From contig NZ_CP019630.1 in NCBI RefSeq assembly GCF_001999245.1, forward strand, positions 1,860,001 through 1,924,000: a stretch of 64,000 nucleotides of DNA, written 5' to 3'. The position numbers and the translations under genes are program-made. This document shows positions 1 to 64,000 of this stretch, one piece after another. The stretch comes from Roseibium algicola. Lineage in GTDB: Bacteria; Pseudomonadota; Alphaproteobacteria; Rhizobiales; Stappiaceae. Within the stretch, counting starts at the first letter, position 1; each line of letters starts with the position of its first letter. The notes under the pieces are model-generated. The model did no database searches, was not told the origin of the DNA, and worked only from the letters and a program-made list of their open reading frames with translations.

Positions 1-2269
<2,269 letters not shown>

Positions 2270-2516
2270 TAAGGACAAGGGGTTCACCACCGGTGCGCCC
2301 CTGTTTGTGCATCCGGAACGCATGTGGCCTCGGGCCATCAGTTCTTTACGGAACGACCAGAGAATTTCGGCAGGGCGCCTTTTCCGGCGACCTGTGACGA
2401 GACCGGATTTTCCGCCTCTCGCCCCGCCGGCCCGCTTTCGATAGCGGCAGGATCAGCGGAAACCGCGATCCCGGGAGAAGGACAGATCCGGAGTGCAACA
2501 CCAACCCGCCGGCGGC

Positions 2517-2536
2517 GCGCCTGAAGGCGCCAGGAG
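2517..2536 (+). promoter_or_regulatory. Hairpin abutting the rpsA Shine-Dalgarno
   Basis: Within the 272-base cmk-rpsA spacer, GCGCC (2517-2521) and GGCGC (2526-2530) can pair around a TGAA loop. The hairpin ends two bases before the AGGAG ribosome-binding site (2532-2536) of rpsA. Such a fold could limit ribosome access or be a contact site for feedback by S1 itself, which is known to autoregulate in E. coli. That function here is inference. The rest of the spacer (2270-2516) is GC-rich with short self-complementary stretches and no supported gene. Confidence 0.4.
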
Positions 2537-2541
2537 CATAT

Positions 2542-4239
2542 ATGTCTGATTACAATCCCTCCATGGAGGATTTCTCCGCTCTTCTCGAAGAGTCCTTCGT
2601 TCAGAACGACCTGTATGAAGGTGCCGTCGTAAAGGGCACCGTCGTCGCGATCGAAAAAGACCTGGCAGTCATCGACGTCGGTCTGAAGGTCGAAGGCCGC
2701 GTGCCGCTGAAGGAATTCGGCGCAAAAGGCCGTGACGGCGAAATGAAGGTCGGCGACGAAGTCGAGGTTTACCTGGAGCGCGTTGAAAACGCTCTTGGCG
2801 AAGCTGTTCTGTCGCGCGAAAAAGCTCGCCGCGAAGAAAGCTGGGTCCGCCTGGAAGTTGCTTTCGAAGCAAACGAAAAGGTCAACGGCCAGATCTTCAA
2901 CCAGGTCAAGGGTGGTTTCACCGTCGATCTGGATGGCGCAGTTGCCTTCCTGCCGCGTTCGCAGGTCGATATCCGTCCGGTTCGCGACGTGACCCCGCTG
3001 ATGCACACCCCGCAGCCGTTCCAGATCCTGAAGATGGACAAGCGCCGCGGCAACATCGTCGTGTCTCGCCGTGTCGTTCTGGAAGAAACCCGCGCCGAAC
3101 AGCGTTCGGAACTGGTCCAGAGCCTGGAAGAAGGTCATACCGTGGAAGGTGTGGTCAAGAACATCACCGATTACGGTGCGTTCGTCGACCTCGGCGGTAT
3201 CGATGGCCTGCTGCACGTCACCGACATCGCGTGGCGCCGCATCAACCATCCGTCGGAAGTTCTCACCATCGGCCAGACCGTCAAGGTGCAGATCATCCGC
3301 GTCAACCAGGACACGCATCGCATCAGCCTCGGCATGAAGCAGCTTGAAACCGATCCGTGGGATGGCATCGAAGCCAAGTACCCGATCGAAGCCAAGTTCA
3401 CTGGCCGCGTGACCAACATCACCGACTACGGCGCATTCGTGGAACTGGAGCCGGGCATCGAAGGCCTGATCCACGTTTCCGAAATGTCCTGGACCAAGAA
3501 GAACGTCCATCCGGGCAAGATCGTTTCCACTTCTCAGGAAGTCGAAGTGATGATCCTGGAAGTCGACCCGGTCAAGCGCCGCATCTCCCTGGGCCTCAAG
3601 CAGACCCTGCAGAACCCGTGGGATGCATTTGCCGAGCAGTTCCCGATCGGCACCGAAGTCGAAGGCGAAGTCAAGAACAAGACCGAATTCGGCCTGTTCA
3701 TCGGCCTCGACGGCGACGTGGACGGCATGGTTCACCTCTCCGACCTCGACTGGAACCGCCCGGGCGAGCAGGTTATCGAAGAGTTCAAGAAGGGCGACAT
3801 GGTCAAGGCCGTCGTTCTGGATGTTGACGTCGACAAGGAGCGTATCTCCCTCGGCATCAAGCAGCTTTCCGGCGATCCGATGGAATCGGGTGCAGCTGGC
3901 GAACTGCGCAAGAACTCCGTCGTGACCTGTGAAGTCATCGAAATCAAAGACGGCGGCCTGGACGTCAAGATCGCAGACAGCGACCTGACTGCCTTCATCC
4001 GTCGCGCCGACCTGTCCCGCGATCGCGAGGAACAGCGTCCGGAGCGTTACTCCGTCGGCGACAAGTTCGATGCCCGCATCACCCAGTTCGACAAGAAGAC
4101 CCGTCGGGTCACCGTGTCGATCAAGGCTCTCGAGATCGCAGAAGAGAAGGAAGCTGTCGCTCAGTACGGCTCTTCCGACAGCGGTGCGTCCCTCGGCGAC
4201 ATCCTCGGTGCAGCTCTGAAGCAGCAGTCCGAAGACTAA
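2542..4239 (+). CDS. rpsA: 30S ribosomal protein S1
   Basis: S1 binds mRNA on the small ribosomal subunit and helps start translation on structured or weak leaders. The 565-residue protein is close to the usual 550-570 length and holds six S1 RNA-binding repeats. Repeat motifs are visible as VVKGTVVAIEKDLAVIDVG, VNGQIFNQVKGGFTVDLDG, VEGVVKNITDYGAFVDLGG, FTGRVTNITDYGAFVELEP, VEGEVKNKTEFGLFIGLDG and VTCEVIEIKDGGLDVKIAD. The start ATG follows AGGAG at 2532. Rho-independent termination follows at about 4272-4301. The gene uses a narrow codon set, as expected for a highly expressed gene. Confidence 0.97.
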   Translation: MSDYNPSMEDFSALLEESFVQNDLYEGAVVKGTVVAIEKDLAVIDVGLKVEGRVPLKEFGAKGRDGEMKVGDEVEVYLERVENALGEAVLSREKARREESWVRLEVAFEANEKVNGQIFNQVKGGFTVDLDGAVAFLPRSQVDIRPVRDVTPLMHTPQPFQILKMDKRRGNIVVSRRVVLEETRAEQRSELVQSLEEGHTVEGVVKNITDYGAFVDLGGIDGLLHVTDIAWRRINHPSEVLTIGQTVKVQIIRVNQDTHRISLGMKQLETDPWDGIEAKYPIEAKFTGRVTNITDYGAFVELEPGIEGLIHVSEMSWTKKNVHPGKIVSTSQEVEVMILEVDPVKRRISLGLKQTLQNPWDAFAEQFPIGTEVEGEVKNKTEFGLFIGLDGDVDGMVHLSDLDWNRPGEQVIEEFKKGDMVKAVVLDVDVDKERISLGIKQLSGDPMESGAAGELRKNSVVTCEVIEIKDGGLDVKIADSDLTAFIRRADLSRDREEQRPERYSVGDKFDARITQFDKKTRRVTVSIKALEIAEEKEAVAQYGSSDSGASLGDILGAALKQQSED

Positions 4240-4271
4240 GATTTTCGTCTCTCTCACGAGAGTTGAAAGCG

Positions 4272-4301
4272 AAAAGCCCGGCAACAATGCCGGGCTTTTT
4301 T
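4272..4301 (+). terminator. Rho-independent terminator of rpsA
   Basis: A perfect 8-bp stem GCCCGGCA / TGCCGGGC (4276-4283 with 4288-4295) with an ACAA loop is preceded by AAAA and followed by six T residues. It ends the aroA-cmk-rpsA unit. Confidence 0.92.
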
Positions 4302-4423
4302 GTTTCTGCGTTGCGAGGGGGTTAGTGTAGGTAACGCGCCCTCCAACTTACGCCCCAAATGGGGAATGCGGCCAACTCCACCGTGCACTAGCTTCCGGCC
4401 ATGCAATCACCCGGAGCAAGAGC

Positions 4424-4720
4424 ATGTTCGACTGGTATGACCTGCGTAATTTCCTGGAAGACAATCTGATCGTCAGCATATTCGTCGGCATTGCCTTCGC
4501 AATTGCCATTGTCTGGGCGGTGGTCGTGTTCGTCCAGGCCCGCGGCGGCGGGTTCAAGGCTGTTTCAGCCAGCCTCTTTGCGACAATCGTTTCCCTGTTC
4601 TATCTCGTGATGGCCTTCGCTCTGGGCTCGTTTGCCGAGCCTCTGGTCATCATGCCCTATTTCGCCGTTCTCGCCGCGCTCAAGTCCATGGCCGTCGCCT
4701 GGCGTATCGGCGCACGCTGA
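4424..4720 (+). CDS. Small inner-membrane protein of unknown function
   Basis: I do not recognise this 98-residue protein. It has three predicted membrane segments, roughly residues 15-37 (LIVSIFVGIAFAIAIVWAVV), 46-68 (ASLFATIVSLFYLVMAFALG) and 72-90, joined by a short glycine-rich loop (QARGGGFKA). The start at 4424 follows a GGAGC-type ribosome-binding site at about 4412. It stands alone between the rpsA terminator and the convergent monooxygenase gene. Codon use resembles neighbouring genes, so I take it as real. No catalytic motif is visible. Confidence 0.75.
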   Translation: MFDWYDLRNFLEDNLIVSIFVGIAFAIAIVWAVVVFVQARGGGFKAVSASLFATIVSLFYLVMAFALGSFAEPLVIMPYFAVLAALKSMAVAWRIGAR

Positions 4721-4787
4721 TACCAGGTTCCAGACGGGTGACGTCAATCCGGCCTGGCGCGTTACGCCTGTGCTGGGCAACGCAGAC

Positions 4788-6719
4788 TTAGCGCCGCTCT
4801 TTCAGAATGCCCTGGAAATAGCCCGACAATGCTTCATGGGCATCCAGCGGCAATACCTCGGCGACGTATTGATCGGGCCGGACGATGACCAAACAGCCTT
4901 TATCCCGGTCAATGCCGCGCATTTCGAAAATGTCGTTGCCGCTTTTGAGATCCGGGCAGAACATCTTTTCATAGTCCCTCAGCCCGTAGCGGCCTTTTGC
5001 CGGTAGCAGCAGTGACGGCATGCGTTCAAGGGTCAGATCGCGATGGTTTTGCTGGAAGACTGCGCGAAGATCGATAACCGCATCGATATCTTCACCCGCT
5101 GCCGTATGACGCAAAACCGGTGAGCTCTGATCGTCTTGCAGAAAGTTGCAAAGACGATGGATAGCCGACGTTTCCGCTGCCGGGTCGCCTTTATCGGCAA
5201 AGACGAAGATCCGCCAGCGACCGTCCGCCTTTACGACATGGCCGAGCTGTACCGGCTTGGCGTCGGCAAGACGAACGACAGGGGCGGAATGAAACCGCAT
5301 GCCGATCTGGAAACCTTCCGCCAATTGCTGATGCGCACCGTCACCCGTCAACAGGGACGGGAGATAGCGCGAGGCTGTCCCAGCGGTATACCGGCCATGC
5401 TGCACAAAGTATTTCTGAACTTCAGCCGGCTCGACGCCATCGGGATTGCTTTCCGATTTCACCGGCGCACTGACAAGCTTCGCCCATTCCCGGTCGAAAT
5501 CGATCAGGTTCTGCGCAATTGCCTGGCGTTCGGCCGAATAGCTGGCAAGCAAGTCCGGTTCGCTCAGTCCCTTCAGTACGTGGGCGAGTTTCCAGCCAAG
5601 ATTGAACGTGTCCTGCATGGAGACGTTCATGCCCTGCCCGGCCTTAGGACTGTGCGTGTGGCAGGCATCACCTGCAATAAAAACGTGAGGCAAGCGGCCC
5701 GGAGCACCTTCTGCCGGAACATCATCGAACTTGTCGCAAAGCCGCTGACCGATTTCGTAGACCGACCACCAGGCGACTTCCTTCACGTCGAGAGAGTAGG
5801 GATGAAGGATGCGTCCGGCTGCGGCGATCAGATGATCGACCGTAATGTTCCGGTTCGCGACCCGCTCGTCCGGCCGCAGCTTGTCGAGTTCGACATAGAT
5901 GCGGACCAGATATCCGCCTTCACGCGGAATGATCAGGATGCTGCCTTCGCTGGCCGACTGCACCAACGCCTTGAAGCGGATATCCGGGAAGTCCGTCACG
6001 GCAAGAACGTCCATCACGCCCCAGGCCTGATTGGCACTATCGCCCTTCAACTCGCGGCCCAGCGCCCTGCGCACGGAACTGCGGGCGCCGTCGCAACCGA
6101 CCACGTATCTTGCGCGTACGGTTTCCGTTTCACCTTCGTGTCCGGGGTCCATCCGTTCCAGCTGAACCGTAACCGGCCTCTCCTGCCCTGCTTCGACCGC
6201 CATTTCCAGATCGACCAGCCGGCGGAAGTAGTTAGGCTCCAACCTGTTTGGCGAATTGCGCATGATCTCGAGATAGAAGTCGTGAACGCGCGCCTGGTTC
6301 AAAATGACATGCGGAAACTCGGACAGACCGTCCTCGACATCCTGAACCCTGCCGCTGCGGGCGATCGTGTCCGGAGTCGCTGGGTCCGGTTTCCAGAAAG
6401 TGGTCTCGTTGACCCAGTAAGCTTCCTTTTCCAGTCGCTCGGCAAAGCCGAACGCCTCGAACATTTCCATTGTCCGACAGGCGACACCATCCGCCTGGCC
6501 AAGCTTCAGGGGGCCGGCTTTCTGCTCCACGATACGGGTTCGGATGTCCGGGAAAGCCGCAAGTTGAGCGGCAAGTGTCAGGCCCGCGGGACCGCAACCG
6601 ACAATGAGGACATCGACTTCTTCCGGCAGGCTGACTGTGTTGGCCAGGGCAGTGGCGTCGGCATTAGGTTCATGAATGACCGGATCACCGGTCTTGAAGC
6701 CGTCGAGATGAAATTGCAT
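4788..6719 (-). CDS. mobA: 3-hydroxybenzoate 4-monooxygenase (FAD-dependent)
   Basis: This flavoprotein hydroxylase most likely converts 3-hydroxybenzoate to protocatechuate with NADPH and O2, feeding the beta-ketoadipate route. The 643-residue protein has the FAD GxGxxG motif (VGCGPAGLTLAAQLA, near residue 40), the DG motif (VGCDGARSSVRRALG), the GD motif (FIAGDACHTHSPKAGQGMN) and a C-terminal thioredoxin-like domain ending in GIDRDKGCLVIVRPDQYVA, typical of the phenol hydroxylase branch. Whole stretches such as GQADGVACRTMEMFEAF and SEFPHVILNQARVHD match my memory of Comamonas testosteroni MobA. It is divergent from a MarR regulator, as mobA/mobR are in Comamonas. Phenol or another hydroxybenzoate remains possible as substrate. 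The symbol is unrelated to the molybdenum cofactor gene of the same name. Confidence 0.85.
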   Translation of the reverse strand: MQFHLDGFKTGDPVIHEPNADATALANTVSLPEEVDVLIVGCGPAGLTLAAQLAAFPDIRTRIVEQKAGPLKLGQADGVACRTMEMFEAFGFAERLEKEAYWVNETTFWKPDPATPDTIARSGRVQDVEDGLSEFPHVILNQARVHDFYLEIMRNSPNRLEPNYFRRLVDLEMAVEAGQERPVTVQLERMDPGHEGETETVRARYVVGCDGARSSVRRALGRELKGDSANQAWGVMDVLAVTDFPDIRFKALVQSASEGSILIIPREGGYLVRIYVELDKLRPDERVANRNITVDHLIAAAGRILHPYSLDVKEVAWWSVYEIGQRLCDKFDDVPAEGAPGRLPHVFIAGDACHTHSPKAGQGMNVSMQDTFNLGWKLAHVLKGLSEPDLLASYSAERQAIAQNLIDFDREWAKLVSAPVKSESNPDGVEPAEVQKYFVQHGRYTAGTASRYLPSLLTGDGAHQQLAEGFQIGMRFHSAPVVRLADAKPVQLGHVVKADGRWRIFVFADKGDPAAETSAIHRLCNFLQDDQSSPVLRHTAAGEDIDAVIDLRAVFQQNHRDLTLERMPSLLLPAKGRYGLRDYEKMFCPDLKSGNDIFEMRGIDRDKGCLVIVRPDQYVAEVLPLDAHEALSGYFQGILKERR

Positions 6720-6915
6720 GAGACCGTCTCCTCCGCCACTTTCCGGCAGTTTGGCAACCGGCCCTCCTTCTTGGGAAAGGCCGGCGCCAGCATGATGGGG
6801 CCACGCGAAAGCTGCCGGTGTTCAAGCCCGGACTTCCTTGCCGCATTGCGGGTCTTTCGCGTTTGACAATTCCGCCGCGATGTCCAAACAAACATCGACA
6901 ACGGATTAATTAGAA

Positions 6916-6959
6916 AGCATACTGATTATCAGCATGCTGTCAAATATAATCAGCATACT
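6916..6959. promoter_or_regulatory. Repeated MarR-type operator between mobA and mobR
   Basis: A near-perfect inverted repeat (AGCATACTGA at 6916-6925 and TCAGCATGCT at 6929-6938, one mismatch) is followed by a second right-hand half-site (ATCAGCATACT, 6949-6959) exactly 21 bases further on, two helical turns. The array lies between the divergent monooxygenase and MarR genes, just upstream of the regulator start. It is the natural binding site for that regulator, controlling both genes. Confidence 0.7.
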
Positions 6960-6986
6960 TCCTTTTTTGACTCCCTGGAGGCGGCG

Positions 6987-7466
6987 ATGCGAAACCTTGA
7001 ACAGATGCCCGGACACCTGATCCGCCGTTTGCAGCAGATCGCAGTGGCGGTGTTTCATACGGAAGTGGATGCCGTCGGATTCGACATGACGCCGGTGCAA
7101 TTCGCAGCGCTGGTCCGGGTGGCGGAAAACCCGGGCATCGACCAGATAACGCTGGCAGGCCTGATTGCCTATGACAGGACCACGATCGCCGGCGTTGTCG
7201 ACCGGCTGGTGCAGAAGGGCTTCCTGTCACGCGCCGTGAGCGAAAAGGACAGGCGCGCAAAGGTGCTTCACATGACGGACGCCGGAACCGATGCGCTGTC
7301 GCGGCTTAGCCCTGCGGTGGAAAAGGCGCAACAGGTGATGCTCAGCGGGCTCGACCGCCAAGAGGCTGACGATTTCATGCGTCTCTTGCAAAAGGCAACA
7401 GAGGCGGTCAACGACCTCAGCCGCGCACCACTGCGTTCCGGTTCCAAGGCTGCGGAAAAAGACTGA
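6987..7466 (+). CDS. mobR: MarR-family transcriptional regulator of the hydroxybenzoate monooxygenase
   Basis: This 159-residue winged-helix protein has the MarR layout: an N-terminal dimer helix (MPGHLIRRLQQIAVAVFHTEV), the helix-turn-helix (QITLAGLIAYDRTTIAGVVDRLVQKGFL, about residues 52-80), the wing with SEKDRRAKVLHMTDAG, and a C-terminal dimer helix. MarR proteins usually repress a divergent catabolic gene until an aromatic ligand binds. The divergent gene here is the 3-hydroxybenzoate 4-monooxygenase, and in Comamonas the equivalent MobR responds to 3-hydroxybenzoate. The operator repeats at 6916-6959 overlap its own upstream region, so autoregulation is likely. Ligand identity is inferred from the neighbour. 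Confidence 0.85.
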   Translation: MRNLEQMPGHLIRRLQQIAVAVFHTEVDAVGFDMTPVQFAALVRVAENPGIDQITLAGLIAYDRTTIAGVVDRLVQKGFLSRAVSEKDRRAKVLHMTDAGTDALSRLSPAVEKAQQVMLSGLDRQEADDFMRLLQKATEAVNDLSRAPLRSGSKAAEKD

Positions 7467-7509
7467 CTGGCCTGCGAAGGTTCAGCATCAAGACCGCAAC
7501 AAGCGGTGA

Positions 7510-8004
7510 CTATTTCCCTGCCCAGAAATCCGCCTGCAGGCCGGCCGCTTCCTCTTCCAGAAGCGGACCGACAACCTCCACCTTGCGTTGCCCCGCCGCA
7601 AACACCGTCCTGCAGGGCAGGTCGAGTGTCGGATTTTCCTCGTGATCGCCCGTCTGTTCCTTCAGGGACTTTTCGGTCTGGCCAAAGACGACCCGACCAA
7701 TGCCCGCCCAGTAGACAGCGCCGGAGCACATGGCGCACGGCTCTGCCGATGTGTACATGGTGCAGCTTTCCAGAAAATCCGGGCGCCAGCGCTTGCTTGC
7801 CCGTGTCGCCAGCAGCCTTTCGGCGTGGGCGGTCATGTCCTGCCCTTCAGCGGAATAACCGTTACCCTGCTCCATCAGAACCTCTCCGTCCGGACCTGCC
7901 AGCAGGCAGCCAAATGGATGATCGCCCGTTTCCCGCGCCTGTCGCGCGATTTCGAATGCCCGGCGCAACAGCGCGATATCTTTGTCGTCATGAGTATCAG
8001 TCAC
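7510..8004 (-). CDS. Zinc-dependent nucleobase/nucleoside deaminase (CDA superfamily)
   Basis: This 164-residue protein belongs to the cytidine-deaminase-like fold that includes guanine deaminase GuaD and tRNA adenosine deaminase. The zinc site is complete: His60 and catalytic Glu62 in TAHAE, and Cys90/Cys93 in SAEPCAMC. I chose the GTG at 8004 because AAAGGAG lies six bases upstream; the longer ATG frame from 8061 lacks a ribosome-binding site and adds 19 unsupported residues. It is divergent from an ABC importer, amidohydrolase and dioxygenase set that looks devoted to nucleobases, so a free purine or pyrimidine base is a likely substrate. Guanine is the best guess, but the substrate cannot be read from the sequence. 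Confidence 0.85.
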   Translation of the reverse strand: MTDTHDDKDIALLRRAFEIARQARETGDHPFGCLLAGPDGEVLMEQGNGYSAEGQDMTAHAERLLATRASKRWRPDFLESCTMYTSAEPCAMCSGAVYWAGIGRVVFGQTEKSLKEQTGDHEENPTLDLPCRTVFAAGQRKVEVVGPLLEEEAAGLQADFWAGK

Positions 8005-8395
8005 GCAAGGCTCCTTTGATTTCTTCCCCCTGAAGGGAGCATGAACACGCGCACCCCGCAAGACTTTGCAAACAGTCAGTCACGTTGAACAGAAACACAT
8101 CAAAAGACTGGCGATTTAAAAGGCAACTGCTGAAATATTGGCCTCTTGATCACTATTCTCGCGGTTTCATCTTGAGGCTTTCTTGACAAAAATCGCGCAC
8201 CGGTTTCCCGTAGAGGTCGAGTAGAAGCGGTGGAGCCCAACGGTTCCGACATTGCTCATCTTTCAGTTGATCGACGATGCCCGGCACGAACGCGCCCGCA
8301 TCCAAGACCAGGAGATGAGAATGCCGGCCGAAGACAACAAAACGCTCCCGCCACTCGAAAACCTTCCAGAGAAAGTACAGCGAAAGGGTGTGCCG
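8005..8395. promoter_or_regulatory. Divergent promoter region of the nucleobase cassette
   Basis: This 390-base gap separates the deaminase (minus) from the importer operon (plus). It holds an A/T-rich stretch (about 8095-8160) and a TTGACA box at 8183-8188 facing the importer, although no good -10 box follows at standard spacing. An in-frame ATG at 8321, six bases after AGGAG (8310-8314), begins an upstream extension of the binding-protein frame. No regulator gene adjoins the cassette. Confidence 0.4.
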
Positions 8396-9394
8396 ATGCG
8401 CATGTTTGACGGTAAGTCGTTGGTTGTTGCCATGGCAGCAATGGTTGGGTCGTTTCCGGCGGCTGCGGCCGATCTCGTGACCTATCAGCTTGACTGGTTG
8501 CCCGGCGGTGACAAGGCGCCGATCTATGTCTGCATTCAGGAAGGCTTCTGCGAAGAAGCCGGTCTCGAGATCAAGATCGAACCGGGGCGCGGGTCTTCCG
8601 AGGCCATCACCAAGATCGCTACGGGCGCATCGGACATCGGTTCCGCGGGCATGGGTGCCCTGATGGCAGCCAAGGCGACCGAAGGCGTACCGGTGACCGC
8701 GGTCATGACCATCTTCAACATGGGACCGCACGCTTTCTACACCACCAAGGACAGCGGCATCGCCTCGATCAAGGATGTCAAAGGCAAGAAGATCGCGACC
8801 TCGCCTTTCACCTCTTCCAACGTGTTCCTGCCGCTGGTTCTGGCCGACAACGGATTGTCGGAAGAAGATATCACCCTGACCAAATCCGACCCCGGCGCTT
8901 TGGGGCCGCTGCTGATGACGGGCCAGTCGGACGCGATCATCGCCTGGCTGACCGACGTCTCGCGCTATTCCGGCCAGGCGGCGGAGGCCGGCAAGGAACT
9001 GGTCGTGTTGCCCTGGGCTGATGCAGGTCTTGAGCTTTATTCCGCATCGCTAGTTGCGGGTGACAAGTTCCTTGAGGAGCGCCCGGACGTCGCCAAGCGC
9101 TTCGTTGCGGCCTTCAAGAAGTCCCTCGAATTTGCCTATGAAAACCCGGACAAGGCAGCCGCGGCAGTTTCCGCACAGGTGCCGGAGCTTTCGGCGGAAG
9201 ACGTCAAGGGAAGCTGGCTGGATGCGTCCAAGCTTGCCTTCAACGATGTCACTGAAAAATTCCCGCTCGGCACAATCGATGCCGACAGGCTGGCGGCAAC
9301 TTGGACCCGCGTTGCCGCGGCGCAGGATCTGGACCCGGCATCCCTGAAACCTGAAGACGCTGTCAACCGCTCGTTCCTGCCGGCAGCGGAGTAA
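8396..9394 (+). CDS. ABC transporter substrate-binding protein, NMT1/THI5-like
   Basis: This periplasmic protein captures a small ligand for the importer encoded next. It belongs to the NMT1/SsuA-like family, whose members bind pyrimidine thiamine precursors, nucleobases, sulfonates or similar compounds. From the ATG at 8396 it is 332 residues with a Sec signal peptide (hydrophobic [18 protein letters not shown]). Mature-domain motifs include [48 protein letters not shown] and [11 protein letters not shown] start at 8321 has a better ribosome-binding site (AGGAG) but would give a 27-residue acidic extension before the signal peptide. First gene of a five-gene set; ligand unknown, probably a purine-like base given the amidohydrolase downstream. 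Confidence 0.85.
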
Positions 9395-9401
9395 CCCTCA
9401 A

Positions 9402-10181
9402 GTGGCACTCACCAACAACGCGATCAGCTTTTCCTCGGTCGGTCAGACGTTTCTGACCGGCTCGGGATCCGTCACCGCCCTGGACGGGGTCACCGTGACC
9501 ATTGCTCAGCATGAGTTTGTAGCGGTGCTCGGCCCATCCGGATGCGGAAAATCGACCTTGCTGAGGCTGACCGCCGGACTGATGAAACCTTCAAAGGGAA
9601 CGGTGAGTGTCTTCGGCAAAGAGGTGACGATGCCGAGGGACGATGTCGGCATCGTCTTCCAGAAGCCGACATTGCTTCCCTGGGCCAATGTAGAGGACAA
9701 CGTCGTCTTTCCGGTTCGCCACAAATACGGACGGGTGACGACGAAGGACCGCGAACAGGCCCGCACCATCATCGAGACCGTCGGCCTGAAAGGATTTGAA
9801 AAGCGGCTGCCGTCGGAGCTTTCCGGCGGCATGCAGCAACGGGTCGGCATTGCCCGGGCTCTGTTTCTCAATCCGGACATTCTTCTGATGGACGAACCGT
9901 TTTCAGCGCTTGATGCACTGACCCGCGATGCCATGGGCTTTGAACTTCTTCGGTTGTGGCAGGCAAGCCCGAAGACAGTCCTTTTCATCACCCACTCGAT
10001 TCCGGAAGCCGCGCTGCTGGCCGACAGGATCCTTGTGCTCAGCGAGCGCCCCGGTCGCATCATCGCGGACCTGCAGGTGCCGACCGCCCGTCCAAGAGAC
10101 GAAAGCGCGCTGAGAACGCCGGAGATGCAGGACTTCTCGGCCGAACTCCGCTCGCTGCTGATCAGAAAGGAGGCCGCCTGA
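9402..10181 (+). CDS. ABC transporter ATP-binding protein
   Basis: This is the ATPase of the importer, 259 residues, in the NitT/TauT family. It has Walker A (GPSGCGKST, about residues 44-52), the Q-loop ([10 protein letters not shown]), the signature ([15 protein letters not shown]), Walker B ([15 protein letters not shown]) and the H-switch ([15 protein letters not shown]). It starts with GTG seven bases after the binding-protein stop, with GGAG at 9388. Its stop overlaps the permease start by one base, so subunits are translated in step. It should work at the cytoplasmic face of the inner membrane as a homodimer with the permease at 10181-11032. Confidence 0.93.
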
Positions 10182-11032
10182 TGACTGTCAGCGAAACACA
10201 GGACACCGCCGCGGCGCAGACCACCCCAAAGCCCGAGCGTCTGGAACAGCCGTTGCCGGTTTCCGAAAAGCTGCTCCGGATGCCTGTCGTACTTCCCTTG
10301 ATCACCTTTTTCCTGATCCTGGTCATCTGGGAAGCCGGGACACGGCTGTTTTCCGTTCCCTCTTTCGTGCTGCCCGCCCCTTCCCGCATTCTGGGCGGAT
10401 TTGAGAGCGTTACAGCCGGACGCTGGATGGAGCATATCTGGGCAACACTTCGGGTCGCCCTCATCGGCTATGCCGTTTCGTTTGTCATCTCGCTTCCGAT
10501 TGCCGTCGGCCTGGCAAAGTCGCGTCTGCTTTCGGGGGCGTTCTATCCCTTGCTCGTGGTCATCCAGTCTGTCCCGGTCGTCGCCGTCGCACCGATCATC
10601 ATCGTGGTGCTGGGCACCGGTGATGCTCCACGCGTCGTCATCACCTTCATGATCTCGTTCTTTCCGCTGGTCGTTTCCATGACGACAGGTCTGGCCGCCA
10701 CGCCGCCTGAACTGATCGAATTGTCCAGGTCGCTGCGCGCACCGTCCTTCCGGGAGATCACCCAGATCCGCCTGCCCTATGCGACGCCTTACATCTTCTC
10801 GGGCATGAAGATTTCGATCACGCTTTCGGTCATCGGCGCTGTCGTGTCCGAATTCGTCGCCGCCGAAAAAGGCATCGGCTACTTCATCCAGTTCTCCACG
10901 TCGATGTTCAAACTGCCCCAGGCCTGGGCCGGACTGGTCATCCTCGTGATCATGTCGCTGGTCCTGTTCCAGCTGGTCAGCCTCGCACAGCGGATCTTCT
11001 TTCCCTGGTCACTGCCGAAGGGACAGAAATGA
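10181..11032 (+). CDS. ABC transporter permease, NitT/TauT type
   Basis: This 283-residue inner-membrane permease has about six membrane spans, the first at PVVLPLITFFLILVIWEAG. The coupling (EAA) loop that contacts the ATPase reads ELSRSLRAPSFREITQIRLP followed by YATPYIFSG. I start it at the ATG at 10181; the same frame extends upstream inside the ATPase gene, but that part is a shadow. It overlaps the amidohydrolase start by four bases (ATGA), tying transport to the catabolic enzyme. Confidence 0.92.
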   Translation: MTVSETQDTAAAQTTPKPERLEQPLPVSEKLLRMPVVLPLITFFLILVIWEAGTRLFSVPSFVLPAPSRILGGFESVTAGRWMEHIWATLRVALIGYAVSFVISLPIAVGLAKSRLLSGAFYPLLVVIQSVPVVAVAPIIIVVLGTGDAPRVVITFMISFFPLVVSMTTGLAATPPELIELSRSLRAPSFREITQIRLPYATPYIFSGMKISITLSVIGAVVSEFVAAEKGIGYFIQFSTSMFKLPQAWAGLVILVIMSLVLFQLVSLAQRIFFPWSLPKGQK

Positions 11033-12432
11033 CGAGCTTCCTGATCAACAACATTGACTACGGCCTCACCGGAACCCGGGAGGGAGAGCGCCTCAGCGGT
11101 GCAATCCGCGTTCACGACGGCAGGATTGCGGAAATCGGCCACCTGCAGCCCCTGGAAGGCGAACGGATTGTCGATGCAAGCGGATGCGTGGTCACACCGG
11201 GTCTGGTGAACACCCATCACCATCTATTCCAGTCTGTCCTGAAGGCCGTGCCGGAAGGCATGAATGCGCCACTTGACGACTGGCTCATGAACGTTCCCTA
11301 CAGCTACTGGCCGCTGATCGACGAGGAAACCCTTCGCGTATCGGCCAGGATCGGACTGGCAGAACTGCTTCTCACCGGAACGACAACGGTCTGCGATCAT
11401 CACTACGTCTATTCCGACCACTATGACTACGATCCGGCGGACGTGCTTTTTGAAGAGGCGGAAGCGCTTGGCATCCGTTTCGTCCTGGCCCGGGGTGGTG
11501 GAACGAAAGGCCGGTCTTTTCCCGATCCGAGCCTGCCGCCGTCACCAAGCGAGCCACTGGACAAATTCCTGGCAAGCATCGAGCGGACTGCAAACCGCTG
11601 GCATGACCCCTCCCCAGGTTCCAGCAGGCGGGTTGCCGTCGCACCGACCACGCCGACGTTCAATGTCGATGCGGGTGAGCTTGCCGACATCGCCCGCTTT
11701 GCCCGCGGCAAGGGCCTGCGCCTTCATACGCATCTTTCGGAAAACCGGACCTACGTGGACTTCACCCTGGCGAAATACGGCAAGCGACCGGTTGATTGGC
11801 TTGCCGAGCAGCAGTGGCTCGGGCCGGATGTCTGGTTTGCCCATCTGGTGGAATGCGACCGGGACGAGGTGCGCATGCTCGCAGAAACCGGAACCGGGAT
11901 GGCGCACTGTCCGCAAGCAAATGCAAGGCTTGGCTCAGGCATTGCTCCAGCTGACGCCCTTCACGACCTCGGCGGCCGAGTTTCGCTGGCGGTAGATGGT
12001 GCAGGCGCGAACGAGGCCGCCGACATGGGCGCTGCCCTCTACAGCGCCTTCGCGCTGCACCGAGCGACAAAGGGCGTGCAGGCATTGCAAGCCGAAAGCC
12101 TGCTCAACTGGGCAACAGAAGGCGGCGCCAAGGTGCTCGGCTTTGAGGAGATCGGCGTGCTGCGTCCCGGCATGATCGCCGACATTGCCGTTTTCGACAT
12201 TTCCGCCCCTCGCAACATGGGACTTCACGATCCGGCCCTTGCTCCCGTGCTGACGGGTGCCGCAAGCCTGCGCCACAGCTTTGTCGGCGGGCGGCAGATC
12301 GTCCGGGACGGTTCCATCCCCGGACTGGACCTGGCCGGGCTCGGTTCGGACGCAAGGCGTGTTACCCGGCAACTGATCGAAGGCAGAAAGGAAATGACGG
12401 CGCCTCACCGGGCCCGCGCCGCCCAGGCCTGA
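11029..12432 (+). CDS. Amidohydrolase, 8-oxoguanine deaminase / SAH deaminase-like
   Basis: This 467-residue metal-dependent deaminase belongs to the COG0402 amidohydrolases that include 8-oxoguanine deaminase, SAH/adenosine deaminases and s-triazine deaminases. Metal ligands are visible: His63 and His65 in VNTHHHLFQS, the later RLHTHLSE histidine, the GTGMAHCP histidine and the Asp in AVDGAGANE. The layout of VNTHHHLFQS, then WL, and DHHYVYSDHYD resembles known 8-oxoguanine deaminases, which make uric acid. The usual DGSASND segment is DGAGANE here, so the substrate may differ. It overlaps the permease by four bases, which links the transported compound to deamination. The 8-oxopurine assignment is inference. 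Confidence 0.8.
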   Translation: MTSFLINNIDYGLTGTREGERLSGAIRVHDGRIAEIGHLQPLEGERIVDASGCVVTPGLVNTHHHLFQSVLKAVPEGMNAPLDDWLMNVPYSYWPLIDEETLRVSARIGLAELLLTGTTTVCDHHYVYSDHYDYDPADVLFEEAEALGIRFVLARGGGTKGRSFPDPSLPPSPSEPLDKFLASIERTANRWHDPSPGSSRRVAVAPTTPTFNVDAGELADIARFARGKGLRLHTHLSENRTYVDFTLAKYGKRPVDWLAEQQWLGPDVWFAHLVECDRDEVRMLAETGTGMAHCPQANARLGSGIAPADALHDLGGRVSLAVDGAGANEAADMGAALYSAFALHRATKGVQALQAESLLNWATEGGAKVLGFEEIGVLRPGMIADIAVFDISAPRNMGLHDPALAPVLTGAASLRHSFVGGRQIVRDGSIPGLDLAGLGSDARRVTRQLIEGRKEMTAPHRARAAQA

Positions 12433-12542
12433 TGGCAAATCGCCTGCGTCGGGCAGGCACATTCTTATGTGGAGTAGAAGCTGTCAGTGCCCATGAGCAC
12501 GGGTCATTGCTCCCGGACCTCTTTCTCAAGGAGAACGGAAAT

Positions 12543-13541
12543 ATGAGCACCTCTGCATCTTATGGTCTCGTTGAACTGGAAAAGGAAAAAGGCTTCGGCG
12601 GCGTCGGTGAGACGGTCGACCGGTCAATTCCCCAGGTCGACATGTCGGATTTCTTTTCGCGCAAGGCAGAGATCACCGAGGATCTGTGGGCAGCGGCGAC
12701 GGACATCGGCTTTTTTCAGCTGAGCAACCACGGCATCCCGCAGGAACTGATCGACGAGGCTTTTCGACTGTCGGCCGGCTTCTTCGACCTGCCGGCAGAG
12801 ACGAAAGAACAATATCCGCTTCGGCCCGGCACCAATGCAGGCTGGGAATTCAAGGCGCAGGTCCGCCCTTCAACCGGTACTGCCGACCAGAAGGAAAGCT
12901 ACCAGATCACCTTGCCGCGCATGAAAGGTCTCTGGCCGACCGGCGAAGAACTGTCCGGCTTCAAGGCGACCATGCTGGCATTCGAGCGGCACAACTGGGC
13001 GCTGGCGATGAAGGTTCTGTCCTGCTTCGCCGACAAGCTGAAGTTTCCGCCGGACTTCTTCACCGAAGGACACGATCCGCTGACACCGGAATACCAGTCG
13101 ACCCTCCGGCTGATCCATTATCTGGGCATGGAAGATGCCAAGCCAGAGGACTTCAAGTTCTGGCGGGCCGGTGCCCACACCGACTTCGACTGCCTGACAC
13201 TGCTGCACCAGAAGGCAGGCCAGGGCGGGCTACAGCTTTGCCCGGGCAAGGACAGCCAGGGCCGGGCGATTGCCTGGACCGACGTGCCCCCCCTGGAAGG
13301 CGTTATCACCTGCAACATCGGCGACATGCTGATGCGCTGGTCGGACGACAAGCTTCTGTCAAACCTTCACCGGGTGCGCATGCCCAAGCCGGAGGAATAT
13401 CTCGGTCCTCGCTACTCGATGGCCTATTTCGCCCAGGCCAACATGGATACGGTGCTTGCAGGGCCGGAAGGCAAGTATGAGCCGATGACGGCGCATGACT
13501 ATATCCAGATGCGGCTAGGTGCGAATTTCGGCAAGAAATAG
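12543..13541 (+). CDS. 2-oxoglutarate/Fe(II)-dependent dioxygenase, isopenicillin-N-synthase-like fold
   Basis: This 332-residue non-haem iron oxygenase carries the iron triad His212-x-Asp214 (GAHTDFDCL) and His276 (NLHRVRMP), and the co-substrate Arg290 in RYSMAYF (RxS). The N-terminal DIOX_N region is present (IPQVDMSDFF, IGFFQLSNHGIP). The ATG at 12543 follows AAGGAG at 12526-12531; the longer frame from 12432 adds 37 unsupported residues. It is the last gene of the importer-amidohydrolase set, after a 110-base gap. Family members hydroxylate or demethylate small molecules; position suggests a purine-derived substrate such as a methylated or oxidised base, but nothing in the sequence proves it. 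Confidence 0.85.
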   Translation: MSTSASYGLVELEKEKGFGGVGETVDRSIPQVDMSDFFSRKAEITEDLWAAATDIGFFQLSNHGIPQELIDEAFRLSAGFFDLPAETKEQYPLRPGTNAGWEFKAQVRPSTGTADQKESYQITLPRMKGLWPTGEELSGFKATMLAFERHNWALAMKVLSCFADKLKFPPDFFTEGHDPLTPEYQSTLRLIHYLGMEDAKPEDFKFWRAGAHTDFDCLTLLHQKAGQGGLQLCPGKDSQGRAIAWTDVPPLEGVITCNIGDMLMRWSDDKLLSNLHRVRMPKPEEYLGPRYSMAYFAQANMDTVLAGPEGKYEPMTAHDYIQMRLGANFGKK

Positions 13542-13570
13542 CGGCGCAATCGCCATCCGACAAAGAAGAA

Positions 13571-13612
13571 CCACGGCGCCGAGGCCATCGTTTGAAACGA
13601 TCGGCGCCGTGG
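13571..13612 (+). terminator. Long hairpin after the dioxygenase gene
   Basis: CCACGGCGCCGA (13571-13582) and TCGGCGCCGTGG (13601-13612) form a perfect 12-bp stem. Inside it ATCGTTT / AAACGAT (13587-13601) can pair again. No T run follows, so it may be a 3' stabiliser, a Rho-assisted stop or a protein site rather than a classic terminator. Confidence 0.6.
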
Positions 13613-13776
13613 CAGCACCATTTCAGCCATGATTTGTCCGCAAAACTATCCAGAAGCTGACGATCCGGCAGACTTTACTTTTGCTGCCCGTCCTTTAGGC
13701 TTGGTTTCACGACGAGCACCCGCCAACGAAACGCGGCCTCAAAACTCACCCAACAGACAGAATTGCGAAACGCTCC

Positions 13777-14205
13777 ATGACCGAAGCCAAAAGCGGCGAC
13801 ACGGTTCGTCTTCATTATAAGGGCACGCTGGACGACGGCTCCGTCTTCGACAGCTCCGAAGGACGCGACCCGCTGGAATTCACCGTTGGATCCGGCCAGA
13901 TCATTCCGGGTCTCGACCAGGCCATTCCCGGCATGAAGGTTGGCGACGAGAAGACGGTCCGCATCGAACCCGACAGCGCTTACGGTCCCCACAATCCGGC
14001 TGCACGCCAGGCTGTTCCGCGGACCAACATTCCGGCCAACATCCCGCTGGAAGTCGGCATGCAGCTGCAGGCGCAGACAGAGAACGGCCAGATGATGACC
14101 GTGACCGTGATCGAGATTTCCGAAAACGAAGTCATTCTGGACGCCAACCACCCGTTGGCCGGCAAGGTGCTGACGTTCGAGATCCAGCTGACGGGGATCA
14201 ACTGA
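13777..14205 (+). CDS. FKBP-type peptidyl-prolyl cis-trans isomerase (SlyD-like)
   Basis: This 142-residue cytoplasmic prolyl isomerase and chaperone has the SlyD/SlpA layout. An FKBP half (GDTVRLHYKGTLDDGSVFDSS, then FTVGSGQIIPGLDQAIPGM) is followed by the inserted flap (AVPRTNIPANIPLEVGMQL) and a return to the FKBP fold (DANHPLAGKVLTFEIQL). The metal-binding histidine/cysteine tail of E. coli SlyD is absent. It stands alone after a 235-base gap and is followed by a bidirectional terminator, so it is probably a single-gene unit. Confidence 0.9.
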   Translation: MTEAKSGDTVRLHYKGTLDDGSVFDSSEGRDPLEFTVGSGQIIPGLDQAIPGMKVGDEKTVRIEPDSAYGPHNPAARQAVPRTNIPANIPLEVGMQLQAQTENGQMMTVTVIEISENEVILDANHPLAGKVLTFEIQLTGIN

Positions 14206-14291
14206 GGCCCCCCGGTTCCGGTTTAGCTGGCGGTGGCAAAGTCAGAAGCCGATTTCGGCTCCCTGATGAGGTCTGAACGCTGAAAAGACAA

Positions 14292-14324
14292 AAGCCCCGC
14301 GGTTCGCCGCGGGGCTTCTTTTTT
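14292..14324. terminator. Bidirectional terminator between FKBP gene and TRAP operon
   Basis: AAGCCCCGCGG (14292-14302), a TTCG tetraloop and CCGCGGGGCTT (14307-14317) form a perfect 11-bp stem. A T-rich run follows on the plus strand and an A-rich run precedes it, so it can stop both the FKBP transcript and the converging TRAP transcript. Confidence 0.9.
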
Positions 14325-14372
14325 CACGCACCGGCGCTGCAAGCCGGCGCGCGAAAAATATCAGACCATGCT

Positions 14373-15419
14373 TCAGTCCATATAGACGCTGTCGTTGGCT
14401 TTCTGGACCTCGGTCTTGAACAGGCCGAGCAGTTCGTTGGCTTTCGGGTCGAGGTTTTCAGCCACGTGCGTTTCGAAAGCCGGCTGGGCCGCTGCAGCCA
14501 TGGACGCGCGCTGGTCGGCGGTGAGAGCGGTCACTTCCATCTTGTCCATCAGGCCCGCCAATCCCCTGTCGGAGGCTTCGATGATTCGCGACAGGCCACG
14601 GCTGGCGGTTACGCAGCTTTCCGCGGCATAGCGCAGGGTCTTCTGCTGCTCTTCGCTCAATCCTTCGAAGAAGTCCCGGTTGACCATGAACGTGTAGGGC
14701 GAGAACAGGTGATTGGTCAGCGTCATGTACTTCTGAACCTCGGAGAAGTTCGCGAAGGAAATGATCGGCACCGGGTTCATCTGACCGTCGATGACGCCGG
14801 TCTGCAGGCCGGAATAGACCTCGCCCCAGGATAGCGGATAGGCCTGCGCGCCTAGCGCCTGGATGATGGTCTGGTGAGACGGCAGCGTCATTGTGCGGAT
14901 GCGGATGCCGTCAAAATCGTCGAGCGACGCGATCGGATGCTTGGAATTGGTAACAGCGAAGAACCCGCCCGTGTCCGGGAAACCGAGCACCACGACATCT
15001 CCAAGGGCTTCCTCGATGTCGGCAGCCAGAGCCTTGCCGAAATCACCGTCGAAAACCGCGTAGGTGGCTGCGTTGTCGGCAAAGGCGAACGGCAGGTTCA
15101 AAACGTCGATGCGTGGGTAGTAGCTTGCCAGCGCGCCGGTGGACGTCAGTGTTGCCTGGATAATGCCGTCGCGCACATGCTGCACATGCTCGGCAGCCGA
15201 ACCGAGCTGGTTGGAACCGAAGACCTCCACTTCGACGGCACCGTTGGTGTCTGCATTGACGATGTTGGAGAACACCGCGGTGCAGGCATGAGCCGGGTTT
15301 TCGAACGGATCGGTCTTGTTGTCGTGTCCGAACTTCAACACCTTTCCATCTGCCAGCGCGCTGCCGGCCATAAGCGCTGCGGTCAGCCCGACCGCCAGTC
15401 CCTTTGCGAACTTCTTCAT
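14373..15419 (-). CDS. dctP: TRAP transporter solute-binding protein, DctP family
   Basis: This periplasmic binding protein delivers an organic acid or related solute to a TRAP transporter driven by an ion gradient. It is 348 residues from the ATG at 15419 (GGAG six bases upstream) with a Sec signal peptide (MKKFAKGLAVGLTAALMAGS, cleaved near ALA-DG). Family motifs include VEVFGSNQLGSAAEHVQHVRDG, LPFAFADNAATYAVFDG, GIRIRTMTLPSHQTIIQALGA and VYSGLQTGVIDGQMNP. It is the last gene of dctQ-dctM-dctP, and 35 bases separate it from dctM. The conserved binding Arg is present in IRIRTM, but the ligand is not identifiable; RpiR control hints at a sugar acid. Confidence 0.9.
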   Translation of the reverse strand: MKKFAKGLAVGLTAALMAGSALADGKVLKFGHDNKTDPFENPAHACTAVFSNIVNADTNGAVEVEVFGSNQLGSAAEHVQHVRDGIIQATLTSTGALASYYPRIDVLNLPFAFADNAATYAVFDGDFGKALAADIEEALGDVVVLGFPDTGGFFAVTNSKHPIASLDDFDGIRIRTMTLPSHQTIIQALGAQAYPLSWGEVYSGLQTGVIDGQMNPVPIISFANFSEVQKYMTLTNHLFSPYTFMVNRDFFEGLSEEQQKTLRYAAESCVTASRGLSRIIEASDRGLAGLMDKMEVTALTADQRASMAAAAQPAFETHVAENLDPKANELLGLFKTEVQKANDSVYMD

Positions 15420-15454
15420 GATTTTCTCCATTCCTCTGTCAGGTTGTTTTTTTG

Positions 15455-16738
15455 TTATTGGGCAAACCCGAGAGCACGCGGCAGCATCATCGCCGCGCTT
15501 TCCCAGAAGGCGAACAGGAACAGCACAGCCACTTCCGCGACCAGGAACGGCCCCAGCTTGATGGCAATCCGTTCCAGTTTCTCACCGGTGACCGATGAGA
15601 GAACGAACAGGCACGCGCCGACAGGCGGCGTCATCAGCGAGATGTTGAGTGCCAGAACGAAGATGATCCCTGCATGGATCGGCTCCAGACCCACCTGGGC
15701 GGTGAGCGGAACAAGAACCGGTGCCAGGATGATCAGGATGGCGGTGATATCCATGACCATGCCGACGATCAGCAGAAGTCCGATGATGATGGCGATGACC
15801 GCATAGCGGTTGTCGGCCAGACCCAGGATGGTCTCGGCCAGCATCTGGGGGATTTTTTCAAAGCTCATCCACCAGCCGAGGATGCCGGCAAAGGCGATGA
15901 TGACGAAGATCACGCCGGTGATGCGCGCTGTGCGCACGAGCATCTGGTAAAGCGCGGGCAAGGTCAGCGTGCGGTAGACGAATGCACCGATGAAGAGTGC
16001 GTAGGCGACTGCAATGGAAGCAGCTTCCGTCGGCGTGACGACACCGCCGAGAATACCTCCCAGGATGATCACCGGCATCAGCAGTGCGGTAATTGAGGAA
16101 ACGAAGACCTGCCAGATTTCCTTAAGATTGGCCCGGCGCTCCGCCTTGGGCAGGCTGTTGCGGGCCGCACCAAGGGTAATGACGGCCATGCAGACACCGC
16201 AGATGACGAGACCCGGCAGAATGCCTGCGGCGAACAACCCACCAATGGAAACGCCCATGAGCGAGCCGTAGACAACCATCAGACCGGACGGCGGGATGGT
16301 CGGTCCGATGATCGAACCGGCCGCCGTTACGGCGCACGCGTAATCGCGCTTGTAGCCTTCCTTGACCATGGCGGGCACCAAAGTGCGCCCGAAGGCCGCC
16401 GCATCCGCCGTTGCCGAACCCGTTAGCCCGGCAAAGAACACGGAGGCGAGCATATTTGTGTGGGCCAGCCCACCCCGGAAATGGCCGACCAGCACCTGGG
16501 CCAGCTTCACTAGCCGGTCGGTGATACCCGTCTGGTTCATGATTTCGCCGGCCAGAATGAAGAACGGCATCGCCAGAAAGGGGAAGATGTTCAGGCCGTT
16601 GAAGATACGGCTCGGCCCGATGGCCAGAAACTGGTCACCGCCCATATGAATGAGGCCGATGACGCCGGCCGCGCCAATGGCAAAGCCGATAGGCATGCCG
16701 AGCAGGACAAATCCGATGAAGACAGCGGCTACGATCAT
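15455..16738 (-). CDS. dctM: TRAP transporter large permease, DctM family
   Basis: This is the ion-coupled transport subunit, 427 residues with about twelve membrane segments. DctM signature stretches include GMPIGFAIGAAGVIGLIHMG near the start, MPFFILAGEIMNQTGIT, AGLTGSATADAAAFGRTLVP, TAAGSIIGPTIPPSGLMVVYG and GGVVTPTEAASIAVAYALF. I start it at the ATG at 16738, which overlaps the dctQ stop by four bases. The frame runs on to 16924, but that is a shadow inside dctQ. Confidence 0.92.
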   Translation of the reverse strand: MIVAAVFIGFVLLGMPIGFAIGAAGVIGLIHMGGDQFLAIGPSRIFNGLNIFPFLAMPFFILAGEIMNQTGITDRLVKLAQVLVGHFRGGLAHTNMLASVFFAGLTGSATADAAAFGRTLVPAMVKEGYKRDYACAVTAAGSIIGPTIPPSGLMVVYGSLMGVSIGGLFAAGILPGLVICGVCMAVITLGAARNSLPKAERRANLKEIWQVFVSSITALLMPVIILGGILGGVVTPTEAASIAVAYALFIGAFVYRTLTLPALYQMLVRTARITGVIFVIIAFAGILGWWMSFEKIPQMLAETILGLADNRYAVIAIIIGLLLIVGMVMDITAILIILAPVLVPLTAQVGLEPIHAGIIFVLALNISLMTPPVGACLFVLSSVTGEKLERIAIKLGPFLVAEVAVLFLFAFWESAAMMLPRALGFAQ

Positions 16739-17244
16739 GCTGCGGCCTCCGCAAACGGAGGATTGTCGAGATGCGTGCCGTTGTCCCGGATCATCGCCAG
16801 AACGGTCTGGATCGAGGCAAGGGCTGCGGCGGCCGGGATTGCCGCATAGAACGGCTGCAGACTGATACCGAAGATCATGGCCTGCCGCTTGGCGCCGCTT
16901 TGCGCGAAACTGAGCCCGTACCACAGCACGTAGAGAAACAGTGCGAGAACGCAGAGATCAATCGCCATCAGCACAATGCGGCGCAACGACACCGGCACGC
17001 GCATGATGGCAGCCGTCAGTCCGATATGGTCCCGCCTGGCGATGCCGGATGAGACGGCCAGCATGGCTGCCCAGATCATCAGGTAGCGCGCAAGGATCTC
17101 CGGCCAGGGCAACTGCCAATGAAAGAAGTAGCGATCAACCACGCCGAGCCAGACATCAAGCACAAGCAGTGCCATCAGCAAGGCTATTACAGCCTCGACG
17201 CCCGTATTCAGCCTGGCACTGGTTCTGGCAGCCCACTCGCGCAT
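16735..17244 (-). CDS. dctQ: TRAP transporter small permease, DctQ family
   Basis: This 169-residue membrane protein with four hydrophobic segments partners DctM. Typical DctQ traits are visible: WPEILARYLMIWAAMLAVSSGIARRDHIGL in the second and third spans. The ATG at 17244 follows GGAGGG at 17248-17253, so I prefer it to the longer frame from 17304. It is first in the operon, and its promoter must lie within the operator-rich gap to the divergent RpiR gene. Confidence 0.9.
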   Translation of the reverse strand: MREWAARTSARLNTGVEAVIALLMALLVLDVWLGVVDRYFFHWQLPWPEILARYLMIWAAMLAVSSGIARRDHIGLTAAIMRVPVSLRRIVLMAIDLCVLALFLYVLWYGLSFAQSGAKRQAMIFGISLQPFYAAIPAAAALASIQTVLAMIRDNGTHLDNPPFAEAAA

Positions 17245-17260
17245 AATCCCTCCACCGAAA

Positions 17261-17275
17261 TGTACCTTAATTACA
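17261..17275. promoter_or_regulatory. RpiR-type operator copy 1
   Basis: TGTACCTTAATTACA matches the right arm (ATTACA) and four bases of the left arm of the palindrome TGTAAT-N3-ATTACA. It lies about 17 bases upstream of the dctQ start codon, where bound protein would block the transporter transcript. Confidence 0.65.
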
Positions 17276-17312
17276 TTTTCAGAGCAGAAATTGCGTTTCG
17301 TCAAGCGTATTT

Positions 17313-17327
17313 TGTTTTTAAATTACA
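17313..17327. promoter_or_regulatory. RpiR-type operator copy 2
   Basis: TGTTTTTAAATTACA has the same 15-base layout with a perfect right arm (ATTACA) and a degenerate left arm. It is centred 52 bases from copy 1, close to five helical turns. Confidence 0.6.
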
Positions 17328-17374
17328 TTTCTCGCGTAAATGAGGCTATGATCAGGCGCTGATTGACGATTTTG

Positions 17375-17389
17375 TGTAATCAAATTACA
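17375..17389. promoter_or_regulatory. RpiR-type operator copy 3 (perfect palindrome)
   Basis: TGTAATCAAATTACA is a perfect inverted repeat with 6-base arms and a CAA centre. It lies 24 bases upstream of the GTG start of the RpiR regulator and 62 bases from copy 2. It is the strongest site and suggests autoregulation. Confidence 0.72.
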
Positions 17390-17413
17390 AATCCCGCAAC
17401 CAGGGAGACATGT

Positions 17414-18337
17414 GTGCAGGCAAAGATCCGAACCCCGACCGGCGACAATACAAACGGCCATGCCGCTATCGATCTCATTTCCGCACTCCGCGATCACGCC
17501 GGCCAGTTTCCGGCGCGGGAACAAAAGGTTGCGGACTACGTGCAAAAGCATCTGTCCGCGATTTCGGACATGACGATCGCCGAACTGGCAAAAGCCTGCG
17601 GCGTCAGTACACCGACCGTCGTTCGCTTTTGCAGGACACTCGGCTGTGACGGTTTCCGAGAATTCAAGCTGCGACTTGCACAGAACCTGGCCGTCAGCCT
17701 GCAGTATATTTCCGCGCCATCGACTACCGAACAGGTTGCCAGCGAAACGGCGATCGACCGCGTTCTGGGCGCGCTTTATGCGACCGCCAATGTCATGCGG
17801 CAGCAGGTCGATCCGGCCGTTATCGAGCGGGCCGTCGAAAAGATCGCCAAATGCCGGCAGCTTCTCACCGCCGGGATCGGCGGTGGGTCGACGATGGTGG
17901 CCGGTGAAGCGGCGAGCCGCTTTTTTCGCCTCGGTATCCCGTCTGTCGCCCTGCACGACAGCTACCTTCTGCAGATGCGCGCGGCGACGCTCGGGCCCGA
18001 CGACGTTCTGCTGTGTGTCTCCGCCAGTGGCGAAGCGGATGAACTGGTCAGCGCGGCCGAGATTGCCGGCGGATATGGAGCCACCACAATCGCGATCGCA
18101 CCGAAAGGCTCCCGCCTTGCGATGATTTCCAAGATCCCCATCCTGGTCGATCTTCCCGAGGACCCGGACATCTTCAAGCCCACCGCCTCGCGATACGCGC
18201 ACCTGGTGATTGTCGACGCCATCGCCATGACGGTCGCGCAGGTCCGGGCCGCCACCACAAGCGAAAACCTGCGCCGGATCCGCTCTTCCCTGACCGCCTT
18301 CCATGGCCGTACCGGACCTCAACCTCTGGGCGATTGA
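17414..18337 (+). CDS. RpiR-family transcriptional regulator (HTH + SIS)
   Basis: This 307-residue regulator has an N-terminal HTH_6 domain (REQKVADYVQKHLSAISDMT, then AELAKACGVSTPTVVRFCRT) and a C-terminal SIS sugar-phosphate-binding domain (GIGGGSTMVAGEAASRFFRLG, then DDVLLCVSASGEADELVSAAE). RpiR proteins respond to phosphorylated sugars or sugar acids. I chose the GTG at 17414 because AGGGAG precedes it by five bases; a TTG at 17363 would place coding sequence over the operator. It is divergent from dctQ-dctM-dctP, and three copies of a 15-base operator fill the gap, so it almost certainly controls the TRAP transporter and itself. Confidence 0.88.
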   Translation: MQAKIRTPTGDNTNGHAAIDLISALRDHAGQFPAREQKVADYVQKHLSAISDMTIAELAKACGVSTPTVVRFCRTLGCDGFREFKLRLAQNLAVSLQYISAPSTTEQVASETAIDRVLGALYATANVMRQQVDPAVIERAVEKIAKCRQLLTAGIGGGSTMVAGEAASRFFRLGIPSVALHDSYLLQMRAATLGPDDVLLCVSASGEADELVSAAEIAGGYGATTIAIAPKGSRLAMISKIPILVDLPEDPDIFKPTASRYAHLVIVDAIAMTVAQVRAATTSENLRRIRSSLTAFHGRTGPQPLGD

Positions 18338-18483
18338 GCCTCATGAACACACGAAACTGTGCCGGCTTGCCAGAAACCGCCGCAATCTGATGTGAAACTG
18401 AGAGAAGCCGATTGCATTTCTTACAACGGTCACCCTATGTATGTTATTGGTTTTCATAAGCTCTTGTCGGGGACATCGTATTC

Positions 18484-19470
18484 ATGTCGGTAGATGTTGA
18501 CGCGCTGGTAGACAGACGGCGCCTCAGACGCAAAGTGACCTTCTGGCGGATCGCGACTTTTGTCGTCATCGCCGCGGCACTGATCGGGGGGCTTATCTAC
18601 GTCTCCGGGGCTTCGGAATTGTCCAAGCGGACGGCGCATATCGCGCGCATCCCGATCGAAGGCGTCATCCTCGAAAGCCGCAAGACCCTGCAGATGATCG
18701 AGAAGATCGGCAAGTCCGATGCGGTCAAGGGCGTGGTGATCTCCATCAATTCTCCCGGTGGCAGCACAACCGGCGGCGAAGCGCTGTATGAAGCGCTGCG
18801 CAAACTTTCCGAAAAGAAGCCGGTGGTTGCCGAAATACGAACCATCGGAACCTCCGCGGGCTACATGATCGCCCTTGCCTCCGATCACATCGTCGCGAGA
18901 TACAATTCCATCACCGGCTCCATCGGCGTGCTGTTCCAGTTCGGCAATATCAGCAAACTGATGGAAACGGTCGGCGTGGAAATGGATGCGGTCAAGAGTG
19001 CTCCGCTGAAGGCCGAGCCCGACTTCTATTCCCAGACGAGCCCCGAGGCGCGCGCCATGCTGCAAAAGCTCGTCGACAATTCCTACGACTGGTTCGTTTC
19101 ACTGGTCGCTGAGCGGCGATCTCTCGACATGCCCAGGGCCAAGGAACTTGCAGACGGCCGCATTCTGACGGGCCACGATGCCCAGACGGAAAAGCTGATC
19201 GATGCCATTGGCGGCGAAGATGTCGCAATCGACTGGCTCGTAAGTGAGAAGGGCGTTCCGAAAGATCTTCCAGTCGTCACCTGGAGCGCCAACGAAAATC
19301 TGGAAGAGCTGCCGTTTTCCTCCCGGGTCTCGCGAGAGTTCGGAAAAGGCATCGGATCGGCCCTTCTGGAGCCGGTTAGTGAAGCTAAGGGGCTGATTCC
19401 ACGAGGGCTTACGCTTGACGGGCTGGTATCCGTTTGGCAGGCTTCTGACGCGGCAGACAATAATCCGTAA
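18484..19470 (+). CDS. sppA: Signal peptide peptidase SppA (36K type)
   Basis: This membrane-anchored serine protease degrades cleaved signal peptides. The 328-residue protein has one N-terminal membrane segment (RIATFVVIAAALIGGLIYVS, about residues 22-41) and the S49 peptidase domain. The nucleophile serine is in IGTSAGYMIA and the general-base lysine region is VKSAPLKAEPDFYSQTSPEA; INSPGGS and SITGSIGV are conserved structural motifs. The short form (about 330 residues) fits the alphaproteobacterial type. It is followed after 15 bases by ihfB and then lapA, a common alphaproteobacterial order. Confidence 0.92.
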   Translation: MSVDVDALVDRRRLRRKVTFWRIATFVVIAAALIGGLIYVSGASELSKRTAHIARIPIEGVILESRKTLQMIEKIGKSDAVKGVVISINSPGGSTTGGEALYEALRKLSEKKPVVAEIRTIGTSAGYMIALASDHIVARYNSITGSIGVLFQFGNISKLMETVGVEMDAVKSAPLKAEPDFYSQTSPEARAMLQKLVDNSYDWFVSLVAERRSLDMPRAKELADGRILTGHDAQTEKLIDAIGGEDVAIDWLVSEKGVPKDLPVVTWSANENLEELPFSSRVSREFGKGIGSALLEPVSEAKGLIPRGLTLDGLVSVWQASDAADNNP

Positions 19471-19485
19471 GCGAGGGGGCACTTC

Positions 19486-19785
19486 ATGATCAAATCTGAG
19501 CTGGTTCAGCATATCGCCGAACAAAATCCGCATCTCTATCAGCGGGACGTTGAGAACATCGTCAACGCCATCTTGGATGAGGTTACCGAAGCGCTCATGC
19601 GCGGCGACCGGGTGGAGTTGCGCGGCTTCGGCGCGTTTTCCGTCAAGAACCGCCCCGCTCGCGTCGGCCGCAATCCGCGCACCGGTCAAAAGGTGGAAGT
19701 GGACGAAAAGTTCGTGCCCTTCTTCAAAACCGGCAAGGAAATGCGTATACGGTTGAACGATGGTGTGGACCACGGCGACGACTGA
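19486..19785 (+). CDS. ihfB: Integration host factor beta subunit
   Basis: IHF-beta is one half of the sequence-specific DNA-bending protein that shapes promoters, origins and recombination sites. The 99-residue protein has the HU/IHF fold: [20 protein letters not shown], then [20 protein letters not shown] and the DNA-inserting arm [23 protein letters not shown] with its proline. A GAGGGGG ribosome-binding site precedes the ATG. Its position between sppA and lapA fits the beta rather than the alpha subunit. Confidence 0.95.
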
Positions 19786-19849
19786 TTGCGTTTGCCACGG
19801 CACGCCATTTAAAATCGACTTCTGATCTGGCCAAAACCGGGAGAACCCA

Positions 19850-20215
19850 GTGACCCGTTTCCTCAAGAACGTGATCTTGTTCGTTATCGCGGTTGTCCTG
19901 ATCCCGTTGTCGGTGGCGAACCGGCACACGGTCTCCCTGTCGCTCAATCCCCTCGACCCGCAGGACCCGCGCCTGACGATCCCGGACATTCCGCTGTTCT
20001 GGATCATCTTCGCAAGTCTGGGCGTCGGCATCATCGTCGGTGGACTTGGCGCATGGGCCAAACAGGGCCGCTGGCGCAAGGAAGCACGCGTGAAGCGCCG
20101 GGAAGCCGCGAAATGGCACAAGGAAGCCGACCAGCTGCGGGAAATGAACACCGCAGGTCAGCCGGCATCCAATCTCAAGGGACTGGCAGGACCGGGCAAC
20201 CGCAACGCCGCCTGA
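19850..20215 (+). CDS. lapA: LapA-domain (DUF1049) inner-membrane protein
   Basis: This 121-residue protein has two membrane segments, FLKNVILFVIAVVLIPLSVA (residues 4-23) and IPLFWIIFASLGVGIIVGG (about 48-66). A basic, helical cytoplasmic tail follows (KQGRWRKEARVKRREAAKWH), probably a coiled coil. This is the DUF1049/LapA layout; in enterobacteria LapA works with LapB on lipopolysaccharide assembly. Translation starts with GTG after a GGGAGA site. It follows sppA-ihfB, as in many alphaproteobacteria. A role in envelope homeostasis is inferred from the family. Confidence 0.8.
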   Translation: MTRFLKNVILFVIAVVLIPLSVANRHTVSLSLNPLDPQDPRLTIPDIPLFWIIFASLGVGIIVGGLGAWAKQGRWRKEARVKRREAAKWHKEADQLREMNTAGQPASNLKGLAGPGNRNAA

Positions 20216-20230
20216 CCGGCCGACATTACC

Positions 20231-21139
20231 ATGCGTATTATCTCCAGCGACGAGATCGATGCCTGCCTGGAAGACAGGGCCGTTCTTGAAACGCTGCGCA
20301 GAGCCTATCGCTCCAGCACAGTCGCGCCCAAGGCATCCCCCTTGCCCATCGGCCGGCTGAATCAGCAGCAAGGCGCGCTCACCGTACAGCCGGCCTGGAC
20401 TGACTTTACCCAACAAGGCGACGTCAAGCGCGGCTATATCGGCTGCTCCCTGGCGCTGGATCTACCCGAACAAACGGGCCTGTCCTCAAGTCTCTACCTA
20501 TTGTTTTCCGGTTCCGGCGGACAACCGATCGCCCTTCTGGATGGCATGCGCCTTACAGTCTGGCGCACGGCTGGTCTCCATGCGCTCGGGGCAAGTTACC
20601 TGTCCCGCGAAGACACGTCCCGCCTGCTGATCATCGGCGACGACCCGAGATTGCCCCGGCTTGTGTGCGGTTATGCGGCCGTGCGCAACCTGACGTCGAT
20701 CCTTCTGGCCGGCGTGTCGCCGGAAATCCAGAAAAGGATCGCCGCCTTGCCCGCGCTCAAGGGGGTCAATGTCGGCATCACGAACGAGATCTATGCCGCG
20801 CAAGAAGGCGCGGACATGATCTGCATTGCCGGTCCGGAAAACGAAACAGGCACCCATCACGCCCTCACCTACCTGGATCCTCCTGCGGGCTGTCACGTAG
20901 ATGTGCTGGATCCGGAAGCACAATTGCCGACAGAACTGCTGCAGGAAGCACGGCTGTTCACCACCGACCTGAGCGAACCGCCGCGGCCGGATCTTGAATG
21001 GGCTGCCGACCTGAAGGACCTCACACAGGGCACGAAAGCCGGCCGGCGTTACTACGGCCAGCGCACGCTGTTTTTGCCGGCCCCGCGCACCGGGCTCGCA
21101 GACTACGCACTGGCTGCACACGTTTTTTTGAGGACGTGA
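20231..21139 (+). CDS. Ornithine cyclodeaminase / mu-crystallin-like protein with altered dinucleotide motif
   Basis: This 302-residue protein follows the ornithine cyclodeaminase / alanine dehydrogenase (mu-crystallin) fold. GQPIALLDGMRLTVWRTAGLHALGASYLS matches the family core, normally LDG..IT..RTAA..ALA. The Rossmann motif that should read GxGxQ is LLIIGDDPRLPRL here, lacking the glycines that hold NAD(P). The C-terminal half is also divergent. It may have lost cofactor binding or use a different one. It follows lapA by 15 bases, at a place where trpF is often found in related genomes. Function unknown; ketimine or amino-acid dehydrogenase-type chemistry is possible. Confidence 0.72.
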   Translation: MRIISSDEIDACLEDRAVLETLRRAYRSSTVAPKASPLPIGRLNQQQGALTVQPAWTDFTQQGDVKRGYIGCSLALDLPEQTGLSSSLYLLFSGSGGQPIALLDGMRLTVWRTAGLHALGASYLSREDTSRLLIIGDDPRLPRLVCGYAAVRNLTSILLAGVSPEIQKRIAALPALKGVNVGITNEIYAAQEGADMICIAGPENETGTHHALTYLDPPAGCHVDVLDPEAQLPTELLQEARLFTTDLSEPPRPDLEWAADLKDLTQGTKAGRRYYGQRTLFLPAPRTGLADYALAAHVFLRT

Positions 21140-21276
21140 CCTCTGGAACTCGTGCCTGCGCACACCATATCCCGGAACAGCAGGGGGAATCCATGAAAGC
21201 GAGCGCCCGAGAAGGGTCGCCCGGATGACGGCTTGGCCGCCATGGGTTTCTCGTTGGTATCTTGAAGGAGCAAATC

Positions 21277-21369
21277 ATGCTGACGACGCTTGCCTATTCG
21301 GCAAGCCTTCCGGCAATCGCAATAGGGCTGATGTACTATGTGTCGGCCTGCTCGGGGCTTGTCTACTAG
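21277..21369 (+). CDS. Thirty-residue membrane peptide
   Basis: A short frame MLTTLAYSASLPAIAIGLMY... ends ...SGLVY at a TAG at 21367. It starts seven bases after a perfect AAGGAG ribosome-binding site (21265-21270). The peptide is almost wholly hydrophobic with one cysteine, as expected for a single-span small membrane protein. A terminator-like hairpin lies about 110 bases downstream. It sits in an otherwise empty 413-base gap. Coding status rests on the ribosome-binding site and composition only. Confidence 0.45.
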   Translation: MLTTLAYSASLPAIAIGLMYYVSACSGLVY

Positions 21370-21475
21370 TGCCTTGATGGCACCCTGGCCGTTCGACCCT
21401 ACGGGCGAGACCGGCTGCCTCCAAGGGTTTGGCACGTTCGGCCGATCGCGCCAAACCCGTTATACGATAATCGTG

Positions 21476-21502
21476 AAGCCGGTTCCCCGTGGGCCGGCTT
21501 TT
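21476..21502 (+). terminator. Terminator-like hairpin after the OCD-like gene / small peptide
   Basis: AAGCCGG (21476-21482) pairs with CCGGCTT (21494-21500), followed by TTTT. It may end transcription from the lapA region or the small peptide gene before the converging TRIC-family gene. Confidence 0.6.
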
Positions 21503-21552
21503 GTCGTTCCTGGACTGTCCGCTGAGGCCGCGGAACGGAAAGCCATCCCGGC

Positions 21553-22185
21553 TTAGCCGGGATCTGAACCTGTTCCAATACGGTGTCCAGGCAAGGTCCA
21601 GCCACGCAGGATCGCTCCGCCGCGCAAGATCAACGCACAGCTTGCGGCAAGGATCGCGGCAAGGATTTGCGGCGCGCCCAATTGCACCAGCACAACAAAT
21701 CCACCCGCACCGGCAAAGGCCGCACCGACATAGATTTCCGGCTTCACGATGGAGGAAGGTTCACGGGCGATGGTGTCCCGCAGGATGCCGCCGAAAGTTG
21801 CCGTCGAGACACCCATCAGGATCGCCACCAGGATCGTGTCACCGACAGTCAGGGCCTTGGCAGCTCCCATGACAGAATAGGCCGCAATACCGATGGCATC
21901 GGCCCATCTCAAGGGTTTGCTGAGCTTTTCGATCCACTCGGCAAAATACCAGACCAGCGCGCTGACGACGAAGCACACCAGCAGATACCATTCGTTCTCC
22001 ACCCAGAAGACCGGTACACCCAGCAAAAGGTCACGCAGAGTACCACCACCGATCCCCGTCAGCGTGGCAAAGAACAGCAGGGCAACGATATCCAGCTGCT
22101 TGCGCGAAGCGACGATGCCGCCGGTAATGGCGAATACCGCCACCCCGAGATAGTCCAGCATTTGCAGCAGCATTCCGTCCCCCAT
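21553..22185 (-). CDS. TRIC-family (UPF0126) cation channel protein
   Basis: This 210-residue inner-membrane protein has about seven spans in two inverted halves, each with the glycine-rich TRIC motif: LTGIGGGTLRDLLLG in the first half and TFGGILRDTI in the second. Prokaryotic TRIC homologues form trimeric potassium-permeable channels. The start is uncertain: ATG at 22185 (MGDGMLLQML) or at 22173 with GGGGGA just upstream. The frame extends to 22335 without family similarity. It is a single gene convergent with the preceding plus-strand unit. Confidence 0.85.
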   Translation of the reverse strand: MGDGMLLQMLDYLGVAVFAITGGIVASRKQLDIVALLFFATLTGIGGGTLRDLLLGVPVFWVENEWYLLVCFVVSALVWYFAEWIEKLSKPLRWADAIGIAAYSVMGAAKALTVGDTILVAILMGVSTATFGGILRDTIAREPSSIVKPEIYVGAAFAGAGGFVVLVQLGAPQILAAILAASCALILRGGAILRGWTLPGHRIGTGSDPG

Positions 22186-22425
22186 GGCCACTTTCTTTCC
22201 GAAGGCAGTACCTGAGGTCCAGGTCTTTGTCATCCCGTAGCATGCCACGCCGGCGCTCGGCCCTACGTCTGAGGGCCTGCATATCTCGCTCAAGGGATTA
22301 GGGAAGTTCGACCAGACCGCCGCCTGGAAAAACATTGATCGTTCCCGGCTGTCGTCCTCGCGCGTCGCATCGACGGCAGGACTGGCTCCGGTCAGCTGTG
22401 TTGACGAAAGGGTTGCCCCAAAGAA

Positions 22426-22460
22426 AAGGGGCCACTCCGCTGGATGCGGAGCAGCCCCTT
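22426..22460 (-). terminator. Terminator of grpE
   Basis: On the minus strand an AAGGGGC / GCCCCTT outer stem and CTCCGC / GCGGAG inner stem form a long hairpin, followed by a TTTTCTTT tract (plus-strand 22420-22427). It lies 24 bases beyond the grpE stop. Confidence 0.85.
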
Positions 22461-22483
22461 CGAAGCTCTAGGGTCGGTTGAAC

Positions 22484-23107
22484 TCAGGCGTTCTTGTCGA
22501 CCGTCTGTCCGGCTTCAGCCGACGCCGCAACATCCTTCGGGCCACCCTTGGAAACGCCGACCATGGCCGGACGCAGCACGCGGTCGCCAATGACGTAGCC
22601 GGCCTGCATGACCTGTACAACCGTGTTGTTCGGCACTGCGGTGTTCGGCACCTCGAACATGGCCTGGTGGAAGTTCGGGTCGAACTTCTGGCCTTCCGGG
22701 TCCAGTTTCTTGACGCCATTCTTTTCAAGCTGGTTGAGCAGATCACGCTCGATCATCTCGACGCCTTCGATCAGCGAAGCAACACCCGCATCGGCGTTCT
22801 TGCGGTCATCTTCCGGCAACGCCTCAAGTGCGCGGCGCAGGTTGTCGGAAACCGTCAGCATGTCACGGGCAAAACCTGACACGGCGTACTGGCGGGCGTC
22901 CTTGACTTCCTTTTCCGTGCGGCGGCGCAGGTTTTCCATTTCCGCCATGACGCGAAGCGCGCGATCCTTCAGATCCGCGTTTTCGGCTTTCAGAACTTCG
23001 ATCGGATCGACACCGGCCGCCTCGACAGCTTCCGGCTGTTCCGCTGCTGCGGTTTCCGGCGTTGCTTCTGCCGGCTGCTCTTCCGGGGTTTTGTTTTCGT
23101 CGCTCAT
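22484..23107 (-). CDS. grpE: Nucleotide exchange factor GrpE
   Basis: GrpE releases ADP from DnaK during the chaperone cycle and acts as a thermosensor. The 207-residue protein has an acidic, alanine-rich N-terminus (residues 1-35), a long coiled coil ([29 protein letters not shown]), and the beta domain with [17 protein letters not shown] and [19 protein letters not shown]. Length fits the family. It is downstream of trxA rather than beside hrcA, and a long hairpin lies in the 145-base gap to trxA, so it may have its own promoter. No CIRCE element is visible in that gap. Confidence 0.95.
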
Positions 23108-23171
23108 GAATGATCCGTTTGCTCAGACTGTTTGCGGGTGCTTATACGACCGGTTGGCGTTTTTTCAAAGA

Positions 23172-23208
23172 GCATCGGCGGATAGGCTTTCGCTTACCCG
23201 CCGGATGC
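23172..23208. other. Long imperfect hairpin between trxA and grpE
   Basis: GCATC-GGCGGATAGGC and GCTTACCCGCC-GGATGC pair around a TTTC loop, with one bulge and one mismatch. On the minus strand it lies 45 bases past the trxA stop and is followed within about ten bases by an A run rather than T residues. It could be a trxA terminator or processing signal, or part of the grpE leader. Confidence 0.45.
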
Positions 23209-23252
23209 GCTCATATGAACCGCAGCCGGTCAGCCGCAGATATATTTCGGAA

Positions 23253-23573
23253 TTAAAGGGCGCTCTTGATCCAGTCGGAGAGTTTGCCCTTCGGCGCTGC
23301 ACCGATCTGGGTTGCCATCGGCTCGCCGTCCTTGAACAGGATCAGCATCGGAATGGACCGAACGCCGTATTTCATGGCCATGTCCTGGTTCTCGTCGATG
23401 TTGAGCTTGGTGATCTTCACCTGGCCGTTCATCTCTTCGGAGATTTCTTCAAGAGCCGGAGCGATCATCTTACACGGACCGCACCATTCGGCCCAGAAGT
23501 CGACCACGACCGGGCCGTCGGATTTCAGGACTTCGGCTTCAAACGAAGAGTCGGTAACTTGTGTGGTAGCCAT
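23253..23573 (-). CDS. trxA: Thioredoxin
   Basis: Thioredoxin 1 reduces protein disulfides in the cytoplasm using electrons from thioredoxin reductase. The 106-residue protein has the active site [18 protein letters not shown] with Cys31 and Cys34, the cis-proline loop ([13 protein letters not shown]) and the usual [15 protein letters not shown] helix. It follows addA after 85 bases on the same strand, an order common in alphaproteobacteria, and is followed by grpE. Confidence 0.97.
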
Positions 23574-23658
23574 AACTAGATCTCGTAGGTCTCAGGATCG
23601 CGCCTACCCGATGTAAGCGCGTCAGTTGGCAAGAACGTAGGAAGCCGAGGGCCTGCCG

Positions 23659-26600
23659 TCAAGCCGATGTGCCGTCAGGACGCAGTCCGGCGAAGGTTTC
23701 TTCCAGCACCTTTTCGGGGATTTCCATCAGGCTCGGCACCGCGGTCCACAGAAGCTGGGCGGAAATCGCCCTGTCCGGATAAATCTGCTTCAGCATTTCC
23801 CTGTAAACACAAAGCTGTGCGCGGTACTCGAGCGGGATTTCGGCAACTGATGCCGGCGGATGGAAATTGGTCTTGTAATCCACAATCACCACCCGGTTAT
23901 CCTCAACCACCAGCCGGTCGATCTGTCCGGATATCTCGACTTCCGTGCCGTCGCTTGCCCGAATCGTCCCGACCAGCGGAACTTCGGCGCGGGCATGACC
24001 GCAAAACAACGTCTCGAATTCCGGCATCTCGAGAATCGCAGCCACTTCGCGCAGAAGGTGAGGCAAGCGCTCGGCAAATTCCGGCTTGAGGGTCTGCTTG
24101 AGGTAGGCTTCCGACGCTACCATGCGGGCGTCTTCAGCCAAGTCCGGCAACAGCTCCAGAAGCCGGTGGATCAGGCGACCGCGCTCCAGGGGCCAGGACG
24201 CAAGATCCCTGCCCGCCTGCAGGCGAGACACCGCAGGCACCGGTTCGATGCCGTCCTTTTCCTCCATCGCCTCGAATGCCCGTGAGGGCTGAAGGCGTTT
24301 CTTCCTGGCAAGCGGACGGACGGGACTGGAGAGCCAGTCCGGCAACGGCGGTTCTTCGCTGCGCGGCTCTGCGAAGGTATGCGACGCCGCACCTGCCTCG
24401 GGCTCGGCGATGACGCCGTCCTTTTGCCAGCGCCAGGCGGAGACGGATCCATCCGTCGCTGTCAGTTCACGCGCCTCAGGCTTCAACGCCCGCGAGACCA
24501 TCGAATACCAGCAGTTCTCGTGGGCACCGCGTTTCGGTTCCCAGCCGCAGACGATCAGCCGGTCTTCGGCTCGGGTCAGAGCCACATACAAAAGGCGCCG
24601 GTATTCTTCCTCCTGCGCGTCCCGCAGGGCTTCCACCGCCGCGTCGTGCCAGGGCGTCCGGTCCGCCTTGGGCGGCAGCCAGACCAGAGCCGGTGGCAGA
24701 AGATCGTTTTCCAGACGCTTGCGCGGCAGGAAGGCCGGATCGTGGATTGCGCTGACGGGGGCTGCCCCCGGATCGACCAGAACGACGATCCGTGCTTCCA
24801 GCCCCTTGGAACCATGCACGGTCATGATGCGGACCATGCCCTTGGTATTGGTCAACTCACGCTTGATCTCGGTCGGTGCCGCTGCCATCCAGGCAAGGAA
24901 CCCTTCCAGGCCCGGCGTGCCGGATTGCTCATAGGCAATGGTGAGCGCCAGGAACTCGTCCAGAACGTCATCGACTTCCACGCCGAGGCGAGCGCGAAAA
25001 GCTTTCCGGCCACCATCAGCCCCCAGCAGCCGGGCATAGAATTCGTAAGGCGGCACGAAGTCGGCGCGTGCGCGCCAGTCTTCCAGCCTTGCGCGCACGG
25101 CCTTCCATTTGTCCGAACTGTCCGACCGTTTCACCAGCATCTGCCACAGCGTTCCAGGCCGCACCTTTTCCGGCGTTTCCCGGGCAACCTCCAGCAGGTC
25201 GTCGTCCGTCAGGTCGAACAGCGGGCTCTTCAGCACGCAGGCAAGCGACAGGTCGTCTTCCGGCAGCAACAGGAACCTGCCGAGAGCGGCAAGATCCTGA
25301 ACAGCGATATGGTCCGTCAGAACAAGGCGGTCACTGCCCGCAGCCGGGATGTCCATCTCCTTCAGTTCCCGATTGAGCGCTTCGACAAAAGGCCCGCGCT
25401 TGCGCACGAGGATCATCACATCGCCGGGATTTGCCGTGCCATCGCGCATCCATTGGGCAATTTCGGCAGCAATACGCCTGGCCACCTTCAGCATCGGGCT
25501 GCCTGAACCGACGTGGTCGATCGGCTGGCGCCAGTCGTCCGGCTCCTCGATCTCCGCCTCGGCCTCCAGTGGCCACAGATCAACGATCCCCGGATCGCGC
25601 CGGATGGCTTCATGGACCGGCGCTTTCACGTCCTGCGACAGGCCTTTGTGGGCACTTTCGTCGTGAAACACCTTGTCGACCGCTCCAAGAACATCCGGCG
25701 TGGAGCGGAAGGAGAGCTGCAGATTGACGGAATGAAACTCAAGCTCGGCCGCCTCGGCCTTGCCGGAAAAGGCCCGGCGCATGGCATCGAAATAGGCCGG
25801 AACAGCGCCCTGGAACGAGTAGATCGACTGTTTTTCGTCGCCCACCGCAAACAGCGTGCGGACCCGGTCTCTTGCACCAGTCCCGGCGAAGAACTCGGAG
25901 GCAAGCGAAGTCACCACGTCCCATTGGCGCGGGCTGGTGTCCTGAGCCTCATCAACAAGGATATGATCAAGCCCCTGGTCGAGCTTGTATTGCACCCAGA
26001 GTGCGGCGTCCGACTTCTGCAGCATTGTTGCCGTCTTGACCACCAGATCCTCGAAATCGAGATAGCCGCGAGCGGTCTTGGCGCGCTCATAATGACCGAT
26101 CACCGCGTCGGCGAGACGCAGCAGGGCTGTGGTTCCCTCATAGGTCGCCACCTTCCGGCGCTGGTCCAGCAGCTCCAGCAGGCGATGTTGTTCCGCCTCC
26201 AGCGCCTCAAGCATCTGGGGGAACGTTTCAGCGACCTTCTTGGTGGCGAGCGACTTTCGCGGCTCAAGCTTGGCTGTCAGGAAAATCGCCTGCCAGGCCT
26301 CGCGGAAAGCGGTTATGTCCGTGAGCTTCGCGGCGGTAACCAGATCGTCCGCACGCGCCTGATCGGTCTTGGTGCCGGTTCGCAGTGCCTCGGCATAGGC
26401 AAGACAGGTGTTCAGATCAAACGGGCATGCGGACCGAAACTGCTCGTCGAAATCCGCCAGCCTCAGAGCCGGGTCGGTTTCCAGAAGACCGGCAAGCTCG
26501 GCAAGCGCGGTCTCCAGATCGCCGGCATCAACCGTCCAGCGGCGGAAAGCGTCACGGCTCTGGATCAACTCGTCCAGCGCCTTCTGGGCGCCGCCGTCGC

Positions 26601-27165
26601 TCATCAGATCAATGACCGATGCCAGTGCCCTGCCAAAGGCGCTTTCCGGCTCGGTTTCGGCAACATGCAGCACGGTCGCGCGAGAGGCCGCCATGAGTTC
26701 CGCTGCCACCCGGTCGTCGAGCACGGCAAAATGGCCCGCGACGTTTGCTTCCAGCGGAAACTGGTGCAGCAGGGATTCGCAGAAACCGTGAATGGTCTGG
26801 ATCTTCAACCCGCCCGGTGTTTCCAGTGCCCGGGCAAACAGGCGACGCGCCATCGCCAGGCGCGCGGCGTCTGGTTTGCGGCCTTCAATATCCTGCAATT
26901 CGGCCGCGAGTGCGGCATCATCCTTGGTGACCCATTCGCCGAGAATCTTGAAAACGCGGGTCGCCATTTCGGCAGCGGCGGCCTTGGTGAAGGTCAGCGC
27001 AAGAATACGAGAGGGATCGGTGCCATCCAGCAGCAGCCGCACAACCCTGCGGGACAGAACGAAGGTCTTGCCCGATCCGGCATTGGCACTCACCCAGGCA
27101 GAAGCCCGTGGGCGGGAGGCAAGGTCCTGCCGTTGCCTGGTCACTTCAGGGATCTGAAAGCTCAT
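23659..27165 (-). CDS. addA: Double-strand break repair helicase-nuclease AddA
   Basis: AddA is the UvrD-like helicase and nuclease subunit of AddAB, which resects double-strand breaks for RecA loading. The 1168-residue protein has Walker A (SANAGSGKTFVLSRR, residues 26-40), ILALTFTKAAAAEM, HILVDEAQDTSP (motif II), LFAVGDEKQSIYSFQGA (motif III), MTVHGSKGLEA and LLYVALTRAEDRL (motifs V-VI), and a C-terminal RecB-type nuclease (EVEISGQIDRLVVEDNRVVI then DYKTN). I chose the ATG at 27165 because GGAGG lies seven bases upstream. It overlaps the addB stop by four bases. Confidence 0.96.
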   Translation of the reverse strand: MSFQIPEVTRQRQDLASRPRASAWVSANAGSGKTFVLSRRVVRLLLDGTDPSRILALTFTKAAAAEMATRVFKILGEWVTKDDAALAAELQDIEGRKPDAARLAMARRLFARALETPGGLKIQTIHGFCESLLHQFPLEANVAGHFAVLDDRVAAELMAASRATVLHVAETEPESAFGRALASVIDLMSDGGAQKALDELIQSRDAFRRWTVDAGDLETALAELAGLLETDPALRLADFDEQFRSACPFDLNTCLAYAEALRTGTKTDQARADDLVTAAKLTDITAFREAWQAIFLTAKLEPRKSLATKKVAETFPQMLEALEAEQHRLLELLDQRRKVATYEGTTALLRLADAVIGHYERAKTARGYLDFEDLVVKTATMLQKSDAALWVQYKLDQGLDHILVDEAQDTSPRQWDVVTSLASEFFAGTGARDRVRTLFAVGDEKQSIYSFQGAVPAYFDAMRRAFSGKAEAAELEFHSVNLQLSFRSTPDVLGAVDKVFHDESAHKGLSQDVKAPVHEAIRRDPGIVDLWPLEAEAEIEEPDDWRQPIDHVGSGSPMLKVARRIAAEIAQWMRDGTANPGDVMILVRKRGPFVEALNRELKEMDIPAAGSDRLVLTDHIAVQDLAALGRFLLLPEDDLSLACVLKSPLFDLTDDDLLEVARETPEKVRPGTLWQMLVKRSDSSDKWKAVRARLEDWRARADFVPPYEFYARLLGADGGRKAFRARLGVEVDDVLDEFLALTIAYEQSGTPGLEGFLAWMAAAPTEIKRELTNTKGMVRIMTVHGSKGLEARIVVLVDPGAAPVSAIHDPAFLPRKRLENDLLPPALVWLPPKADRTPWHDAAVEALRDAQEEEYRRLLYVALTRAEDRLIVCGWEPKRGAHENCWYSMVSRALKPEARELTATDGSVSAWRWQKDGVIAEPEAGAASHTFAEPRSEEPPLPDWLSSPVRPLARKKRLQPSRAFEAMEEKDGIEPVPAVSRLQAGRDLASWPLERGRLIHRLLELLPDLAEDARMVASEAYLKQTLKPEFAERLPHLLREVAAILEMPEFETLFCGHARAEVPLVGTIRASDGTEVEISGQIDRLVVEDNRVVIVDYKTNFHPPASVAEIPLEYRAQLCVYREMLKQIYPDRAISAQLLWTAVPSLMEIPEKVLEETFAGLRPDGTSA

Positions 27166-30100
27166 GAAGGCTCCTCCGATCCAAGTGCCCATTCCTGCGT
27201 TCTGGCAAGATGATCATAGTCACCGCCCATCTGCCGTTCGCGCATGACGCGGGCACGGGACAGGTAACCAATGTCTTCCCTGACATAATGTGCGATCAAC
27301 TGTTCCAGCCGCGTCCAGGCGTCTTCCACCAGATCTTCCAGCGGCGTGTCCTTCGGGTTTCGCGGCGCTTCGATCACAGGTTCGCTGCCGCCCTTCAGCT
27401 GCAGATACAAAAGCTCGGATATGGGCGCGTCAGCCGGCACATCCTTGAACCCGAACCGCCGGACCATCGCGGCCTCCAGCGGCAATTGCGGCGACAGGAG
27501 CGCGTCGACCTGCTTTTGCGAGGGCACCTGCCCTGTCTTGTAATCGACCACGGACAGCCCGCCGCCACTCAGAAGGTCGATCCGGTCTGCCCGGCCGCGC
27601 AGGCGGAAATCGAAGCCGGGCAACTTCAGTTCAACACCGCCGCCGATTTCCAGGAACCGCTGACTGACGTGTTGCGACCGCCTCGCTTCGTAGGCAACGA
27701 AGCCAGCCGCAATTTTCTGGAAACGCGGCCACCAAAGCGCCCGGATCGCCGGAAACGCATCAAGAGGCTCAAACAGCTCCTCGCCGATCTCTGTCAGGGC
27801 CTTTACGGCACTGTCGTCGAATGCGGCGGTCCAGGTCAGCAGGAAATCTGCCAGCGCATCGTGAATGAGGTTGCCCTTGTCGGCAGCACCGGGTTCGCCG
27901 CCGATCGGGTCGACCGGCTGCAGCTCGAGCACGTGACGGGCAAAGATCGCGTAGGGATCGCGGATCAGGCGTTCGATTTCGGTGATGGAGAGCGATTTCG
28001 GGCGCGCTGCCAAGGGCGGACGAGGGTGAGGCCGGGACGCGGGCCGCACCGCGCCTTCCGGCCGGTCGAGCTGTGCTGCAAGGGCGGAATATACCGCCCC
28101 TTGCGCTTCCAGTTTCTTCGTCAGGTCAGGCCCGGCAAGCGTGGTCAGGCGCTGCAGCCAGCGCGATGCGACAGTGGGAGCGCCGTCGGAGCGTGCGGCA
28201 CGCGACAGAAGGACCCGCCGTGCACCCATGCCTTGCGCAAAGTCATGTGCGGCCGCACCGAGCCGGCGCTCCGGGGGTTCCAGCCCCATGTCGCGCTTCA
28301 TCGGCCGGTTCAGCCACGGATCATTGCGCGTGCGTTGAGGCCAGACGCCCTCATTGAGGCCACCCAGGATCGCGAAATCAAATGCCTGAAGCCGTGCTTC
28401 CATGGGGCCGAGGATCTGCACCCGCTGGTCGCCCGGCAACCTGCGCCGTACGGCCTGACCGGACATCAGCGCAGGCAATACGGACGGCCATTCGCCGGCG
28501 GGAATTTCCAGTCCGCTGGAGCTTGCTTCCAGAAGACCGGTCAGGAACTGGGCCAGCGCCTCGCCCGCCTCACCGACGTAAAGTTCTGCCACGGAACCTT
28601 CGTGATCGATCGAGATCGCCTCGATCACATCGACATGACGCCGTGCGAGGTCGGTCAGAAGGATCGTGCCGCCTTCTGCGGCAAGTTCTTCCAGCGGTTT
28701 CAGTGCGTTCGCCAGACGGTCGACAAGGTTCGCGATCACGTCCCAGTCTTCGTCGTGGATCTTTTTCCAGCGTGGCGTATGTGCCTTGTCCGCATCTTCC
28801 CGGCTCGCCTCGACAGCCAGCTGCAAACCTGCCGTTCCCGGCCGGGCGCGCGGTCCGCGAACCACGCCACGCTCCAGCGCGCGGGCGGCAGACCGGATGT
28901 CCTTCACCGGCAGGCCCAACCGTGTCAGCGGATGCTTCAGCAGCGCCAGAAGATCGATAGGCTCGCAGCCACCAAGGGCGAGTTTTGCTGCCAGGATTGC
29001 CAGGATCGCCGGTGCGGTCTGGTCGAGCGGGCGGCCGGCACTGTCGTCCACCTGGATGTTCCAGCGGGCAAGCTCTGCCGCAACCCGGCGCGTCAACATA
29101 CGGTCCGGCGAAATGAGGGCCGCACTTTCCTGCCGCTCGATCGCTTCGCGCAAGGCAATCGCGACGCTCAAGGCTTCATCCGCCTCGTTGCGGGCAGTCA
29201 TGATCGAGACACCATCCAATGCCTCCGCCCTGTCCGTTTCGGGACGGGCATCCAGATAGGCTGTCCAGCCATCGGAGGTATCGGCGGGACGCAAAGCTTC
29301 GGAGACAAGTTCCTCACGCAGCAGGAGCCCACGGTCCGGGTCCGGCCCGAGTGTTACGACCTCTTCCCGCCCGGCACCCAGCCGATCAAGCAACTGCTTC
29401 AGAGAATACTGCGGATGTGAAGGCAGGGTTGCCGCGTCTTTCTGCATCACACCCTTGCGGGTCGAGGCCTTGCCCGTCTTTTCTCCCAATACGGCCCAGG
29501 AGCGGCTGTCCAGATAGCGGTCCAGCCCAGGCAGCACGACGACACCGGATTCAAGCCGGGAGACAACCTTCAGCAATTCGGCGGTGGCCGGAACCGAGCC
29601 GGTGACACCCGCAACAATGACCGGGCCACGAGGAGGTGTCCGTTCCAGGCGCTCGGCCTCGCGCCGGATAAGGGCCGAGCGGCGGGCCTTCGGGTCCATC
29701 ATTTTCAGTTCGGCCAGATGCGCGGGCCAGGCCTCCCGTACGATCTGCAGGAAATCGAGCGTGATCTGCCAGTACCGGGCATGGTCCTCCGGCACCAGAC
29801 CGGACAGTTCCGTCCAGTCGGCTTCTTCCGTCTCAACCTCGTCCATAAGCGTCAGCAGGTCTGCCGCCAACCAGGCTGCATCGGCCGTCGACGCCGGAAG
29901 GCCGAGAGGTTCGTCGGACCTGAGACTGAGCGCTTCCCGGCGCAGCATGCCTTTCCAGGCCTTTACCAGCCGCGTCATCGCAAGATGACGTTCCAGAAGG
30001 GGCATTGCCGGCGGCAGAGGTTCCAGATCCGCATTGGCGGTCAGGCTCTGCGCATCCTCGTCGGCATCGCCCACCGGGCGGATGGCAGGCAGGAGAACCG

Positions 30101-30308
30101 GCCGGCCACCAAACCGCTGCTGGAAAAGCTCCGGCAGCAGGCGCGCAGCGCGGCGCGTCGGCAGATACAGCGTGACCGACGGCAGCAGCAGTGGATCGTC
30201 CAGCGGGCGAAAGCCGGGGATCAACGTGCCGTCGACCAGTGTGTCGACCAGCGTTTTCAGGAAAGGGACGGACGGCGGGACAGACCAGAGGCGCGCGCTG
30301 CGGGCCAT
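27162..30308 (-). CDS. addB: Double-strand break repair protein AddB (alpha type)
   Basis: AddB partners AddA, recognises Chi-like sites in well studied systems and supplies a second nuclease. The 1048-residue protein fits the alphaproteobacterial AddB length. Visible landmarks are LPTRRAARLLPELFQQRFG near the start, ILGGLNEGVWPQRTRNDPWL in the inactivated helicase core, and the C-terminal nuclease LRGRADRIDLLSGGGLSVVDYKTGQ. The ATG at 30308 lies two bases after the murU-like stop, within TGAGGATGG, so translation is probably coupled. The frame extends to 30380 but only inside the upstream gene. Confidence 0.95.
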   Translation of the reverse strand: MARSARLWSVPPSVPFLKTLVDTLVDGTLIPGFRPLDDPLLLPSVTLYLPTRRAARLLPELFQQRFGGRPVLLPAIRPVGDADEDAQSLTANADLEPLPPAMPLLERHLAMTRLVKAWKGMLRREALSLRSDEPLGLPASTADAAWLAADLLTLMDEVETEEADWTELSGLVPEDHARYWQITLDFLQIVREAWPAHLAELKMMDPKARRSALIRREAERLERTPPRGPVIVAGVTGSVPATAELLKVVSRLESGVVVLPGLDRYLDSRSWAVLGEKTGKASTRKGVMQKDAATLPSHPQYSLKQLLDRLGAGREEVVTLGPDPDRGLLLREELVSEALRPADTSDGWTAYLDARPETDRAEALDGVSIMTARNEADEALSVAIALREAIERQESAALISPDRMLTRRVAAELARWNIQVDDSAGRPLDQTAPAILAILAAKLALGGCEPIDLLALLKHPLTRLGLPVKDIRSAARALERGVVRGPRARPGTAGLQLAVEASREDADKAHTPRWKKIHDEDWDVIANLVDRLANALKPLEELAAEGGTILLTDLARRHVDVIEAISIDHEGSVAELYVGEAGEALAQFLTGLLEASSSGLEIPAGEWPSVLPALMSGQAVRRRLPGDQRVQILGPMEARLQAFDFAILGGLNEGVWPQRTRNDPWLNRPMKRDMGLEPPERRLGAAAHDFAQGMGARRVLLSRAARSDGAPTVASRWLQRLTTLAGPDLTKKLEAQGAVYSALAAQLDRPEGAVRPASRPHPRPPLAARPKSLSITEIERLIRDPYAIFARHVLELQPVDPIGGEPGAADKGNLIHDALADFLLTWTAAFDDSAVKALTEIGEELFEPLDAFPAIRALWWPRFQKIAAGFVAYEARRSQHVSQRFLEIGGGVELKLPGFDFRLRGRADRIDLLSGGGLSVVDYKTGQVPSQKQVDALLSPQLPLEAAMVRRFGFKDVPADAPISELLYLQLKGGSEPVIEAPRNPKDTPLEDLVEDAWTRLEQLIAHYVREDIGYLSRARVMRERQMGGDYDHLARTQEWALGSEEPS

Positions 30309-30310
30309 CC

Positions 30311-31048
30311 TCAGGCGGCACTCTCGCGAACGGCATATTCGGCGGCACGGATGGCCTCCGGGGTACCGATATGCAGCCACAGGCCTTCCATCTGAACGCC
30401 GTAGAGACGCCCGGCTTCAATCGCCCTGTCGAAAAGCCTGTTCATGGAGAACGGCCCGTCCGGGGCATCTTCGAACAGGCGCGGGTGCAAAATGGTTGCA
30501 CCTGCATAGGCAAAGGGCGTCACACCCTTTTCCTGCCGCCGGGTCAACGCCCCATCCTTCGCCATGTCGAAATCACCACGGCCGGAATAACCGACCGCTT
30601 TCACGGTTTCGGCAACCAGAAGCAGGGCGTCCATGCGGCTCTCGTCCCAGGCTTCGATCATGTGTTCCAGGTTGGGTTTGACGCCTTCGATCCAGTAGCA
30701 GGTATCGGCGTTGAGCTGGAAGAATGGCTCTTCGCCCAATAGCGGCAGCGCTTTCTTGATACCGCCCCCGGTTTCCAGAAGCTGATCGCGTTCGTCGGAA
30801 ATCAGGATTTCCATATCAGGGCGGCGGCGGACATGAACCTCCACCAGATCGGCAAGGTAATGCACGTTGACCACACAGGTCTTCACGCCGGCTGCTGCGA
30901 GCCGGTCCATGCCATGGTCGATCAGGGCCTGACCGTTGACCTCGATCAGGGGCTTGGGCGTCGTTGCCGTCAGCGGGCGCATGCGCTTGCCGAGGCCTGC
31001 GGCCAGGATCATGGCTTTGGAAGGGCGAAACCGCTTGTCTGTCATCAT
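30311..31048 (-). CDS. murU: N-acetylmuramate-1-phosphate uridylyltransferase-like (MurU) nucleotidyltransferase
   Basis: This 245-residue sugar-nucleotide transferase has the signature AMILAAGLGKRMRPLTATTPKPLIEV, the substrate loop LLETGGGIKKALPLL and the metal site FFQLNADTCYW. The closest match is MurU, which makes UDP-MurNAc from MurNAc-1-phosphate in a peptidoglycan recycling shortcut. The neighbour immediately upstream carries an AmgK-like kinase domain, the enzyme that makes MurNAc-1-phosphate, which strongly supports that role. The start may be the ATG at 31048 or the next one at 31045. A mannose-1-phosphate guanylyltransferase is the main alternative. Confidence 0.85.
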   Translation of the reverse strand: MMTDKRFRPSKAMILAAGLGKRMRPLTATTPKPLIEVNGQALIDHGMDRLAAAGVKTCVVNVHYLADLVEVHVRRRPDMEILISDERDQLLETGGGIKKALPLLGEEPFFQLNADTCYWIEGVKPNLEHMIEAWDESRMDALLLVAETVKAVGYSGRGDFDMAKDGALTRRQEKGVTPFAYAGATILHPRLFEDAPDGPFSMNRLFDRAIEAGRLYGVQMEGLWLHIGTPEAIRAAEYAVRESAA

Positions 31049-31084
31049 CTGTCTCAAATGTGCGACCGGTTGAACGCGGCGCGT

Positions 31085-32611
31085 TCAGTGCCGGTAGCGT
31101 GCGTACCAGTCTTTCAAATCTGACAGGAACGGCCTGTCAAGCACCCGGTCGAGATAGCCTAGCATGCGCGGCAAATGGCTCAAGTAAGCCGGCTTACCAT
31201 CGCGCTCGGCCAGACGGACGAAGATGCCGAGGATCTTGGAGATCCGCTGCGCCGCCATGACCGCATAGGCTTTCGAAAAACCAACTTCATCGAACTCTGC
31301 GGACTGCATTTTTCTTGCCGAGAGATAAGCATCGTAGAGCGCCGTTTCCAGAGCTTCGTCCATGTCCGTGCGGGCGTCCAGCAGCAGGGAAGCAACATCA
31401 TAGGCAACCGGGCCATAGACCGTATCCTGGAAATCGATCAGGCCGATCCTGTCGGTTCCTTCAGCACCCGCCTGCCAAAGGAGGTTCGGCGAATGAAAAT
31501 CGCGCAGCACCCAACCTGTCTGGGCCTCGCTAATGTCTTCAAGTGCTTCGCGCCATAGCCGTTCGAATTCCGAGCGCGTGCTCTCGTCGGCCGGATTTCC
31601 GGTGACCTTCGGGACATACCAGTCCAGAAACAGCGCCGCTTCGGCAACAAGCGCGTCCGCTGAATAGTCGGGGACCTGATACAGCCCACCATCAGCGAGC
31701 GAGACCGTTTTTGGCCAGGCCTCCCCATGCATCTTCGCCAGGACATCGACGGCGGCAAAATATCTTTCGCGCACCGGTTCGCCGTCTACCACGATGGTAT
31801 CCCGGCCAAGATCGGACGAGAGGATCAGTCCGTTTTCCAGGTCGCTCGCCATAAGATCGGGCGCGCGAAGACCATGGTTCCTGAGTTCCGTTCCCACCGC
31901 GACAATCGCCCGGCAGTCGCGCGCCAGATGCACCTTTTCCATGTAGGCGCGGACAGCTTCCGGCACCGCGTCCCCCTGGAAAGGCCAGCGCATCAGAACA
32001 GCTGTCGAAGACCCTGTTGCAACCGTCTCGAACGTTCGCAGGGAGGCATCGCCTGCCAGGAAACGGCGCTCGGCATCCGGCAGACCAGCGGTCCCCAGAA
32101 AGGACCGCGTTGCCAGCGATTGCCCGATCCGGTTCTGCCAGTGGGGGGCGTCCGAATAGAGGCTGAACCGGCGATGGTAATCGTCGTCAGTCGGCTGGGT
32201 GATCTGGATCCAGAGGGCATTGCCGGGCAGCAGCTCGTTCGCCTTCTCCGGCCATTCGATCAGCGCGGCTCCCGTTTCCAGAAGGTCATCCAGCCCGAGC
32301 TCTTCCAGTTCTTCGGGCTCTTCAAGCCGGTAAAGATCGAAGTGGGAAAGGTCGAAACGCGGGAAATCGTAGGTCTGCACGAGCGTGAAGGTCGGGCTCG
32401 GCACTTCCAGCTCCGGCTCACCGGCAAAGGCCCGGATCAGCGCCCTGGTGAATGTGGACTTCCCGGCACCAAGATCGCCCGACAGGCAAATGACATCGCC
32501 GGGCTTCAGGACCATCGCGATGTCGTTGGCAAGTCGCCGCGTGCCTTGTTCGTCGGCAATTTCGATTGTCTGAAAGGCGCCCGACAGGGCTTGCAGCTGG
32601 TGGTCTGCCAT
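31085..32611 (-). CDS. tsaE: Fusion of tRNA threonylcarbamoyladenosine ATPase TsaE and AmgK-like sugar kinase
   Basis: Two enzymes sit in one 508-residue chain. Residues 1 to about 155 are TsaE, the ATPase needed for the universal t6A37 tRNA modification (SGDLGAGKSTFTRALIRA, then SPTFTLVQTYD and FDLYRLEEPEELEELGLDD). Residues from about 185 to the end are an aminoglycoside-phosphotransferase-fold kinase (RRFLAGDASLRTFE, WVLRDFHSPNLLW, LIDFQDTVYGPVAYDVASLL) resembling AmgK, which phosphorylates the anomeric carbon of MurNAc/GlcNAc. The murU-like gene follows at once, giving an AmgK-MurU pair. The fusion appears in related alphaproteobacteria, so it is not an assembly error. It starts nine bases past the divL stop. 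Confidence 0.92.
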   Translation of the reverse strand: MADHQLQALSGAFQTIEIADEQGTRRLANDIAMVLKPGDVICLSGDLGAGKSTFTRALIRAFAGEPELEVPSPTFTLVQTYDFPRFDLSHFDLYRLEEPEELEELGLDDLLETGAALIEWPEKANELLPGNALWIQITQPTDDDYHRRFSLYSDAPHWQNRIGQSLATRSFLGTAGLPDAERRFLAGDASLRTFETVATGSSTAVLMRWPFQGDAVPEAVRAYMEKVHLARDCRAIVAVGTELRNHGLRAPDLMASDLENGLILSSDLGRDTIVVDGEPVRERYFAAVDVLAKMHGEAWPKTVSLADGGLYQVPDYSADALVAEAALFLDWYVPKVTGNPADESTRSEFERLWREALEDISEAQTGWVLRDFHSPNLLWQAGAEGTDRIGLIDFQDTVYGPVAYDVASLLLDARTDMDEALETALYDAYLSARKMQSAEFDEVGFSKAYAVMAAQRISKILGIFVRLAERDGKPAYLSHLPRMLGYLDRVLDRPFLSDLKDWYARYRH

Positions 32612-32619
32612 CCGGCGTC

Positions 32620-35130
32620 CTACTCGGCCGCCGCCTGGTCCGCCAGTTCGGGCCGTGCGGGGAAAACGCAGGTCACCGTCGTGCCCTTGCCTTCGGCGGA
32701 CTGAATGTCGACCGTGCCGCCATGGAGTTCGACAAAGCTCTTGACGATGGCAAGGCCGAGACCCGCGCCCTGACGGCGCGATCCTGTGTCATGCCCGACA
32801 AAGCGGTTGAACACCTGGGTGAGGATTTCAGCGGGAATGCCATAGCCATGATCCTGAACGACGAAGGTCACCTTGTCGTCTTCGCGGCTGCAGCTGACAT
32901 CGACCACGCCGTCGGGCTCGGAATAGCGCACGGCATTGGAGATGAGGTTGAACAGGACCTGGCGCAGGCGTTTTTCGTCGGCAACCATCATGCCGATATC
33001 ACCCGGCACATGGGTCCGCAGGTTGATGCGTGCTTCGGCGATCCGGTCCTTCAGCCCTTCGACGGCGGCTGCAACGGTCGGCGCGACGTCGACTTCACCC
33101 AGGTCCAGTTCCATGATGCCGGCATCCAACGTTGCCAGATCCAGAATGTCGTTGATGATGGCAAGCAACGCCGAGGAGGACGACTGGATGTAGTCCGCAT
33201 ATTCGCTCTGCTTGTCGGAGAGTTCGCCGAACTTCGGATCTGCCAGCAACTGGGCGAAGCCGATGATGTTGGTCAGCGGCGAGCGCAGCTCGTAGGAAAC
33301 ATGCTGGATGAAGGCGTTCTTGATCTGGTCGGCCTGTTCCAGTGCCTCGTTCTTTTCCAGAAGAGCCCGCTCGACATTGACGCTGTCCGTTACGTCGACA
33401 AAGGTCACCAGCGTACCGCCGTCGGGCAGCGGAACAGTGGCATAGTCGACGACATCGCCGTTGTGGCGTTCCAGACGGCTGACCTTCTGGGTGCGGTTGT
33501 CGAGAAGTCCCGTTACATTGCCGGCAAGCTGTTCCCAGGCATCGCGCTCGGTTTCATTGAGCGTGCAGGCGGAGACGACTTCCTTGACGTGCGGCAGTTC
33601 TGAAAGCTGATCCTCTTCCAGACCCCAGATACGACCGAAAGCGGGGTTCCAAAGGCGTAGGCGCCCGTCGGACCCGAACACGGCAACGGCTTCCGACAGA
33701 TTGTCGAGGGTTTCCCCCTGGACGCGGGTCAGCGCGTTGTAGCGGCTTTCCAGATCGAGCTGCTCGGTGACGTTTTCATAGATATAGGTGACGCCGCCTT
33801 GCGGGTGCGGATTGGCAATGACGCGCAGGGTGCGGCCATCGGGAAGATGCCACCAGCTTTCGCGAGCTTCCAGAGACTGGTAGCTCTCCATCATCTTGTT
33901 ACGCCAGACGCGATAGTCCGCCTGTTCCGGGATCTTGCGCGCCGCGCGCAAGGCATCCAGAACCGCGCTGTCTTCCGGCCGGCTTTCCAGGAAAGCGGGA
34001 TCGAGATCCCACAACTGGCGGAAGGCCGCGTTGTAGAATTGTAGCTTGCGATCGGAGCTGTAGATGGCAACCGCAGCTGCCAGCTGGTCCAGCGTGCGGC
34101 CGTGGAAGTCCTCGGCGCGGCCGAGTTCCTTCTGGGCCTGTTCCAGTTCGCTGATGTCCACGGCAATGCCGGCTCCGCCGACATTGGCATTGACATCGGT
34201 CACTTCGAACACCCGGCGTTCACCGGAGGCCACGATGGGAATGCGTGCGTTGAAACAGCCGTCTTCGTTCCGCTGGACGGCCATGGCAGTGCGCGCAGCA
34301 GCGTCGAGGAAGGTTGCCCCTTCCTTGATCGCAAGATCAGCGTCGGTCATGTCGACCGCTTCTGCATAGGCCTGGTTGGCCCAGATGAGATTTCCTTCCG
34401 CATCGCGCTGCCAGGCCGGTGCCGGCATCGCATCCAGCAGCGCGTGCAGCATATGCAGTTCGCCCGAGATCTTGGCATTGCGGGCAGCAAGTTCCGCCTG
34501 CATCTGACGTTCGCCGGTCAGATCGCGCAGACGCAGGACCACAGCACCGCCGGTGGTGCGCCCCAGCGCTTCCACATAGGTTCCGGTGCGGGTCTTCAAG
34601 GTGGTGGTGAAAGCTTCGCCGGTGCGGAACAGCATGTCCAGATGACGTTCCAGATCGCCGGCGCATTTCGCCGTCAGCCAGCTGCCGAACGCAAGCAGCT
34701 GCGCCGGGGGTCGCGGCACACCAGATTTTTCGGGAAGAATGCCCCAGATCTGGGGCATGGCGCCGTTACCGGTCCAGACGATGACGCGTTGCTCGTCGGT
34801 ATTGAGCATCGCCTCCAGGCGGTCGACCCGGAATTTGAGATCGCTCTTTTCCTTTTCCAGCGCGTCGGTCAGCAATCCGGATTGTTTGCGATGACGCACG
34901 AGAGCGACAGATGCGGTGACGGCAAAGGCGCACATTCCGCCTAACGCACCAAAAAGAATCATGTTATCGGGGGAAATGGCAGCAGTCGTGTCGGCGAGCA
35001 TGTCGGCTGCCGCTGAACCGCAAGACAGGCTCCAGCCTGCCAGCGCCGTTCCGCCGAGCTTCACCGATTTCAGACTCCAATCTCGCCACGCCGCGCGTGG
35101 CCGCGCGTCGTTCCTGCCGCTTATCGGCAT
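32620..35130 (-). CDS. divL: Cell-cycle tyrosine pseudo-histidine kinase DivL
   Basis: DivL senses the DivK phosphorylation state and controls the kinase CckA, hence the master regulator CtrA. The 836-residue protein has a hydrophobic N-terminal region with a membrane span (ILFGALGGMCAFAVTASVAL), a series of PAS domains (about residues 220-560), a dimerisation helix, and an ATPase domain with N box (VLFNLISNAVRYSEPDG), G1 (QDHGYGIP) and G2 (GAGLGLAIVKSF). The phospho-acceptor histidine is replaced by Tyr613 (HVSYELRSPLTNIIGF), the hallmark of DivL. The ATG at 35130 has AAGGGGA upstream. It heads the divL-tsaE/amgK-murU-addBA run and lies next to ahcY, as I recall for Agrobacterium. Confidence 0.88.
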   Translation of the reverse strand: MPISGRNDARPRAAWRDWSLKSVKLGGTALAGWSLSCGSAAADMLADTTAAISPDNMILFGALGGMCAFAVTASVALVRHRKQSGLLTDALEKEKSDLKFRVDRLEAMLNTDEQRVIVWTGNGAMPQIWGILPEKSGVPRPPAQLLAFGSWLTAKCAGDLERHLDMLFRTGEAFTTTLKTRTGTYVEALGRTTGGAVVLRLRDLTGERQMQAELAARNAKISGELHMLHALLDAMPAPAWQRDAEGNLIWANQAYAEAVDMTDADLAIKEGATFLDAAARTAMAVQRNEDGCFNARIPIVASGERRVFEVTDVNANVGGAGIAVDISELEQAQKELGRAEDFHGRTLDQLAAAVAIYSSDRKLQFYNAAFRQLWDLDPAFLESRPEDSAVLDALRAARKIPEQADYRVWRNKMMESYQSLEARESWWHLPDGRTLRVIANPHPQGGVTYIYENVTEQLDLESRYNALTRVQGETLDNLSEAVAVFGSDGRLRLWNPAFGRIWGLEEDQLSELPHVKEVVSACTLNETERDAWEQLAGNVTGLLDNRTQKVSRLERHNGDVVDYATVPLPDGGTLVTFVDVTDSVNVERALLEKNEALEQADQIKNAFIQHVSYELRSPLTNIIGFAQLLADPKFGELSDKQSEYADYIQSSSSALLAIINDILDLATLDAGIMELDLGEVDVAPTVAAAVEGLKDRIAEARINLRTHVPGDIGMMVADEKRLRQVLFNLISNAVRYSEPDGVVDVSCSREDDKVTFVVQDHGYGIPAEILTQVFNRFVGHDTGSRRQGAGLGLAIVKSFVELHGGTVDIQSAEGKGTTVTCVFPARPELADQAAAE

Positions 35131-35285
35131 ATTGTGATCCCCTTGTGCCGCCTTGCCCTGTTCTTGCGGGCCGCAGCTCCCGGTTTCTGGGAGCAAATCA
35201 AAGACATCCGCCTCATGGCCTTTGATTCGCCTAAACCATAACCTTTTTGAGAATCACGCAGAAGAGTCCGTTATTGAAAAGTTAA

Positions 35286-35320
35286 CAGGACCCTTAAAAT
35301 TAAAGGGTCCTGCATTTTTT
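35286..35320. terminator. Terminator between ahcY and divL
   Basis: CAGGACCCTT (35286-35295) and AAGGGTCCTG (35303-35312) make a perfect 10-bp stem with a 7-base loop. A run of T follows on the plus strand. On the minus strand, the direction of the ahcY transcript, the stem is followed by TTAACTTTTC, a weaker tract. It most probably ends ahcY transcription. Confidence 0.7.
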
Positions 35321-35376
35321 TATTCACAGACCCGAATCGAGGCGATCACCACATCTAGTGGGCCACCTCGCCGGAA

Positions 35377-36765
35377 TCAGTATTTGTAGTGTTCCGACTT
35401 GAACGGACCAGCCTTATTAATCCCCAGATATTGAGATTGCTCGTCCGACAATTCGGTTAACGTGACGCCCAGCTTCTCCAGGTGAAGGCGGGCAACCTTC
35501 TCATCCAGATGCTTCGGCAGCACGTAGACTTCGTTCTTGTACTGATCACCCTTGGTGAAGAGTTCGATCTGCGCCAGAACCTGGTTGGTAAAGCTTGCGG
35601 ACATCACGAAGCTCGGGTGGCCGGTAGCATTGCCGAGGTTCACCAGACGGCCCTGCGAGAGCAGGATCATGCGCTTGCCATCCGGGAACACATACATGTC
35701 GACCTGGTCCTTGACCGGGCGGCACTTGGTGTTCTTGAGGGCAGCAACCTGGATCTCGTTGTCGAAGTGGCCGATGTTACAGACGATCGCCATGTCCTTC
35801 ATGCCACGCATGTGGTCGAAGGTGATGATGTCCTTGTTGCCGGTCGCGGTGACATAGATATCGCCTTCCGGAAGAGCCTGTTCAATGGTCTTGACCTCGA
35901 AACCGTCCATGGAAGCCTGCAGGGCGCAGATCGGGTCGATTTCGGTGACGATCACGCGGGCACCGGCACCAGCCAGGGACTGTGCGGAGCCTTTGCCGAC
36001 GTCGCCGTAACCACAGACAACGGCAACCTTGCCGGACATCATCACGTCGGTGCCGCGGCGGATACCGTCGACCAGGGACTCACGGCAGCCATAACGGTTG
36101 TCGAACTTGGACTTGGTGACGCTGTCGTTGACGTTGATCGCCGGGAACGGCAGGTCGCCCTTCTTCTGCATTTCATAAAGACGCAGAACGCCAGTGGTGG
36201 TTTCTTCCGAAACGCCCTGGATCAGCTCTTTCTGCTTGGTGAACCAGCCCGGGTTGGCGGCCATGCGCTTCTTGATCTGCGCGAACAGGCACACTTCCTC
36301 GTCCGACTTCGGGTTATCGATCAGACCGGTTTCACCGGCTTCGACCCGTGCACCGAGCAGGATGTAGAGCGTGGCGTCGCCGCCATCGTCCAGGATCATG
36401 TTCGCACCTTCGGGGAAGTCGAAGATCTTGTCGGCATAATCCCAGTATTCTTCCAGGGTTTCGCCCTTGGTTGCGAAAACCGGAATGCCTGCAGCTGCAA
36501 TCGCAGCGGCTGCCTGATCCTGCGTGGAATAGATGTTGCAGGACGCCCAACGGACTTCCGCACCCAGCGCAACCAGCGTTTCGATCAGAACGGCGGTCTG
36601 AATGGTCATGTGCAGGGAACCGGCAATGCGGGCGCCCTTGAGCGGCTTGGAGTCACCGAATTCGGCGCGGCAGGCCATCAGGCCCGGCATTTCGTGCTCG
36701 GCGATCTCGATTTCGGTGCGGCCCCAGTCTGCGAGCCCGATGTCTTTAACGATGTAGTCGGTCAT
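35377..36765 (-). CDS. ahcY: S-adenosylhomocysteine hydrolase
   Basis: This enzyme splits S-adenosylhomocysteine into homocysteine and adenosine, clearing the inhibitor made by all SAM methyltransferases. The 462-residue protein has the NAD site [20 protein letters not shown], substrate residues in the [12 protein letters not shown] and [16 protein letters not shown] regions, and ends in the conserved FKSEHYKY. The insertion typical of the long bacterial form is present. I start at the ATG at 36765; the frame runs to 36933 without similarity. A perfect 22-base palindrome at 36938-36959 upstream is a likely operator. The cyclopropane synthase upstream on the same strand is a SAM-dependent methyltransferase-fold enzyme that makes SAH. 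Confidence 0.97.
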
Positions 36766-36937
36766 GAATAAGTCCTGCTGTTTTGAGCCAGCTTCAGGCG
36801 CAAGGCCCCTTGAGTGTCGCCGCCATCTCGTGAACCAGTGCCAAAACAGCACCAGGGGCGGGCGACAGCCGAAATCCGGAAGGCTCCGGAAATCGTTGGA
36901 AGGGGTTATAGCGTCAGCAGGGTCATCACGCAATAAA

Positions 36938-36959
36938 GATATAAAGAATTCTTTATATC
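36938..36959. promoter_or_regulatory. Perfect 22-base palindrome upstream of ahcY
   Basis: GATATAAAGAA followed directly by its reverse complement TTCTTTATATC forms a perfect 22-base palindrome with no spacer, 173 bases upstream of the ahcY start and 11 bases past the cyclopropane synthase stop. A partial extra copy (AATAAAGATAT) adjoins it. A/T-rich palindromes of this type are bound by ArsR-family regulators of the SAM/SAH cycle (SahR type, from memory). The regulator gene is not in this window. Confidence 0.65.
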
Positions 36960-36970
36960 ATATGTCCCAA

Positions 36971-38278
36971 TCACGTCCGGTAGAGATCCGCACGTGACGG
37001 CGGCATGCCTGAGGGGCCCTTGGTGCGACGCGTCGCGACCGTCTGGAAGATGCCGATGGAGCCGCGTTCGAAGCCAAGCGAGACGCCAATGAGATAGGCC
37101 AGCCACAGACGATATTTGTGCTCGCCTATTTCCGCGACAGCCGCGTCCTTTACCTTCATCAGGTTTTCCGCCCACAGCCGTGTCGTGCGGGCATAGTGCT
37201 CGCGCCATGCTTCCACATCGTGAACCTCGAAGCCGTGCGCTTCCAGATTGGTCAGCGTCCAGCCAATGTGGTCGACCTCCCCTCCCGGGAAGATGTAGCG
37301 TACCAGCGCCTGGTATTCCGGCTTCTTGCGGCGGAACGCCTTCAGATCCTTTTTTCCGCGGCGGGTGATCGCATGGTGCAGGTAGACACCCCGCGGTTTC
37401 AGCAGGCGGTGCACGCTCTGGAAATAATTATCGTAATTGTCCAGCCCGACCGCCTCGAACATGCCGATGGAGGAGATCTTGTCGAACTTGCCGTCCATGT
37501 CGCGATAGTCGATCAGCTTGACCGAGACCTTGTCTTCAAGGCCACGCGCCTTGATCCGCTCCTCGGCAAGCTTCAGCTGTTCTTCCGCCAGTGTGACCCC
37601 AACGGCTGTCACGCCATAATGTTCGGCGGCGTGGCAAATCAGGGCGCCCCAGCCGCAACCGATATCGAGCATCCGGTCGCCCGGCTTCAGCCGCAGCTTG
37701 CGGCAGATCATGTCGAGCTTGTCTTTCTGCGCCGTCGCCAGATCGTTCGACCAGTCGGAGAAATAGGCGCAGGTGTAGACCATCTCCGGATCGAGAAAGA
37801 GCCGATAGAAGTCGTTGGAAACGTCGTAATGGAACGCGATGTCGTCCTTGCGGCTGCCGGAGCTTCGGTCCGCTGACTGACCGGCATCAAGCCCGTCCGG
37901 GTTGGCTTCAGCCTTGCGACCAGAGCCGCGCCAGAGCGAAAATCCGGTTTTCAGAAGCAGGGTCTTGTTGAGGCGCTTGCGAATTTCCCGGCTTTTGAGC
38001 GTCGGCCGCTTTTCGGCAAAGTCGAAAATGCTGCCACCGCGCGGGTCGACGTCGCCATTTGCATAGAGATCGATCAGCGTCTTGATGCCCGGACGGCGAA
38101 GAAGACGCGTCAGGGCGGCTTCGGAAAGAGCAAGCCGCAGACCGTCCGCCGGCGCATCGGCAGGTACCCGGGATCCGTCCCAGAGTTCGAACGCGAATTG
38201 AAGGTCCAACGCCTCATGGACATGGGTAAGTGCAGTGCGTGCGGCGGAAATCAGTCGGTCCTGAGTGTGGCTCGCCAT
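36971..38278 (-). CDS. cfa: Cyclopropane-fatty-acyl-phospholipid synthase
   Basis: This SAM-dependent enzyme adds a methylene bridge to unsaturated acyl chains of membrane phospholipids. The 435-residue protein has the family N-terminal lipid-binding part, the DIAFHYDVSNDFYRLFLDPEM motif split before TCAYFSDW, the SAM site MLDIGCGWGALICHAAEHYG, the DYRDM segment, and FEAVG with catalytic region HHAITRRGK and YIFPGGE near the C-terminus. The ATG at 38278 follows GGGGGCC; the frame extends to 38371 without similarity. It lies upstream of ahcY on the same strand, which would remove its SAH by-product. Confidence 0.93.
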   Translation of the reverse strand: MASHTQDRLISAARTALTHVHEALDLQFAFELWDGSRVPADAPADGLRLALSEAALTRLLRRPGIKTLIDLYANGDVDPRGGSIFDFAEKRPTLKSREIRKRLNKTLLLKTGFSLWRGSGRKAEANPDGLDAGQSADRSSGSRKDDIAFHYDVSNDFYRLFLDPEMVYTCAYFSDWSNDLATAQKDKLDMICRKLRLKPGDRMLDIGCGWGALICHAAEHYGVTAVGVTLAEEQLKLAEERIKARGLEDKVSVKLIDYRDMDGKFDKISSIGMFEAVGLDNYDNYFQSVHRLLKPRGVYLHHAITRRGKKDLKAFRRKKPEYQALVRYIFPGGEVDHIGWTLTNLEAHGFEVHDVEAWREHYARTTRLWAENLMKVKDAAVAEIGEHKYRLWLAYLIGVSLGFERGSIGIFQTVATRRTKGPSGMPPSRADLYRT

Positions 38279-38383
38279 GTCGGCCCCCGGTTCGGTTTGG
38301 AAGGGTGTGGCCGATGCCCGGAATTCACTCGATCGACCGCAGCAGGAATGTGCACCGCAGGGTGGCGGCACGAAATGTCAAAA

Positions 38384-38668
38384 TCAATCTTCTTCGCCAA
38401 AGCCGCTTTCGACGAGCTCGGCAATCGCCGCCATGGCGTCTCCCGCATCAGAGCCGGTGACGCTGACAGTGATAAAGCAGCCCGGGCTGGCAGCGAGCAT
38501 CATGAGACCCATGATCGACGTTCCGCCGACGGTCTGGCCGTCCTTGGAAACCTGGACGTCTGCGTCAAACGTCTCCACCAGCTTCACCAGCTTTGCGGAA
38601 GCCCTGGCATGCAGGCCACGGCGGTTGACGATTGTCAGGTCTTTTTCCAACACGGTCTGCGCTGTCAT
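38384..38668 (-). CDS. ptsH: Phosphocarrier HPr of the regulatory PTS
   Basis: HPr relays phosphate in the PTS. In alphaproteobacteria of this type it is regulatory rather than a sugar carrier, since EIIB/EIIC permeases are missing. The 94-residue protein has the active His20 (VNRRGLHARASAKLVKL) and the regulatory Ser51 (GGTSIMGLMML), the target of HprK. The ATG at 38668 begins MTAQTVLEK; the longer frame to 38785 lies inside the EIIA gene. It directly follows the EIIA gene and hprK, matching the Agrobacterium hprK-manX-ptsH order. Confidence 0.93.
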   Translation of the reverse strand: MTAQTVLEKDLTIVNRRGLHARASAKLVKLVETFDADVQVSKDGQTVGGTSIMGLMMLAASPGCFITVSVTGSDAGDAMAAIAELVESGFGEED

Positions 38669-38675
38669 TGTTGTT

Positions 38676-39080
38676 TTAGTTCTGTCCCGACAGCACCTGG
38701 CTGGCAACCGAGATGTATTTCTGGCCGGCCTGACGGGCTTCGTCGACAGCATCGGCCAGTTCGCGATCTGCGCGCACGCTGGCAAGCTTGATCAGCATCG
38801 GCAGATTGACACCGGCCACCACTTCAACGGATTTGCTGTCCATCACGGAAATTGCGAGGTTGGAAGGTGTGCCACCGAACATGTCCGTCAGAAGCACCAC
38901 ACCCTTGCCGGAATTGGCAGCTTCCACAGCGGCCAGAATGTCCTGGCGCCGCTGCTCCATGTCGTCATCCGGACCAATGGAGATGGTTTCAACCTGTTCC
39001 TGTGGACCGACAACATGTTCCAGCGCCGCTTTGAATTCCTCAGCAAGGCGCCCGTGCGTAACAAGTACAAGTCCGATCAT
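38676..39080 (-). CDS. PTS EIIA component, mannose family
   Basis: This 134-residue cytoplasmic phosphorelay protein accepts phosphate from HPr on His9 (MIGLVLVTHGRLAEE). The EIIA-Man fold is supported by VVLLTDMFGGTPSNLAI. With no EIIB/C partner nearby it probably has a purely regulatory role, linked to HprK and ChvG/ChvI in rhizobial relatives. It lies seven bases before the HPr gene. A 136-base gap separates it from hprK upstream, which may hold a promoter or processing site. Confidence 0.93.
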   Translation of the reverse strand: MIGLVLVTHGRLAEEFKAALEHVVGPQEQVETISIGPDDDMEQRRQDILAAVEAANSGKGVVLLTDMFGGTPSNLAISVMDSKSVEVVAGVNLPMLIKLASVRADRELADAVDEARQAGQKYISVASQVLSGQN

Positions 39081-39216
39081 GCGTCAGTTAGCCTGATTAT
39101 CGAGTGCGTTAAGCTCAGGATCCCAAAAGAGATCCGGAAAGAGCCGGGCGTTTATCAGTCTGATGCACTCTCTTCAACCGCTTCGTCAGTTGCAAGCAAA
39201 AAACGCCCCTGCTGCC

Positions 39217-39684
39217 TCAAATATAATCCGGTCCTTTGGGGAAAAGGTGCCGTAACGCCCAACGGATCAGGCGCAGGCTGTGCTCAGGGTCGTTTTGCGG
39301 GCACATAACCACCGGTAAATGCACGCCTTCCAGGCAGGTCGTCGCGAGAACCTGCTCCGGCATCCTCTCGATGGCGTCGGCCTGCTTCAGTTCGACCAAC
39401 AGATGCACTTGCGCGTGCGGCAGAAAGCGCGTTTCGACAACACCGAAACCGCGTACTTCCATGCGGCCTTCGATCGTCCGCGGCGCACGCGCCTCAAGCC
39501 GTCCATCAGCTGCAGCAACATGCGTGTAGTCGTCAGCCACCAGAAGGCCGAGATTGCCTTTGGCCCGTGCCGCCTCGACGAGAATATCCGAAAGGGTTGT
39601 CTTGCCGCTTCCGGCACCGCCCCGGATCAGAAGGCCGGCTGTGCCCACCACCACGCAATTGGCATGAACCGCCGGAGGCGTCAC
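39217..39684 (-). CDS. hprK: Short HPr kinase/phosphorylase
   Basis: This enzyme phosphorylates and dephosphorylates HPr on serine in response to metabolic state. The 155-residue form holds only the catalytic domain (VVGTAGLLIRGGAGSGKTTL with Walker A around residues 21-29, LGLLVADDYTHV, and GRMEVRGFGVVETRFL for the capping region), as usual for alphaproteobacteria; the N-terminal domain of Gram-positive HprK is absent. Its start overlaps the chvG stop by four bases (ATGA), tying PTS regulation to the ChvG sensor. Confidence 0.93.
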   Translation of the reverse strand: MTPPAVHANCVVVGTAGLLIRGGAGSGKTTLSDILVEAARAKGNLGLLVADDYTHVAAADGRLEARAPRTIEGRMEVRGFGVVETRFLPHAQVHLLVELKQADAIERMPEQVLATTCLEGVHLPVVMCPQNDPEHSLRLIRWALRHLFPKGPDYI

Positions 39685-41498
39685 TTGCTCCGCCCTGCCG
39701 GCAGATAGATGGTGAAACGAGCACCTGCAATCTTCTGCTTGCCGTCCCGACCGGGCACCAGACGGTTGGTGGCAACAATTGTCCCGCCATGGGCTTCGAT
39801 GATCTGCCGGGAGATCGACAGGCCCAGACCGGAATTGTTGCCGAAGCCTTCTCCTTCCGGCCTGTCGGTATAGAAGCGTTCAAAAATGCGCTCGGTGTTT
39901 TCAGCACGGATGCCGGGACCGTCATCATCCACGATGATCTTGATCATACGGCCGTCCCGGCTGAGATCCACCCGAACCGTTCCGCCGGCGGGCGAGAAGG
40001 ACCTGGCGTTGTCCAGAAGGTTGCTGACGACCTGTCCGAGGCGAATATCATGGCCTTGCATCTGATAAGGCTTGCTGCCCTGAGCATCTGCAACGGCCAG
40101 CTTGACACTTGCCTCCTCCGCTCCGGACCGCTGGTTGGCGGCATCGGCCATGTTGCGCAGCAGTTCGGCCAGGTCGATCGGCTCGGCCTGGATCCGGGCC
40201 AGTTCCGCATCAAGGCGGGAAGCATCGGAGATGTCGCTGATCAGACGATCGAGGCGGCGCACGTCATGCTGGATCACTTCCATCAACCGGTCCTGCGAAT
40301 TCTTGGACTTGGCCAGGGGCAGGGTTTCCACGGCGCTGCGCAGCGATGTCAGCGGGTTCTTCAATTCGTGCGCGACATCGGCGGCAAACTGCTCGATCGC
40401 ATCGATCTTGTTATAGAGCGCGTGGGTCATTTCCCGGAACGAACGCGCCAGATGGCCGATCTCGTCCTGCCGATCCGAAAAGTCCGGTATCTCCTCGCGA
40501 GAGGTCGAGCCTCGCCGCACGCGGTCCGCGGCAGCCGCAAGGCGCCGGACCGGGCCGGCAATCGTCCCGGCCAGAAGGATCGACAGAAGGATGGTCACTG
40601 TGGCGGCAAACAGGAACACGCGAATGATGGCGATACGTTCGGCCCGCACGATGGCGTCGATGTCACCGCCCTGTGTCGACAGGAGCAAGGCCCCAAGGAC
40701 CGCGCGGAACCGCTGGATCGGCACGGCAACGGAAACGATCAGCTCGCCCCGTTGCGAGATCCGCGTCACGCTGGCCGGGGATCCGGCAAGCGCCGCCTCC
40801 ACTTCCGGATAGGCGCGGCCATCGCCACCGCCTACGTCCTGATAGATCGGCAGGTCACCCTGGCGCAGCCAGCGCTTGACCCATTGCCAGGTCGAATCCC
40901 AGAAGCCTTCCTCCTCCGCCGTCGGAGGCGGCAGATCGAAGCGCAGGATCTGGGCGCTGGTATAAAGGTGGCGGCTGTCGAGGATGAGAATGCCTTCCGG
41001 ATCATAGATCCGCGCCCGGGTCTTGGTCGGCGAAATCAGGCGGCGCAGCACGGGACCGACCCGTTCCGGGTTGATCGGAAAGTCGAGACTGTCGAGATCT
41101 TCCTGGGTCGGGGTGATGCTTTCGCCCGCCTGCAACTGCAACAGGCGTTCGGGATCGACGGTGATCGTGCCCGTATCGACGGTGGCGGAAGCGGCAATGG
41201 CGCCAGCAATGATTTCGCCCTGGGTCAGAAGGCTCTGCACCCGCGCATCGATCAGACCCGCGCGAAACTGGTTGAGGTACAGGATACCGATCACCAGTGC
41301 CAGCAGACCCACGAGGTTGATGGCGATGATCCGGCGCGTCAGCGACGAGAGAACATAGGTTCCGAAGATACGGCCCAACTGGCTGAGCAGACGGCGACGG
41401 ATCCGCTTGTTGCCAAGTCGGCGCAGACGGGAGCGATCCGAACCGTTCTGAGGTTCAGAGGCACCAATCTCTTCCGCGCTCTCGCTTTCCACCGCCAT
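39681..41498 (-). CDS. chvG: Envelope/acid-sensing histidine kinase ChvG (ExoS)
   Basis: ChvG is the inner-membrane sensor of the ChvG-ChvI system that controls envelope, exopolysaccharide and host-association genes in rhizobial relatives. The 605-residue protein has a basic cytoplasmic N-terminus, a first span (IIAINLVGLLALVIGILYL), a periplasmic sensor domain of about 220 residues, a second span (VFLFAATVTILLSILLAGTI), a HAMP region, His377 in the H box (FAADVAHELKNPLTSLRSAV), and N, G1 (VDDDGPGI) and G2 (NSGLGLSISRQI) boxes. It follows chvI on the same strand and overlaps hprK. The periplasmic inhibitor ExoR is not in the window. Confidence 0.95.
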   Translation of the reverse strand: MAVESESAEEIGASEPQNGSDRSRLRRLGNKRIRRRLLSQLGRIFGTYVLSSLTRRIIAINLVGLLALVIGILYLNQFRAGLIDARVQSLLTQGEIIAGAIAASATVDTGTITVDPERLLQLQAGESITPTQEDLDSLDFPINPERVGPVLRRLISPTKTRARIYDPEGILILDSRHLYTSAQILRFDLPPPTAEEEGFWDSTWQWVKRWLRQGDLPIYQDVGGGDGRAYPEVEAALAGSPASVTRISQRGELIVSVAVPIQRFRAVLGALLLSTQGGDIDAIVRAERIAIIRVFLFAATVTILLSILLAGTIAGPVRRLAAAADRVRRGSTSREEIPDFSDRQDEIGHLARSFREMTHALYNKIDAIEQFAADVAHELKNPLTSLRSAVETLPLAKSKNSQDRLMEVIQHDVRRLDRLISDISDASRLDAELARIQAEPIDLAELLRNMADAANQRSGAEEASVKLAVADAQGSKPYQMQGHDIRLGQVVSNLLDNARSFSPAGGTVRVDLSRDGRMIKIIVDDDGPGIRAENTERIFERFYTDRPEGEGFGNNSGLGLSISRQIIEAHGGTIVATNRLVPGRDGKQKIAGARFTIYLPAGRSK

Positions 41499-41601
41499 TC
41501 AGGCTCACATTAGATCAAAGGCTGTTCAATCGAAACCGACTGAACAGCCAAAAGCAGATCGTTTCCAGGTTTTACCGGGACAGTCGCTCTACCGGTCCGT
41601 T

Positions 41602-42300
41602 TCAGACTTCCCGGAAACGATACCCGACGCCGTAGAGGGTTTCGATCATGTCGAAGTCGTCATCAACAACCTTGAACTTCTTGCGCAGCCGCTTGATGTG
41701 GCTATCGATGGTGCGGTCGTCCACATAGACCTGATCGTCATAGGCCGCGTCCATGAGCGCGTTACGGCTCTTGACGACACCGGGCCGCTGCGCGAGCGCG
41801 GACAGGATCAGGAATTCGGTCACGGTCAGCGTGACAGGTTTGCCGTTCCAGGTGCAGGTGTGACGCTCCTGGTCCATCACAAGCTGGCCACGTTCCAGCA
41901 GTTTGTCGGCATCGTCGCGCGGCGTGGATGCGTCACGCGGTTGCGCCCGGCGCAGCACCGCGCGCACACGCTCGACCAGAAGCCGCTGCGAAAAGGGTTT
42001 GCGGATAAAATCGTCGGCGCCCATCTTCAGGCCGAAGAGTTCGTCGATCTCGTCATCCTTGGAGGTCAGGAAGATTACCGGCAGATCGGAGTTCTGGCGC
42101 AGGCGGCGCAGCAGTTCCATGCCGTCCATACGTGGCATCTTGATATCGAAAATCGCGAGTTCCGGCGGGTCGCTCTGCAGGCCGTCGAGCGCCGATGTAC
42201 CGTCGGTGTAGGTTTGAACGCGATAGCCTTCCGCTTCCAATGCGATAGAGACCGAAGTCAAAATGTTGCGGTCGTCATCGACCAGGGCAATTGTCGGCAT
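41602..42300 (-). CDS. chvI: Response regulator ChvI
   Basis: This 232-residue OmpR-type regulator is activated by ChvG. The receiver domain has the acidic cluster (LVDDDRN), phospho-acceptor Asp52 ([11 protein letters not shown]), and switch Lys in [11 protein letters not shown]. The DNA-binding winged helix follows ([19 protein letters not shown], then [18 protein letters not shown]). I start at the ATG at 42300 because related proteins begin [12 protein letters not shown]; an in-frame ATG at 42315 is possible. It heads chvI-chvG-hprK-EIIA-HPr on the minus strand and is divergent from pckA across a 500-base AT-rich region. Confidence 0.95.
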
Positions 42301-42801
42301 GCTTTGTTTTTCCATTTCCGGCAACGCACCGATGGCGCGCATCGGCATTAATGTAACACACAGCCTTTGGCCTGCTAAATGCGCATAAATTAAGGCAATC
42401 CGCCTCCGGATATGCTTGCATGACACAAAGACCGCCCAGCCGGCTGCATTGGTGGGGATCACTGTAAAAGATTTCAAGAGACCAACTTAACGTCAAGTCT
42501 CGTACATTGGTGGCGGGGCTCAGTCGAGTCTCTACTACAAGTGCGAAATGAACGCACTTTCTTTCGATTCAATCAACATTTCGAACATTCCGAAAGTTTC
42601 GAATTTTAGTTCGACGTCCAAATTAATCATTGGCAATTTAATGGTGATTTTTAATCGATTAAACAATTACATAGCACCTTTGGTAGTCTTGCTGCCGTTT
42701 AGTCATTCCACTACGTTCGCAGCCCTCACAGCCAGATTTAGCTTTTCTTAACTTTCTCCGGCCGTGACAAAACTAGCCCCCATCACGAGGACTGCGGGAA
42801 C
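42301..42801. promoter_or_regulatory. AT-rich divergent regulatory region between chvI and pckA
   Basis: No convincing gene lies here; a 67-codon frame at 42548 is AT-rich and unlike its neighbours. Several sites stand out: an inverted repeat AAGTGCG-N7-CGCACTT (42539-42559); three close copies of TTC(C)GAA at 42580, 42588 and 42598; a perfect palindrome TTTAATCGATTAAA (42650-42663); and the near-palindrome ACTTAACGTCAAGT (42485-42498). They probably control chvI, pckA or both, but which factor binds cannot be read here. Confidence 0.5.
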
Positions 42802-44412
42802 ATGCAAGAAGTAGGTGTCAGGAATCCCTCAATTGGTTGCGAAACTTTCGGCTTCAAAGGCCTGAAAGCGCTCTATTGGAACCAGAACGAGCCTGCTCTT
42901 TATGAATATTCCCTCTCCCGCGGCGAAGCGCAGCTAGCTGCCGGCGGCGCGATTGTTGCTGAAACCGGTGTTCACACCGGCCGTTCGCCGAAAGACAAGT
43001 TCGTGGTTCTGGACGACGAGACCCGCGACACAGTGTGGTGGGACAACAACTCCCAGATGTCGAAAGCCAATTTCGACCTGCTGCTGTCCGATTTCCTTGC
43101 CCACGCCGAGGGCATGGAGCTGTTCGCACAGGACCTTTACGGCGGCGCTGACAAGACCCATCGCCTGCCGGTGCGCGTCTATACGGAATATGCCTGGCAT
43201 TCGCTGTTCATCCGCAACCTCCTTCTAAGGCCCGAGACTTCCGAGCTGGAAGGCTTTGCGCCGGATATGACAATCATCGATCTGCCAAGCTTCAAGGCGG
43301 ATCCGGAACGCTACGGCTGCCGGACAGAAACCGTGATCGCCTGCGACCTGACCCGCAAGATCGTTCTGATCGGCGGAACCTCCTATGCAGGCGAAATGAA
43401 GAAGTCCGTCTTCACCATGCTGAACCACCTGCTGCCGGCAAAGGGCGTCATGTCCATGCACTGCTCGGCGAACTTGGGTGATGCAGGCGATACCGCAGTG
43501 TTCTTTGGCCTCTCCGGCACCGGCAAGACCACGCTCTCCGCCGATCCGTCCCGCACGCTGATCGGCGACGACGAGCACGGCTGGGGTGAAAGCGGCGTCT
43601 TCAACTTCGAAGGCGGCTGCTACGCCAAGACCATCAAGCTTTCCGAGGAAGCCGAGCCGGAGATCTACTCCACCACCCAGCGCTTCGGCACGGTTCTGGA
43701 AAATGTGGTTCTGGACGAGAACCGGGTGCCGGATTTCGACGACGGTTCGAAAACCGAAAACACCCGCGCGGCCTACCCGATCCACTTCATCTCCAATGCC
43801 AGCGACACCGGCTGCGCACCGATGCCGAAGACCATCATCATGCTAACGGCCGATGCCTTCGGCGTCATGCCGCCGATCGCGCGTCTGACACCGGCGCAGG
43901 CGATGTATCACTTCCTGTCCGGGTACACCGCCAAGGTGGCCGGCACGGAAAAGGGTGTTACCGAGCCGCAGGCAACCTTCTCGACCTGCTTCGGTGCGCC
44001 GTTCCTGCCGCGGCATCCGTCCGAATACGGCAACCTGTTGAAGGACCTCATTGCCAAGCACAATGTGGATTGCTGGCTGGTCAACACCGGCTGGACCGGC
44101 GGTGCATATGGCACCGGGCAGCGCATGCCGATCAAGGCAACCCGCACGCTGCTCACTTCCGCACTGAACGGCAGCCTGAAGGACGCCGAGTTCCGCACCG
44201 ATGCGAACTTCGGCTTCGATGTGCCGGTTTCCGTCGAAGGTGTCGACGATACGATCCTGACCCCGCGCGAAACCTGGACGGACAAGGATGCCTATGACGT
44301 TCAGGCCGCCAAGCTGGTGCAAATGTTCGTCAAGAACTTCGCGACCTTTGAAGCCCATGTCGACGGTGCCGTGCTGAATGCCGCTCCCGCCGTGCGTATG
44401 GCTGCCGAATAA
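42802..44412 (+). CDS. pckA: Phosphoenolpyruvate carboxykinase (ATP)
   Basis: PckA turns oxaloacetate into phosphoenolpyruvate using ATP, the first committed step of gluconeogenesis from organic acids. The 536-residue protein has the substrate motif [25 protein letters not shown] sequence ([20 protein letters not shown]), the P-loop [19 protein letters not shown], the metal site [23 protein letters not shown], and [12 protein letters not shown]. It is divergent from chvI as in Agrobacterium, where the HprK-PTS and ChvG/I pathways influence it. A strong terminator follows. Confidence 0.97.
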
Positions 44413-44440
44413 GCCCGAAAATAATACCCCGCAAAACCTG

Positions 44441-44472
44441 AACGGCTCCTCCCCCTCGAGGAGCCGTTTTTT
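44441..44472 (+). terminator. Terminator of pckA
   Basis: ACGGCTCCTC (44442-44451) pairs perfectly with GAGGAGCCGT (44458-44467) around CCCCTC, followed by six T residues. Confidence 0.92.
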
Positions 44473-44656
44473 CGTGGGTAGACAACGCTCTTGTGCTTCC
44501 CGATCACGACGTCCCGCCGGATGGATGATCGCTGAGAAAGTCCGGCGGCGGCGCGAGGAGCACAGGGTGATGCTGCGCTTGCTTTCCCTCGCCTGCTCTC
44601 TTTCATCAAATTCAGAAAGATCTATATTGAAGGTCCTACCTTGAAGGGGCGACCTC

Positions 44657-44992
44657 ATGACGGCCACAGAGACGACTTCCATTCCCGACGTTTTGAAGAC
44701 AGCCGAAAGCTGGCGCGGTGCGGGACGTTCCGTTGCACTGGCGACCGTGGTCGAGACCTGGGGTTCCGCGCCACGTCCGGTCGGGTCCCATCTGGTCATT
44801 GATGCTGAGGGCAACTTCGAAGGCTCCGTCTCCGGCGGTTGTGTCGAAGGGGCGGTGGTGTCCGAGGCAATCGACGTCATCGAGACCGGCAAACCGACCA
44901 CGCTGGAATTTGGCGTTGCAGATGAGACAGCCTGGCGTGTCGGTCTTTCGTGCGGCGGCCGCATTCGCGTCTACGTCGAACCCGTCACCTGA
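44657..44992 (+). CDS. XdhC/CoxI N-terminal-domain protein
   Basis: This 111-residue protein matches the XdhC_CoxI domain (TWGSAPRPVGSHLVIDAEGN, then GSVSGGCVEGAVV and SCGGRIRVYVE). XdhC-type proteins bind molybdenum cofactor and help insert a sulfurated, matured cofactor into xanthine dehydrogenase or CO-dehydrogenase-like hydroxylases. Here the domain is a stand-alone polypeptide; its usual Rossmann partner is encoded separately at 45640. AAGGGG precedes the ATG. It starts a probable four-gene operon with a LysE exporter, the XdhC C-terminal protein and a MoeA-MobA-like fusion. Confidence 0.88.
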   Translation: MTATETTSIPDVLKTAESWRGAGRSVALATVVETWGSAPRPVGSHLVIDAEGNFEGSVSGGCVEGAVVSEAIDVIETGKPTTLEFGVADETAWRVGLSCGGRIRVYVEPVT

Positions 44993-45009
44993 TCCCGGAC
45001 CTGATTTCG

Positions 45010-45636
45010 ATGACCACGGAAACCCTGCTTGCCTTCGTCGCCGCTACGGCTCTTTTTGCCTATATGCCTGGCCCGGCCCTGCTTTATACCGCCGCACAGA
45101 CGATCGCCCGCGGACAGCGGGCCGGTTTCATGGCTGCCGCGGGTATTCACCTGGGCTGTTATGTGCATGTCTTTGCCGCAGCCTTTGGCCTGTCGGCGAT
45201 CTTCAGTGTCGTGCCGACACTCTATTTTGCGCTGAAGCTGGTTGGCGGGCTTTACCTGATCTTTCTCGGCATCCAGATGATCCGGACCCGCGTAGTGGCC
45301 GGACCGACACCCAATTTGCCCCAAAAATCCGAAAAGCGAGCCTTTGCAGACAGCGTGCTGGTGGAGGTTCTCAATCCCAAGGTCGCCATCTTCTTCATCG
45401 CTTTCCTGCCCCAGTTCGTCACCCCTGACGCAAGCCTGCCGATCTGGGCGCAGTTCCTGATCCTGGGAACGTTCGTCAACTTCGCTTTCACCTCGGCAGA
45501 TATCGTCACCGTTCTTTTTGCAAGCCAAGTGAAAAAGCGGCTGACCAGGACATCGAGGTTCCAGAGCCTCACACGCTGGCTCGGAGGATCGCTTCTGGTG
45601 GGACTTGGACTGAAACTGGCAACGGACCGCGCATAG
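45010..45636 (+). CDS. LysE/RhtB-family exporter
   Basis: This 208-residue inner-membrane exporter has about six spans and LysE/RhtB landmarks: AYMPGPALLYTAAQTIARGQRAGFMAAAGIHLG split across the first loop, LKLVGGLYLIFLGIQMIR, and VEVLNPKVAIFFIAFLPQFV. Family members export amino acids or similar metabolites. The ATG at 45010 follows the XdhC-domain stop by 17 bases; the frame from 44950 overlaps that gene. Its place inside a molybdenum-hydroxylase maturation operon is odd, since no link to cofactor handling is known. Confidence 0.88.
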   Translation: MTTETLLAFVAATALFAYMPGPALLYTAAQTIARGQRAGFMAAAGIHLGCYVHVFAAAFGLSAIFSVVPTLYFALKLVGGLYLIFLGIQMIRTRVVAGPTPNLPQKSEKRAFADSVLVEVLNPKVAIFFIAFLPQFVTPDASLPIWAQFLILGTFVNFAFTSADIVTVLFASQVKKRLTRTSRFQSLTRWLGGSLLVGLGLKLATDRA

Positions 45637-45639
45637 ACC

Positions 45640-46335
45640 ATGGACTTTTCCCTGCTAAGTGACCTCAACAAGGACCGTGCCGCGCGCCGTGCGGCGATCC
45701 TGGTGACCGACATGGTGGACGGGCAGCAACGCCTCGTCCGCAAATCCGACGATTTTTCCGGCGATCCCCTGGCTGAGGAACTTGCAAGGCGTTTCCGCTC
45801 AGGTAAATCCGGCATGATCACCGCAGAAAGTGGCGAAGTCTTCCTGAACGTATCCTTGCCTGCGCCGCGCCTGGTCATCATCGGCGCAGTGCACATCAGC
45901 CAGGCGCTTGTTCCGATGGCGGAGATTGCGGGGCTTGATGTGACCGTCATTGATCCGCGCACGGCCTTTGCCACCGAAGACCGCTTTCCCGGAAGCACAC
46001 TCAAGGCGGACTGGCCCGAAGAGGTCTTGAAGGATGCGCCCCTTGATGCCTTCACGGCCGTTGCCGCTGTCACTCATGATCCGAAGATCGACGACTACCC
46101 CCTGATGGAAGCGCTGAAGACCGGATGTTTCTATGTCGGGGCGCTCGGCAGCCGCAAGACCCACGGCAAGCGTCTGGAACGCTTTACCGAAGCCGGCCTG
46201 GCACCTGAGCTGTTTGACCGGATCGATGCTCCGATCGGTCTCGATATCGGAGCAGCTTCACCGGAGGAAATTGCGGTGGCCGTGCTGGGCGCCATCATCA
46301 AGGCGTTGCGGACCGCTCCGGGAGCTGCCGCATGA
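45640..46335 (+). CDS. XdhC Rossmann-domain protein
   Basis: This 231-residue protein corresponds to the C-terminal part of XdhC: a linker (ESGEVFLNVSLPAPRLVIIG) leads into a Rossmann fold (IIGAVHISQALVPMAEIAG, VTVIDPRTAFATEDRFPGS, VTHDPKIDDYPLMEAL, GALGSRKTHGKRLERF). It ends with GLDIGAASPEEIAVAVLGAI. Together with the 111-residue protein at 44657 it recreates full-length XdhC. It starts three bases after the lysE stop and overlaps the next gene by four bases. Confidence 0.9.
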   Translation: MDFSLLSDLNKDRAARRAAILVTDMVDGQQRLVRKSDDFSGDPLAEELARRFRSGKSGMITAESGEVFLNVSLPAPRLVIIGAVHISQALVPMAEIAGLDVTVIDPRTAFATEDRFPGSTLKADWPEEVLKDAPLDAFTAVAAVTHDPKIDDYPLMEALKTGCFYVGALGSRKTHGKRLERFTEAGLAPELFDRIDAPIGLDIGAASPEEIAVAVLGAIIKALRTAPGAAA

Positions 46336-47948
46336 TATTCGGCCCTTGTCCGCCGGAAGATGCCGAAGGCTGTATTCTCGCGCACCGGACAGCCCTGCCG
46401 AAGCGTGTGCTGAAAAAAGGCCGCCGCCTGACGGGACAAGACTGCGCCGAGATTGCCGCCGCCGGTATCGACAGCCTCATGGTTGCCCGAATAGAACCCG
46501 GCGACATCGGCGAGGATGCCGCGGCTGAGCAGCTCGCCACGGCTGCTGCAGGTGCGGGTCTTGAGACCGACACCGCCTTTACGGGGCGCATGAACCTCTA
46601 TGCCGCCACCAACGGCGTCCTGGTGGTCGATGCGGATGCGGTTACCGCGGCCAACCGGATTGATCCGGCCATCACCTTCGCGACACTGCCGAACTGCAGC
46701 AAGGTTCTGGCCGGCCGTATGGTTGCAACCGCGAAGATCATTTCCTTTGCCGTTCCAGAAGAACAACTGGGAGCCGCCGAAAACGCTCTCAGGGGCGCAG
46801 TCCGTGTTGCCGGCTTCAGTCCGCGCAAGGTTGGCCTTGTCGCAACGCAACTGCCGCATCTCAAGCCTTCGACCATGGACAAGACCCGCCGCGTGCTGGA
46901 AGACAGGCTGTTGCCGAGCGGATCAACCGTCCTGAACGAGCACAGGGTCGCCCACAGCAGGGAGGCCGTCGCCGAAGCCTTGCGGTCGCTGAAGGAAGAA
47001 GGCGCTGATTTTCTGATCCTGTTCGGGGCTTCTGCCGTTGTCGACAGGCAGGACGTGCTGCCTGCGGCTCTGGATCTTGCCGGCGGGACGGTGCACCACC
47101 TGGGCATGCCGGTGGACCCCGGCAACCTGCTGATGCTCGGAAGTCTCGACGGCATTCCCGTGCTGGGCGCACCGGGCTGCGCCCGAAGCCCGAAGGAGAA
47201 CGGTTTCGACTGGGTTCTGGACCGCCTGCTTGCGGGACTGGAAGTTCACCCTGACGACATTACCGCGATGGGTGTTGGAGGCCTCTTGATGGAAATCGGG
47301 ACACGGCCGCAGCCCCGCGAAGGCAAACGCAAGGGCGAAGCTGCCAGGATCGCGGCGCTGATCCTTGGCGCAGGCAAGTCTTCCCGCATGGGCGGTCCGA
47401 ACAAGCTGCTTGCGACGCTGGACGGCAAGACCCTGATCCGGCATGCCGCAGAAGCTGCCGCCGGCGTCGGTCTGTCACAGACCGTTCTGGTAACCGGGCA
47501 TCTGGCTGAAGAAGTCGGCGCACAGGTCGAAGATCTGGACGTTACGCTGGTGCACAACCCGGATTTTGCAGACGGCATGGCCGGGTCCATCCGCACCGGC
47601 ATGAATGCTCTCGCCGCAGATACCGATGCGGTGATCGTTCTTCTGGGCGACATGCCACGTATCGGCTGCGATGTTCTGAAGAGGCTGATCGGCACTTACC
47701 GCGAAAACGACAACAGTCTGATCGTCACCGCAACGGCGGATGGGAAACGGGGCAATCCGGTCTTGTGGGACCGGCGCTTCTTCGAAGCCCTGAAATCCTT
47801 GAGCGGCGACGTTGGAGCGCGTCACATCATTGGCGAAAACCCCGGGTTCGTGGCCGAAGTCGAGATCGGATCCGCCGCAAGACTGGATCTTGATACACCC
47901 GATGCGCTTCGGCAGGCTGGAGGCAAGTTGCCTGAGCCAAAAGGCTAA
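46332..47948 (+). CDS. Fusion of MoeA-like molybdopterin-binding domain and MobA-like cofactor nucleotidyltransferase
   Basis: This 538-residue protein joins two domains. Residues 1 to about 335 resemble the MoCF/MoeA molybdopterin-binding fold (EGCILAHRTALPKRVLKKGR, GADFLILFGASAVVDRQDVL, MPVDPGNLLMLGSLDGIPVLGAP). Residues from about 343 are a MobA/MocA-like NTP-transferase (AALILGAGKSSRMGGPNKLLA, then VLLGDMPRIGCDV and GKRGNPVLWDRRF), the type that adds CMP or GMP to molybdenum cofactor. MocA-like activity fits hydroxylases of the xanthine oxidase family. It is the last gene of the XdhC operon. No hydroxylase structural gene lies in the window, so the enzyme being served must be elsewhere. 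Confidence 0.9.
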   Translation: MIFGPCPPEDAEGCILAHRTALPKRVLKKGRRLTGQDCAEIAAAGIDSLMVARIEPGDIGEDAAAEQLATAAAGAGLETDTAFTGRMNLYAATNGVLVVDADAVTAANRIDPAITFATLPNCSKVLAGRMVATAKIISFAVPEEQLGAAENALRGAVRVAGFSPRKVGLVATQLPHLKPSTMDKTRRVLEDRLLPSGSTVLNEHRVAHSREAVAEALRSLKEEGADFLILFGASAVVDRQDVLPAALDLAGGTVHHLGMPVDPGNLLMLGSLDGIPVLGAPGCARSPKENGFDWVLDRLLAGLEVHPDDITAMGVGGLLMEIGTRPQPREGKRKGEAARIAALILGAGKSSRMGGPNKLLATLDGKTLIRHAAEAAAGVGLSQTVLVTGHLAEEVGAQVEDLDVTLVHNPDFADGMAGSIRTGMNALAADTDAVIVLLGDMPRIGCDVLKRLIGTYRENDNSLIVTATADGKRGNPVLWDRRFFEALKSLSGDVGARHIIGENPGFVAEVEIGSAARLDLDTPDALRQAGGKLPEPKG

Positions 47949-48239
47949 ACCTTTGGCCTGGTAAAGTAAGCCGAAGCAATAAAGCCAAACGATAACATTA
48001 CATTAACCCGGTATGCACTGAGTGCAGGCCGGAATTGCCAGCTATTCTATTGCAATTTTGTGACATGCCGCTTATGTAATGCCTGCGCTTGCTGAAGGGC
48101 ACCCAATTGGGTTGGACAACGGATGACGTCCCGGGCGCCGCTTACATCCGATTCCTGTCGAAAGCTGTTCGGATCCTCCCTCCCGAGGATGCTCGAGCGC
48201 TTTTGTCGCTTGGTTAAAAGAAGAACGAAGGAAAACGTC
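47949..48239. other. Spacer between the Moco operon and the GcrA-like gene
   Basis: No gene is supported in these 291 bases. A 39-codon in-frame extension upstream of the GcrA-like gene (from 48123) lacks a ribosome-binding site and similarity. Visible features are a palindrome CCCAATTGGG (48102-48111) and an AT-rich stretch near 47980-48060 that may hold the promoter. Confidence 0.4.
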
Positions 48240-48446
48240 ATGGCTGACTTGTCTCTCCCGCGCCCGGGCTGCTGCAAATGGGCAGAAGGTGATTCTGGTA
48301 ACTACATCTTCCCGTGCAGCACGCGCGTCGAAGCAGGTGTCTCCTATTGCACCGAACATAGCGCCATCGTCTACATCCCGCCGGAAGAGCGCCGCCGCAA
48401 CCGTTCCGGTGGTGGCATGAGCCTGTCCTTCCGCCGCGCGGCATAA
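48240..48446 (+). CDS. Free-standing GcrA C-terminal-domain-like protein
   Basis: This 68-residue protein is a match to only the last third of the cell-cycle factor GcrA. The pattern CKW-x2-GD...F-x-C...YC-x-EH-x3-Y-x-P followed by a basic tail and a final FRRAA mirrors GcrA's CKWPIGDP...FCG...YCAEHARVAYQP and its SLRRYI end (recalled sequence). In GcrA this domain contacts domain 2 of sigma-70, while the missing N-terminal helix-turn-helix reads methylated DNA. AAGGA lies seven bases upstream of the ATG and a strong terminator follows, so it is a complete single-gene unit, not a fragment. A role in sigma-70 binding without DNA recognition is inference. Confidence 0.75.
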   Translation: MADLSLPRPGCCKWAEGDSGNYIFPCSTRVEAGVSYCTEHSAIVYIPPEERRRNRSGGGMSLSFRRAA

Positions 48447-48504
48447 GAATACAAGCTGCTTGAACTAAAAAAGCAGATATTCCGTGGAACACCACGTACC
48501 TCGA

Positions 48505-48530
48505 AACCCGGCCCTCAGGCCGGGTTTTTT
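48505..48530 (+). terminator. Terminator of the GcrA-like gene
   Basis: AACCCGGCC (48505-48513), loop CTCA, GGCCGGGTT (48518-48526) and a T run make a textbook Rho-independent terminator. Confidence 0.92.
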
Positions 48531-48842
48531 ATTGCCCGGATTTTCCCGTGCTGGATTTCAAGCCTGCATGGCTGGACGAAAGGCATGTCAACATCGAGCA
48601 ACCTCTGCGTGAATAGAAGATTTCATGCGATTTTTTCGATCTAAGCAAATATTCTTACTGAATATTACCTAGAGGCGATTCTTCGTTAAAATACAATCAC
48701 CCTCACCACGCAAAACAACCCTGCCTTTATGGACAATTTAATTCAATCTCGCAAAGTTAATACTTTGTTTTAGTTCTATACCTAAGAGTAAACAAACTAA
48801 AACCGAGATAGTGACGCGTTCGGCAGAGAGGCACAGTGCATC
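48531..48842 (+). promoter_or_regulatory. AT-rich upstream region of the diguanylate cyclase gene
   Basis: No gene is seen in these 312 bases. The region is markedly AT-rich from about 48630 to 48810. It contains a perfect inverted repeat AATATTC-TTACT-GAATATT (48648-48666), a candidate operator about 180 bases upstream of the start. No SD-like sequence closer than CAGTGCATC is evident before the ATG at 48843. Confidence 0.45.
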
Positions 48843-51800
48843 ATGACCCCTGTGCAGGGAGACAGCGAACAGGACCGCCTGGACGCACTGGCGACCCTTC
48901 AGATTCTCAATTCTGAACGCCTGCCGGAATATGACGATCTCGTGGAGACCCTTGCCACGATCTTCGATGCCCCGATGGCCTTCATTTCCATCGTCGGTAA
49001 GGATGACCTCTGGTTCAAGGCCAAGATCGGCATAGACGTCGACGGCACTCCAAGAAAAGGCACTTTTTGCGATCAGGCAATCCTCTCGCGCGAGTTGATG
49101 GTCGTTCCCAACGCCCTTGAAGACCCCCGCTTCCGCGATACGAGCCTCGTTGCCGGTCCACCCTACACACGCTTTTATGCAGGTTTGCCGTTGTGCCTGG
49201 ATGGCACGCACATCCTTGGGACACTCTGCGTCGTCGACACCAAACCACGGCGGCCAAGCGAAACACAGCTCCGCCAACTGCAGCGTATGGGATCGATCGT
49301 CCTCGGTCTGATGAAGTCTCATCGCGCCCAGAGTGATACGCAATCTGCCCTTCGGGCGGCCGAAGAACAGCAACGGCTTGCGATGCGCAAGAGCGATCTG
49401 CTGGAAGAGATCACGGCCGTTTCCGGTGTTGGCGGCTGGGAAGTGGATATTGATACCGACACGGTAACCTGGACGGAAAAAACCTGCGAAATCCATGAAG
49501 TGGATGACGACTTCGTTCCAACTGTCGATATGGCGCTTTCCTTCTACGCACCGGATTGCCGTCGCCAGATATCGGATGCCGTCATCAAAAGTGTCAAGGA
49601 AGGCGTTGCCTGGGATCTTGAACTCCCGTTCGTGACCGCCAGGGGGCGTGAGATCTGGGTTCGCACCGCGGGCAGGCCCATCATCGAAGATGGTCGCGCG
49701 ACCCGTTTGATCGGTGCCTTCCAGGACATTACCGAACGCAAGCAATCCGAACAGGCCGTGCTTCATTCCGAAGCGGTCCATCGCACCACCCTGGAATCCC
49801 TAAGCGAAGGGATTCTCCTCGTCAACAGAGCCGGACAGATCCAGTCCTTCAATCCTGCAGCAGCTGCATTGCTCGGCTACACCGTCGGGGAAATGAAAGG
49901 TCAAAAGCTTCAGGATCTCGACCTCGATATCGAATGCGAAGAAGACGGCCACGTTTCCGGCTGCAATCCCCTGCAACAGGCAGCGGTCAATCCGGACAAG
50001 GTTTGTAACGTCGTTGCAAACGTGACCCGTCGGGGGACCGACCAGTCCGTCTGGCTGCGGCTGAATGCGAAATCGATTGGCGACGACAATGCGTATGGCC
50101 TCGACGGCGTTGTCCTTTCCCTGACCGACGTCACCGCGACCAAGCGGCAGCTCATCGCTCTGCAAGCCATTTTCGACAACCTGCCGGGTGGCCTCGTCTA
50201 TTATGATCCCGACAGACGGCTTGCGGTCTGCAACAAGGATTTTCAGCGCCTTCTGCAACTGCCGCAGGAATTTATTGATCGCAAGGCGCCGTTGCTGGAG
50301 GTGGCGACATATCTGGCAAAGCGAGGAGACTACGGTCCGGGAGACCCGGACAAGCTTCTGGAAGAACGGTTCAGGTATTTCAATGATCCCAAACCGCATA
50401 TTTACGAGCGCGTCAGCCCCGATGGGACACATCTGGAAGTCCGTGGTATCCCTCTGCCGAGCGGGGGCCTTATCACCAGTTTCTTTGATATTTCGGAGCG
50501 CAAACGGGCAGAGAACATCTTGCGGTATTCCGAGGCCGTCCAAAGGACAACGCTCGAGTCTCTCAGCGAAGGTATTCTTCTGCTGACACATACCGGCGAG
50601 ATCCAGTCAGCCAATCCTGCTGCGATCGACCTCTTGGGCGTGACCGGCAGGGAGCTGGTCGGGTTGAACGTAACCGACATTGATTTTGGCCTTCGCTGTG
50701 ATCTTGAAGACAAGGGTCCGTGCGATGCACCGCTAGAGCTTGCTGCGCGTGACCCGGGATCACTGAGGGACGTCATCGCCCGTCTCTCCCCCACCAACGG
50801 GCGGCCTAGGAAGTGGCTTCGCCTGAGCGCCATGCCAATCGACGACGATCAGGAGTTCGATCTGGACGGTGTCGTCGTCTCCCTGACGGACATTACCGAG
50901 ACCAAGCAGCAGGCCGACACGCTGCAAAGCATCTTCGACAACTTTCCGGGCGGGATCGTTCACTACGATGAAACGCTCCGGCTCGCGTCGAGCAATCAGC
51001 AGTTCCGCGACCTTCTCGAATATTCTGATGAGTTGATTGAAGATCGGCCTTATCTTTACGACTTCTTTCTCTTCAACGCTCGAAGAGGTGACTACGGCCC
51101 CGGCGACCCAGAGGCTCTCGCTCTGGAACGGTATCGGAAGTACGACCTGAAAAAATCACAGGTGTTCGAACGGCGTGCCGCGAACGGCACCTATATCGAA
51201 ACCCGGAGCACGCCACTGCCGTCAGGTGGTCTCATCCATAATTTTTACGACATCACCGACCGCAAGAACCTGGAAGAACAACTTGCCGCGAACGAACGGT
51301 TGGCACGGCATCGCTCGCACGAACTCGAAGCCATTCTCGCCAATATGCGCCAGGGTGTCAGCGTCTTCGACGCGCGTGGCCGGCTGTCATTGTGGAACCG
51401 GCAGTACATCGAAATCTTCAACAAACCTGAGGGCGATGTTTACGAGGGTATCAGCCTCATCGAATTGATCCAGGCCGAGAAGGATCGCGGCGAATTCGAA
51501 GGCGACGTTCAGGAACACGTCATGGATCTGATGATCCGCTTATCGGCAGGCGAAGTGGTCCGTTCCAAGTTCAAACATCCCAACGGCAGGATTGTCAGCG
51601 CGGTCCATGCGCCCTTGCCGGCGGGCGGCTGGATCGGTACGCATGAAGATGTAACGTCCCGTGAACTGGCGGCTGAAAAGATCCAGTTTGCCGCTCACCA
51701 TGACACCTTGACCGGGCTCGCCAACCGAACGCTATTCAATGCAAAGCTGGACGAAGCCCTGAATGCGGCATCGGCCAATGGCATTGCAGGCGACCTGATG

Positions 51801-52217
51801 CTGCTTGATCTCGACAAGTTCAAACCGGTGAATGACAGCTTCGGTCACGATGTCGGTGACGAACTTCTTAAAACAGTCGCACAGCGACTGCGCGAGTGTG
51901 TCCGGTCCTCAGATCTGGTCGCTCGTCTCGGCGGCGACGAATTCGGGATCATCCTAACCGGAACCGGTTCCGGCAACGCCAGTACGGCCGAGATCGCCGA
52001 TCGTATCGTCCGCAAGATCGGGGCACCGTTCGCTGTCCAGGATCACATTATTTCGGTTGGCGTCAGCGTCGGAATTTCTCCGATAACGGGCACGGAACTG
52101 GATCCTCGTCCAGTGATAAAGCGCGCCGATATGGCGCTTTACGAGGTCAAGCATAACGGGCGTAACGGGTTCAAGTTCTTCGAAGAGGAAGACGTCGCTC
52201 GGTTTGCTCGCGCCTGA
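48843..52217 (+). CDS. Large GAF/multi-PAS diguanylate cyclase
   Basis: This 1124-residue cytoplasmic protein makes cyclic di-GMP in response to several inputs. Order: GAF (about residues 25-160, with KGTFCDQAIL and GTLCVVDTKPR), a PAS/PAC unit (about 195-305, ending FQDITERKQSEQ), then two consecutive copies of a 254-residue two-PAS block (308-561 and 562-815), another PAS (about 829-940, LANMRQGVSVFDARGRLSLW) and a GGDEF domain. The active site is LGGDEFG at residues 1029-1035, and an intact RxxD inhibitory site (RSSD) lies five residues upstream, so it should be active and feedback-controlled. No membrane segment or EAL domain is seen. It is a single gene after an AT-rich promoter region. 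Confidence 0.94.
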   Translation: MTPVQGDSEQDRLDALATLQILNSERLPEYDDLVETLATIFDAPMAFISIVGKDDLWFKAKIGIDVDGTPRKGTFCDQAILSRELMVVPNALEDPRFRDTSLVAGPPYTRFYAGLPLCLDGTHILGTLCVVDTKPRRPSETQLRQLQRMGSIVLGLMKSHRAQSDTQSALRAAEEQQRLAMRKSDLLEEITAVSGVGGWEVDIDTDTVTWTEKTCEIHEVDDDFVPTVDMALSFYAPDCRRQISDAVIKSVKEGVAWDLELPFVTARGREIWVRTAGRPIIEDGRATRLIGAFQDITERKQSEQAVLHSEAVHRTTLESLSEGILLVNRAGQIQSFNPAAAALLGYTVGEMKGQKLQDLDLDIECEEDGHVSGCNPLQQAAVNPDKVCNVVANVTRRGTDQSVWLRLNAKSIGDDNAYGLDGVVLSLTDVTATKRQLIALQAIFDNLPGGLVYYDPDRRLAVCNKDFQRLLQLPQEFIDRKAPLLEVATYLAKRGDYGPGDPDKLLEERFRYFNDPKPHIYERVSPDGTHLEVRGIPLPSGGLITSFFDISERKRAENILRYSEAVQRTTLESLSEGILLLTHTGEIQSANPAAIDLLGVTGRELVGLNVTDIDFGLRCDLEDKGPCDAPLELAARDPGSLRDVIARLSPTNGRPRKWLRLSAMPIDDDQEFDLDGVVVSLTDITETKQQADTLQSIFDNFPGGIVHYDETLRLASSNQQFRDLLEYSDELIEDRPYLYDFFLFNARRGDYGPGDPEALALERYRKYDLKKSQVFERRAANGTYIETRSTPLPSGGLIHNFYDITDRKNLEEQLAANERLARHRSHELEAILANMRQGVSVFDARGRLSLWNRQYIEIFNKPEGDVYEGISLIELIQAEKDRGEFEGDVQEHVMDLMIRLSAGEVVRSKFKHPNGRIVSAVHAPLPAGGWIGTHEDVTSRELAAEKIQFAAHHDTLTGLANRTLFNAKLDEALNAASANGIAGDLMLLDLDKFKPVNDSFGHDVGDELLKTVAQRLRECVRSSDLVARLGGDEFGIILTGTGSGNASTAEIADRIVRKIGAPFAVQDHIISVGVSVGISPITGTELDPRPVIKRADMALYEVKHNGRNGFKFFEEEDVARFARA

Positions 52218-52315
52218 CGTTCGGCCTTCTGATCGAGAGCCGAATGTTTGAGAGGTAGCCTGCCAGATACGTCAGAACCGTGCCTCTTTGCATACTTGAC
52301 CGATCGCTTCCCCCA

Positions 52316-52349
52316 AAAACAAAAAACGCGGTCCGTTGCCGGACCGCGT
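52316..52349 (-). terminator. Terminator of the ATP synthase operon
   Basis: On the minus strand, ACGCGGTCCG (reverse of 52340-52349) and CGGACCGCGT (reverse of 52326-52335) form a 10-bp stem with a 4-base loop, followed by TTTTTTGTTTTTG. It lies 28 bases after the atpC stop. Confidence 0.92.
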
Positions 52350-52376
52350 CATTGAATGAAGCTTGAGGGGGTCGTA

Positions 52377-52787
52377 TCAGGCCTTGGTGAGGGCTTCTGC
52401 GACGTCCTTGAGCTGAGCCAGTGTCATTTCGGCTTTCTGCCGCGAGGCATCGTCCTTGGCGTCGGAAACATCTTCCTGCGCATCCTGGATTGCCTGGTCG
52501 AGCTGCTCACGGCTGATCTCGCCAACCGGAACGGCCTGTTCGGCCAGAACGGTGAGACCGCCTGCTGCAACATCGGCAAAACCACCGCGGACGAAATATT
52601 CGTCCCAGCCACCATTTTCGCTGCTGCGCACCTTCAGGATGCCCGGCAGGATGGTGGAGATGAACGGGGCATGGTTCTTCAGAACGCCAAACTCGCCTTC
52701 GGCGCCCGGTACAACGACCTCTGCGACCTGTTCGGAGAGGAGCTGGCGCTCCGGCGAGACCAACTCAAACTGGAAAAGTTCAGCCAT
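52377..52787 (-). CDS. atpC: ATP synthase F1 subunit epsilon
   Basis: The epsilon subunit belongs to the central stalk and restrains ATP hydrolysis. The 136-residue protein has the beta-sandwich start (FQFELVSPERQLLSEQVAEV), the VVVPGAEGEFGVLKNHAPFI motif and a helical C-terminal tail rich in Ala, Glu and Lys. It is the last gene of atpHAGDC; 93 bases separate it from atpD. Confidence 0.95.
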   Translation of the reverse strand: MAELFQFELVSPERQLLSEQVAEVVVPGAEGEFGVLKNHAPFISTILPGILKVRSSENGGWDEYFVRGGFADVAAGGLTVLAEQAVPVGEISREQLDQAIQDAQEDVSDAKDDASRQKAEMTLAQLKDVAEALTKA

Positions 52788-52880
52788 TTGGCGTCTTCCT
52801 TGTCAGTCTAATTCTGATGGCAAGCCATCAAGCATGAAGAAGACGGACGCCCGATAACGGGCGTCCGGTCAATTCGCCGA

Positions 52881-55215
<2,335 letters not shown>

Positions 55216-55246
55216 GGCCGCCCCTGCTCCTTATCCCGGCGTGGTC

Positions 55247-56776
55247 TTAAGCGAAGTTCTTGGCGAACGCGTCGATGGCAGCTTTCAGCTTGCCAGTCAG
55301 CTCGTCGTCGAGTGCCTTCTTCTCCCAGATGGCGTCGAGCAGCGCTTTGTGCTCGCCACGAAGGAACAGAAGCAGGCCTTCTTCGAAGTCCTTCACGCGG
55401 TTGACCGGGATTGCATCCAGGTAGCCGTTCACGCCGGCATAGATGACTGCAACCTGTTCTTCGGTCTTCAGCGGCGAGAACTGCGGCTGCTTCAGAAGTT
55501 CGGTCAGACGTGCACCGCGGTTGAGGAGGCGCTGGGTCGTGGCGTCGAGGTCGGAGCCGAACTGGGCAAAGGCCGCCATTTCGCGGTACTGAGCCAGTTC
55601 ACCCTTAATCGGGCCGGCAACCTGTTTCATCGCCTTGATCTGAGCGGAGGAGCCCACGCGGGACACCGACAGACCGACGTTCACGGCCGGGCGGATACCC
55701 TGGTAGAACAGATCCGTTTCCAGGAAGATCTGACCGTCGGTGATCGAGATCACGTTGGTCGGAATAAACGCGGACACGTCGTTGCCCTGGGTTTCAATAA
55801 CCGGCAGTGCGGTCAGAGAGCCCTTGCCATGGTCTTCGTTCAGCTTCGCAGCACGTTCCAGCAGACGGGAGTGCAGGTAGAAAACGTCACCCGGGAAAGC
55901 TTCACGTCCCGGCGGACGACGGAGCAGCAGGGACATCTGACGGTAGGCCACAGCCTGCTTGGTCAGATCGTCGTAGCCGATCACGGCGTGCATGGAGTTG
56001 TCACGGAAGAACTCGCCCATCGCGCAGCCGGCAAACGGTGCCAGGAACTGCAGCGGAGCAGCGTCGGAAGCGGTAGCTGCGACGACGATGGAGTATTCCA
56101 GCGCACCGGCGTCTTCCAGGGTCTTCACGAACTGAGCGACGGTGGAGCGCTTCTGGCCGACAGCAACGTAGATGCAGTACAGCTTGGCGTCTTCGTCGTC
56201 AGAAGCATGCAGCGGCTTCTGGTTCAGGAAGGTGTCGAGAATGATCGCGGTCTTGCCGGTCTGACGGTCACCGATGACCAGCTCGCGCTGACCACGGCCA
56301 ACCGGGATCAGGGCGTCGATGGCTTTCAGGCCGGTAGACATCGGCTCATGCACGGACTTGCGCGGCAGAATGCCCGGCGCCTTGACGTCCACGCGGCGCT
56401 TTTCGGTTGCCTCGATCGGGCCTTTGCCGTCGATCGGGTTGCCGAGCGGGTCAACAACGCGGCCCAGGAGGCCCTTGCCGACCGGCACTTCCACGATGGC
56501 GCCGGTCCGCTTGACGGTGTCGCCTTCTTTAATGTCACGGTCGGAGCCGAAGATAACGACACCAACGTTGTCGGTTTCCAGGTTCAGGGCCATGCCCTTG
56601 ATACCACCCGGGAATTCGACCATTTCACCAGCCTGGACTTTGTCCAGACCATAAACACGGGCGATACCGTCACCGACGGAGAGCACCTGACCGACTTCAG
56701 AAACTTCGGCTTCCTGGCCAAAGCTCTTGATCTGGTCCTTGAGGATTGCGGAGATTTCCGCGGCCCGAATATCCAT
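55247..56776 (-). CDS. atpA: ATP synthase F1 subunit alpha
   Basis: Alpha forms the hexamer with beta and holds regulatory nucleotides. The 509-residue protein starts [20 protein letters not shown], has the P-loop [20 protein letters not shown] near residue 170, [37 protein letters not shown] in the central domain (read in segments), and [20 protein letters not shown] with the arginine finger. Its ATG shares a base with the atpH stop, so the two are coupled. Confidence 0.97.
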
Positions 56777-57336
56777 CAGCCGACCTCTTTCATCGCGAAC
56801 TTGAGTGAATTGAGCTTGGTACGCAGCGATGTGTCGATCATGCGGGAGCCGACCTTGACCACGAGGCCACCGATCAGGGCAGGATCAACCTTTGCCACGA
56901 TGTTTACAGATTTGCCCGTGGAAGCCGAGAGAGCTTCTTTCAGGGCAGCGACATGATCGTCGGAAAGGGCAGCTGCGGAGGTTACCTCAGCCGTTTCCTC
57001 ACCACGCTTTTGCGCAAGCAGGGTGCGGAATGCCTTGATCATGCCGGGAAGAACGAAGAGGCGCCGGTTACGGGCTGCCAGCTTCACGAAATTAGCAGCC
57101 AGGCCTTTGATGCCTGCCTTGTCGAGAAGTGCGGTAAGCGCTGCAAGCTGCTCCTCCACACTGAATACCGGGCTTTTCACGAGACGGACGAGATCTTCGC
57201 TTTCGGCAAGCATGCCTTCGAAAGCTGTCAGATCCCGCTCCACGTCAGCCGTTACACCTTCGCCTTCGGCGAGGTCGAGAAGGGCGGACGCATAACGCTG
57301 TGCCACGCCGGATACGAGAGATACGTTGTCAGTCAC
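56776..57336 (-). CDS. atpH: ATP synthase F1 subunit delta
   Basis: Delta (OSCP-like) links F1 to the peripheral stalk. The 186-residue protein has [17 protein letters not shown] at the start, a helical N-terminal domain, and the family C-terminal motif [27 protein letters not shown]. It is first in the atpHAGDC operon; the F0 genes are elsewhere, as usual in alphaproteobacteria. Confidence 0.95.
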
Positions 57337-57805
57337 CAGGTCCGTGCTCTCTGACGTTTTTCATGCCCACGAAACGGCTAGCGCTCGCAAAGCATTGAAA
57401 AAATGAATGATTTCAAGGTCAGAAGGTATGACGGTTAAACCGCTGCCCCCAAAGCCGCGCCTCAATTAGCACAGGGTTTCTCAGTGTGCAACTTCGCCTA
57501 AAGACTGTTATTGCCGATTCCTCGGTGTTTTTTGTCAAAGGTCGATAAAAAACGTTTCAGATCAACGTCTCCGCACCGTCATAAACCTTTAGACGGTTTT
57601 CTGCAGAGCGGGCGAAAAGGCCTTTGCACAGGGCTGAAAGGGGCAAGCCAGGAGGGCGTTTTTGCCGCAGCTGCGCGGAAGGCGGGATTATTGCCGTCAG
57701 CAACGTTGCCACAATTGCAAACAATGCCCCTGCGGTTCCACCCGATTCTCCCACGCCGAACTCGTATGAACGGCAGGCGCTTTTCCCTATGGATGCAAAA
57801 ACCAC
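57337..57805. promoter_or_regulatory. Region between atpH and priA with likely atp promoter
   Basis: No gene is convincing in these 469 bases; an 82-codon minus frame (57557-57805) has no ribosome-binding site or motif. On the minus strand a TTGACA box (plus-strand 57533-57538) is followed after 19 bases by CAATAA (57508-57513), a tentative promoter about 170 bases upstream of atpH. Confidence 0.35.
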
Positions 57806-60001
57806 CTAGAGAAAATGCTGCGGGTCGATGTCCACTTGCAGGCGCAGCCCTTTCGTGGGCTTCGGGCCGATGCTCAGCCAATGCCGCAGATAGGCCTGCA
57901 GATCGTACTGGCGGGGGGCCATTGCCAGCAGGCGGAAACGATAGCGTCCGCGCACCATGGCAAGGGCGGCTTCCGCAGGCCCAAGGAGCGTGACGGCCTG
58001 ATCCGGCGGTGCGGCACGGGCAAGGGCCCTCGAGAAGCCTTCCGCAAATCCTCTGTCTGGTCCGGAGACGATCACGGCGGCAAGACGCCCGAACGGCGGC
58101 AGACCTGCTGCCCGCCTTGCCTCGATCTCGGCCTGGTAGAACGCCTTCTTGTCACTTGAAAGCAGCGCCTTGATGACGGGATGATCCGCATTGTAGGTTT
58201 GCAGGAAACCCTTGCCGCCGCCGGTGACGCGGCCCGCACGGCCTGTCACCTGGGCAAGCAGCTGGAAGGTTTTTTCCGCGGCTCTCGGATCACCATGGGC
58301 AAGGCCAAGGTCCGCATCCACCACGCCGACCAGTTTCATCAGCGGGAAGTTATGCCCCTTGGCGACCAGCTGCGTGCCGATGACGATGTCGGCCCCGCCT
58401 TCCTCGACAATCTTCATTTCGCGCTTCAGCCGATCCGGCCCGCCGGCAATATCCGACGAAAGCACGAGCACACGCGCCTGCGGAAAGAGCTCGCTCACTT
58501 CCTCGGCGATTCTTTCCACGCCGGGACCGCAGGCAACCAGACTGTCTACCGACTGGCAGGACGGACAGGCCTTGGGGACCGGCTCCTGATGGCCGCAGTG
58601 GTGGCAGACGAGTTTTTTCTGAAAACGATGCTCCACCAGCCAGGCGCTGCAATGAGCGCATTGGAACCTGTGGCCGCAGGTACGGCAAAGGGTCAGCGGT
58701 GCATAACCGCGCCGATTGAGAAACAGTAGCGACTGCCCCCCTTCGGCGAAGGTGCCGGCGATGCCGTGGACCAGGCCAGGTGCCAGCCAGCGTCCGCGTT
58801 CCGGCCCGTCCTGGCGCATATCGATGGCCATGAGGTCCGGCAGGGCAGCACCGGATGCCCGTTCGGGCAGCTCGAACAGCTTGTAGCGGCCGACCTCTGC
58901 GTTGACGATGCTTTCCACGGATGGCGTGGCCGACGCCAAAACAACGGGGAAGCCGGACAGATGACCGCGGACAACAGCCATGTCGCGTGCGCTGTAAGGC
59001 ACTCTATCGTCCTGCTTGAAGGCTGCATCGTGTTCTTCGTCCACGATGATCAGGCCCAGTTCCTTGAACGGCAGAAACAGCGAGGAGCGGGCCCCTATCA
59101 CCACCCGCACATCTCCGGAGGCCACCCCGCGCCAGACCCGCGACCGGTTCTTGACCGTGATCTGCGAATGCCATTCGGCCGGATAGACCCCGAAGCGTTG
59201 TTCGAAGCGCCGCAGGAACTGTTCGGTGAGTGCGATTTCAGGCAGCAGCACCAGCGCCTGCTTTCCCCGGCGCAAGGCTTCGGCAATCGCCTCGAAATAG
59301 ACTTCCGTCTTGCCCGAGCCGGTGACACCGTCGATCAGGGCAACGGCCCCACCCTTGCCGAAACAGGCGGTCAGGCCGTCTGCCGCAGCCTGCTGCGCCG
59401 GGGTCAGCGGTTTTTGCGCGTAGTCCAGTTGCGGTTTCGGCGGCGGAGGAGCCGCCTGCATCAGGACGGTTTCCAGGACATCTTGCTGAAGCAGGCCGTC
59501 GATGACGGAAGCGGACACGCCGGCAGCATGGGCAAGGCCGCTTTTCGTCCAGGCAAAGCCGTCTTCCATGGTCGCCAGAACGCGCCCGCGTGCCGGCGTC
59601 AGACGATCCGGCTCGGCACCTTCGATACGGCGGACACCGGGAACGGGTGCCTCCGGCTCCAGCGCTTCTTCGGACCGCAACACCATGCGCAGCACCATCC
59701 CCGGTGCGCCAAGTGTCCAGTTCGCTACCCAGTCGACGAACCGGCGCAGTTCATCATCAAGCGGCGGCGTCTTGTCGTAGACATGGGAAATGGTCTTCAG
59801 TTTCTTTGGATTGATGGCCGCGTCCGGCTGGATATCCCAGACAGCGCCAATCACCTCGCGCGGGCCGAGCGGTACCTTGACGATGGTGCCCGGAACCACG
59901 GCCTGGCCGGGAGGTACCTTGTAGGTATAGGCCCCCGCAACCGCGACCGGCACCAGCACGCTGGCAATGGTTTCCTGGAAGTCTGGATCGTCGAACAGCA
60001 C
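57806..60001 (-). CDS. priA: Primosomal replication-restart helicase PriA
   Basis: PriA recognises stalled forks and reloads the replisome. The 731-residue protein has the N-terminal 3'-DNA-binding domain (YTYKVPPGQAVVPGTIVKVP), Walker A (LIDGVTGSGKTEVYFEAI, about residue 225), DEEH (LIIVDEEHDAAFKQ), and two zinc clusters between about residues 437 and 477 (CRTCGHRFQCAHC, then CHHCGHQEPVPKACPSC). Further motifs are GTQLVAKGHNFPLMKLVGVV and QVTGRAGR. It begins with GTG at 60001. It lies upstream of the atp operon on the same strand. Confidence 0.96.
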   Translation of the reverse strand: MLFDDPDFQETIASVLVPVAVAGAYTYKVPPGQAVVPGTIVKVPLGPREVIGAVWDIQPDAAINPKKLKTISHVYDKTPPLDDELRRFVDWVANWTLGAPGMVLRMVLRSEEALEPEAPVPGVRRIEGAEPDRLTPARGRVLATMEDGFAWTKSGLAHAAGVSASVIDGLLQQDVLETVLMQAAPPPPKPQLDYAQKPLTPAQQAAADGLTACFGKGGAVALIDGVTGSGKTEVYFEAIAEALRRGKQALVLLPEIALTEQFLRRFEQRFGVYPAEWHSQITVKNRSRVWRGVASGDVRVVIGARSSLFLPFKELGLIIVDEEHDAAFKQDDRVPYSARDMAVVRGHLSGFPVVLASATPSVESIVNAEVGRYKLFELPERASGAALPDLMAIDMRQDGPERGRWLAPGLVHGIAGTFAEGGQSLLFLNRRGYAPLTLCRTCGHRFQCAHCSAWLVEHRFQKKLVCHHCGHQEPVPKACPSCQSVDSLVACGPGVERIAEEVSELFPQARVLVLSSDIAGGPDRLKREMKIVEEGGADIVIGTQLVAKGHNFPLMKLVGVVDADLGLAHGDPRAAEKTFQLLAQVTGRAGRVTGGGKGFLQTYNADHPVIKALLSSDKKAFYQAEIEARRAAGLPPFGRLAAVIVSGPDRGFAEGFSRALARAAPPDQAVTLLGPAEAALAMVRGRYRFRLLAMAPRQYDLQAYLRHWLSIGPKPTKGLRLQVDIDPQHFL

Positions 60002-60278
60002 TGGGTGTCAGGTCCTCATCGCTCCGGGAACGGCCGCGAAACCATGCGCCAGGCACGGCCCGAACCCTGGCGAGACATTGCCCGTCCGGTCGCCGGGATC
60101 AAGCCTCGCCACCCTTGAGGTACGTACCGCAAAAATTTCGTCCACCAGAGAATCAGGGGTTCTTCTTGTCATCATCCTAGGGTAAAGAGAGCCCAGCTGA
60201 CCACGCAATCGTTTTGTCCCGCTAGCCGGGACCAGGTTTCCGGCGACGCTCCGGTAGCCCTACAGGGAGTAAAGACAG

Positions 60279-60932
60279 ATGAAATTCTTCGTCGATACGG
60301 CCGACACGGCTGAAATCAAGGAACTGGAAGCAACCGGCCTCCTTGACGGTGTCACCACCAACCCCTCGCTGATCGCAAAGTCCGGTCGGGACTTCAAGGA
60401 AGTCATCGCAGAAATCTGCGCCATCACCGAAGGCGATGTTTCCGCCGAAGTGGCCGCAACCGATTTCGAAACGATCATGAAGGAAGCGCACGTCCTTGGC
60501 GCGATCGCGAACAACGTGGTCATCAAGCTGCCGCTGACGTTCGATGGCCTGAAGGCGTGCAAGCAGCTGACCGAAGAAGGCACCAAGACCAACGTCACCC
60601 TGTGCTTCTCGGCCAACCAGGCCCTGCTCGCAGCCAAGGCCGGTGCAACCTACATTTCGCCGTTCATCGGCCGTCTGGATGATATTCATGCCGACGGGCT
60701 TGAGCTGATCCGCGAAATCCGCGTGATCTACGACAACTACGGCTTCGACACCGAAATTCTGGCTGCGTCGATCCGCACGCCAAACCACGTGAAGGATTGC
60801 GCCATCATCGGCGCCGACGTCGCGACCGTACCGCCGGCAACGCTGAAGGCACTGGTCAAGCATCCGCTGACCGACAAGGGCCTTGAAGCTTTCCTGGCCG
60901 ATTGGGCCAAGACCGGCCAGAGCATTCTCTGA
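60279..60932 (+). CDS. tal: Transaldolase (TalC/Fsa family)
   Basis: This 217-residue small aldolase moves a dihydroxyacetone unit between sugar phosphates in the pentose phosphate pathway. Motifs are [29 protein letters not shown], the Schiff-base lysine in [41 protein letters not shown] (read in segments) and [13 protein letters not shown]. The [11 protein letters not shown] stretch is closer to Bacillus TalC than to the E. coli fructose-6-phosphate aldolases, so transaldolase activity is more likely. CAGGGAG lies upstream of the ATG and a terminator follows; it is divergent from priA. Confidence 0.93.
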
Positions 60933-60954
60933 TCACCGACCTTTAAGACAAACG

Positions 60955-60983
60955 AACGGCCCGGATTTCCGGGCCGTTTTTTG
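60955..60983 (+). terminator. Terminator of tal
   Basis: ACGGCCCGG (60956-60964), loop ATTT and CCGGGCCGT (60969-60977), followed by a T run. Confidence 0.92.
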
Positions 60984-61194
60984 TTTGCCGTTCCTGGCGC
61001 CTGCCAAGGGCAACAGGACGTTCCAATACCTTTTGCCTGGTGTTGGGGGACAAGTCGGTCAGGCTCGGAGATCTCGACGGTCCTGTTCAACTCCTGGTGG
61101 GGGAGGACCATCTGTCGGCCGGTTTGACGAAAAATAGCCGCCATATGGCGCGATGTTAACGGAACCGTTGGGGATCCGGCATCACATTGGCACC

Positions 61195-62154
61195 ATGTGT
61201 GCCGCATCCTCCAAATCCGAATCGCTGCTCGTCACCGCCCGGCCGGAACTCAACCGCCGCATCGACCAGTGGCTTGACCACCTGTCCGATGAGCGACGCC
61301 TTTCCGACAAGACCCTGCTTGCCTACGAACGCGACCTGCGCCAGTTCCTGCGGTTCCTGACCAACCATCTGGGCGGGGCACCGGACCTCAAGGAAATTGC
61401 AGCGCTCCGCCCGGCCGACTTTCGAGGCTTTCTGGCAAGCCGCCGCCGTGATGGTGCCCAGAGCCGATCGCTCGCCCGCGGCCTTGCCGGGATCCGGTCG
61501 TTCCTCAGGTACCTGGAGAGGCGGGGCGAAGTGAACGCTGCCGCGTCTTCCGCCGTGCGGCCACCACGGCAGGCCCGATCCCTGCCGAAACCCGTCTCCT
61601 CCAAGGACGCCATCGACGTGACCAGCGGTGACCTGGCGATGGAACGCGAGCCGTGGCTGGAAGCCCGCAACGCCGCCGTCCTGACCCTGCTCTACGGCTG
61701 CGGCCTGCGGATTTCGGAAGCGTTGTCGCTGACCGGTGCCATGGCCCCCAAAACCGGGACGAAGACACTTCGTGTCGTCGGCAAAGGCGGCAAGGAGCGG
61801 ATTGTCCCGATCCTGCCGGCGGTCTGCCAGGCGGTGGAGCACTATCTGAAACTTTGCCCTTATGCAATTTCACCCGATGGCCCCCTGTTTCTCGGTGCCC
61901 GCGGCGGTCCGCTGAACCCGCGCATGATCCAACTGGCCATGGCACGCCTGCGCGGTGCATTGGGCCTGCCGGACAGCGCGACCCCGCATGCCCTGCGCCA
62001 TTCCTTTGCCACACATCTGCTGGCTGGCGGCGGTGATCTCAGGACTATCCAGGAACTGCTCGGCCACGCCAGTCTTGCCTCAACGCAGATCTATACGGAA
62101 ATCGACAGCGCCCATCTCCTGTCCGCCTACGACAAGGCTCATCCGCGCCGTTAG
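61195..62154 (+). CDS. xerC: Tyrosine recombinase XerC
   Basis: XerC, with XerD, resolves chromosome dimers at dif before division. From the ATG at 61195 it is 319 residues: an N-terminal SAM-like DNA-binding domain (IDQWLDHLSDERRLSDKTLL, YERDLRQFLRFL) and the catalytic domain with Arg about 173 (GCGLRISEALSL), VVGKGGKERIVPI, His-x-x-Arg about 265 (HALRHSFATHLLAGG), His about 290 (LLGHASLASTQIY) and the nucleophile Tyr300. An in-frame ATG at 61153 adds 14 residues; neither has a clear ribosome-binding site. Its stop overlaps the converging acetyltransferase stop by four bases. Confidence 0.93.
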   Translation: MCAASSKSESLLVTARPELNRRIDQWLDHLSDERRLSDKTLLAYERDLRQFLRFLTNHLGGAPDLKEIAALRPADFRGFLASRRRDGAQSRSLARGLAGIRSFLRYLERRGEVNAAASSAVRPPRQARSLPKPVSSKDAIDVTSGDLAMEREPWLEARNAAVLTLLYGCGLRISEALSLTGAMAPKTGTKTLRVVGKGGKERIVPILPAVCQAVEHYLKLCPYAISPDGPLFLGARGGPLNPRMIQLAMARLRGALGLPDSATPHALRHSFATHLLAGGGDLRTIQELLGHASLASTQIYTEIDSAHLLSAYDKAHPRR

Positions 62155-62660
62155 GATCCGTCAGGTTTCGGAAATCCGTAGACTGTCCGTTCCTTGCCAT
62201 CAGGAAACATCTCGCGCGCAATCGGCTCGCCGCCAAGTTTGCGCACCAGGCCCCTTGCTGCCTCGTTGTCATCCTTCATATGCGTTTCGACCAGTGGCCA
62301 GCCATAGACTTCGTAAGCATGGCGGATTGCCGCCTGCGAGACTTCCACGGCTGCACCGGTGCCGCGTGCCTGAGGCATCAGCCACCAGGTCAGCTCCCGT
62401 CTTGGCCAGCCTTCGGGCCAAACGAAGCCGCAACCGCCGATGATATCTGCGCCCGTTTTCGGTTCGATAACCCACATGCCATAGCCGCGCAGTTGCCAGT
62501 GGCCGAGGTGGCTTGCCAGCACGCGCCAGGCAAAGTCCGCGCGCAACGGCCCACCATAGAAGTGTGAGGCCTCGCCGTTCTCGAAGAACGCCTTGTAGAC
62601 TGGAAAGTCCGGTTCTTCCGGCAAGCGCAGACGAAACCGCGACGTTTCGAATGATTGCAT
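62151..62660 (-). CDS. GNAT-family acetyltransferase (RimJ/RimL-like)
   Basis: This 169-residue protein fits the Acetyltransf_3 group: ETSRFRLRLPEEPDFPVYKAF at the start, then GYGMWVIEPKTGADIIGGCGF, ELTWWLMPQARGTGAAVEVSQAAI with the acetyl-CoA loop, and VETHMKDDNEAARGLVRKLG (the N-A-R motif). The canonical Q/RxxGxG/A loop reads QARGTG. The ATG at 62660 is preceded by AGAGA; a GTG at 62738 would add 26 unsupported residues. Substrate unknown. Confidence 0.85.
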   Translation of the reverse strand: MQSFETSRFRLRLPEEPDFPVYKAFFENGEASHFYGGPLRADFAWRVLASHLGHWQLRGYGMWVIEPKTGADIIGGCGFVWPEGWPRRELTWWLMPQARGTGAAVEVSQAAIRHAYEVYGWPLVETHMKDDNEAARGLVRKLGGEPIAREMFPDGKERTVYGFPKPDGS

Positions 62661-62784
62661 GATAAGTCTCTGTTGTTTGCGGGGAATTTCGTTCGATTCC
62701 CATGTTAGTTCCAACTCCGTTGTAGCCGCTTCCGCCACAAACGGTTAGGTTGCTGAAACAGCCTGTTTCGCCGGGAGATAACGA

Positions 62785-63189
62785 ATGCGTCTGATACTAC
62801 TCGCAGCCGGTCTTCTTCTACTGTCGGCAGCGCCCTCGCTGGCGCAGCGCGTCTACTGTCCACTTCCCGAAGACGGCGTCTGGGTCAATGCGAATGCCAA
62901 ACCGAAGGAGATCTCGCGCGTCGAGGTGGAAAGCCGCTGCGAGAATGAAGCGGTGCATGTGCGCGTACGCGCATTCACCTCCTGCATTCCGCGTGACTGC
63001 AAGTGGGGCTGGACCAAAGGGGAAATGCGCTCAGATGGTGCCATCCAGGTGCTGCTGATCGGTTTCTTGAGCAGCAAGCAACTGACATTGCGGGCCTTTG
63101 GCGAGCTTCTGGATGTTCACGTGATCAACGTCGTCAACGATCTGTCCGAACCGCGAACCGAGACCACCTACAATCTCCAGCGCGAGTAA
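62785..63189 (+). CDS. Exported protein of unknown function
   Basis: I do not recognise this 134-residue protein. It has a clear Sec signal peptide (MRLILLAAGLLLLSAAPSLA, cleaved before QRVYCPL). The mature part has four cysteines (YCPLPEDG, SRCENEA, SCIPRDCKWGW) that could form two disulfides in the periplasm, and a beta-rich pattern. It has its own 124-base upstream gap. Family unknown. Confidence 0.8.
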   Translation: MRLILLAAGLLLLSAAPSLAQRVYCPLPEDGVWVNANAKPKEISRVEVESRCENEAVHVRVRAFTSCIPRDCKWGWTKGEMRSDGAIQVLLIGFLSSKQLTLRAFGELLDVHVINVVNDLSEPRTETTYNLQRE

Positions 63190-63308
63190 CCGGTCAGGGG
63201 CAGTGCGACGACAATCGCCTTTCGCTTTTTCCTTGTCAGACCTCCGTTTTCCCTTACCTTACGTAAGACTGCGCAAGTGTAGCGCAGGCCAACGGACGGA
63301 GATGTAAC

Positions 63309-63542
63309 ATGCGCCTATTGAGCACCGGCATTGCGGCCCTTGCCGTAACCGCGTTTGCAATTGCACCGGCCGCTGCATGCAGCTGGAACAAGACAGCCCA
63401 GTCCAAACAGATGACAGTGGCGGAAACGCCCGTCCTCCCGGACGCCGACTCGGATGTGGCCATCGCCACCAACGATCTCAGCAATGCAATCGTAAGCGAG
63501 ACCGTAATTCAGCCGACCACCGGCGAAACCGTGTCGGAGTGA
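63309..63542 (+). CDS. Small exported protein of unknown function
   Basis: This 77-residue protein has a Sec signal peptide (MRLLSTGIAALAVTAFAIAP, cleaved near AAA-CSW) and a short, acidic, threonine- and valine-rich mature part of about 54 residues that looks disordered. The only cysteine sits at or near the cleavage site (AAACSW), which raises a possible lipoprotein, although the lipobox is imperfect. A strong terminator follows at 63574. Function unknown. Confidence 0.72.
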   Translation: MRLLSTGIAALAVTAFAIAPAAACSWNKTAQSKQMTVAETPVLPDADSDVAIATNDLSNAIVSETVIQPTTGETVSE

Positions 63543-63573
63543 CCCCCACCGGTAAACAAGCTCCAGACCAAGA

Positions 63574-63601
63574 CCCGCTGCTACGCAGCGGGCTTTTTTT
63601 T
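63574..63601 (+). terminator. Terminator of the small exported protein gene
   Basis: CCCGCTGC (63574-63581), loop TAC, GCAGCGGG (63585-63592) and eight T residues. Confidence 0.92.
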
Positions 63602-63716
63602 CGGCTGAATGCCGTCTGCACGAAATCTGCTGAAACCTGCCTTCATCGGGCCGTATCGACGCCTCAATAACCCGGTTCACTCGGGATTATCCTGAAGAAC
63701 CGGTTGATACAGTCTC

Positions 63717-64000
63717 ATGATTTCCAGACGCCGTTTCCTGCAAACCTGTGGCATCGCAATGCTGGGTGCCGTTTCCGCTCCTGCCTATGCGATTGGCGTT
63801 GAGCCTTTTCGGCTCAGCCTGAAGCATTATCACCTGACGCCTCCACGATGGCCCAGAGGGCTGAAACTGAAAGCCGCGCTGATAGCCGACCCGCATGTCT
63901 GCGATCCCTGGATGGGGCTGGAGCGGGTTCGCTCCATCGTCCGGCAGACCAACGCTCTGAAGCCCGACATCATCCTGATGCTGGGCGACTATGTGGCCAG
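63717..64000 (+). CDS. Metallophosphoesterase with Tat signal (5' part only)
   Basis: The frame from the ATG at 63717 is open to the window edge (94 codons visible). It starts MISRRRFLQTCGIAMLGAVS, a twin-arginine export signal (SRRRFLQ) with a hydrophobic stretch ending APAYA. The mature part contains LKAALIADPHV (first metal motif, usually DxH) and IILMLGDYV (second motif, GD). This is the calcineurin-like phosphoesterase layout of the YkuE/YaeI type. The remaining motifs are outside the window. Substrate unknown; YaeI-like enzymes act on lipid or nucleotide phosphates. Confidence 0.82.
   Translation, partial: MISRRRFLQTCGIAMLGAVSAPAYAIGVEPFRLSLKHYHLTPPRWPRGLKLKAALIADPHVCDPWMGLERVRSIVRQTNALKPDIILMLGDYVA

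Follow-up and report, generated by a model that had tools for sequence, protein, structure and literature searches.

GcrA is described as a two-domain link between DNA methylation and sigma70. According to PMC7403470, a DNA-binding domain (residues 1-45) and a sigma-interaction domain (SID, residues 108-173) are separated by an unstructured linker, and the SID binds region 2 of sigma. PDB entry 5yix is, according to its title, the GcrA SID bound to sigma70 domain 2. Region 2 is also the site of action of Crl of E. coli, a small activator of sigmaS that PMC6917491 contrasts with GcrA, RbpA and GrgA because it acts without DNA contact. Caulobacter CdnL is a small RNA polymerase-binding protein of another family, which contacts the beta subunit and whose C-terminal AA drives its degradation (PMC5324124). 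GcrA relatives outside the host gcrA occur in phiCbK-like Caulobacter phages (PMC3556154; 18 phage records). In the GcrA literature searched, which subscription papers mostly lay outside, no title or abstract described a SID-only protein.

Such a protein is predicted in the window analyzed here, a stretch of 64,000 nucleotides from Roseibium algicola. Its features are collected in Table 1.

Table 1. Features of the short-gene locus (window positions).
Feature	Position	Strand	Basis
Upstream neighbor, C-terminal molybdenum cofactor cytidylyltransferase-like domain	46332..47948	+	NCBIfam
Possible promoter TTGCAA-17-TATGTA within conserved block	48050..48078	+	Read by eye
Conserved 5' leader hairpin	48160..48204	+	Pattern search, pairing count
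Leader hairpin core CTGTTCGGATCC...GGATGCTCGAGCG	48165-48199	+	Conserved in the window's genus
Ribosome-binding site GAAGGA	48227..48232	+	Read by eye
Free-standing GcrA-SID-like protein P0001, with stop	48240..48446	+	Translation, profile matches
C12, C26, C37, H40 (CCCH set, possible zinc site)	48273..48359	+	Invariant alignment columns
C-terminal Ala-Ala, possible ClpXP-type degradation tail	48438..48443	+	Conserved in relatives
Intrinsic terminator CCCGGCC-CTCA-GGCCGGG-TTTTTT	48507..48530	+	By eye, scan, relatives
Downstream PAS-GGDEF protein, outside the conserved neighborhood	48843..52217	+	1/20 neighborhoods
ATP synthase epsilon subunit, start of the atp operon	52377..52787	-	14/20 neighborhoods

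The initial annotation had read here a 68-residue protein that aligns end to end with the C-terminal domain of GcrA and lacks the helix-turn-helix. Translation gave those 68 residues followed by a stop. The GcrA profile PF07750 matched the protein (P0001) with an E value of 5e-5 and 24.2 bits, under the curated Pfam cut-off of 26.9; the alignment pairs residues 11-54 with positions 110-154 of a profile 155 positions long. NCBIfam NF050816 matched at 5e-7 with 30.2 bits, its whole-protein cut-off being 280. Thus, the SID match was borne out, except that residues 1-10 and the Ala-Ala end fall outside it, and the N-terminal helix-turn-helix DNA-binding domain is indeed absent. As this is the domain with which GcrA recognizes methylated GANTC, such recognition would not be expected of the short protein.

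No non-GcrA family reached E 0.001 for P0001 in the Pfam, NCBIfam and solved-structure searches; the only other Pfam row was a CCCH zinc finger at 0.07. Among solved structures, GcrA was the sole non-marginal sequence match (5yix_B, 4.4e-5; 7ye1_G, 1.7e-4). When 50 short proteins were compared with 31 GcrA SIDs by hhalign, the probability was 98.6% over 56 columns, and 49 of the 50 members of the short-protein alignment matched PF07750 at E<=0.01. Foldseek searches with two medium-confidence models put GcrA chains at the top for both, though always with E values above 0.001: 7ye2_G for one model (E 0.22, prob 0.82), and for the other 7ye2_G (E 0.096, prob 0.98) followed by 5yix_B (prob 0.93, E 0.29). 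The predicted fold thus leans toward that of the GcrA SID. As far as its sequence tells, the short protein is a SID-only homologue of GcrA. The shared part spans its residues 11-66 and includes the CCCH set, the CKW motif, a Y and the basic tail, whereas the DNA-binding domain and linker of GcrA are both missing.

In alignment A4, which brings together 63 sequences of short proteins and GcrA SIDs, nine residues (C12, W14, G17, F24, C26, Y36, C37, H40 and Y45) were common to every row. The CCCH set among them was therefore invariant in both groups and may bind metal. In contrast, the prolines and the AY motif that are invariant in GcrA SIDs are swapped in the short family for other conserved residues, so that a partner other than sigma is conceivable.

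A complete gcrA (E 2.9e-56) is present at G000:C1:1140583 in the genome that carries the short gene. A third Pfam GcrA match in this genome, at G000:C1:5119380, scored 15.1 bits and had two internal stops. A small frame at G000:C1:897151 was rejected, as a long open frame occupies the opposite strand and the match covers 21 profile positions at E 0.023. The presence of the short gene and gcrA in one genome would suit a short protein that acts on GcrA rather than on sigma, for example by pairing through GcrA's SID, and PMC3667746 describes GcrA as a dimer of elongated, partially unfolded form. We consider this unlikely, since the contact solved for the SID, going by the title of 5yix, is with sigma, and SID-mediated dimerization found no support here.

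Searches with profile A1 revealed one strong match to the short gene per genome in 87/87 genomes of the family, which is Stappiaceae-like and was represented by 7/7 genera. The weakest of these matches had an E value of 5.3e-20; beyond them, nothing in any genome did better than 2.1e-10. Carriers named by the sources were Roseibium, Labrenzia, Stappia, Polymorphum, Breoghania, Pseudovibrio, Polycladidibacter and Flexibacterium, and further ones were labelled only Rhodobacteraceae bacterium (two) or Stappiaceae bacterium (one). Most of these genera stand within the Stappiaceae of NCBI, whose 11 listed taxa do not include Polymorphum. The proteins themselves are named hypothetical protein or, in UniRef, GcrA cell cycle regulator. 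Conservation, which the initial annotation had raised at the level of the order, held within the family and was not supported across the order: in a sample of 347 order genomes (16 in the family, 331 outside), 213 of the 331 had weaker matches (best 1.6e-10) and 118 had none at E<=0.01. Among the matches listed, those outside the family were frames of GcrA length, of 171 codons or more. The best outside match in a class sample of 385 genomes (1.1e-11) was a GcrA with its DNA-binding part. Both searches scored first-look candidates, at most 17 per genome for the order and 15 for the class, and divergent short genes could escape them.

The short gene is under purifying selection, with an uncorrected pN/pS of 0.16 (496 pairs from 32 distinct coding sequences of the genus) and a median synonymous difference of 0.51 among these sequences. 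The view that the gene is not debris was therefore upheld by its distribution and its substitution pattern.

In the window's genome, a longer in-frame ORF begins at 48123, and the ATG and open frame there raise the prospect of a true protein of 107 aa of which the SID is merely the end. This reading is barely credible. Several relatives have a stop in this frame shortly before the short gene's ATG, within a few codons of it in L008, L025, L067 and L075, for example; the upstream DNA is a conserved hairpin; and the ribosome-binding site stands before 48240. An ATG 9-12 residues before CKW was kept in 62/62 fetched copies, which represent 52 distinct proteins from 59 genomes, three genomes having been fetched twice.

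The leader hairpin and the Ala-Ala end are two features that the initial annotation had not mentioned. In the window's genus the hairpin core follows the pattern CTGTTCGGATCC-(variable loop)-GGATG-TCGA-CG. The exact pattern occurred once per genome in 43/45 genus genomes, the exceptions being G016 and G069, and always 31-41 bases before the short gene; a reversed control pattern found none in the 45. The hairpin was found in 34/34 fetched loci of the genus and was not seen, as this pattern, in the 28 fetched loci of the family's other genera. In 25 sequences, 98.6% of the cells of the hairpin were paired and 4 pairs were changed on both sides, compared with 0.7 in shuffles. Support from covariation is modest, because slid versions of the hairpin also gave 2-4 such pairs (3-10 such cells, versus 6 for the hairpin) and 10/17 pairs never varied. 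The variable loop length and the kept G-U pairs favor a leader that acts as RNA rather than as a DNA operator. An Rfam search returned nothing at gathering and one weak match (E 0.57), which we took as chance, and the 170-base leader as a whole folded no better than shuffles (z -0.52).

The initial annotation had also credited the gene with its own ribosome-binding site and terminator, and both can be seen by eye. A purine-rich AAGGA-like stretch precedes most of the listed copies, and a terminator-type hairpin follows 45/62 fetched copies. A terminator scan near the gene found 2 where shuffles gave 1.5, which is not above shuffles. The block that contains the possible promoter was conserved in 33 genus sequences, and the -17- spaced boxes may be the promoter of the short gene; this assignment was made by eye, a consensus promoter scan around the gene having found none (0.7 expected in shuffles). 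Control of the short gene by GANTC was rejected, since upstream GANTC sites were not conserved among the fetched copies. In six loci from other genera of the family (L038-L041, L043-L044), a TATATTA/TATATAA box is directly followed by a terminator-like hairpin with a T run, at a distance of some 75-125 bases from the short gene on its upstream side. This hairpin is possibly an attenuator or the end of an upstream gene.

All 62 fetched copies end in Ala-Ala, while the residues before it vary. Among P0001-P0042 the ending was found in 41/42, the exception (P0022) being a 119-aa frame that runs on. It is lacking in 44 of the 46 GcrA proteins checked, which were motif-filter picks with some near-copies, and a crude count, wrong-strand frames included, gave 2/47 for the long frames of the window. 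In Caulobacter, degradation of CdnL depends on its C-terminal AA, which PMC5324124 calls a hallmark of many ClpXP substrates, and CtrA is stabilized once its C-terminal alanines are changed (PMC4433202). By analogy, a conserved Ala-Ala end suggests that the short protein is probably short-lived. The likeness to CdnL is one of working only; no sequence match between it and P0001 appeared.

We compared the window with 20 stretches of 12 kb from 20 family genomes. The upstream neighbor matched TIGR03310 (6.9e-40; 137 bits, the cut-off being 186), and XdhC-like and molybdenum-cofactor transferase-like genes lay near the short gene in 20/20 neighborhoods. PckA was present in 19/20; in L061 it would fall outside or beyond the stretch. 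On the other side, atp genes were found in 14/20, and the PAS-GGDEF gene in the same-genus L079 only. This indicates that the short gene is older than its present downstream neighbor. One family genome (L087, G068:C22:120500-126500) has two GcrA-like genes close to each other, with the same C-terminal sequence.

SID-only proteins of greater divergence were also found elsewhere. A separate 77-aa protein (MNQLVR...) with its own conserved start occurred in 7/347 order genomes, all of one genus (L148-L153, L159), with a Pfam GcrA match of 9.5e-6, just under the cut-off. We call this genus Methylobacterium-like because the GcrA SID of G200, one of the seven genomes, is identical to that of a Methylobacterium bullatum record. 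Microvirga plasmids held 14 places with relatives in nine records, one of them a 68-aa protein (WP_157934680.1) annotated as a GcrA family cell cycle regulator. The several SID-only genes on these plasmids (L160, L161, L164) mostly have no annotated gene in the table that we used. G316 contains five dispersed, similar copies (L146, L154-L158), in one of which the SID (Pfam GcrA 6.4e-8) lies behind transposase domains in the same open frame, and this suggests a mobile passenger. One genome of another order of the class has a 67-codon SID-only frame (Pfam 8.5e-7). Judged from the Methylobacterium-like genomes, the Microvirga plasmids and the transposase fusion, the SID-only architecture is one that recurs beyond the window's family.

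When GcrA SIDs were searched against a database, 796 short matches were obtained, and 120 of them were sorted. By a simple motif test, 22 of the 120 keep remnants of the DNA-binding part and 98 do not; 74 of the 98 begin with M. Most of these 74 keep GcrA's linker and resemble C-terminal pieces of GcrA, truncated where a contig ends or by the choice of start codon; some on long contigs, such as P0066 and P0087, could be real SID-only genes. A viral search returned 5 loci, and the two that were read (L111 and L113, IMG/VR) are full-length and GcrA-like with a DNA-binding part. The Caulobacter phage protein BL57 (L162), from one of the 18 phage records, is likewise full length with its DNA-binding part, unlike the short protein.

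In a tree of all 69 rows, long branches included, the short family did not form one side of a branch, and the distant frame L116 stood beside it. Constraining the 36 short rows to one group was compatible with the data (p-AU 0.574), and so was a single group of all 42 SID-only rows (p-AU 0.549). A second tree was built from 18 short rows, half of the 36, and 23 GcrA rows, leaving aside four GcrA rows with long branches and the six SID-only rows from elsewhere; it separated the short family from GcrA with support 100/100. It did not group the short family with the GcrA of its own family; such a grouping was not rejected (p-AU 0.213).

This last value, and the fact that the C-terminal domain alone remains, could be taken to mean that gcrA was once duplicated and that the short gene is a fragment left from this, decaying and without a role. 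We regard that as very improbable: it is contradicted by the single strong copy in every family genome and by the pN/pS ratio, and the own start, the conserved leader and the placement in the best tree also speak against it. Alternatively, the separation in the second tree and the replaced prolines and AY motif may reflect a SID fold repurposed for a new partner, be it another sigma, a different portion of RNA polymerase or a protein unconnected with transcription, with a CCCH zinc site as the possible means of binding. This is a serious, though minority, possibility; the aromatic and CCCH core common to all 63 aligned sequences speaks against it, as does the fact that no family but GcrA passes E 0.001 for P0001.

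The reading that we prefer, with about an even chance of being right, is that the short protein is a short-lived, methylation-blind sigma70 cofactor at GcrA's docking site, which competes with GcrA or shifts sigma70 activity. GcrA's SID, made as a protein of its own, would yield a small cofactor whose likeliest docking place is region 2 of the housekeeping sigma, with no DNA contact. With one shared site on sigma, it would either take GcrA's place on a fraction of the holoenzyme or, in the manner of Crl with sigmaS, alter the activity of sigma70 whatever the state of GANTC methylation. That the short protein competes with, tunes or mimics GcrA, as the initial annotation had proposed, is thus plausible. 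The comparison with Crl concerns the proposed mode of action, as P0001 has no sequence match to Crl in Pfam, NCBIfam or structures. The amount of protein would depend on recognition of the Ala-Ala tail by ClpXP/ClpAP and, within the window's genus, on the structured leader RNA as well. Sigma binding, competition with GcrA, proteolysis and leader function are what we infer from these features.

More tentatively, the recurring SID-only proteins might form a class of proteolysis-timed anti-GcrA factors or methylation-blind sigma70 cofactors, one fixed in a whole family, where one genus adds a leader RNA of its own, and others spread on plasmids and with transposases in Methylobacteriaceae. If so, Alphaproteobacteria would have a second, DNA-independent hand on GcrA's sigma site. 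A conserved, natural sigma-binding half on its own can be used to test whether this half regulates transcription or dampens GcrA, and the short protein would thus be a natural tool for separating the two activities of GcrA.
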